From Actinomycetota bacterium (GTDB lineage: Bacteria; Actinomycetota; Actinomycetes; JACCUZ01), in the NCBI GenBank assembly GCA_030841025.1, contig JAVEDJ010000197.1, positions 1 through 34,100 on the forward strand: a stretch of 34,100 bases of DNA. Reading direction: 5' to 3'. Numbering within the stretch: the first letter of the stretch is position 1; each line of letters opens with the position of its first letter. The notes beneath the pieces were generated by a model that saw only the letters and a list, made by a program, of their open reading frames with translations, was not told the origin of the DNA and ran no database searches. Of this stretch, positions 1 through 34,100 are shown piece by piece. A program made the position numbers and the translations under genes.

Positions 1-366
1 GGAGTGCTCACCGGCGGCCACCTCAACGCGTCGTACGCCGCCGCGGACCTGCTGGTCCTCGCCTCGCGCGCCGAGACCTACGGCATGGTCGTGACCGAGG
101 CGCTGGCGCGCGGGCTCCCTGTCGTCGCGACAGCGGTCGGCGGGGTGCCGGAAGCGCTCGGCCACGGCGCTCATGGAAGCCGGCCGGGCGTACTGGTCCC
201 GCCGGGCGACCCGGCGGCTTTCGGTGCCGCGCTACGCGACTGGTTCGTCGACGCCGATCTGCGGCGACGGCTGCGGCGGGCCGCCCGCGAGCGGCGCACG
301 GCGCTGCCCGGCTGGTCGAGCAGCGCTGCGGCGATCTCGCGGGTCCTGACCGAGGCCGGCCAGTGA
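1..366 (+). CDS. Glycosyltransferase family 4, C-terminal part (partial at window start)
   Basis: The reading frame is open from base 1, so the gene begins upstream and only about 121 C-terminal residues are visible. These match the donor-binding Rossmann half of GT-B (GT4) glycosyltransferases: the segment 'AADLLVLASRAETYGMVV' and the E-x7-E arrangement (ETYGMVVTE) followed by 'ALARGLPVVAT' and 'GGVPEAL', which bind the nucleotide-sugar. It would transfer a sugar from an NDP donor; the acceptor cannot be told. The stop lies 22 bp before the methyltransferase start, so the two are probably one transcript. The following flippase-like and RibD-like genes suggest a small biosynthetic operon rather than general cell-wall synthesis (inference). 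The family call is secure, the substrate unknown. Confidence 0.85.
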   Translation, partial: GVLTGGHLNASYAAADLLVLASRAETYGMVVTEALARGLPVVATAVGGVPEALGHGAHGSRPGVLVPPGDPAAFGAALRDWFVDADLRRRLRRAARERRTALPGWSSSAAAISRVLTEAGQ

Positions 367-388
367 GCCGTTCCGAAGGGCCCCGGGG

Positions 389-1222
389 ATGAGCGTCGAG
401 ACGGTCCGGGTGAGCCCGGAGTGGCTGGCGTTGCGGGAGCCGGCCGACGCGCAGGCCCGTGCGGCCGACCTCGTCAGCCGGGCCCGGCAGCACCTGCCGG
501 CCAACGGTCGCCTGGTGATCCACGACCTGGGCTGCGGCACCGGGGCGATGACCCGCTGGCTCGCCCCGCTGCTGCCCGGGCCGCAGCACTGGGTCCTGTA
601 CGACCGGGACGCTGACCTGCTCGCCGCTGCCCCGGCGGACCTCCCCGCTGCAGCCGCAGACGGGACCGCGGTGACCGCCGAGACCCGCCAGTGCGACATC
701 ACCCGGCTGGACCCGGGCGAGCTGGCGGACGCGTCCCTGCTCACCGCCTCGGCCCTGTTGGACATGCTGACTGCAGACGAGCTGGACCGGCTGGTCAGGT
801 CATGTGCCGGCGCCGGCTGCCCCGTACTGATGACCGGGTCCGTCGTCGGACGCGTCGACCTCCTCCCGGGCGACCCGCTGGACGAGCTCGTCGCGGACGC
901 GTTCAACGACCACCAGCGCCGTACGACCGGTGGCCGGCGACTGCTCGGGCCGGACGCGGTCGCTGCTGCGGTCGACGCGTTCACGCGGCTCGGTGCCGAG
1001 GTGGTCGTCCGGCCCAGCCCCTGGCGGCTCGGCCCTGCTCATAGCGGCTCGGCCGAGCTGACCGCGGAGTGGTTCACCGGCTGGGTCGGCGCGGCGGTCG
1101 AGCAACGGCCGGAGCTCGTCGGCCCGGGCGCCGCCTACGTGCGGCGGCGCCGGGCCGAGGCAGCCACCGGCCGCCTGGCTGTCACGGTGCACCACGAGGA
1201 TCTGCTGGCCCTGCCGCGATGA
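389..1222 (+). CDS. Class I SAM-dependent methyltransferase
   Basis: A 277-aa soluble protein with a Rossmann methyltransferase core. Motif I reads 'VIHDLGCGTGAMTRWL' around residues 47-62, an acidic residue follows in 'VLYDRD', and 'ASLLTASALLDMLT' occupies the motif IV region. The ATG at 389 follows a GGGG-rich stretch; no strong Shine-Dalgarno is seen, but initiation could be helped by coupling to the glycosyltransferase ending 22 bp upstream. The substrate is not recognisable. In actinobacteria genes of this type sit between a glycosyltransferase and a UPF0104 membrane protein, which points to modification of a glycosylated small molecule or lipid (inference). There is no signal peptide, so it should act in the cytoplasm. 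Confidence 0.85.
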   Translation: MSVETVRVSPEWLALREPADAQARAADLVSRARQHLPANGRLVIHDLGCGTGAMTRWLAPLLPGPQHWVLYDRDADLLAAAPADLPAAAADGTAVTAETRQCDITRLDPGELADASLLTASALLDMLTADELDRLVRSCAGAGCPVLMTGSVVGRVDLLPGDPLDELVADAFNDHQRRTTGGRRLLGPDAVAAAVDAFTRLGAEVVVRPSPWRLGPAHSGSAELTAEWFTGWVGAAVEQRPELVGPGAAYVRRRRAEAATGRLAVTVHHEDLLALPR

Positions 1223-1345
1223 TTTCCGACCGAGCCGGTGAACCCCGGGGGCCCGCCGCACGTATCCCCGATCAGGGAGCGGCTCCGCACGGGTGACGGT
1301 GTGTGCGACGCTTCGCCAGCACCGACGAGGGAGTCGAGCGCCAGG

Positions 1346-2332
1346 ATGAGCCGGACGTTGGCGGGGTGGGCGCGCCTGCTGGGTGCCGCCGCGATCCTCG
1401 CGGTCCTGGTCTGGCGGCTGGGTACTGGCCCCTTCCTCGACGGCATCCACGCCGTCGACGGGCGGTCGCTGGCAGCGGCCGGCGTCATCGCGGTGCTGAC
1501 CACGGTCTGCTGCGCCTGGCGCTGGCGAACGGTCGCCCGCGGTCTCGGCGTGGATCTGCCGTTCGGCGTGGCGGTCGCCGCGTACTACCGGTCGGTGTTC
1601 CTCAACACGGTGCTCCCCGGCGGCGTGGTCGGCGACGTGCACCGCGGGGTGCGCCACGGCCGCGACGTCGGGGACGTTGGCCGTGCGCTGCGGGCTGTCG
1701 CCTGGGAACGCACCGCCGGACAGGTCGTGCAGGGCGTGCTGACCACGATCGTGCTGCTCTCGTTTCCTTCGCCGGTTCGCTCGTCCATGCCGGTGGTCGC
1801 GGTCGCGCTCGCGGCGCTCGCGCTCGGCGTCGTACTCCTGGTCCGGGCCATGCCGGAGGGCGGGCGGTCGCGGTGGGCGCGCACCTGGCGGGCCGCCCGC
1901 TCCGACGTCCGTGTCGGGCTGCTCGCACGCCGAGCGTGGCCCGGCATCGTGCTGCCCTCCGCCATCGTCGTGGCCGGCCATGCGGCCACCTTCCTGATCG
2001 CCGCGCGGACCGCGGGCGCCACAGCCTCGTTCGCCCGCCTGCTGCCCTTGGCGCTGCTCGTGCTGCTGGGCGCGACGGTGCCGAGCATCGCCGGATGGGG
2101 TCCCCGGGAAGGTGTGGCGGCGTGGGTGTTCGGCGCGGCCGGGCTGGGCGCGGCCCAGGGAGTGGCCACCGCCGTGGTCTACGGCGTGATGGTGGTCGTC
2201 GCCAGCCTGCCCGGCGCCGTGGTGCTCGTCATGGCGTGGCTGCACCGGCGCGCCGGGCGGCGCGACCCGGCGGGCCCAGCGCAGTGGCGGGTGCCGGCGG
2301 CGGCCAGGTCGGAAAGGGCCGGGCGTGGCTGA
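1346..2332 (+). CDS. Lysylphosphatidylglycerol-synthase TM-region / UPF0104 family membrane protein (flippase-like)
   Basis: A polytopic membrane protein of about 328 aa. The ORF track starts at a GTG (1238), but the extra 36 residues are polar and lack a ribosome site. The ATG at 1346 (MSRTLAGWARLLGAA) leads directly into the first membrane helix and has GAGGGAG upstream at long spacing. Several hydrophobic segments follow, with family-typical 'YYRSVFLNTVLPGGVVGDVHRG' and 'LLVLLGATVPSIAGWGPREGVAAWVFGAAGLG'. This family covers the flippase half of MprF and stand-alone relatives thought to move lipids or lipid-linked compounds across the membrane. No aminoacyl-transferase domain is attached, so lysyl-PG synthesis itself is not predicted. 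It overlaps the RibD-like gene by 8 bp. Confidence 0.82.
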   Translation: MSRTLAGWARLLGAAAILAVLVWRLGTGPFLDGIHAVDGRSLAAAGVIAVLTTVCCAWRWRTVARGLGVDLPFGVAVAAYYRSVFLNTVLPGGVVGDVHRGVRHGRDVGDVGRALRAVAWERTAGQVVQGVLTTIVLLSFPSPVRSSMPVVAVALAALALGVVLLVRAMPEGGRSRWARTWRAARSDVRVGLLARRAWPGIVLPSAIVVAGHAATFLIAARTAGATASFARLLPLALLVLLGATVPSIAGWGPREGVAAWVFGAAGLGAAQGVATAVVYGVMVVVASLPGAVVLVMAWLHRRAGRRDPAGPAQWRVPAAARSERAGRG

Positions 2333-3017
2333 GCGGCCCTACACCCTGCTCAGCTGCGGCACGTCGATCGACGGATACCTCGGCGGCGCGACCGAGCAGC
2401 GCCTGGCGCTGTCCAACGAAGCCGACTTCGACCGGGTCGACGCCGTTCGCGCCGGCTGCGACGCAATCATGGTGGGCGCGGCCACCGTCCGACAAGACAA
2501 CCCGCGGCTGCTGGTGCGCTCGGCCGCGCGGCGGGACGAACGGGTCGTCCAAGGACTGGGCCCGTCACCGATCAAGGTGACCGTGACCAGGGGCGCCCAG
2601 CTGGACGCCTGCGCGAACTTCTTCACCGTGGGCGACGTCGAGAAACTGGTCTACTGCGCGAGCGCCGCGGTGGCCGAGGCCCGCTCCCGGCTGGGGCCGG
2701 TGGCGACCGTGATCGACGGCGGCTGGCCGGTCGACATGCGGCAGGTCAGCGAGGATCTCGGTGCGCGCGGCGTGCGGCGAATGATGGTCGAGGGCGGCGG
2801 CACGGTGCACACGCAGTTCCTCACCGGTGACCTCGCCGACGAACTGCAGCTGGTCGTGGCGCCGTTCTTCATCGGCGACTCCCGCGCCCGGCGGTTCGTC
2901 AGCGACGGCCAGTTCCCGTGGAACCCGCAGCGGCGCGCGACCCTCGCGGAGGTTCGCCAGATCGGTGACGTGGTGCTGCTTCGCTATGCCCTCTCGTCGC
3001 GGTTTCGCCTGGACTGA
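2325..3017 (+). CDS. RibD C-terminal / dihydrofolate-reductase-fold reductase
   Basis: A 230-aa protein starting at GTG 2325 with GGAAAGG upstream inside the preceding gene. It has the RibD_C fold signatures: 'TSIDGYL' near residues 13-19, 'DAIMVGAATVRQDNPRL' near 46-62, and 'MMVEGGGTVHTQFL' with 'DELQLVVAPFFIGD' in the C-terminal half. In riboflavin synthesis this fold performs the NADPH-dependent reduction of the ribosyl side chain of a pyrimidine. Here there is no deaminase domain, so it is not a complete RibD, and free-standing relatives reduce pterin- or pyrimidine-like compounds. Its overlap with the flippase-like gene and the nearby glycosyltransferase and methyltransferase suggest a pterin- or flavin-precursor-derived product (inference). 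Confidence 0.85.
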   Translation: MAERPYTLLSCGTSIDGYLGGATEQRLALSNEADFDRVDAVRAGCDAIMVGAATVRQDNPRLLVRSAARRDERVVQGLGPSPIKVTVTRGAQLDACANFFTVGDVEKLVYCASAAVAEARSRLGPVATVIDGGWPVDMRQVSEDLGARGVRRMMVEGGGTVHTQFLTGDLADELQLVVAPFFIGDSRARRFVSDGQFPWNPQRRATLAEVRQIGDVVLLRYALSSRFRLD

Positions 3018-3049
3018 CCGAGAAGGGAGCAAGGACGGACAATGCTCGG

Positions 3050-3913
3050 GTGTGGAACGCGGGTGGTGTGTGGGCGCAGATCCGCCCCACAGCTTTCGTC
3101 CTTGCCCTGGCCATAGGTGCGGGAGTGCTCGCCGGGACGGGCCCGGTGACGTCGGCCGGCGACGACATCCGGTTGGTGCAGTTCAACCTGTGCGGACACG
3201 TCTGCCGCGACGACGACGCCGACAAGGTCGGCGGCGTCGTCAACTCCTTGGCGGGCTTCCATCCAATGGCGGTCAGCCTGAACGAGCTCTGCCGCCCGCA
3301 GCTCGCCGCGGTCCTCGACGGCATCTCCAGACGTGGCTGGGCGATGCACTCCCGGTTCTTGGTCACCGAGCGCGGCGGGTGCAGGGGCGGCGTGGACTAC
3401 GGCATCGCCGTACTGACTCGCACCACCATCGTCGATGCCGACCCGGTGACTTACGCTGCCCAGAACCACGTGGGCACCACCGAGCTCCGCGGGCTGCTGT
3501 GCGCGAAGGCGGAGCTCGGGAGCCGTCCGACGCGCATCTGCACGTCGCACGTCGTGGCCGCCGACGAAGACCCCAGTGGTGACATCCGGCGCGAGCAGGT
3601 CGCGGCGGCCGCGCGCTGGGTCGCCGCCTACCGCGTCCCCGTCGTGGTCATGGGCGACTTCAACCTGCGCCCCACCGACAGAGCAATGAGCGCCCTGTAC
3701 ACGCGATCGCATCGGGGCGGCGGGAACGGCATTTTCGAGGAGGTCGACCAGGGATCGGAGCACTGCCGGTGCGGCGAGCACACCTACGATTCGGGCGGGA
3801 AGTATGACTACATCTTCGTGAGCGCCCACGACTTCGTCGTGGCCGAGGGGGACGCGACCGCGTCGAGGTTCTCCGACCACGACCTTTTGCGCGGCTGGGT
3901 CATCACCCGCTGA
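3050..3913 (+). CDS. Secreted endonuclease/exonuclease/phosphatase (EEP) superfamily enzyme, Cys-rich
   Basis: 287 aa from a GTG start (a second GTG at codon 7 is possible). Residues about 10-35 form a hydrophobic leader ending near 'TSAGDD', which suggests export. EEP motifs are present in order: 'VQFNLCGH', 'LNELCR' (metal-binding Glu), 'CTSHV', 'VVMGDFNLRPTD' (catalytic Asp/Asn), 'KYDYIFVS' and 'SDHDLL' (catalytic His). The family includes DNase I-like nucleases, sphingomyelinases and inositol-phosphate phosphatases; the substrate is not decidable here. Eight cysteines occur after the leader (NLCGHVC, ELC, GGC, LLC, RICTS, EHCRC), consistent with disulfides in an extracellular enzyme. The gene converges on the CDP-alcohol phosphatidyltransferase/sulfatase fusion with 32 bp between the stops. 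Confidence 0.82.
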   Translation: MWNAGGVWAQIRPTAFVLALAIGAGVLAGTGPVTSAGDDIRLVQFNLCGHVCRDDDADKVGGVVNSLAGFHPMAVSLNELCRPQLAAVLDGISRRGWAMHSRFLVTERGGCRGGVDYGIAVLTRTTIVDADPVTYAAQNHVGTTELRGLLCAKAELGSRPTRICTSHVVAADEDPSGDIRREQVAAAARWVAAYRVPVVVMGDFNLRPTDRAMSALYTRSHRGGGNGIFEEVDQGSEHCRCGEHTYDSGGKYDYIFVSAHDFVVAEGDATASRFSDHDLLRGWVITR

Positions 3914-3945
3914 CGCACGCGCTGGACCGTTGCGTGTCCGGATGA

Positions 3946-6342
3946 CTACGGAGTCGCCGGTTGCCCGCCGTACGCGGTGAGGAAGCGGTCGCGAAACGCA
4001 CTCATCGGCCACACGGGTGCGTGCGGGTCGGGCCGCAACCCGTCCTGCCAGCCCCACCCGGAGATCCGGTCCATGACCGCCTTGTCGTGGGCGACGATCG
4101 TGATCGGCACGTCGTGGCTCGCGTCTGGACCGGTGATGATCGTCGCGGGCTGGTGATCGCCCAGGAGGACAAGGACGAGGTTGTCGTCGGCGTAGTGCTC
4201 CACGAACGAGACGAGGGTGTTCACCGTGTACCGGACCGACCGGCCGTACGCCGCGCGTACCTTGTCGCGATCGCTCCACAGGGCGGCTCGCGACACCTGC
4301 TCGACGGGCATCCTGGCGAAGACCGAACCGTCGCCGACCTTGCTCCAGTCGATCAGCCGCGGTATGCGCGTCCACGGTTCGTGACTCGACACGAGGTCGA
4401 TCTCAGCCATCACGGGAGCACGGTCGGGTGCCGCGAGCTCCAGGCGTTGGAAGGCCGACATGACGTACTGGTCGGGCATCGAGGCGTAGGCGAAGGTCGG
4501 ACCGGCATACCCGACGTTGTGCCGCTCGTAGAGCTGGTCGTAGTGATAGAACGACCTGCCCTGCGGCCAGTCCCGGTTGTTGGACGGCACGTCGGCGACC
4601 GTCCGCCAGCCCGCGCGCTTGAACGCCTTGCTGAGCGTGAAGCGGTCGCTCGTGACCAGCTGGTCGTAGCGCCGCTGGCTGTCGACCCGCACCCCCGACT
4701 GCAGAGTCGCGTGGGCCAGCCAGCTGATGCCACCGAACGTCGGTGAGGTGAGGAAGGCGCTGCGGGAGGAGAAGCCGGCCGCCTGCAGTCGCCGGGTGCC
4801 TGTGTCGAGCGCCGCATTGACCTGCGGCGAGAAGGCCGAGTCCTGGACCGCGACCCGCCCGTAGCTCTCGACGAAGGCCACGATGACGTCCTTGCCGCGC
4901 AGGCCGGTCAACAGCTGGTCGCTCGGGCTGTCATGGAAGCGATCGTGGGCGATCTCGTCCGCGAAGATCGCGTGGTCCAGCACGCCGTTGCGCACTGCGC
5001 GCGCCTGGTCGTAGGCGAGGCCGGCTGCGCTCGTGGAGGCGACAGGCGTGCCGGAGACGAGCTGCACGCCGAGGACCGCGCACAGCACCCAGACGAGGCC
5101 GAGCGCCGTGACAGCCCTCAGTGACCAGGTGCGGTGGCGCGCCGCGAACCGGGTCAGGTGCAGCACCGACAGGGTCGTGAGGACGAGCACGACGACGGCG
5201 AGCAACCCCGCACCGACGATGGCCACGTTCGCGCCGGTTTCGCCGAACGAGCCGCGCAGCGTCTCGACCGCAGACCCGAGGTAGCCCCAGTCGGTCACCG
5301 GGTTGAACGGACGGGCGAGAGTCGCGAAGACGCCCATGTCGAGGAGCTTCACGAGGACCAGCAGGCCGAGTGCGGGTCCGAGCATCCACGCCAGGACGCG
5401 TCGTGCGGTGCCGGGCAGGACGAGAGCCATTGCGACGACGACAAGTCCTTCGACGGGGATCCGCACGAACTCGCCGAGCGTGAGACGACTCAGCTGGTTC
5501 GGAGCGACGAGGGCGACCCACACGAGCAGCAGGGCCAGGACCGTGGTCGTCGCGGCGGCGACGGTGCGCAATCGCCCTCGGGCCGGTCCCGGCTCAGCTG
5601 CGTCGGGGAGACTGCCCGACTGATCCGCAGCTGCCAGGGACGTGCCAGATGCGGCGCGCCGCCGACACCACAACCACCACACACTACGGCTGAACGACTC
5701 CGTGAGCAGCGCGAGGGACGCGACGAGCGCGGCGTACGTCCACGACCGGGGCAGGACGTCCGCCGCCGCGACCGTCAGCGTGATGCCCTGGATCGCCGCA
5801 ACGACCTTGCCCCAGTAGCGCGGTGGCAAGGTCTCGCGCAGCCACGGCAGCGGCCGACCGGCCACGACGAACGCGTAGCGCGCCACGCCGATCGTGAGCA
5901 CCCACCACCCGAAGGACGAGGCGACGTACACGCTGAGGACGAGGATCAGGAACGAGTCGACCTCCTGGTCGAAGTGCCGGCCGACGCTCGATGCCGTCCT
6001 GGTCCGCCGCGCCACCCAGCCGTCGACCGCGTCCAGCACCAGCGCTACGGCCGTGAGCGCCACCAGCGTCGACACTGGCGAGCGCTGCCCGAGCGAGTCC
6101 GCGACCAGTGCCGCCACGCCGCCGACGAGCGTGGCGCGGGCGAGCGTCACCCCGTCGGCGGGCCCGAGCGCGCCGGCTCCAGAACGCGCCAGGCCACGGG
6201 CCAGGGCGGCGTTGGTGACCACGCCGCAGGCGATGCCGACGACCCACCCGGCGATGCCCAGGCCGAGGGTTCCGGCCAGTACGGCGAGCAGCATCAGCTG
6301 CGCGGTCAGCCCAATCGCCGGGCCGGTTCGAACCGATGGCAC
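3946..6342 (-). CDS. Bifunctional membrane protein: CDP-alcohol phosphatidyltransferase + LtaS/sulfatase-like domain
   Basis: The track ORF runs to 6558, but its first 72 residues are Cys/polar, overlap the divergent methyltransferase and lack a ribosome site. A GTG at 6342 with GGAGG just upstream gives 798 aa beginning VPSVRTGPAIGL. Residues 104-129 carry a perfect CDP-alcohol phosphotransferase motif (D104, DG107-108, AR111-112, G121, D125, D129). Further hydrophobic helices follow, then from about residue 484 an alkaline-phosphatase-superfamily domain: 'VIVAFVESYG', 'SPTFGGISWLAHAT', 'DLVSSHEPW' and 'VLLGDHQPAT'. The first half should join a CDP-activated lipid to an alcohol. The second resembles enzymes that transfer or remove phospho-groups outside the membrane. 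Fused, they could make and then use a phospholipid head group (inference). No partner gene is obvious nearby. Confidence 0.8.
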   Translation of the reverse strand: MPSVRTGPAIGLTAQLMLLAVLAGTLGLGIAGWVVGIACGVVTNAALARGLARSGAGALGPADGVTLARATLVGGVAALVADSLGQRSPVSTLVALTAVALVLDAVDGWVARRTRTASSVGRHFDQEVDSFLILVLSVYVASSFGWWVLTIGVARYAFVVAGRPLPWLRETLPPRYWGKVVAAIQGITLTVAAADVLPRSWTYAALVASLALLTESFSRSVWWLWCRRRAASGTSLAAADQSGSLPDAAEPGPARGRLRTVAAATTTVLALLLVWVALVAPNQLSRLTLGEFVRIPVEGLVVVAMALVLPGTARRVLAWMLGPALGLLVLVKLLDMGVFATLARPFNPVTDWGYLGSAVETLRGSFGETGANVAIVGAGLLAVVVLVLTTLSVLHLTRFAARHRTWSLRAVTALGLVWVLCAVLGVQLVSGTPVASTSAAGLAYDQARAVRNGVLDHAIFADEIAHDRFHDSPSDQLLTGLRGKDVIVAFVESYGRVAVQDSAFSPQVNAALDTGTRRLQAAGFSSRSAFLTSPTFGGISWLAHATLQSGVRVDSQRRYDQLVTSDRFTLSKAFKRAGWRTVADVPSNNRDWPQGRSFYHYDQLYERHNVGYAGPTFAYASMPDQYVMSAFQRLELAAPDRAPVMAEIDLVSSHEPWTRIPRLIDWSKVGDGSVFARMPVEQVSRAALWSDRDKVRAAYGRSVRYTVNTLVSFVEHYADDNLVLVLLGDHQPATIITGPDASHDVPITIVAHDKAVMDRISGWGWQDGLRPDPHAPVWPMSAFRDRFLTAYGGQPATP

Positions 6343-6439
6343 CGTGCCTCCGCGTCGCTGGGTACGGCAGTGGGCTACATCGATGAGAACGGGAGAAGCG
6401 GCCGTTTCGTTCAAATCCCGGTCCGGAGGAGTGCTACCG
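6343..6439. promoter_or_regulatory. Divergent promoter region between the fusion enzyme and the methyltransferase
   Basis: This 97-bp spacer separates two genes read in opposite directions and must hold both promoters unless they start inside the neighbours. It is somewhat richer in A/T than its surroundings. I see a good ribosome site for each gene (GGAGG before the GTG at 6342 on the minus strand; GGAGGA nine bases before the ATG at 6440 on the plus strand), but no convincing -35/-10 pair. Confidence 0.4.
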
Positions 6440-7288
6440 ATGGCGGACACCCCTGTCGAGCAGCCAGTATGCGGCGATGCGCGGCACGCGTCGCACGTTC
6501 CGCACGGACTGAGGAAGGCCATGAGACAGGACGAGGACGCTCCTTTTGTCCCAGCCATGGAGCGGGCCCGCCGATCGGCGTACGCCCCCGGCGAGTTCGT
6601 CGATCAGGAAAACTTCATGCCGAGCGGCGAAATCCTTGCCTTGGCCGTTCGGGCCGGTGTCGGGCCTGGCGTTTCCGTGCTGGACCTGTGTTGCGGAGTG
6701 GCCGGGCCCGGACGGTTCATCACTCGGGAGCTGGCGTGCACATATCTGGGAGTGGACCACAGCCCCAGCGCCATTGCCCTCGCACGTGAGCGCGCCCGCG
6801 ACCTTGCCTGCCGCTTCGAGGTATCGCGCATCCCCCCGATTCCGGCTGGCCCGTTCGACGTCGTACTCCTGCTGGAAACCATGTTGCTCTTTCCCGACAA
6901 GGAGGCGCTCCTTCGCGAGATATCCCCGGCGCTCCCGATCGGGGGGCGCTTCGCCTTCACCCTGGAGGAGGGGCAGCCCTTGACGGCCGCGGAACGAGAC
7001 CGCATGCCGCACGCCGACACCGTGCGGCTCATTCCCTTGTCCGAGATGGTCTCCTGCCTGGAGCGGGTCGGGATGCGGGTCCGCTGGCAGAACGAGTGCA
7101 GTCAGTCCCACCGGGCCGTGGTCGATTCGTTGATCACCGCGTACACCGTCCATGAGTCGGACATTGCCGCGCACATCGGGCGCCGGGCCCTGGATGATCT
7201 GCTGGCCGCCCACCGGCTCTGGAGCGACTGGCTGCGAGAGGGACGGGTGCGCAAGTTCGCGTTCGTGGCCGAGAAGACCACGGGCTGA
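6440..7288 (+). CDS. Class I SAM-dependent methyltransferase
   Basis: The track ORF begins at 5894 but runs antisense through the fusion enzyme. The ATG at 6440 is preceded by GGAGGA at nine bases and gives 282 aa. Motif I is 'VLDLCCGVAGPGRFIT', followed by 'YLGVDHSPSAIALARERA' (acidic SAM-ribose contact) and 'FDVVLLLETMLLFPDKEALLREISPALPIGG' (motifs IV-V). The C-terminal third is helical and closes with 'KFAFVAEKTTG'. The substrate is unknown; the fold is shared with small-molecule N- and O-methyltransferases. Third codon positions contain clearly more A/T (cct, cca, gta, ttt, gga, tat) than in gyrA or parB, suggesting a different origin from the core genes. It is divergent from the fusion enzyme and stops about 110 bp before the tRNA-Ala 3' end. 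Confidence 0.82.
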   Translation: MADTPVEQPVCGDARHASHVPHGLRKAMRQDEDAPFVPAMERARRSAYAPGEFVDQENFMPSGEILALAVRAGVGPGVSVLDLCCGVAGPGRFITRELACTYLGVDHSPSAIALARERARDLACRFEVSRIPPIPAGPFDVVLLLETMLLFPDKEALLREISPALPIGGRFAFTLEEGQPLTAAERDRMPHADTVRLIPLSEMVSCLERVGMRVRWQNECSQSHRAVVDSLITAYTVHESDIAAHIGRRALDDLLAAHRLWSDWLREGRVRKFAFVAEKTTG

Positions 7289-7400
7289 CGGCGCCTCACC
7301 GGCCGGGTGGTCGTTGCGCCGGGGTTTGCGTGACCACGGCACCGGTGATGTCCGTCGGGCGCCGGCCTCTTACCTGCCGGGTGACGTCCGCGTCTGATGG

Positions 7401-7473
7401 TGGAGACGAGGGGACTCGAACCCCTAACCCCCTGCTTGCAAAGCAGGTGCGCTACCAATTGCGCCACGTCCCC
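7401..7473 (-). tRNA. tRNA-Ala (anticodon TGC)
   Basis: Read on the minus strand, the sequence folds as a cloverleaf. The acceptor arms are GGGGACG and CGTCTCC, the D arm contains GCGCAATTGGTAGCGC, the anticodon arm is CTGCT-TTGCAAG-CAG with anticodon TGC, and the T arm is AGGGG-TTCGAGT-CCCCT. The discriminator base is A. A CCA tail is encoded immediately after it (bases 7398-7400). The tRNA-Ile/tRNA-Ala pair downstream of gyrA is a normal actinobacterial arrangement. Confidence 0.97.
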
Positions 7474-7511
7474 GAGCCGGCGTTGCTGCCGGTGCACGGG
7501 CCCTGCGAGTG

Positions 7512-7637
7512 CTACCGGACCCGGTCGGTCGCCTCGGCCCAGAGATCCTGTTCGGCGTTGCGGTCGGCGTTGACCTTGCGGTAGGCAAGGGCCCCGCCGA
7601 TGGCGGCGACGGCCGCGACGAGCAGCTTCTTTCTCAT
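7512..7637 (-). CDS. DLW-39 family small protein
   Basis: This 41-aa gene is below the length cut-off of the ORF track. Its ATG is complementary to 7635-7637, with a strong AGGAGG five bases upstream, and it ends in TAG at 7512. The protein starts MRKKLLVAAVAAIGGALAY, a short basic N-terminus and one hydrophobic helix, then a charged tail containing 'AEQDLWAEATD'. The DLW triplet and length of about 39-41 aa identify the actinobacterial DLW-39 family, known from this position between tRNA-Ile and tRNA-Ala near gyrA. It is presumably a small membrane peptide; its function is unknown. With only about 30 bases on either side to the two tRNA genes it is likely cut from a common tRNA-mRNA transcript. 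Confidence 0.9.
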   Translation of the reverse strand: MRKKLLVAAVAAIGGALAYRKVNADRNAEQDLWAEATDRVR

Positions 7638-7667
7638 GCCAACCTCCTGAGCCGACGGTCGCCAGAG

Positions 7668-7741
7668 TGGGCCTAAGTGGACTTGAACCACTGACCTCTG
7701 CCTTATCAGGGCAGCGCTCTAACCAGCTGAGCTATAGGCCC
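7668..7741 (-). tRNA. tRNA-Ile (anticodon GAT)
   Basis: The minus-strand cloverleaf has acceptor arms GGGCCTA and TAGGCCC, a D arm with AGCTCAGCTGGTTAGAGC, an anticodon arm CTGCC-CTGATAAG-GGCAG type with anticodon GAT, and a T arm GTGG-TTCAAGT-CCAC. The discriminator base is A. No CCA is encoded (CTC follows), unlike the neighbouring tRNA-Ala, so the tail must be added by the CCA enzyme. It lies about 80 bp downstream of the DUF3566 gene and may share its transcript. Confidence 0.97.
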
Positions 7742-7823
7742 GCGCGCCGCGCAAGACTACCCCACGCGAGCGGAGGCCGACCAACCGCTTCGGACCCGCT
7801 GACGTGCTTGCGCAAAGCGTGGA

Positions 7824-8311
7824 TCAGACGTCCTCGGTGAGCGTCACGTGCATGCCGCCGACGAGGCTCGCGGCGAGGTTGTAGAGGAAGGCACCGAGGG
7901 TGCCGAGCGCGGTCATCAGGATGACGTTGACGGCCGAGAGCAGGGCGGTCAGGGTGAGCACCCGGCTGAACCCGATGTAGGAGAAGATGTCGACGCCCTG
8001 CGCGTTGTCGCTGGAGCGCGTGACGCTCTCGACGGTCTGGCCGACCGAGTCGAAGACCCCCATCGAGTCGAGCACCGACCAGAGCACGGTGACCGCCACG
8101 AACATCACGACGGCCAGCGCGATCGACAGCAGGAACGCGAGCTTCATCACCGACCATGGGTCCACCCGCGCGAGCACGAGGCGGGCCTTGCGCGCCTTGG
8201 TCACGGCGGACGGTGCCGGTCGCCGCGCGGCGGCCCGGTCCGAGACGGGCGGCATGGTGGCAGTCGGTTGACCGCCACCCCACTGACTTCGCTGGGGAAC
8301 GCTCGGGGTGC

Positions 8312-8315
<4 letters not shown>
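7824..8315 (-). CDS. DUF3566 domain-containing membrane protein
   Basis: 163 aa. Residues 1-40 are a polar, Pro/Arg-rich cytoplasmic tail. '[27 protein letters not shown]' opens the domain with a first membrane helix, and a second hydrophobic segment ('[36 protein letters not shown]') lies near the end, with an extracytoplasmic loop between them. This is the DUF3566 architecture always found next to gyrA in actinobacteria; the biochemical role is not established. Its GTG start overlaps the gyrA TGA in a GTGA arrangement, so translation is probably coupled to gyrA. The protein ends with 'MHVTLTEDV', typical for the family. Confidence 0.88.
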
Positions 8316-10897
<2,582 letters not shown>

Positions 10898-10949
10898 TGG
10901 TGGCTTCTCCTAGAAGGGGCGTACGACGGTGGCGATGGCTCGTCGTCGC

Positions 10950-13022
10950 CTAGATGTCGAGGAAGCGGACGTCCTTGGCATTGCGCTGGATGAACCGTCG
11001 ACGCGAGTCGACGTCCTCGCCCATCAACGTGGTGAACATCTCGTCGGCCTGCGCAGCGTCCTCGAGAGTGACCTGCAGCAGGATGCGGTGCTCGGGATCC
11101 ATGGTCGTCTCCCAGAGCTCGTCGTTGTTCATCTCACCGAGGCCCTTGTAACGCTGAATGCCGCCGTCCTTGGGCAGCTTGCGGCCGGCCCCGACCCCGG
11201 CCGCAGTGAGAGCGTCGCGCTCGCGGTCGGAGTAGGCGTACTCGGCCGGATGCGGCCGTGACCACTTGAGCTTGTAGAGCGGCGGCTGGGCGAGGAAGAC
11301 GTAGCCCTGCTCGACGACCGGACGCATGAAGCGGAACAGCAGGGTCAACAACAGCGTGCGGATGTGCTGGCCGTCGACGTCTGCGTCGGCCATCAGCACC
11401 ACCTTGTGATCGCGCAGCCGGTTGATGTCGAAGTCGTCATGGATGCCAGTGCCCAGCGCCGAGATGATGGCCTGGACCTCCTGGTTCTGCAGCACCCGGT
11501 CGATGCGCGCCCGCTCGACGTTGAGGATCTTGCCGCGGATGGGCAGGATCGCCTGGACCTTCTGGTCGCGCCCCTGCTTGGCCGGACCGCCGGCCGAGTC
11601 GCCCACGACGATGAACAGCTCGCACTCGTTGGGGTTCGTCGACTGGCAGTCGGCCAGCTTGCCGGGCAGGCTGCCGCCGCCGAGCAGACCCTTGCGGCTG
11701 CGGGCCGCGTCACGTGCCTTACGGGCGGCCAGCCGCGCGATCGACGCGGACATCGCCTTGCGGGCAATCTCCTTGCCCTCGCTCGGATTCTTCTCGAACC
11801 ACTCGCCGAGCCGGTCGTTGACGACGCGCTGCACGAACGACTTGGCCTCGGTGTTGCCGAGCTTGGTCTTGGTCTGACCCTCGAACTGCGGTTCGGCGAG
11901 CTTGACGCTGACGATCGCGGTCAAGCCTTCGCGCACGTCGTCGCCGGTCAGGTTGGCGTCCTTCTCCTTCAAGATGCTCCAGTCGCGGGCAAACTTGTTG
12001 ACCAGCGTCGTCAGAGCAGCTCGGAAACCCTCTTCGTGAGTCCCGCCCTCGTGCGTGTTGATGGTGTTCGCGAAGGTGTGCACCGACTCGTTGAAACCGG
12101 TGTTCCACTGCATCGCGACATCGAGCGACATGCCGCCGTCGATGTGGTCGGACTCGGCCTCGAAGGAGACGACGGTGTTGTGCACCGACTCCTTGCGTGC
12201 GCCCAGATAGTCGACGTAGTCGACGAGGCCGCCGTCGTAGCGATAGACCACCTCGGTCGGCGTCGTCTCGTCGATCTCGTCCTCGGCGCTCTGCTCGAGG
12301 GTGGCGGTGCGCTCGTCACGCATCGCGATCGTGAGGCCCCTGTTGAGGAACGCCATCTCGCGAAGTCGCGTGGACAGCGTCTCGAAGCTGTAGTCGGTCG
12401 TCTCGAAGATGTCGGCGGCGGCCCAGAACGTCAGGGTCGTGCCGGTCGAGTCGGTCGGCTCTCCGCGTTGCACCGGACCGTCGGGCACGCCGTAGGTGTA
12501 GGACTGCGTCCAGAGGTGACCGTCGCGCCGGATCGCGACCTCGAGCTTGCTCGAGAGTGCGTTGACCACCGAGACACCGACGCCGTGCAGGCCACCGGAC
12601 ACCTTGTAGCCACCGCCGCCGAACTTGCCGCCGGCGTGCAGCACGGTGAGGACGACCTCGACAGCGGGGCGGCCTTCGCTCTCGACGTTGTCGACCGGGA
12701 TGCCGCGGCCGTTGTCGCTGACCCGGACACCGCCGTCGGCGAGCAGGGTCACGTCGATGCGGTCGCAGTGCCCGGCGAGGGCCTCGTCGACGGAGTTGTC
12801 GACCACCTCGTAGACCAGGTGGTGCAGGCCTCGCTCGCCCGTCGACCCGATGTACATGCCCGGTCGCTTGCGCACCGCCTCGAGGCCCTCGAGGACCTGG
12901 ATCGCGCTGGCGTCGTAGGTGGGCGCGGCCGGGGGCGCGACCGCGGGGGTCGGTGGGGTGCTGGGAGCCTGCCCGTCGCTGTTCTCGCTGAGGTTCTCGG
13001 TCGAGTCGGCCGGCTGCGTCAC
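10950..13022 (-). CDS. gyrB: DNA gyrase subunit B (TOPRIM Glu replaced by Val)
   Basis: 690 aa from GTG with AAAGG upstream. The GHKL ATPase domain shows '[13 protein letters not shown]', '[11 protein letters not shown]' and '[15 protein letters not shown]', the transducer has the ATP-contacting Lys in 'GQTKTKLGN', and the TOPRIM Asp cluster 'DADVDG' is intact at 546-551. The first TOPRIM motif, normally EGDSAGGS, here reads '[14 protein letters not shown]': residue 473, expected to be the catalytic Mg-binding Glu (E. coli Glu424), is Val (codon GTG, one base from GAG), and the usual Ser after SAGG is Pro. All else looks functional and no second gyrB is in the window. The N-terminal 33 residues are a Pro/Ala-rich extension. 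It is probably expressed with gyrA. Confidence 0.97.
11604..11606 (-). other. Unusual codon: Val473 in place of the TOPRIM catalytic Glu of GyrB
   Basis: The codon read on the minus strand is GTG, between GTC (Val) and GGC GAC (Gly-Asp). In the GyrB/ParE family this position is the Glu that binds the catalytic metal of the cleavage reaction. A GAG-to-GTG change of one base would explain it, as would a sequencing error. Confidence 0.75.
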
Positions 13023-13314
13023 AGATCACCTTTCTTCGCGCACGCGGCAGCCAGATCCACCGGTAGGGGGGTGGTCGAGGCGGCTAGCGCGCAGTCGTCG
13101 CACGGACTGTGCGGACAGGTCTTTATCTTACCCGTCCCCGGCACCAGAACCGGCCATCAGGGCCGTCTGGGGACGGCGGAGCCGCGCAAACATGGGTGGG
13201 GGTGGGGTCCCCCACGCGAGCGGCGGCTCCAGCGGGCTCTCGGGCCATTCCCCGGCTCCCACCGGGTCCAGGCGGCCCGAACAGGACTGGCCCTCGCAGG
13301 CGCCAGTCGGCGCC
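13023..13314. promoter_or_regulatory. dciA-gyrB spacer with probable gyrB promoter
   Basis: This 292-bp spacer has no gene. On the minus strand a TAAGAT hexamer (13125-13130) within an A/T-rich stretch is a reasonable -10 element for gyrB, about 100 bases before its start; the -35 region is not clear. Nearer dciA a G-run segment around 13195-13215 contains a short GTGGGG/CCCCAC hairpin that might end the dciA transcript, but it has no T-tract. Nothing else is recognisable. Confidence 0.35.
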
Positions 13315-13950
13315 TCAGCCGTAGGTGTCGCGCGGTCCCCGCCCGCGCACGGTCAACCGGCCGCGCTTCCAGGACGGCGCGCGCGGTCCCTGGATCGTCA
13401 CCTGGGTCACCAGGCCCTCGCCGAGCTCGGCCGAGAGGCGCCGCACGAGGGTCGGGGCGAGCAGCCGGAGCTGGGTGGCCCACGCGGTGGACGACGCGAC
13501 CACCACGAGCTCGCCGTCCTCGAACGACACCGGCTCGCAGTGCGACGCAAGCTCGTCGCCCACGACGGCGGCCCACCGACCCATCACCCCGCCGACCTTG
13601 GCGTCGGTCTGCCAGCCGCGGTCCTCGACCAACCGGCCGAGCGACGCGTCGAGGGTCTGCGGGTCTCGCTCGTCGGGATGCGCGCCGCTGCGCGCGGAAG
13701 TGTCACGGAACCGGCGGCGCCGACCGTCGGCCGCCGATCCGTCGCCGGTGCCAGCGGTACGCCCGCCCCGCGACCCCGACCGGGTGGAGAAGCCACGGCG
13801 CGACGCCTCCGCCTTGGCCGCCGCCAGGGCGCCGCGGGCGACCTCGACGCCGCGACGCACCGGAGCGGCCGCGGCATCAGCCCCGGCCACTGCATCCTGC
13901 GCGGCCGACCCGTCGGGGCCGGCTGCGTCCGAAGCACCTGGATCGGTCAT
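13315..13950 (-). CDS. dciA: DciA family (DUF721) protein, predicted replicative-helicase operator
   Basis: 211 aa. The first 95 residues are Ala/Gly/Arg-rich and probably disordered. From there a DUF721 domain is visible: '[66 protein letters not shown]', with the family-typical W-x-x-x-V-G and 'L-x-V-x-x-x-S-x-x-W-A-x-x-L' patterns. In species lacking DnaC or DnaI, DciA is the protein that interacts with and helps load DnaB helicase. This fits the position between recF and gyrB beside oriC, and the order is conserved in actinobacteria. The start ATG overlaps the recF stop (ATGA), so translation is coupled to recF. Confidence 0.88.
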
Positions 13951-15083
13951 CGCACCCGCCGTACCTCTCCCGCCATCACGTCGACGCGTGCACCGGCGAG
14001 CTCCTCGGGGACATCGGCCGCGACGGCAGCGGTGACGAGCACCTGTTCCGCTCGGGCCACCATGCCCGCCAACCGCTCGCGCCGGCCGACGTCGAGCTCG
14101 GCGAACACGTCGTCGAGGATGAGCACCGGCTCGCCACCCTCATCGGTGTCGCTGCGGAGCAGGTCGTAGGCCGCCAGCCGCAGCGCGAGCGCGAACGACC
14201 AGGACTCGCCGTGGCTGGCGTATCCCTTGGCGGGCAACGGTCCGAGCTTGAGCAGCAGGTCGTCCCGGTGCGGACCCACGAGGGAGATGCCGCGCTCGAG
14301 CTCGTTGCGCCGGAGGTTGGAGATCTCGCTGAGCAGCGCCGCGGACAGCACGTCCCTGTCCGGCACCAGCGGCACGTCCTCGCCCAGCGAGCACTTGTAG
14401 TCGAGGGCCACCGGCCCGCCGGAGTCGGCCACCGCGTCGTACGCCTTGTCGACGAGCGGACGTATCACCTCGACCAGGTCGAGCCGTGCCGCGAGCAGCT
14501 CGGCCCCGGTCGTCGCGAGGTGGCTGTCCCAGACCTCGAGCGTGCGCAGGTCTCCCTTGCCGGCGCGGATGCCGGCCCCGGCGGACTTGAGCAGCGCGTT
14601 GCGCTGGCGCAGCACCCGGTCGTAGTCGGCGCGCACTCCGGCGAGGCGCGGTGTGCGCAGCACCAGAAGGTCGTCGAGAAACCGGCGACGCTCGGTCGGG
14701 TCGCCCTTGACCAGCGCCAGGTCCTCGGGGGCGAACAGCACGGTGCGCAGGATGCCGATCACCTCGCGGGCCCGGGGTACGGGCGCGCGGTTGACCCGCG
14801 CCCGGTTGGCCTTGCCCGGCGTGATCTCGATCTCGACGAGCAGCGCGCGGTCGTCACGGACCACATTTGCGCGTACGACGGCGCGCTCGGAGCCGAGCCG
14901 CACCAGCGGGGCGTCCTGCGCGACGCGGTGCGAGCCCAGCGTCGCGAGGTAGCCCACCGCCTCGACCAGGTTGGTCTTGCCCTGACCGTTGGGTCCCACC
15001 AGCGCCGTCACCCCGGCGTCGAGGGGCAGCTCGACCTCGACGTAGGAGCGGAAGTCGCGCAGTGAGAGGTGGGTCAGCCGCAT
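13947..15083 (-). CDS. recF: DNA replication and repair protein RecF
   Basis: 378 aa from ATG with AAGGA eight bases upstream. It is an SMC/ABC-like ATPase that helps load RecA at single-strand gaps with RecO and RecR. Walker A is 'GPNGQGKTN' (residues 30-38), the signature motif is '[11 protein letters not shown]' near residue 270, and Walker B is '[12 protein letters not shown]' near 320, followed by the D-loop and 'EQVLVTAA'. The conserved N-terminus '[14 protein letters not shown]' supports the start. It lies 70 bp downstream of gnd and overlaps dciA by 4 bp. Confidence 0.97.
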
Positions 15084-15153
15084 GTGCTCGGTCCTTGACT
15101 GCTGGGTCCTCGACCTGTCGGGCCGGTCGCGTGGTCGTCTCTGCCGCCGGGCC

Positions 15154-16056
15154 TCAGGCCGGCTCCTCGACCTCGCCCTTGGCCACCTTGGTGACCGCGT
15201 GGCCGCCGAACTGGTTACGCAGCGCGGCCACCGCCTTCATCGCCGGCGAGTCGACCTGCCGCGAGGAGAAGCGCGCGAACAAGGCCGCGGAGATCACCGG
15301 CAACGGCACTGCGTGGTTGATCGCCTCCTCGACGGTCCACCTGCCCTCGCCGGAGTCCTCGACGAAGCCGCGGATCTGTTCGAGCTTGGGGTCCTCGTCG
15401 AGCGCGAGCACCAGCAGGTCGAGCAGCCACGACCGGATGACGGTGCCATGCGTCCAGGACTTGATGACGCCCGGGACGTCCTGCACCACCTCGGACGCTT
15501 CCAACAGCTCGAAGCCCTCGGCATAGGCCTGCATCAGGCCGTACTCGATGCCGTTGTGCACCATCTTGGCGAAGTGACCGGCGCCCACCGGGCCGGCGTG
15601 CACGAAGCCGGACTCCCCTTCCGGCTTCAGCGCGTCGAAGATCGGCTGCACCGTGGCGACGTTCTCGGTCTCCCCGCCGACCATCAGCGCGTAGCCGTTG
15701 TCCAGGCCCCACACCCCGCCGGACACACCCGCATCGACGAAGCCGATGCCCTTGGTTGCCAGATGCTCGGCGTGCAGCTTGTCGTCGGTGTAGCGGGAGT
15801 TGCCGCCGTCGATCACGACGTCACCCTGCGCGAGGAGCTCGCCAAGCTGGTGGATCGTCTGCTGGGTCGCCTCGCCCGCGGGCACCATCACCCACACAGC
15901 ACGCGGGGCCTCGAGCTGCGCGACCAGGTCCTCGAGCGAGGAGGCATCACTGATGTCGGGGTTGAAGTCGAAGCCCACGACGGTGTGACCGGCGCGACGC
16001 AGCCGCTCGCGCATGTTGCCGCCCATCTTGCCCAAGCCGACCAGACCGAGCTTCAT
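15154..16056 (-). CDS. gnd: 6-phosphogluconate dehydrogenase, decarboxylating (short form)
   Basis: 300 aa. The track starts at a TTG three codons upstream, but GGAAGGG is nine bases from the ATG at 16056 and adjacent to the TTG, so ATG is preferred. The N-terminal NAD(P)-binding motif is '[12 protein letters not shown]', the substrate region is '[21 protein letters not shown]', and the catalytic Lys/Asn lie in '[22 protein letters not shown]'. It oxidises 6-phosphogluconate to ribulose-5-phosphate and CO2 in the pentose phosphate pathway. The length of about 300 aa matches the short GntZ/YqeC-like class rather than the 470-aa form; that class often prefers NAD. A gnd gene between dnaN and recF is normal for actinobacteria. 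Confidence 0.95.
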
Positions 16057-16104
16057 GGCTGCCAACCCTTCCTACGAAGCAGGATTTCGGCAAATTCCCT
16101 TTGC

Positions 16105-16123
16105 TGACAACGGTTTCTTGTCA
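16105..16123. repeat. Inverted repeat TGACAA-N7-TTGTCA upstream of gnd
   Basis: Perfect 6-bp arms separated by 7 bp (CGGTTTC) lie about 50-70 bp before the gnd start, in the 103-bp gnd-dnaN spacer. One arm read on the minus strand (TTGTCA) could also serve as a -35 element. This is a possible operator; no matching regulator is known from the window. Confidence 0.4.
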
Positions 16124-16159
16124 CCTGCGACATGCTTGGTGAGACTGATTACGAGACCG

Positions 16160-17305
16160 TCAGCCGGACAGGCGCACCGGCATCAGGAGATAGCGGTAGT
16201 CGTCACCGGCGACCGCGTCGGCGCTGTCCTTGCCGGCCAGGACGGCGGGGCGGGTCGACGCGGTGAACCGCAGCTCGGCGTAGGACGCGCCGAGCGCACC
16301 CAACCCGTCGAGCAGATAGTTGGGGTTGAACGCGATCGAGATGTCGTCACCGGTGAGGCCGGCGTCGAGCGACTCGGACGCCTGCGCCTCGTCACCCGTG
16401 CCGGCTTCCAGGGTCACCTCGCTGCCGCTGAAGCTGAGCCGGATGGGTGTGTTGCGCTCGGCGACGAGTGCCACGCGCCGCACCGACTCGACCAGCGCGG
16501 CGGTCTCGACCGTGGCCACGGACTGCGACTCGGACGGCAGCAACGAGCGGTACTTGGGGAACTCGCCGTCCAGTAGCCGCGACGTCGTACGTCGGCCCGA
16601 ACCCTCGAAGCCGACCAGGCCCTCACCGGCGGCACCCGAGGATGCCAGCGCGACGGTCACCTTGTCGGCACCCGAGAGCGCCTTGGCGGTCTCGGACAGG
16701 GTGCGGGCCGGGACGAGCGCCACGGCAGCGAGCCCGGTCTGCTCCGGAGTCCAGGCCAGGTCGCGGACCGCGAGGCGGTAGCGGTCGGTCGCCGCCATCG
16801 TGATCTTCTCGCCCTCGATCTCGAGCCGGACCCCGGTGAGCACCGGCAGGGTGTCGTCGCGGCCGGCGGCCACGGACACCTGGGCCACGGCGGCCGCGAA
16901 GGCGTCACCCCGCAGCGAGCCGGACGCGCCGGGCATCGTCGGCAGCGCGGGGTAGTCCTCCACCGGGAGGGTGAGCAACGTGAATCGGGAGGTGCCGCAG
17001 GTCAGCACGACCTTGGACGCGTCGGTGGTGACCTCGACCGGCCGGTCCGGGAGGCTGCGGGAGATGTCGGCCAGCAGCCGTCCGCTGACCAGGGCGACCC
17101 CGGGCTCGCTGATGTCGGCCGAGATCTCCACGCGGGCGGACACCTCGTAGTCGAAGCTCGAGAGCACCAGCCCACCAGGCGCACTGGCATCGCTCGCGTC
17201 CAGCATCAGGCCGGCGAGCACCGGCACCGGCGGACGCGCGGGCAGGCCGCGGGCGGCCCATGCCACTGCGTCCGCGAGAACGTCGCGCTCCACCCGGAAC
17301 TTCAC
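16160..17305 (-). CDS. dnaN: DNA polymerase III sliding clamp, beta subunit
   Basis: 381 aa from GTG, with GGAGG upstream in the dnaA-dnaN spacer. It is the ring-shaped dimer that tethers the replicative polymerase and is a docking platform for repair proteins. The N-terminus 'MKFRVERDVLADAVAWAARGLPARPPVPVLAGLML' and internal 'GRLLADISRSLPDRPVEV', 'FTLLTLPVEDYPALPTMPG' and C-terminal 'YLLMPVRL' are hallmark clamp segments. Length is normal for actinobacteria. It follows the predicted oriC and dnaA and precedes gnd by 103 bp. Confidence 0.98.
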   Translation of the reverse strand: MKFRVERDVLADAVAWAARGLPARPPVPVLAGLMLDASDASAPGGLVLSSFDYEVSARVEISADISEPGVALVSGRLLADISRSLPDRPVEVTTDASKVVLTCGTSRFTLLTLPVEDYPALPTMPGASGSLRGDAFAAAVAQVSVAAGRDDTLPVLTGVRLEIEGEKITMAATDRYRLAVRDLAWTPEQTGLAAVALVPARTLSETAKALSGADKVTVALASSGAAGEGLVGFEGSGRRTTSRLLDGEFPKYRSLLPSESQSVATVETAALVESVRRVALVAERNTPIRLSFSGSEVTLEAGTGDEAQASESLDAGLTGDDISIAFNPNYLLDGLGALGASYAELRFTASTRPAVLAGKDSADAVAGDDYRYLLMPVRLSG

Positions 17306-17566
17306 CGGTCACCGCCTCCTGCTCCTGGTCGTGCTGATCGCTGGGGTCCGTCGTACAGCTCACGCTTCGTCTCACTGTGGCCCGGCGAGCCCGTCGTCCC
17401 CAGCTCGGGCCGCTCTGGTGTGAGAGGTCGATCCAACTCCATAGGTATCTGTAGAGGTCTCACTAGGGGCGGTGCACAGTGGGGATATCTGCCGTTCCTG
17501 CAGGTCAGACCGTAGACGAGGCTGGGGACAGGCTGGGGAGGGCGGCTGGGACCGGCCCCGGGCGAC

Positions 17567-17575
17567 TGTGGACGA
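17567..17575 (-). other. DnaA-box-like 9-mer (1 mismatch)
   Basis: TGTGGACGA is the reverse complement of TCGTCCACA, one base from TTGTCCACA. It lies in the predicted oriC cluster. Confidence 0.5.
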
Positions 17576-17591
17576 GAACCGTCATCCACCG

Positions 17592-17600
17592 TCGTCCACA
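17592..17600 (+). other. DnaA-box-like 9-mer (1 mismatch)
   Basis: TCGTCCACA has one mismatch to TTGTCCACA and faces the box at 17567, 16 bp away, giving a convergent pair. Confidence 0.5.
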
Positions 17601-17636
17601 GCACCACCCCGCACGTTCGGCCCTGTTTCCACAGGC

Positions 17637-17645
17637 TTGTCCCCA
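17637..17645 (+). other. DnaA-box-like 9-mer (1 mismatch)
   Basis: TTGTCCCCA differs from TTGTCCACA at one position. It lies at the dnaA-proximal end of the cluster. Confidence 0.45.
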
Positions 17646-17765
17646 AGGTGTGAACGCGGCCGGCGGCGGGCCGGCGGGCCGGCGAGCAGCCCCGAGATTC
17701 GGCCCGTGAACCGGTCGCCGAGCGGCCGCTCCGGGTGGCGTGGCGCGCCGGCGTACGGCGCTGGG

Positions 17766-17788
17766 GGCCTAGGAGGGGGCCCCGGCGG
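17766..17788 (-). terminator. GC-rich inverted repeat after dnaA, possible terminator
   Basis: GGGGCC and GGCCCC arms with an 8-nt loop lie about 45-65 bp past the dnaA stop codon. There is no T-tract, so this would be a hairpin-only terminator of the kind common in actinobacteria, or only a structural part of oriC. Confidence 0.3.
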
Positions 17789-17830
17789 GCGCCCAGGAGG
17801 GAGACGGGGGTGCGGAGCGTCATGCGCGAG

Positions 17831-19366
17831 TCAGCCTGCACGGGCCTGCGACTTGATGCGGTTGGTCAGCTCGGTGACCTGGTTGTAGACGCTGCGCCGC
17901 TCCGCCATCAGCTGGCGGATCTTCTTGTCGGCGTGCATCACGGTCGTGTGGTCACGACCGCCGAACTGCTGCCCGATCTTGGGCAGGGAGAGGTCGGTGA
18001 GCTCGCGGCACAGGTACATCGCGATCTGGCGAGCGTTGACGAGCACGCGCGAGCGCGACGAGCCGCACAGCTCCTCCATCGACTGACCGAAGTACGCCGC
18101 GGTCTGCGCCATGATCGTCGCGGAGGTGATCTCCGGCTGGCTGCTGTCCGGGATCAGGTCCTTGAGCACGATCTCCGCGAGCGCCAGGTCGACGCCCTGC
18201 CGGTTGAGGCTCGCGAACGCCGTGACCCGGATCAGGGCCCCCTCGAGCTCACGGATGTTGGTCGAGATCTTGCTGGCGATGAACTCCAGCACCTCCGGCG
18301 GCGCCGCCAGCCGCTCCTGGGCCGCCTTCTTGCGCAGGATGGCGATACGGGTCTCGAGCTCGGGGGGCTGGACGTCGGTGATCAGGCCCCAGTGGAAGCG
18401 GTTGCGCAGCCGGTCTTCCAGGGTGACCAGCTGCTGGGGCGGCCGGTCGCTGGAGATGACGATCTGCTTGTTCGCGTTGTGCAGCGTGTTGAACGTGTGG
18501 AAGAACTCTTCCTGGGTCTGTTCCTTGTTCTCCAGGAACTGGATGTCGTCGACCAGCAGGATGTCCACGTCGCGGTAGCGGCGGCGGAAACCGTCGGCCC
18601 GACCGTCACGGATGGAGTTGATGAAGTCGTTGGTGAACTCCTCGGAGCTCACGTAGCGCACCTTCACCCCGCTGTAGAGGCTCATGCCGTAGTGCCCGAT
18701 GGCGTGCAGGAGGTGGGTCTTGCCCAGACCGGAGTCGCCGTAGATGAACAGCGGGTTGTAGGCCTTGGCCGGTGCCTCGGCCACCGCGACGGCCGCTGCG
18801 TGGGCGAATCGGTTGCTGGACCCGATGACGAAGGTCTCGAACAGGTAGCGCGGGTTGAGCCGGGTGGGCTCGCTCTCCCGGCGCGAACCGGGCTCCCGCC
18901 CGGTGCCGGCCGCAGTGGACTCACCGGGCTGGAAGCGGTCGAGGTCGGGGGCGGCGCTCGGCAGGGCGCGGCCGTCGGGGCCGGGCTGGCTCTCCTCGCC
19001 GACCCGCACGGTCGGCGGCGGGTCCAGCCGCCCGTCGTCGTCCAGGCTCGGGTCGACCACGACGGCGATGCGGATCTCGCGGCCGAGCTGCTCGGCCAGG
19101 CTGGCCGTGATCACCTGGCGCAGTCGCTGCTCGATGATGTCCTTGGCGAAGTCGTTGGGCACGGACAGCAGGGCGGTGTCGCCCACGACACCGTCCAGGG
19201 TGCTCAGCCGGACGAAGGCGCGCTGCTGCGGGGTGACCGTGTCCTCGAGAACCGCCAGCGAGCGGCCCCAGACCTCCGTGAGGTCCGGCCCGTCCGGCCC
19301 CCCGTCGGTGGGCACCTGGCCCGGGTCCGTGATGTCCGTGACGCCGTTGTTGGTCACGGCCTCCAC
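17831..19366 (-). CDS. dnaA: Chromosomal replication initiator protein DnaA
   Basis: 511 aa from a GTG at 19366; a second GTG at 19357 (MTNNGV) with AGAGG at eight bases is an alternative. Domain I covers about residues 28-105 ('[21 protein letters not shown]'). A Pro/Gly-rich linker follows, then the AAA+ domain with Walker A '[13 protein letters not shown]' (208-220), Walker B '[14 protein letters not shown]' (268-281) and the arginine-finger region. Domain IV carries the DnaA signature '[16 protein letters not shown]'. It binds DnaA boxes in oriC, unwinds the origin and helps load the helicase. The upstream region has its own DnaA boxes, which suggests autoregulation. Confidence 0.98.
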
Positions 19367-19495
19367 CTCTCGTCGTGCGCTCGCCTCGTGCTGCGGTGGT
19401 GCCGGTCGTTGCCCGGTGAGGGCAGTGGACCGGCATCAGTGCTGGTCAGGCCCTCGTGGGGTCACGCCCACGGTCCACCATCCCCGTCCACATGG

Positions 19496-19504
19496 TCATC
19501 CACA
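19496..19504 (+). other. DnaA-box-like 9-mer upstream of dnaA
   Basis: TCATCCACA is one mismatch from TTATCCACA. A weaker copy, CCGTCCACA, ends three bases before it, making a tandem pair about 130 bp before the dnaA start. Confidence 0.5.
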
Positions 19505-19505
19505 G

Positions 19506-19519
19506 CCTGTGTACACAGG
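19506..19519. repeat. 14-bp perfect palindrome CCTGTGTACACAGG
   Basis: A complete dyad without spacer lies immediately next to the DnaA-like box at 19496, about 140 bp before dnaA. It could be the operator of a dimeric regulator; the regulator is unknown. Confidence 0.5.
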
Positions 19520-19658
19520 GTGTCCCGAAGCGTCGCGTCGGTGCTGTGCGGCCCGTGGGAGAAGCCCGTGGGAGAGCACAGCGTCGCACACACCGCGGGA
19601 GGGGAAGCCGCCCGTCGAGGCGCCGACGCTAACAACCGGCGACCCGGCCAGCAAGCGC

Positions 19659-19667
19659 TTGTCCACA
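19659..19667 (+). other. Perfect DnaA box TTGTCCACA
   Basis: Exact match to the consensus used by high-GC actinobacteria, lying between dnaA and rpmH rather than in the dnaA-dnaN spacer. It suggests DnaA control of dnaA and/or rpmH expression, or a second part of the origin. Confidence 0.65.
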
Positions 19668-19819
19668 ACCGGGAGAGAAATTTCCGCCGCAAGCGTGGCG
19701 TCGCTCGGCGTGTCGAGCGAGACGGCGCACGTCCGGCGGCCAGGATGGAGGGTTCGGCCCGGCCGCCGGTTTACGGACGCGCGACGGGCGGTCCGTGGGC
19801 AGGGCGCGCCGCCCGTGGT

Positions 19820-19849
19820 TTGACCGTGCGCCGCCGCCGCACGTACCGT
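19820..19849 (+). promoter_or_regulatory. Probable housekeeping promoter of rpmH
   Basis: TTGACC (19820-19825), an 18-bp spacer and TACCGT (19844-19849) fit the actinobacterial principal-sigma pattern TTGAC-N17/18-TAnnnT. Transcription from here would give a leader of about 145 nt before rpmH. Confidence 0.5.
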
Positions 19850-19999
19850 AGATCGGTCGAGTCCCCGACGACTCGGTGTCGCGCGTTCCTGTGAGCGTCG
19901 CCAGCTGGCTTGTCAGCCACCTTGCGCGCCGCTCCTGCCGACACACCCGCACCGCGTCCCGAGATGTCCCTTTCTTGTCGCAAGGCCAGGAGCCCACGA

Positions 20000-20137
20000 G
20001 TGAGCAAGCGCACGTTCCAGCCCAACAACCGCCGCCGGGCCAAGACTCACGGCTTCCGTCTTCGCATGCGCACCCGGGCCGGTCGCGCCATCCTCGCCGC
20101 CCGTCGTCACAAGGGCCGCGCCCGGCTCTCGGCCTGA
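20000..20137 (+). CDS. rpmH: 50S ribosomal protein L34
   Basis: 45 aa. The track extends it upstream, but the family start is the GTG at 20000 ([19 protein letters not shown]), preceded by AGGAG. It is a very basic protein with the invariant '[24 protein letters not shown]' pattern. The C-terminus reads 'GRARLSA' where many species have 'GRKSLSA'. It is a component of the large ribosomal subunit. It leads the rpmH-rnpA-yidD-yidC operon and faces away from dnaA, with only 5 bp to rnpA. Confidence 0.97.
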
Positions 20138-20142
20138 CCCCC

Positions 20143-20538
20143 GTGCTGCCGGCCTCCGCACGGTTACGCCGTAGTGCGGACTTTGCGGCGACCGTACGAC
20201 GGGGCCGCCGCGGCCGTACCGGCCTGCTGCTGGTTCACCTGCTGACTCCTGCCATGTCCGAGGTTGACGCCACCACGGACGGCTCCACCTGCGGTTTCGT
20301 GGTCTCGCGGGCCATCGGCGGTTCGGTGGTCCGGCATCGCGTGCTGCGCAAGCTGCGGCACCTGGTGTCCCCCCGAATCGAGCAGTTGCCGCCCGGCTCC
20401 CGGCTGGTGGTGCGCGCGCTCCCAGGAGCTGCGACGGCATCGTCCGCGGCGCTCGGCAATGCCCTGGACCGCGCGCTGCGCAGCGTTCTGGGCTCGCCCG
20501 CACGCTCCCCGCACGGCGAGACGGCAGCGCGGCGATGA
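20143..20538 (+). CDS. rnpA: Ribonuclease P protein component
   Basis: 131 aa from a GTG at 20143, five bases after the rpmH stop; the longer track ORF runs over rpmH in another frame. Family features are '[20 protein letters not shown]' at the N-terminus and the basic helix '[15 protein letters not shown]', which takes the place of the classic RNR motif (RHR here, as often in actinobacteria). It assists the catalytic RNA of RNase P in cutting tRNA 5' leaders. There is no clear ribosome site of its own, so translational coupling to rpmH is likely. The 3' end overlaps yidD (ATGA). Confidence 0.94.
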
Positions 20539-20801
20539 TCGGCCGCCTGCTGACCCTGCCGATCCGGGTCTACCAGCTGCTCATCTCGCCGCTGCTCGGC
20601 CCCCGGTGCCGCTTCTACCCGTCGTGCTCGGCCTACGCCGTCGAGGCGCTGATCTCGCACGGCGCCCTGCGCGGCAGCTACCTGGCGGGACGCCGGCTGC
20701 TGCGTTGCCACCCGTGGAACCCCGGCGGTCTGGACCCCGTTCCTCCCAAGCACTCCGGGACCGCCCCGACTCCGCATCATCCGCATGGAGCCCGCACGTG
20801 A
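20535..20801 (+). CDS. yidD: Membrane protein insertion efficiency factor YidD
   Basis: 88 aa from an ATG overlapping the rnpA stop. The family core is fully present: '[27 protein letters not shown]' and '[19 protein letters not shown]', including the three conserved cysteines. YidD is a small membrane-associated protein thought to assist YidC. It has a short disordered His/Pro-rich tail. Its stop overlaps the yidC GTG (GTGA), so rnpA, yidD and yidC are translationally linked. Confidence 0.95.
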
Positions 20802-21823
20802 AGATCCTCGAGCCGCTGTACGACGCCGTCACGTTCATCATGTTGGCGTTTCATTCCTTGTTCAAGTCGATCGGCATCGATGAGAGCAGTGGGCTGGCCT
20901 GGGGTGGCTCGATCGTCGGTCTGGTCATCGTCATCCGCATCCTGCTGATCCCGCTGTTCGTCAAGCAGATCAACGCCCAGCGTGGGCTGCAGATGCTGCA
21001 GCCGGAGATCAAGAAGCTGCAGGCCAAGTACAAGGGGAAGACCGACCCCGAGAGCAAGCAGAAGCAGCAGCAGGAAATGATGAAGCTCTACCGCGACAAC
21101 GGGACCAACCCGCTCGCGAGCTGCCTGCCCATCGTCCTGCAGGCGCCCATCTTCTTCGCTCTCTTCCGGGTCCTCGACGGCATCGGCCATACGCCCAACC
21201 CGATCACGCGCGGCCTGCTGAACAACAACACGGCGACTCAGGCGGCCGACGCCTCCATCTTCGGCGCGCACATCTCGGATCAATTCCTGGGGGCGGACAA
21301 CGTCCGGGTCCAGATCATCACCGCGGTGATGATCGTGCTGATGTCGGCGACGACGTTCCTGACGCAGAAGCAGCTCATGAGCAAGAACATGCCGGCGTCG
21401 GCGATGGACAACCCGTTCGCCCAGCAGCAGAAGATCCTGCTCTACGTGTTCCCGCTGATCTTTGCCGTCAGCGGCGTGAACTTCCCCATCGGGGTGCTGC
21501 TCTACTGGCTGACGACGAACCTGTGGTCGATGGGCCAGCAGTTCTACGTCATCCGCCGCAACCCGTCCCCTGGCTCCCCCGCCTTCGACGCGCTGGAGAG
21601 GCGAAAGGCCGAGAAGGCAGCGCGGCACGCCGCGGCAGCCACCACCGCGGCGACGACCGGGTCGTCGGCAGAGGCCGGTAGCCCCAACGGCAGCTCCCCT
21701 GGCGGGATCGACGCGATCGACGTGACCGACGGTACCGACGCGGGAGCTGCCGACGGCGCGACCGAGACCCGTCCGTCGCGGCAACGCCAGCAGCCACGAC
21801 GGCAGCCCAAGCGCAAGCGCTGA
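20798..21823 (+). CDS. yidC: Membrane protein insertase YidC (Oxa1 family)
   Basis: 341 aa from a GTG at 20798 overlapping yidD; GGAG lies upstream. The N-terminus '[20 protein letters not shown]' begins a first membrane helix without the large periplasmic domain of Gram-negative YidC. The groove arginine is R47 in '[15 protein letters not shown]', followed by the cytoplasmic hairpin '[16 protein letters not shown]' and '[25 protein letters not shown]'. The last membrane part reads '[20 protein letters not shown]'. A basic, low-complexity tail ending 'RQPKRKR' could bind ribosomes. It inserts and folds membrane proteins, alone or with SecYEG. Confidence 0.97.
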
Positions 21824-21920
21824 CCGCACTCCCGGCGCGGCCGCCCGGCGCGCCAGCGCCACCACCCGACCAGCACCACAAGAGATCGCTGCACCGAGTC
21901 CGTGAAGGGTTAGGACCACG

Positions 21921-22520
21921 ATGACCGAGTCGACCAGTCCCGAAGCCGCCGAGGCGCCCCCTGCGGAGGTGACCGCAACGACCAGCGCACCGGCCAGTGA
22001 CGAGACTGAGACCGAGGGAGCGCCCGGCGCCGCGCAGAACGGCGTTCGCCGAGGCGAACAGGACATCCGCGCGCTGGAGCGTGAGGGCGAGATCGCCGCG
22101 GACTACCTCGAGGAGCTCCTCGACATCGCCGATCTCGATGGTGACATCGATATGGACGTCGAGCGCGATCGGGCCGCTGTGTCCGTGGTCGGGGGCGACC
22201 TCGACCATCTGGTCGGGTCCGAGGGGGCGGTGCTGGAGGCGCTGCAGGAGCTGACCCGGCTGGCCGTGCTGACCCAGACCGGCGACCGGTCGCGGCTGAT
22301 GCTCGACATCGGCGGTTACCGCGCCGGCCGGCGCGCCACGCTCACCGAGCTGGGGCTTGCCACGGCGGCGGAAGTCAAGAAGTCCGGCGAAGCGGCTCGG
22401 TTGGCGCCGATGTCACCGTTCGAGCGCAAGATCGTGCACGACGCCGTTGCCGAGGCAGGACTGCGAAGCGAATCTGAGGGTGAAGAGCCGCAGCGGCGCG
22501 TCGTCGTACTGCCCGCGTGA
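21921..22520 (+). CDS. Jag/KhpB-type RNA-binding protein (KH-II and R3H)
   Basis: 199 aa from an ATG with a GGTTAGGA ribosome site. Residues 1-45 are acidic and disordered. 'YLEELLDIADLDGDIDMDVE' starts a KH-II domain with 'LVGSEGAVLEALQELTRLAV' carrying the GxxG-like turn (GSEG), and an R3H domain follows ('APMSPFERKIVHDAVAE', with R-x3-H). The typical N-terminal Jag domain is absent, as in other actinobacteria. It is an RNA-binding protein encoded next to yidC and linked elsewhere to cell envelope and division control. It lies 97 bp after yidC in the same direction. Confidence 0.93.
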   Translation: MTESTSPEAAEAPPAEVTATTSAPASDETETEGAPGAAQNGVRRGEQDIRALEREGEIAADYLEELLDIADLDGDIDMDVERDRAAVSVVGGDLDHLVGSEGAVLEALQELTRLAVLTQTGDRSRLMLDIGGYRAGRRATLTELGLATAAEVKKSGEAARLAPMSPFERKIVHDAVAEAGLRSESEGEEPQRRVVVLPA

Positions 22521-22539
22521 GGATTGCTGGTCACATCCT

Positions 22540-23268
22540 GTGACGGATGTTCCACGTGAAACACCGGACGCAGCGGGTGACCATGTTTCACGTGAAACAG
22601 CCGGAACCGAGGCGCGGCACCGTATCTTCGCGCGGCGGCTGCCCGTCGCGGAGCGCTACGCCCAGCTGCTCGCGACGGAGGGCGTGGTCCGTGGGCTGAT
22701 CGGGCCACGCGAGTCCGACCGGATCTGGGACCGCCACCTGCTCAACTGTGCGGTGATGGCCGAGCTGATCGCCCCCGGAGCTCAGGTCTGCGACGTGGGC
22801 TCCGGTGCCGGCCTGCCCGGGATCCCGTTGGCGATCGCCCGACCCGACCTGCAGGTCGAGCTGGTCGATCCCCTGCTGCGGCGCACCACCTTCTTGCAGG
22901 AGGTCGTGGCCGAGCTGGGCCTGGGGAACGTCACGGTGACCAGGGCGCGGGCCGAGGAGCTGGCCGGTACGCAGCGGGCCGACATGGTCACCGCGCGCGC
23001 GGTGGCCGCTATCCCCAAGCTGGCCGCGTGGTGCCTTCCGTTGCTCCGGTCAGACGGTAGTCTCCTGGCGCTGAAGGGTGCGCGCGCCTCGGCAGAGCTG
23101 GCCGACGCGATCGGCGAGCTGCGCCGGCTGGGCGCGCGCCACTGGGACGTCGTGCAGTGCGGCATCCAGGTCCTGACAGAGCCCACCACGGTGGTGCGCG
23201 TCGTCATGGGAGCCGGGGAACCGGCGGCCACGGTGCGGGCCCAGCGCCGAGATAAGAGGAAGCCATGA
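22540..23268 (+). CDS. rsmG: 16S rRNA (guanine-527-N7) methyltransferase
   Basis: 242 aa from a GTG at 22540; the track ORF extends upstream through the jag gene. The Rossmann motif is 'VCDVGSGAGLPGIPLAIARP', preceded by the family segment 'RESDRIWDRHLLNCAVMAELI' and followed by 'DMVTARAVAAIPKLAAWCLPLL' and 'LALKG'. It methylates N7 of G527 in 16S rRNA; loss of the family enzyme gives low-level streptomycin resistance. The first 25 codons contain two parS sites and read VPRET and VSRET. The stop overlaps the first parA start (ATGA). Position next to parAB is conserved. Confidence 0.95.
   Translation: MTDVPRETPDAAGDHVSRETAGTEARHRIFARRLPVAERYAQLLATEGVVRGLIGPRESDRIWDRHLLNCAVMAELIAPGAQVCDVGSGAGLPGIPLAIARPDLQVELVDPLLRRTTFLQEVVAELGLGNVTVTRARAEELAGTQRADMVTARAVAAIPKLAAWCLPLLRSDGSLLALKGARASAELADAIGELRRLGARHWDVVQCGIQVLTEPTTVVRVVMGAGEPAATVRAQRRDKRKP
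22548..22563. promoter_or_regulatory. parS: parS site (1 mismatch)
   Basis: TGTTCCACGTGAAACA differs at one base from the 16-bp parS consensus TGTTTCACGTGAAACA. It lies in codons 3-8 of rsmG. Confidence 0.85.
22584..22599. promoter_or_regulatory. parS: parS site (perfect)
   Basis: TGTTTCACGTGAAACA is an exact 16-bp palindromic ParB loading site, 36 bp after the first one and inside rsmG. Confidence 0.95.
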
Positions 23269-24734
23269 GCAGCTCGGTCCAGGAGGCCACCGGTCTCGGC
23301 TGGCCGGAGGTCCCAGGCAGCGGGGCCAGTGCGCCGCGCCGCGGACTCGGGTTGGGCCTCGGATGGCCCGCCCTCGCTCCGGTGGAGGGCCCCATCGACA
23401 CAGCGTCCGGCCTACCTGCGAACGTCGGTGAGACCGCTGCACCCGCCGGCCCGGAAAGGACCGCAGCACCGCGTGGTGCTGAGGGTCCGCCGGCGGACGG
23501 CGGCGCCGATGCCCCGGGCGATGCCCCGGCAGATGTCCCGCCCGACGCACCGGCGGACGGCCGCGCCGACACACCGGCGGTCACGGGAGCGGGTGTCGTC
23601 GTCATGGCGGCCATCGTGGACGTCGCAGACTCGGACGCCGGTCCCCGGCCACCTGTTCCCGCGGGCCGGCTCGGACCGACAACCGGCGCCGAGGCCCACG
23701 AAGCCGCGCCCGCCCCTCCCGTGCAGGCGTATCGCGCGACGGCGCCACTTCCCCACGGGTCGACGGTCGCGACGGCTGAGGAGCTCTCCGTGATGGAGGA
23801 TGTTTCACGTGAAACGGAGGACACCCCCATCGCCCGGGCCGCCGAGACGGCCGTCCGGGTGCTGGCTGGTCGCACGGGGAAGCCGCTGCCCCGGCCGCCG
23901 CACCTACGCGTGCTGACGGTGGCGAACCAGAAGGGTGGCGTCGGCAAGACGACTACCACGGTGAACGTGGCGGCCGCTCTCGCACTGCAGGGCGCCAACG
24001 TGCTCGTCGTCGACCTCGACCCGCAGGGCAATGCCTCGACGGCATTGGGCATCGACCACCACTCCGAGGTCCCGTCGGTCTACGACGTGCTCGTCGACGG
24101 CCGGCCGCTGCACGAGGTGGTCCGTCCGGTGGACGGCATCGCCGGCCTGTGGTGCGCGCCCGCGACCATCGACCTGGCCGGCGCCGAGATCGAGCTGGTG
24201 TCGCTGGTCGCCCGGGAGTCCCGGCTCGACAAGGCCTTGACGGCGTACGCCGCGTGGTGCGACGAGCAGGAGGCGAGCGGTCTGCCGCGGTTGGACTACG
24301 TGCTCATCGACTGCCCACCGAGCCTGGGCCTGCTGACGGTCAACGCGCTGGTCGCGGCGCCCGAGGTGCTCATCCCGATCCAGTGTGAGTACTACGCGCT
24401 CGAAGGCGTCGGCCAGCTGTTGAAGAACATCGAGCTGGTCAAGGCCCACCTCAACCCTGGCCTGCATGTCTCGACGGTGCTGCTCACGATGTACGACGCG
24501 CGGACCCGGCTCGCAGCCCAGGTGGCCGACGAGGTGCGCACCCACTTCGCGACCACCGTGCTGCGGACCACCATTCCGCGTTCGGTTCGCATCTCGGAGG
24601 CACCGAGCTATGGCCAGACGGTGATGACCTACGATCCGGGATCCACCGGGGCGTTGTCCTATCTGGAGGCGGCCCGGGAGATGGCGATCCGCGGAGCGGT
24701 CAAGCCGGACGTGCGTGCAGAGGAGACATCGTGA
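23265..24734 (+). CDS. parA: Chromosome partitioning ATPase ParA, with a long N-terminal extension
   Basis: 489 aa if translation starts at ATG 23265, which overlaps the rsmG stop and has AGAGGA upstream. The first ~176 residues are Pro/Ala/Gly-rich, with repeated 'DAP/ADG' pieces and no recognisable domain. A second start (GTG 23790 / ATG 23793, GAGGAG upstream) would give 313 aa beginning [16 protein letters not shown], the usual ParA N-terminus. The deviant Walker A is '[14 protein letters not shown]', the switch and Walker B regions are 'DLDPQGNAS' and '[11 protein letters not shown]', and '[10 protein letters not shown]' lies near the end. ParA forms ATP-dependent gradients on the nucleoid and moves ParB-parS complexes. 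A parS site lies over the internal start. It overlaps parB (GTGA). Confidence 0.93.
23778..23795 (+). promoter_or_regulatory. Internal ribosome site and alternative ParA start
   Basis: GAGGAG (23778-23783) is 6 bases from GTG 23790 and 9 bases from ATG 23793, both in frame with ParA. A start here yields a family-length ParA and would explain the poor conservation expected of the upstream extension. Confidence 0.55.
23801..23816. promoter_or_regulatory. parS: parS site (15 of 16)
   Basis: TGTTTCACGTGAAACG keeps the full 14-bp core GTTTCACGTGAAAC. It begins six bases after the internal ParA ATG, so ParB bound here would sit at the beginning of the conserved parA reading frame. Confidence 0.9.
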
Positions 24735-25807
24735 GCGAGAAGAAGCGTGGCCTCGGGCGTGGACTGGGTGCCCTGATACCGACGGCGCCCGGCAAGGAGG
24801 ACGGGGCGTCCAGCGGCCCGTCGCCGGTCGATCTGCTGATTCCCGCGAGAGCGCCGGCCGCGGGTCGGCCGGCCGCGACTACCGGGGACGGCGCTCCCGC
24901 ACGGAACGCCGACGCCGGTAAGGGAGCCGGTGAGGATGCCAGCCCGGCTACCGTCGCGGACCCGGACGGAGCACCAACCGCCGGCGGTGCCTACTTCGCC
25001 GAGCTGCCGCGCGATGCCATCACGCCCAACCCGCGACAGCCCCGCGAGGTCTTCGACGAGGAGGCCATGGCCGAGCTGGTCCACTCCGTGCGCGAGGTCG
25101 GACTGCTGCAGCCGATCGTCGTCCGGCCCCAGGGCGACGGTCGCTACGAGCTGATCATGGGGGAGCGGCGCTGGCGGGCGGCCGCCGAGGCCGGGCTGGA
25201 GACCATCCCGGCGATCGTGCGGCAAACGGGCGACGACGTCATGCTGCGGGACGCGTTGCTGGAGAACCTGCACCGCGCCCAGCTCAACCCCCTCGAGGAG
25301 GCCGCCGCCTACGACCAGCTGCTGGCCGACTTCGGCTGCACCCACGACGAGCTGGCCGGGCGGATCGGCCGGTCCCGCCCGCAGATCTCCAACACCCTGC
25401 GGCTGCTCAAGCTGCCGCCCTCGGTCCAGCGCCGGGTGGCCGCGGGCGTGCTGTCCGCTGGCCACGCCCGCGCTGTGCTCGGCCTCGAGGATGCCGCCGG
25501 GCAGGAGCGGTTGGCGCAGCGCATCGTGGCCGAGGGACTGTCGGTCCGCTCCGTCGAGGAGATCGTGGCCCTGGGCGGGGACGACGCCAAGGCGCCGCGG
25601 GCCCGGCGGGCGAACAAGCCGGTGGCCCCCAAGCTGGAGGTCCTGGCGAACCGGCTCGCCGACCGGTTCGAGACCCGGGTCAAGGTGGACCTGGGTCGCT
25701 CCAAGGGCCGGATCGTGGTCGAGTTCGCCTCCATCGACGACCTGGAGCGCATCGTCGGCCTGATGACCGACGGCGCCCACGACTCGCCCGCCGCCTCCGA
25801 CAGCTGA
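24731..25807 (+). CDS. parB: Chromosome partitioning protein ParB (CTPase, parS-binding)
   Basis: 358 aa from a GTG overlapping the parA stop. The N-terminus '[14 protein letters not shown]' is the ParA-stimulating motif, followed by a disordered stretch to about residue 90. The CTP-binding domain shows '[24 protein letters not shown]', 'GERRWRAA' and '[17 protein letters not shown]'. The helix-turn-helix '[23 protein letters not shown]' reads parS. The C-terminal dimerisation domain ends 'IVGLMTDGA'. It loads on the three parS sites upstream, spreads as a clamp and is moved by ParA. The gene is followed by a perfect 24-bp palindrome. Confidence 0.97.
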
Positions 25808-25813
25808 TCGACA

Positions 25814-25837
25814 TATCGCTTTGTCGACAAAGCGATA
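25814..25837. repeat. 24-bp perfect palindrome after parB
   Basis: TATCGCTTTGTC is followed at once by its exact reverse complement. As RNA it would be a 10-bp stem with a TCGA loop; as DNA it is a spacer-free dyad. It lies 7 bp after the parB stop and about 120 bp before the GNAT gene. It lacks the G/C-rich stem and T-tract of a usual terminator, so an operator or a factor-independent end of the par transcript are both possible. Confidence 0.6.
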
Positions 25838-25960
25838 CAGGCGGGCCAGTCCTCCCGGCCACCCAGACAGCCACGCCGGCGGACCCTCGGGGTCTGGTCG
25901 CGCGGTGCTGCGGTCACTACGATGCTCGGCGAACAGCGACTCGAGGCCGGGGAGGCAGGG

Positions 25961-26644
25961 GTGTCGCGACGGCTCGCCAGCCTCACGCTCGACAACCTCG
26001 ACGATCTGCCACGCCGGTGCCGGCGCTGCGTCTTCTGGGAGCTCGACCCCGTCGCCCGGGAGATCGCCCGCGACAACGGCGATGTCGAGCTCGAGAAGGA
26101 GGCGTGGCTGTCGGCGACCCTGCTCGAGTGGGGGTCGTGCGGCAAGGTCGTCTACGTCGACTCGTCCCCGGCCGGCTACCTGCTCTACGCCCCGCCTGCC
26201 TACGTCCCCCGCAGCGTGGCCTTCCCGACCTCGCCTGTCTCCGGTGACGCAGTGCTGCTGATGACGGCCCGGGTGCTGGACGAGTTCCAGGGGGGTGGCT
26301 TCGGTCGGATGCTGCTGCAGGGCGCCGCCAAGGACCTGTCCCGCCGGGGTGTCCGAGCCATTGAGGCGTTCGGCTCCCTGACGCCCTCGGGCGAGGCGGA
26401 GGAACGCGAGGACGCGTACGACCAGCCGGGCTCACGGTCACGTGCCGCCCGACGGGCCAACCCCTGCGTCGTTCCCGCGGACTATCTGCTGGCCGTGGGC
26501 TTCAAGACGGTTCGACCCCACCACCGCTTCCCGCGGCTGCGCCTGGAGCTCAAGAACGCGGTGTCGTGGCGCGAGGACGTCGAGGTCGCCCTCGAGCGGC
26601 TGCTCGGGTCGATGAACCCCGAGCCGGTCTTCCGTCCGGTCTGA
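25961..26644 (+). CDS. GNAT family N-acetyltransferase
   Basis: 227 aa from the GTG at 25961, with GGGGAGG five bases upstream; the ATG at 25922 in the track lacks a site. The acetyl-CoA binding motif is 'VLDEFQGGGFGRMLLQGAAKDLSRRGVRAIEAFGS', preceded by 'CGKVVYVDSSPAGYLLYAPPAYVPR'. Near the end 'PADYLLAVGFKTVRPHHRFPRLRLELKNAVSWREDVE' is typical of the homologues that sit between parB and cwlM in actinobacteria. A Cys pair (RRCRRCVFWE) is near the start. The substrate is not known. It converges on cwlM with 2 bp between stop codons. Confidence 0.87.
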   Translation: MSRRLASLTLDNLDDLPRRCRRCVFWELDPVAREIARDNGDVELEKEAWLSATLLEWGSCGKVVYVDSSPAGYLLYAPPAYVPRSVAFPTSPVSGDAVLLMTARVLDEFQGGGFGRMLLQGAAKDLSRRGVRAIEAFGSLTPSGEAEEREDAYDQPGSRSRAARRANPCVVPADYLLAVGFKTVRPHHRFPRLRLELKNAVSWREDVEVALERLLGSMNPEPVFRPV

Positions 26645-26646
26645 CG

Positions 26647-27825
26647 CTAGCCGGGCCGCCCGGCGCCGGTCCGCAGATCCGCTGGGATGTGCAGCAAGCC
26701 GGTCTCGGCGTCCTCGTCCGGCGGTAGGTAGAGCCGCTGCACGGCGGCCACCACGGCCTCCGCGAGCACGTCGCGGAAGGCCGGATCGGCCAGTCGCGCG
26801 GCGTCTCCCGGGTTGGACAGGTAACCGGGCTCGATCCGCACGGCGGGCATCCGGGTGCGCCGCAGCAGGTCCCACGTCTTGCGGTGCGCGCGCAGGTCGA
26901 CCAGGTCGGTGCGGGCGCACACCTCTCGCTGCACCAGGTCGGCGAACCGTTCACCCACAGAGGAGTGGTGGTCGATCCGGTCGTTGCCGAAGTAGTAGGT
27001 GGCGCAGCCGGCGGCCTGCGGATTGGCCTGCGCGTCGACGTGCAGCGAGATCACCAGATCGGCGCCGGCCGCGTTGGCGAAACCGGCGCGATCCACCTCG
27101 TCGAGGTCGCCGTCGGGTCCGCGGGTGAGGAACGCGGAGCTTCCCGTGAGGGTGAGCCGGCCCTCGACCCGGGAGGCGAGGTCGTAGGCCAGGGCCGCTT
27201 CGTCCAGGCCGTGGCCGGAGACACCGATGTCTGCGCCGCCGTGGCCGGGGTCGATGATGACCAGCTTGCCCGACAGCGTCGGTCCGGCGCGGTTGATCGC
27301 CTCGGACTCGCGCATGGCGTGCGGGCGGCCGCCGACGACGGTGCGCGCAAGCTTGTCGAGCGCCTTGAACGTCGTGGGCCCACAGGTCCCATCGGCGGGG
27401 ATGCCGACGTTGCGCTGGAACTCGCGCAGCGCCTGCTCGGTCTCGACGCCGAACAGGCCGTCGACCCGACCGCAGTCGAAGCCCATGTCGAGCATGCGCT
27501 GCTGCAGCGTGGCCACGTCGTCGCCGGCCTGCAGGCGCGCGGGCATGTAGAACAGGATGCGGTCGCCGATGCGCCAGCGAGCCTCATCCAGTGCGTGGTA
27601 CGTCGTCGCGCCGACCACGCCGTCGACGGTGAGACCGCGTTGCTGCTGGAACGCGCGCACGGCCCGGTCGGTGTCATCGTCGAACACCGCGGTGCTGGTG
27701 CCCGACAGTGGCGCGGACAGGTCGGCCAGCAGGCCGAGGACGACGAGCTTGAAGCGGATCTCCGCGACCGCAGGCCCCGCGTCGCCGTGCCGGTAGGCGC
27801 GTTCAGAAGACCGCTCGAAGGACAT
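26647..27825 (-). CDS. cwlM: N-acetylmuramoyl-L-alanine amidase-like regulator, CwlM type
   Basis: 392 aa from an ATG at 27825 with GAGGAG nine bases upstream; the 25 extra track residues are discarded. Two PG_binding_1 repeats occupy about residues 16-80 and 97-160 ('GLTVDGVVGATTYHAL', 'GRVDGLFGVETEQALREFQ'). An Amidase_3 domain follows, with 'IDPGHGG' (His195), 'GLDEA' (Glu209), 'ISLHVDA' (His262) and 'IEPGYLSN' (Glu332), so zinc ligands and catalytic Glu appear retained. There is no signal peptide. In mycobacteria CwlM is cytoplasmic and, when phosphorylated, controls MurA and interacts with MurJ, which fits the nearby murJ and pseudokinase genes. Whether this one is an active amidase is open. 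Confidence 0.88.
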   Translation of the reverse strand: MSFERSSERAYRHGDAGPAVAEIRFKLVVLGLLADLSAPLSGTSTAVFDDDTDRAVRAFQQQRGLTVDGVVGATTYHALDEARWRIGDRILFYMPARLQAGDDVATLQQRMLDMGFDCGRVDGLFGVETEQALREFQRNVGIPADGTCGPTTFKALDKLARTVVGGRPHAMRESEAINRAGPTLSGKLVIIDPGHGGADIGVSGHGLDEAALAYDLASRVEGRLTLTGSSAFLTRGPDGDLDEVDRAGFANAAGADLVISLHVDAQANPQAAGCATYYFGNDRIDHHSSVGERFADLVQREVCARTDLVDLRAHRKTWDLLRRTRMPAVRIEPGYLSNPGDAARLADPAFRDVLAEAVVAAVQRLYLPPDEDAETGLLHIPADLRTGAGRPG

Positions 27826-27960
27826 CGAGGGTTGCTCCTCGGGTCGGAAGGGCGGGCGGGCGATGGTACCGCGCCGATCCCCACCGCCGTCCGCCGGCAA
27901 ACAGCGCCGCAGAGGCGTTGCCGGCCGGCGAACGGCCGACGGGTCCGAGCAGTGCGGCCG

Positions 27961-28287
27961 CTAGATGAAGGCTTCGAGGTCCTTGAGCAGCAGGGCCTTG
28001 GGCTTGGCGCCCACGATGGTCTTGACCACCTCGCCGCCCTTGTAGACGTTCAAGGTCGGGATCGACACGACGCCGTACTGCGCGGCGGTCTGGGGGTTCT
28101 CGTCGACGTTCAGCTTCACAATGGTGATCTTGTCGGCGTGCTCGCCGGCGATCTCCTCGAGGATGGGCGCGACCTGGCGGCAGGGCCCACACCACTCCGC
28201 CCAGAAGTCCACCAGTACTGGCTTGTCGTGCTCGAGCACGTCGGCGGTGAAGCTGTCGTCGGTGACGTGCTTTGTGGTGTCGCCCAC
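27961..28287 (-). CDS. trxA: Thioredoxin
   Basis: 108 aa from a GTG at 28287 with AAAGGAT upstream; the longer track ORF runs into trxB. The active site is '[10 protein letters not shown]' (Cys33, Cys36), with the cis-proline in '[13 protein letters not shown]' and the buried Asp in 'LVDFW'. It reduces protein disulfides in the cytoplasm and is itself reduced by TrxB, encoded just upstream, 47 bp away. It is probably cotranscribed with trxB from the SigR-type promoter before trxB. Confidence 0.96.
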
Positions 28288-28334
28288 GGGAGATCCTTTC
28301 GTTGCGGTCGAGTGGGTTGGCTGTTGGGCGCGGC

Positions 28335-29396
28335 TCACGCGCCGACGCTGGCCGCCTGCGCGGCCTGGACTGGGTCTCCGGTCAGGTGCGCGTCGTCGAG
28401 CGACGTGAGGTAGCGCTCGGCGTCGAGTGCGGCGGCGCACCCGGTGCCGGCGGCGGTCACGGCCTGACGGTAGACGTGGTCCACGACATCGCCGCAGGCG
28501 AAGACACCGACGACGTTGGTGCGGGTGGTCGGGTGGTCGACCAGCAGGTAACCCTCGTCATCGCGGCGCAGCTGGCCCTGGAAGAGCTCGCTGCGTGGGT
28601 CGTGCCCGATGGCGATGAACAGGCCGGTGACCTCGACGGTGGACTGCTCGCCGGACTTGACGTTGCGGACGGTGACGCCCTGCAGCTTGTTCTCGCCGAG
28701 GATGTCGACGACCTCGCTGTCCCAGAGGTAACGGATCTTGTCGTTGGCGAAGGCCCGCTCCTGCATGATCTTGGACGCGCGCAGGGCGTCACGGCGGTGG
28801 ATGATCGTGACGGACCGGGCGAAGCGGGTGAGGAACGTCGCCTCTTCGATGGCGGTGTCCCCGCCGCCGACGACCGCGATGTCCTGGTCACGGAAGAAGA
28901 ACCCGTCGCACGTCGCGCACCAGGAGACTCCGTGCCCGGAGAGCTGCTTCTCCTTAGGCAGGCCCAGCTCGCGGTAGCCGGATCCGGTCGCGACGATCAC
29001 GGCGCGCGCGGAGTGCTGCTGACCCGAGCCGTCCGTGACAACCTTGACGTCCCCGGTCAGGTCGACCGCGGTCACGTCGTCGCTGACCAGCTCGGCACCG
29101 AACCGCTCGGCCTGCTTGCGCAGGCTGTCCATCAGGTCCGGGCCCATGACCCCCTCGGGGAAGCCGGGGAAGTTCTCGACGTCGGTGGTGTTCATCAGGG
29201 CGCCACCGGACGTGACGGACCCCTCGAACACCAGCGGGTGCAGGTTGGCCCGGGCCGCGTAGATGGCGGCCGTGTACCCGGCCGGGCCGGAGCCGATGAT
29301 GATCACGTTGCGCGGGTCGCTCACGGTGTCGCGGGGCCTTCCTGGATCGTCGTAGAAATCGTCGTAGGGATCGTCGTGGGATCGTCCCGGACGCAT
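28335..29396 (-). CDS. trxB: Thioredoxin-disulfide reductase
   Basis: 353 aa from ATG 29396, or 329 aa from GTG 29324 ([13 protein letters not shown]). The extra 24 residues are encoded partly by a 12-bp in-phase repeat giving [15 protein letters not shown] binding is '[13 protein letters not shown]', the redox site 'WCATCDG' (Cys160, Cys163 in the long form), NADPH binding '[15 protein letters not shown]' and 'HRRD', and the second FAD motif '[10 protein letters not shown]'. It reduces thioredoxin with NADPH. A GGAAT-N18-GTT promoter ends five bases before the ATG, so the ATG form would be leaderless. The downstream neighbour is trxA; the upstream neighbour is the anti-sigma gene, 38 bp away. 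Confidence 0.95.
29346..29386 (-). repeat. 12-bp tandem repeat at the 5' end of trxB
   Basis: Three units of TACGACGAT plus three variable bases stand in codon phase with the trxB ATG and encode (H/Y)-D-D-(P/F). The phase-keeping period supports translation of this segment. Confidence 0.6.
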
Positions 29397-29401
29397 GGAT
29401 C

Positions 29402-29427
29402 AACCGATCCTAAGCGTCGCCCATTCC
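29402..29427 (-). promoter_or_regulatory. SigR/SigH-type promoter of trxB-trxA
   Basis: On the minus strand GGAAT, exactly 18 bases, then GTT. This is the oxidative-stress (disulfide-stress) promoter pattern of Streptomyces SigR and mycobacterial SigH, which are known to drive trxB. The predicted start site falls on or within a few bases of the trxB ATG at 29396. Confidence 0.7.
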
Positions 29428-29434
29428 TTACCCA

Positions 29435-30310
29435 TCAGGGGCGCGCGACGCGACGGAAGGCCAGGAACGTCTGCGAGGGGCAGCCCGGCGCGACCGCATA
29501 GACGTCTACGGTCGTTCTGCTGCCGGTGGTCGGCAGCACGATGATCGTGGCCGGTTGGCCGAGGTACGTGGCGACGTCGACGGCCAGCGGAGTGACCGGT
29601 TTACCTGCCAGGTCGGCCACGCAGGCGGCGAGCGGTGCGCCGCCGGTCAAGCCGTCCGCCGAGCCGGGGCTCGTCTGCGTGCTGGCCGACCCGGAACCGG
29701 CCGACCCGGCGCGGTCCTCCGTGGCGGCGCGTGGCTTGGGGACGGCGGCCGCCAGACCGCGCACCAAGGCCGGCACCTGCGCCGCCAACGACTCGCTGGT
29801 GTAGTCACGGCCGCTCGCCGTCACCGGGTAGGTCCCACTGTCGGCGCCGGCCTGGGCACCCGCTTCCCGCCGCGCGTCGCTCGCGCTGCCAGCAGTGCTG
29901 GTGCCGTCGTTCGGGCTCAGGAAGGCCGCGTAGCCGAGCCCACCGAGGGCGAGCAGCAGTACGACGGCGGCCGCCTGCAGGACGCGCGTGCCCGGCACCC
30001 TGCGGCGTCCGTCAGACAGCGGGGTGACCGTGGCGGCCGACGTTGCGGTCGCAGGGCCGCGGGCCACGGCCAGCGCGACGTCGAGGCTGTGCGCTACGTC
30101 GTCGGGCATCGGGGTCACGACAGCAGCCCCCCTCAGCAGCCCGCGGACGTCGTCGAGGGCAGCGTGCCGGGCCCGGCAGGCCGCGCAGCCGGAGAGGTGC
30201 CGGGCAGCCCGGTCGGCTTCGGCCGCATCGAGCAGGTCCTCGTCGAGGTCGGCGAGCACGTCCGGGTCCAGATGTGCCGAGGGTGACTGGTGGGGCGGCT
30301 GCGGTGTCAT
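29435..30310 (-). CDS. Zinc-binding anti-sigma factor for the adjacent ECF sigma
   Basis: 291 aa; the ATG overlaps the sigma-factor stop (ATGA). Residues 38-45 hold the ZAS motif 'HLSGCAAC' (His38, Cys42, Cys45) inside a helical anti-sigma domain (about 15-90). A single membrane helix follows at about 109-131 ('VLQAAAVVLLLALGGLGYAAFL'), then an extracytoplasmic Ser/Gly-rich region and a C-terminal part with two Cys ('AACVADLAG', 'APGCPSQTF') that may form a disulfide. It should hold the sigma factor at the membrane and release it on a signal, through zinc/thiol change or proteolysis (inference). Corresponds by position to the SigM anti-sigma gene of mycobacteria. Confidence 0.88.
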   Translation of the reverse strand: MTPQPPHQSPSAHLDPDVLADLDEDLLDAAEADRAARHLSGCAACRARHAALDDVRGLLRGAAVVTPMPDDVAHSLDVALAVARGPATATSAATVTPLSDGRRRVPGTRVLQAAAVVLLLALGGLGYAAFLSPNDGTSTAGSASDARREAGAQAGADSGTYPVTASGRDYTSESLAAQVPALVRGLAAAVPKPRAATEDRAGSAGSGSASTQTSPGSADGLTGGAPLAACVADLAGKPVTPLAVDVATYLGQPATIIVLPTTGSRTTVDVYAVAPGCPSQTFLAFRRVARP

Positions 30311-31038
30311 CGGATCGGTTCACCTCCTTCGTCGCGGGTCGCAGGCATGCTCGCGGTGGCAGGTGCTCGGCGACCGCCGTCAGCCGAGCCGTCCCCGCCG
30401 GGGTCGTCGCTGGGTGGGACGCCGCCGGCGCCGGTGGGGTTCCCGCCCGGGGCGCTGGGCGCGGGGCGGTCCGCGACCTCCGGTCGCAGGAGCGCCAGCA
30501 GCCGGGCGCGCCCGCGCGAGCAGCGGCTCTTGATGGTGCCGGCCGGGCACTCGAGCACCTCAGCGGCGTCCTGGACCGACCAGCCGTACATGTCGATGAG
30601 CACCAGCGCGGCGCGCTGCTCCGCGGGCAGGGTGGCGAGCGCGGCCTCGAGGTCCAGGGCGAGCTCCCGCGCGGCCATGGCGTCGGGGCCGGGCGCGGGC
30701 AGGTCGTGCTCCGGCCAGGGATCGGCCGGCCTGCTGGCGCTGCGTCGTACCCGGTCGAGGCAGGCATTCACCACGATGCGGTGCAGCCACGTGGTGACGG
30801 CCGACTCCGCCCGGAAGGCCGCGGCCCCGCCGGCAGATGACGCGCGGAAGGCCGACACGAGGGCGTCCTGCAGGGCGTCGGCGGCCTCCTCGCGGTCACC
30901 GAGCGTGCGCAGCGCCACCCCCCAGAGCCGGTCGCGGTGCCGGCGGACCACCTCGCCGAAGGCATCGGCGTCGCCGTCGGCATGCGCTGCCATCAGCTCC
31001 GTGTCGGAGCGTGACGCGGGCGCGCCTGGATCGGTCAC
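30307..31038 (-). CDS. sigM: ECF RNA polymerase sigma factor, SigM type
   Basis: 243 aa from a GTG with AAAGGGG upstream. Region 2 is 'DAFGEVVRRHRDRLWGVALRTLGDREEAADALQDALVSAFR' with 'FRAESAVTTWLHRIVVNACLDRVRR', and region 4 is 'LATLPAEQRAALVLIDMYGWSVQDAAEVLECPAGTIKSRCSRGRARLLALL'. After residue 190 there is an unusual Pro/Gly-rich tail of about 50 residues. The order murJ - (pseudokinase) - sigma - anti-sigma - trxB - trxA matches the mycobacterial sigM locus. It would direct transcription of a small envelope- or redox-stress regulon. I do not see a clear autoregulatory promoter upstream. Confidence 0.92.
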   Translation of the reverse strand: MTDPGAPASRSDTELMAAHADGDADAFGEVVRRHRDRLWGVALRTLGDREEAADALQDALVSAFRASSAGGAAAFRAESAVTTWLHRIVVNACLDRVRRSASRPADPWPEHDLPAPGPDAMAARELALDLEAALATLPAEQRAALVLIDMYGWSVQDAAEVLECPAGTIKSRCSRGRARLLALLRPEVADRPAPSAPGGNPTGAGGVPPSDDPGGDGSADGGRRAPATASMPATRDEGGEPIR

Positions 31039-31157
31039 CGAGGCCCCTTTCGCGCGGCGGACGGCCCCACTCGCAGCTCCACCCTAGGTCGGCAGGTACC
31101 GCGCTCGCCTCAAGCCGGGCCGCACCGGCCGTTCCCGCTGCCCCCCGGTCGGGACCG

Positions 31158-32654
31158 TCAGCCGCGGACGGTCACCTCGCTGATCTGGCCCCGGTAAGCA
31201 GACCCGTCCTGCGGGAGCCGGGTCAGCCAGACCAGGACGTACCGCGCCTCGACCGGCTTGTCGAGCGACACCACCGTCCTGCCGTCGGCGCCGGGGGCCG
31301 ACCCCACCTCGGCATAGTCGTCCAGCGACGTACCTTCGCTGTCGGCCACCCGCACGTCCAGGTCGGTGCTGCCACCCGCGGTGGTCACGATGACCCTGGA
31401 GAGGCTCTGCCGCGAGCCGAGGTCGAGCAGCAGACCCACACCGCTCTTGAGGCCGCCGGGGCCGAACTGCTGGTTGTAGCTCTTGGTCGTCCAGACCGTC
31501 GACCTGTCGCCGTCGATCGTCCGGGCGGCGCGGTCCCCGTTCTCCTCCCCGTCACCCGGAGGGGGGTCCAGGGTCGTGACGCTCGCGACGTCCAGGGCCC
31601 GGCCGGGCGACGAGCCGGGCGGGGGCGCACTGGACTCGCTGTCGGACGCAGGACCCGGACCACCGCCCAGGTCGGCTGCGGCCAGCTGCCACGCCGCGAG
31701 CCCCAGCCCGACCAGCAGCACGAGCCCGACGAGCACGTACGCCACGCGCCCGAGCCGTGGCCCCGGGCGCGCGCCCTCGTCGTCGTACCGCGCGAGGTAG
31801 GGCGCGCTGCTGTACGGCGGCGGGGTGTCGTCATGGGACTCGGTCGAGGGCCGCACCAGCGGGATGCGGCTGGTGGCGCCGGTGGCGTTCAGCCGTTCGA
31901 CCAGCTCCGCCGGCGTGCGGACCGGCGGCTGGCCGTCCTGGCCGTGCCGGGCCGCGCTGCCCAGGGTCTGGGCCACCAGGGAGTCGAGGTCGTCGGGGAC
32001 ACCGGCGCGGACCTGGCGCGGTGTGCAGAGGCGGCCGTTGTCGTAGGGCGCCGGGGCCACCTCCGTCGGGTCCTGGCCCGGCCACCGCGCGGTGAGTGCG
32101 GCATAGAGGATGGCCGCGGCCCCCCGGGTGTCGCGGGCCGACGCGTCGGCGGGGTCGCTGCTGGTGATGCCGTGGACGGCGGCGTCGACCGCGAGCCCGG
32201 CCACCTTGACCTGTCCGTGCGACGTGCGCAGCACGTGCTCCGGGGTGAGGCACAGGTGGGCCAGGCCCTGCTGGTGCGCGGCATCGAGCGCACCGGCGAC
32301 CTCGAGGGCGAGCTCGCGGGCATGGGCAGCGGTGAGGGGGTGATCGGCGAGCAGGTCGGCCAGGTTGCTGGCCGAGACCCATTCGCTGACGACGTAGACC
32401 ACGCCGTCGGTCTCGTTGGCGTCCAGGACGCGCAGGAAGCGGGGGTCGGTGACCGCGGCGGCGCGGCGGGCGGCGCCGAGTACCCGCGCGGCGCCCTCGT
32501 TGTCGCCCTGCAGCAGGCAGACGCCGACCGGCCGGTCGAGCAGCTCGTCGGTGGCGCGCCAGTAGGTCGTGTCCTCGGTGCGCCCCAGAGACTCCTCGAG
32601 GCGGTAGCGGTCGACGAGCCGGGTGCCGGGCTCGAGCGCGTTCGGCGCGGACAC
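31158..32654 (-). CDS. Membrane-anchored pseudokinase (Ser/Thr kinase fold) next to murJ
   Basis: 498 aa from GTG with GAGGAG upstream. The first ~270 residues resemble a Ser/Thr kinase ('RYRLEESLGRTEDTTYWRATDELLDRPVGVCLL') but catalytic positions are lost: the beta-3 Lys is replaced (VGVCLL), the HRDLKPEN loop reads 'HLCLTPEHVL' and the DFG region reads 'KVAGLA'. A membrane helix lies at about 335-355 ('VAYVLVGLVLLVGLGLAAWQL'), and the outer part ends in a discoidin-like beta domain ('TIDGDRSTVWTTKSYNQQFG', 'DLGSRQSLSRVIV', 'RYVLVWLTRLP'). In mycobacteria the equivalent pseudokinase is fused to MurJ and binds FhaA when phosphorylated; here it is a separate gene. It probably regulates lipid II export. 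Confidence 0.87.
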   Translation of the reverse strand: MSAPNALEPGTRLVDRYRLEESLGRTEDTTYWRATDELLDRPVGVCLLQGDNEGAARVLGAARRAAAVTDPRFLRVLDANETDGVVYVVSEWVSASNLADLLADHPLTAAHARELALEVAGALDAAHQQGLAHLCLTPEHVLRTSHGQVKVAGLAVDAAVHGITSSDPADASARDTRGAAAILYAALTARWPGQDPTEVAPAPYDNGRLCTPRQVRAGVPDDLDSLVAQTLGSAARHGQDGQPPVRTPAELVERLNATGATSRIPLVRPSTESHDDTPPPYSSAPYLARYDDEGARPGPRLGRVAYVLVGLVLLVGLGLAAWQLAAADLGGGPGPASDSESSAPPPGSSPGRALDVASVTTLDPPPGDGEENGDRAARTIDGDRSTVWTTKSYNQQFGPGGLKSGVGLLLDLGSRQSLSRVIVTTAGGSTDLDVRVADSEGTSLDDYAEVGSAPGADGRTVVSLDKPVEARYVLVWLTRLPQDGSAYRGQISEVTVRG

Positions 32655-32678
32655 ACCACTCCTCGGGGGTCGAGCCAG

Positions 32679-32730
32679 GACTACACGAACGGCCGGGCCC
32701 CGCGGATCACGGCCCGTGGTGCGTGTAGTC
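32679..32730. repeat. Long inverted repeat upstream of the pseudokinase gene
   Basis: Perfect 9-bp arms GACTACACG and CGTGTAGTC are 34 bp apart, with partial further pairing inside (ACGGGCC with GGCCGT). It lies 25-76 bp before the pseudokinase start and 90 bp after the small membrane protein stop. In RNA it would make a long hairpin, either a terminator for the upstream genes or a leader element. Confidence 0.5.
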
Positions 32731-32819
32731 GGCGGACGGATGTCGGTCCCGTCCCATGCTAGGTCCCGACTACCCCACGGGAGACGCGCTCACTCCTCGC
32801 GCGCACCGGCGGACGGCGC

Positions 32820-33248
32820 TCAGCCGGCGACGCTGCGCCCCTGCGCCTCGCGGACGACGTGCGCCCACTTCTTGGTCCGGTCGAGGCGGAAGACGAACAG
32901 CGTCCGGGCGGTGCGGGACACGGTCAGGTGCACCGTGCCGTCGGGGTCGACCGTGAAGGACTTGGTGGCAACCCTGTTCGCGGGGTTGCTGTCCTTGGCC
33001 GCCGCCACGGCGGCGTCGTACGCCTGCTGGATGTTCTTGCTCTGCTGCCAGTTCTCCGAGGCCTGCCGGGCCGCGTAGGCGCCCTCGTCGGACACCGTCA
33101 CCGCGGTCGAGGCGATCGAGATGCAGTCGAACAGGACCAGGCCGCACAGGGCGAGCACGACGGCGACCTTGGACAGCCAGCCGACGATGATGCCGCCGCT
33201 GTCGTCGCCGGCGGGGTGGTCGCCGAGCGAGGGCGAGAGCTGTGCCAT
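32820..33248 (-). CDS. Uncharacterised single-pass membrane protein
   Basis: 142 aa from ATG. Residues 1-20 are polar, one membrane helix spans about 27-48 ('VAVVLALCGLVLFDCISIAST'), and the rest is soluble: 'ARQASENWQQSKNIQQAYDAAVAAA' is helical, followed by short strands ('FTVDPDGTVHLTVSRTARTLFVFRL'). The helix-then-soluble layout is reminiscent of TadE-like or pilin-like minor proteins, but I do not recognise a family. It lies between murJ (49 bp) and the pseudokinase (165 bp) in the same direction. No strong ribosome site is visible. Coding is supported by GC-rich codon phase and by conservation-like alternation of hydrophobic residues. Confidence 0.7.
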   Translation of the reverse strand: MAQLSPSLGDHPAGDDSGGIIVGWLSKVAVVLALCGLVLFDCISIASTAVTVSDEGAYAARQASENWQQSKNIQQAYDAAVAAAKDSNPANRVATKSFTVDPDGTVHLTVSRTARTLFVFRLDRTKKWAHVVREAQGRSVAG

Positions 33249-33297
33249 GCCTTGTGGGTCGGCTTGCGCGATGCCGACCTTGAGCGCGCCCGGTGGC

Positions 33298-34100
33298 TCA
33301 GCGCCCGATCCGGCCCCGGACCGCCGCGGACAGGGTGGCGAGCTCCTGGATGCGCATCGCTCGCGCAGTCAGCAGAAAACCGGCGAGCAGTACGACGCCG
33401 CCGGCGGCGAGGGCGCTCGCCGAGCCGGCCAGCCCCGTGCCGAGCTCGTGGTTGACCAGCCGCGCGAGGCCCCAGGCGGCCACGCCCGCCGGCACCGCGG
33501 CGACGACGAGCCGGACATAGGTCCGCAGCACCTGGTGCTGGCCGAGCCCGCCCAGACGGCGGCGCAGGACCACCGTGCTGAGGGCCAGACCGCAGATGTA
33601 GGTGAGCGCGTAGGCACCCGCGACGCCGACCATCCGCCAGCGCAGCGGCAGGACGGAGTAGGCCAGCAACGCGAACCCCACGTTGGTCGCGGCGATCACG
33701 ACCTGCAGCAGGAACGGCGTGCGGGTGTCCTCCTGGGCGTAGAAGCCGCGCAGCGCGACGTACTGCGCGGAGAACGCCGGCAGCCCGACCCCGAAGGCCA
33801 CCAGGATCAGGCCGATGACGTGCGACGTGCCGGGCTGCTCCCGGTCGAACGTCGCGAACAGCACTCCGGTGATCTGCGGGCCCAGGGCGACGAAGGCGGC
33901 CGCAGCGGCGACGATGCCCACGGAGATGAGCCGCCAGCCGGTCGCCAGGTCCTCCCGTACCTCCTCGCGCCGCCCGTCGGCGGCGTGCCGGCTCATGCGG
34001 GGCAGCAGCCCGGTCACCACGGACACCGTGATGATCGAGTGCGGCAGGATGAAGACGAGATAGGCCGCGGCATACGCGGTGAAGCCGGCACCGACGTCCA
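33298..34100 (-). CDS. murJ: Lipid II flippase MurJ, C-terminal part (partial at window end)
   Basis: The frame stays open to base 34100, so the gene begins outside the window; about 267 C-terminal residues are visible. 'AYLVFILPHSIITVSVVTGLLPRMSRHAADG' is the highly conserved MurJ segment around TM8. 'QYVALRGFYAQEDTRTPFLLQVVIAATNVGFALLAYSVLP' and several further hydrophobic helices follow, ending 'LSAAVRGRIGR'. MurJ, a MOP-superfamily transporter, moves lipid II across the membrane for peptidoglycan synthesis. No pseudokinase is fused at the C-terminus, unlike the mycobacterial protein. It should be the first visible gene of a transcript through the small membrane protein and pseudokinase. 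Confidence 0.95.
   Translation of the reverse strand, partial: DVGAGFTAYAAAYLVFILPHSIITVSVVTGLLPRMSRHAADGRREEVREDLATGWRLISVGIVAAAAAFVALGPQITGVLFATFDREQPGTSHVIGLILVAFGVGLPAFSAQYVALRGFYAQEDTRTPFLLQVVIAATNVGFALLAYSVLPLRWRMVGVAGAYALTYICGLALSTVVLRRRLGGLGQHQVLRTYVRLVVAAVPAGVAAWGLARLVNHELGTGLAGSASALAAGGVVLLAGFLLTARAMRIQELATLSAAVRGRIGR

Follow-up and report, generated by a model that had tools for sequence, protein, structure and literature searches.

The window, an entire contig of 34.1 kb from an actinobacterial assembly of 4.09 Mb in 433 contigs, carries on its minus strand one long reading frame, from a GTG at 6342 to a stop codon at 3946-3948, that encodes a single chain of 798 amino acids. The sequence GGAGG lies directly upstream of this GTG. 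An upstream ATG, which would lengthen the protein to 870 residues, was dropped, since conservation begins at about residue 2 and the GGAGG precedes the GTG. In the AlphaFold2 model (mean pLDDT 92.5, pTM 0.76) the chain runs through two extra helices, a six-helix phosphotransferase core, a linker, about five membrane helices and an alkaline-phosphatase-type domain (Table 1). An earlier note on this DNA had proposed that a CDP-alcohol phosphatidyltransferase and an LtaS-like domain share one 798-aa chain, and Pfam, the family profile and the AlphaFold2 and Foldseek results all agree with it. The membrane module of about five helices would place the C-terminal domain outside the cell, as in LtaS. 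Both active sites look intact. Elsewhere in the window are genes that we take, from reading their translations by eye, to be homologues of gyrA, gyrB, recF, dnaN and dnaA.

Table 1. The fusion gene, its parts and its neighbours in the window (fractions refer to the 80 loci described in the text)
Feature	Positions	Strand	Basis
GT4 glycosyltransferase, cut by contig end, C-terminal 121 residues only	1-366	+	Pfam PF00534 1e-20; full-length orthologue in same genus
Class I methyltransferase of the cluster	389-1222	+	Pfam; orthologue adjoins cluster genes in 44/80 loci
LPG_synthase_TM flippase-like membrane protein	1238-2332	+	Pfam PF03706 3.1e-29; in 69/80 loci
RibD_C-type pyrimidine reductase	2325-3017	+	Pfam PF01872 1.6e-37; TIGR01508 129 bits (below cut-off 186); in 52/80 loci
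Predicted exported endonuclease/exonuclease/phosphatase-family protein, between RibD_C and fusion	3050-3913	+	Pfam PF03372 1.9e-13
Fusion gene: CDP-alcohol phosphotransferase + 5-TM LtaS-like module, 798 aa	3946-6342	-	Pfam, AlphaFold2, Foldseek, GGAGG, single frame in 41/80 loci
Extracytoplasmic LtaS/LtaP-like alkaline-phosphatase-superfamily domain, residues 438-798; expected site Glu492, Ser540, His654, Asp729, His730	3949-5031	-	Profile, alignment, AlphaFold2, Foldseek
Membrane module, ~5 helices, residues 254-424	5071-5583	-	AlphaFold2 helices, hydropathy; five is a reading of long helices
Arg-rich low-confidence linker, residues 230-253, predicted cytoplasmic	5584-5655	-	pLDDT 51-66; charge count
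CDP-alcohol phosphotransferase core, residues 61-241; nearest solved fold PgsA	5620-6162	-	Pfam PF01066 4.3e-14; Foldseek 7drk/7drj, TM 0.67-0.74 on target
CDP-alcohol phosphotransferase motif, residues 104-129; motif residues invariant in relatives	5956-6033	-	Pattern match, alignment
Two extra N-terminal membrane helices, residues 7-54, before phosphotransferase core	6181-6324	-	AlphaFold2 helices H7-26, H30-54; hydropathy
Second class I methyltransferase, divergent from fusion gene; start 6521 or 6557	6521-7288	+	Methyltransf_31 7.7e-11 in ORF 5894-7288; adjoins fusion in 14/80 loci

The two catalytic halves

The perfect CDP-alcohol motif reported in the earlier note is borne out: DAVDGWVARRTRTASSVGRHFDQEVD (residues 104-129, window 5956-6033) fits D-x2-DG-x2-AR-x8-G-x3-D-x3-D exactly, against a chance expectation of about 5e-7 in a chain of equal composition, and the motif is invariant in all 60-62 sequences aligned. 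The domain search that the note had suggested for this half, with CDP-OH_P_transf (PF01066), matched residues 63-207 at 4.3e-14, with 53.6 bits against a cut-off of 22. When the first half alone was searched with Foldseek, the PgsA structures 7drk and 7drj came first, at a modest E of 8e-3 and TM scores of 0.67-0.74 on the target. The likeness to PgsA consists of the same fold, an intact motif and a cytoplasmic-side active site. Unlike PgsA, the protein has two extra N-terminal helices, keeps only K...Q of the GKxKTxxQ stretch, falls far below the cut-off of the PgsA equivalog in NCBIfam (TIGR00560, 24.9 bits against 109.1) and is joined to an outer-face transferase. Moreover, the window genome has PgsA-like genes of its own besides the fusion. 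Known fusions of CDP-alcohol phosphotransferases add a cytoplasmic cytidylyltransferase, whereas the partner here would act on the opposite side of the membrane; what IPCT-DIPPS (NCBIfam NF041135) and the other fusions share with it is the joining of a CDP-alcohol phosphotransferase to another enzyme of a pathway. Inositol phosphate as the acceptor was set aside: in phosphatidylinositol phosphate synthase the last motif Asp is followed by an Arg, R94 in M. tuberculosis PgsA1 (PMC6506517), and that Arg is absent here, its place being taken by Ser130 in the window protein and by Ser or Ala in most aligned relatives.

For the second half, the single window sequence gave no match to Pfam Sulfatase at E 0.01 and none in a sequence search of the PDB, whereas PF00884 matches 29 of 39 aligned relatives at E <=0.1 (best 1.1e-8). 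The family profile of this half finds LtaP, the lipoteichoic acid primase, in the PDB at 2.5e-5, and LtaP and LtaS rank first when the whole chain is searched with Foldseek; these are the best PDB matches by sequence profile and by fold alike, and the alkaline-phosphatase-superfamily domain that had been predicted to follow the membrane helices is what the model contains, in the same order as in LtaS and LtaP. All 63 sequences compared share Glu492, Ser540, His654 and Asp729, 61 of them have His730, and five alphaproteobacterial relatives keep all five residues. The metal ligands of LtaS and LtaP (Glu, Asp and His, with a further His) have their counterparts in Glu492, Asp729, His730 and His654. 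In sequence, Thr535 aligns with the nucleophile Thr of LtaP; it was dropped as a candidate, since 7 relatives have A, G, V or I at position 535. Because Ser540 is invariant and begins a helix in the AlphaFold2 model (540-549), it is the better candidate, and, judged by conservation, Ser540 rather than the threonine of LtaS is the likely nucleophile. A profile comparison with the genome's own true sulfatase, made for the register of the nucleophile, gave an E of 0.13. The formylglycine signature C/S-x-P-x-R follows none of the Cys or Ser residues in the loop SPTFGGISWLAH. Taken with the LtaP/LtaS fold, the metal-site residues and the invariant Ser540, its absence makes a phosphotransferase or phosphodiesterase likelier than a sulfatase. 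The earlier label "sulfatase-like" therefore holds in the sense of an LtaS-type domain, by fold and residues, and fails as regards the sulfatase signature. The LtaS-like half differs from LtaS and LtaP not only in its variable position 535 and invariant Ser540 but also in its presence in Gram-negatives and its encoding within a cluster for a GTP-derived metabolite.

A conserved cluster with fused and separate forms

Comparison was made across 80 loci, the best relatives from a scan with one genome per species. The two halves form a single unbroken frame in 41 of these, in separate genomes, and are separate genes, usually close together, in the other 39; full-length one-frame relatives occur in genomes of several families. 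An assembly error joining two adjacent genes, the objection foreseen in the earlier note, is excluded by these 41 chains and by further genomes with the unbroken form. Split halves form a tandem pair in Micromonospora and Terrabacter and a divergent pair in Streptomyces; in Saccharothrix and Actinokineospora the RibD_C gene stands between them. On a tree of the second half, well-supported branches force at least 7 changes between fused and split forms, so that the joint has been gained or lost repeatedly. Such repeated fusion and splitting is the pattern expected for two enzymes of one pathway (a Rosetta-stone link), and the fact that fused and split forms travel together supports joint action of the halves. 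In one Streptomyces (L063, 11772-13547) a gene for a PMT-like membrane mannosyltransferase stands between the LtaS-like and CDP-alcohol genes, with no relative in the other loci. Some large genomes carry two copies of the LtaS-like gene (G061, G073, G095; same genus as G024).

The fusion gene belongs to a conserved cluster of roughly ten genes. The neighbour set was drawn up by clustering and Pfam scans and counted by tblastn, with short contigs lowering the counts: LPG_synthase_TM in 69 of the 80 loci, GT4 in 66, a zinc dehydrogenase (ADH) in 65, PTPS in 63, RibD_C in 52, GTP cyclohydrolase II (RibA) in 46, the methyltransferase in 44 and a creatininase-family gene in 10. When the count is restricted to loci 20 kb or longer (52), 44 have at least three of ADH, PTPS, GT4, LPG_synthase_TM and RibD_C in the vicinity; some long loci have none of these five main genes within 10 kb (L035, L041, L044, L069 and L088). 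The gene at 3050-3913, with a strong orthologue in only 1 of the 80 loci, that of a same-genus genome, is probably lineage-specific and not part of the cluster core. Directly beyond GT4 in the same-genus genome come the genes for PTPS and the dehydrogenase; in the window PTPS would lie past the end of the contig. A close PTPS-IV is absent from the window's own genome (best match 37%), which we attribute to the break of the contig within GT4.

A single residue of RibA, compared in the genes of L022-L100 (for example L063, 20918-21574), bears on where the pathway starts. The residue, Tyr in ordinary GTP cyclohydrolase II, is Tyr in all 37 loci without a creatininase-family neighbour and Met or His in all 9 with one (Fisher p 9e-10). 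A Streptomyces coelicolor RibA with Met at this position stops at the formyl intermediate. A creatininase-family formamidase acts in riboflavin synthesis (PMC9478397). Since the RibA residue tracks the creatininase-family gene, and in the light of these two precedents, it is very likely that the cluster draws on GTP and the first intermediates of the riboflavin type. The conserved neighbours identified include neither a deaminase nor a lumazine synthase, from which we infer that the product is probably not riboflavin. In the Pseudonocardiaceae-type loci L069, L070, L076 and L095, which have the creatininase-family gene, the RibA residue is His, not Met.

Of the 63 cluster PTPS proteins, 62 have FGPAQ, which the AGeNNT report gives as the mark of PTPS-IV (COG0720), with GTP cyclohydrolase (PF00925) and RibD_C (PF01872) as its gene neighbours (PMC5445326). 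The likeness extends to all three of these features; in the text consulted, its authors mention no genes for a CDP-alcohol phosphotransferase, an LtaS-like protein, a flippase, GT4 or a creatininase, nor do they assign a pathway. Elsewhere PTPS-IV is linked to archaeal F420, as an unpublished result (PMC5041015). The usual HGH is HGA in 63 of 63 cluster PTPS proteins, so that one usual metal ligand seems to be lost, and the CxxxHGH motif is absent.

Co-occurrence was counted in 148 genomes of the class, PTPS-IV being scored only for strong matches (E <1e-30). The CDP-alcohol half and PTPS-IV occur together in 19 genomes, alone in 2 and 1, and neither in 126 (Fisher p 1e-20, a value that ignores shared ancestry); for the LtaS-like half and PTPS-IV the corresponding numbers are 16, 1, 4 and 127 (p 7e-17, with the same reservation). 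The LtaS-like half never occurs without the CDP-alcohol half (17 of 17 genomes, in 10 genera), and 4 of the 20 PTPS-IV genomes have no LtaS-like half.

Outside the actinobacteria the unfused cluster recurs in alpha- and gammaproteobacteria. The complete gene set lies on Agrobacterium and Peteryoungia plasmids, and on a Thiodictyon plasmid most of it surrounds the CDP-alcohol gene, with an LtaS-like match in an adjoining unannotated stretch. In a short form found in Rhodobacterales (Dinoroseobacter, Paracoccus and Alloyangia), the CDP-OH and LtaS-like genes are kept and an NMT1/THI5-type importer takes the place of the genes for biosynthesis, as though the head group were taken up from outside; relatives of this importer carry riboflavin (PMC4418817). 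This short form, which has GT4 besides the ABC importer, lies at L109 11668-19446, L113 11638-18338 and L114 11626-19424. Conversely, Methylosinus and Palleronia plasmids carry the biosynthetic genes with neither membrane enzyme within about 8 kb, and these, with the four PTPS-IV genomes that have no LtaS-like half, indicate that the small molecule can be made without it. Taken together, these forms suggest two parts, a soluble biosynthetic core and a membrane module that includes the fusion enzyme. A cytochrome b gene, b561-like where tested, lies beside alpha- and gammaproteobacterial clusters (L110 5778-6311, L111 3429-3956, L116 11528-12085 and L113 10993-11544).

A proposed reaction sequence and its alternatives

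That both halves act in one pathway with the cluster is, in our judgement, highly probable. The scheme that we favour joins the logic of PgsA to that of LtaS in one chain, with a cluster-made alcohol X as substrate; as a whole it stands just short of an even chance. The cytoplasmic N-terminal half would transfer a phosphatidyl group, presumably from CDP-diacylglycerol, to X. The resulting phosphatidyl-X would then be moved to the outer face, probably by the LPG_synthase_TM protein acting as an outward flippase. On that side the C-terminal half, in which Glu492, Asp729 and His730 would hold a metal and Ser540 is the putative nucleophile, would pass the phospho-X head group to an acceptor or to water. 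X would most likely be a GTP-derived pyrimidine or pteridine with a polyol (ribityl) chain, a sugar chain or both, made by RibA (with the creatininase-family deformylase in some lineages), RibD_C, PTPS-IV, the zinc dehydrogenase, GT4 and the methyltransferases. The equation of X with the cluster's GTP-derived molecule is itself tentative, at near-even chances or a little under. The earlier note had suggested that one enzyme makes a phospholipid and then acts on its head group outside, a self-contained route. The domains and intact-looking sites leave this as the best reading of the chain itself; "self-contained" does not survive, the chain being part of a cluster of about ten genes.

A compact system resembling teichoic acid synthesis, or one that decorates a glucan, is a rather unlikely alternative. 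Here an ordinary polyol phospholipid, for example phosphatidylglycerol phosphate, would come from the first half, the second would move phosphoglycerol onto a GT4-built glycolipid or glucan, and the same locus would yield the GTP-derived molecule as a separate cofactor or product. The nearest solved folds are exactly PgsA and LtaP/LtaS, the GT4 has weak matches to lipid-anchor and phosphatidylglycerol glycosyltransferases, and MdoH glucan genes lie nearby in Dinoroseobacter and Methylosinus. However, the low pgsA equivalog score and the genome's own PgsA-like genes argue against an ordinary PgsA role, this reading would not account for the close link with RibA, RibD_C and PTPS-IV, and the system is present in Gram-negatives, which have no lipoteichoic acid.

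It is unlikely, too, that the outer domain is a hydrolase, cleaving phosphatidyl-X so that phospho-X or X is set free as a small exported molecule (a signal, a cofactor or something antibiotic-like). Alkaline phosphatases use a Ser nucleophile, and in this family the nucleophile loop has a single invariant hydroxyl residue, a Ser in place of the Thr of LtaS; moreover, the CDP-alcohol half is present in several lineages that have no LtaS-like half, as would fit a late release step. Nevertheless, it is transferases that come closest in structure, and the protein has kept their entire membrane module. A joining of the halves by chance or assembly error, without joint function, would be consistent with their separation in 39 loci, but it is very improbable in view of the unbroken fusions in separate genomes, the clustering of most separate halves and the presence of the CDP-alcohol half in every genome with the LtaS-like half.

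Extending the favoured sequence, in which X comes from the cluster and both halves handle it in turn, one may imagine a new class of lipid or outer-face conjugate: a GTP-derived pteridine- or flavin-like heterocycle attached through a phosphodiester, possibly a redox cofactor of the membrane surface fed by the cytochrome b561-like neighbour of the proteobacterial clusters, with the fusion enzyme building and placing it. We regard this extension as doubtful.

Meaning for the family

The claim in the earlier note that the arrangement has no assigned function agrees with NCBIfam, in which no model scores above its cut-off for the fusion chain, and the annotated records consulted name the parts by domain only. 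In the open-access literature, to which the search was largely confined, subscription journals lying mostly outside it, no paper on the fusion or the cluster was found beyond the PTPS-IV neighbourhood note. The two halves are of known families; for their combination, and for its tie to a GTP-consuming cluster, no assigned function was found.

The fusion protein is a real and widespread bacterial membrane protein, which may tether a novel lipid-linked molecule or carry it out of the cell, and the cluster around it, which appears to convert GTP into a ring compound bearing a sugar, is common to actinobacteria and proteobacteria. Should the model prove correct, a so far undescribed lipid or envelope molecule would be made by many bacteria of soil and sea, and there would be a testable pathway for the PTPS-IV subfamily, the role of which is unsettled.
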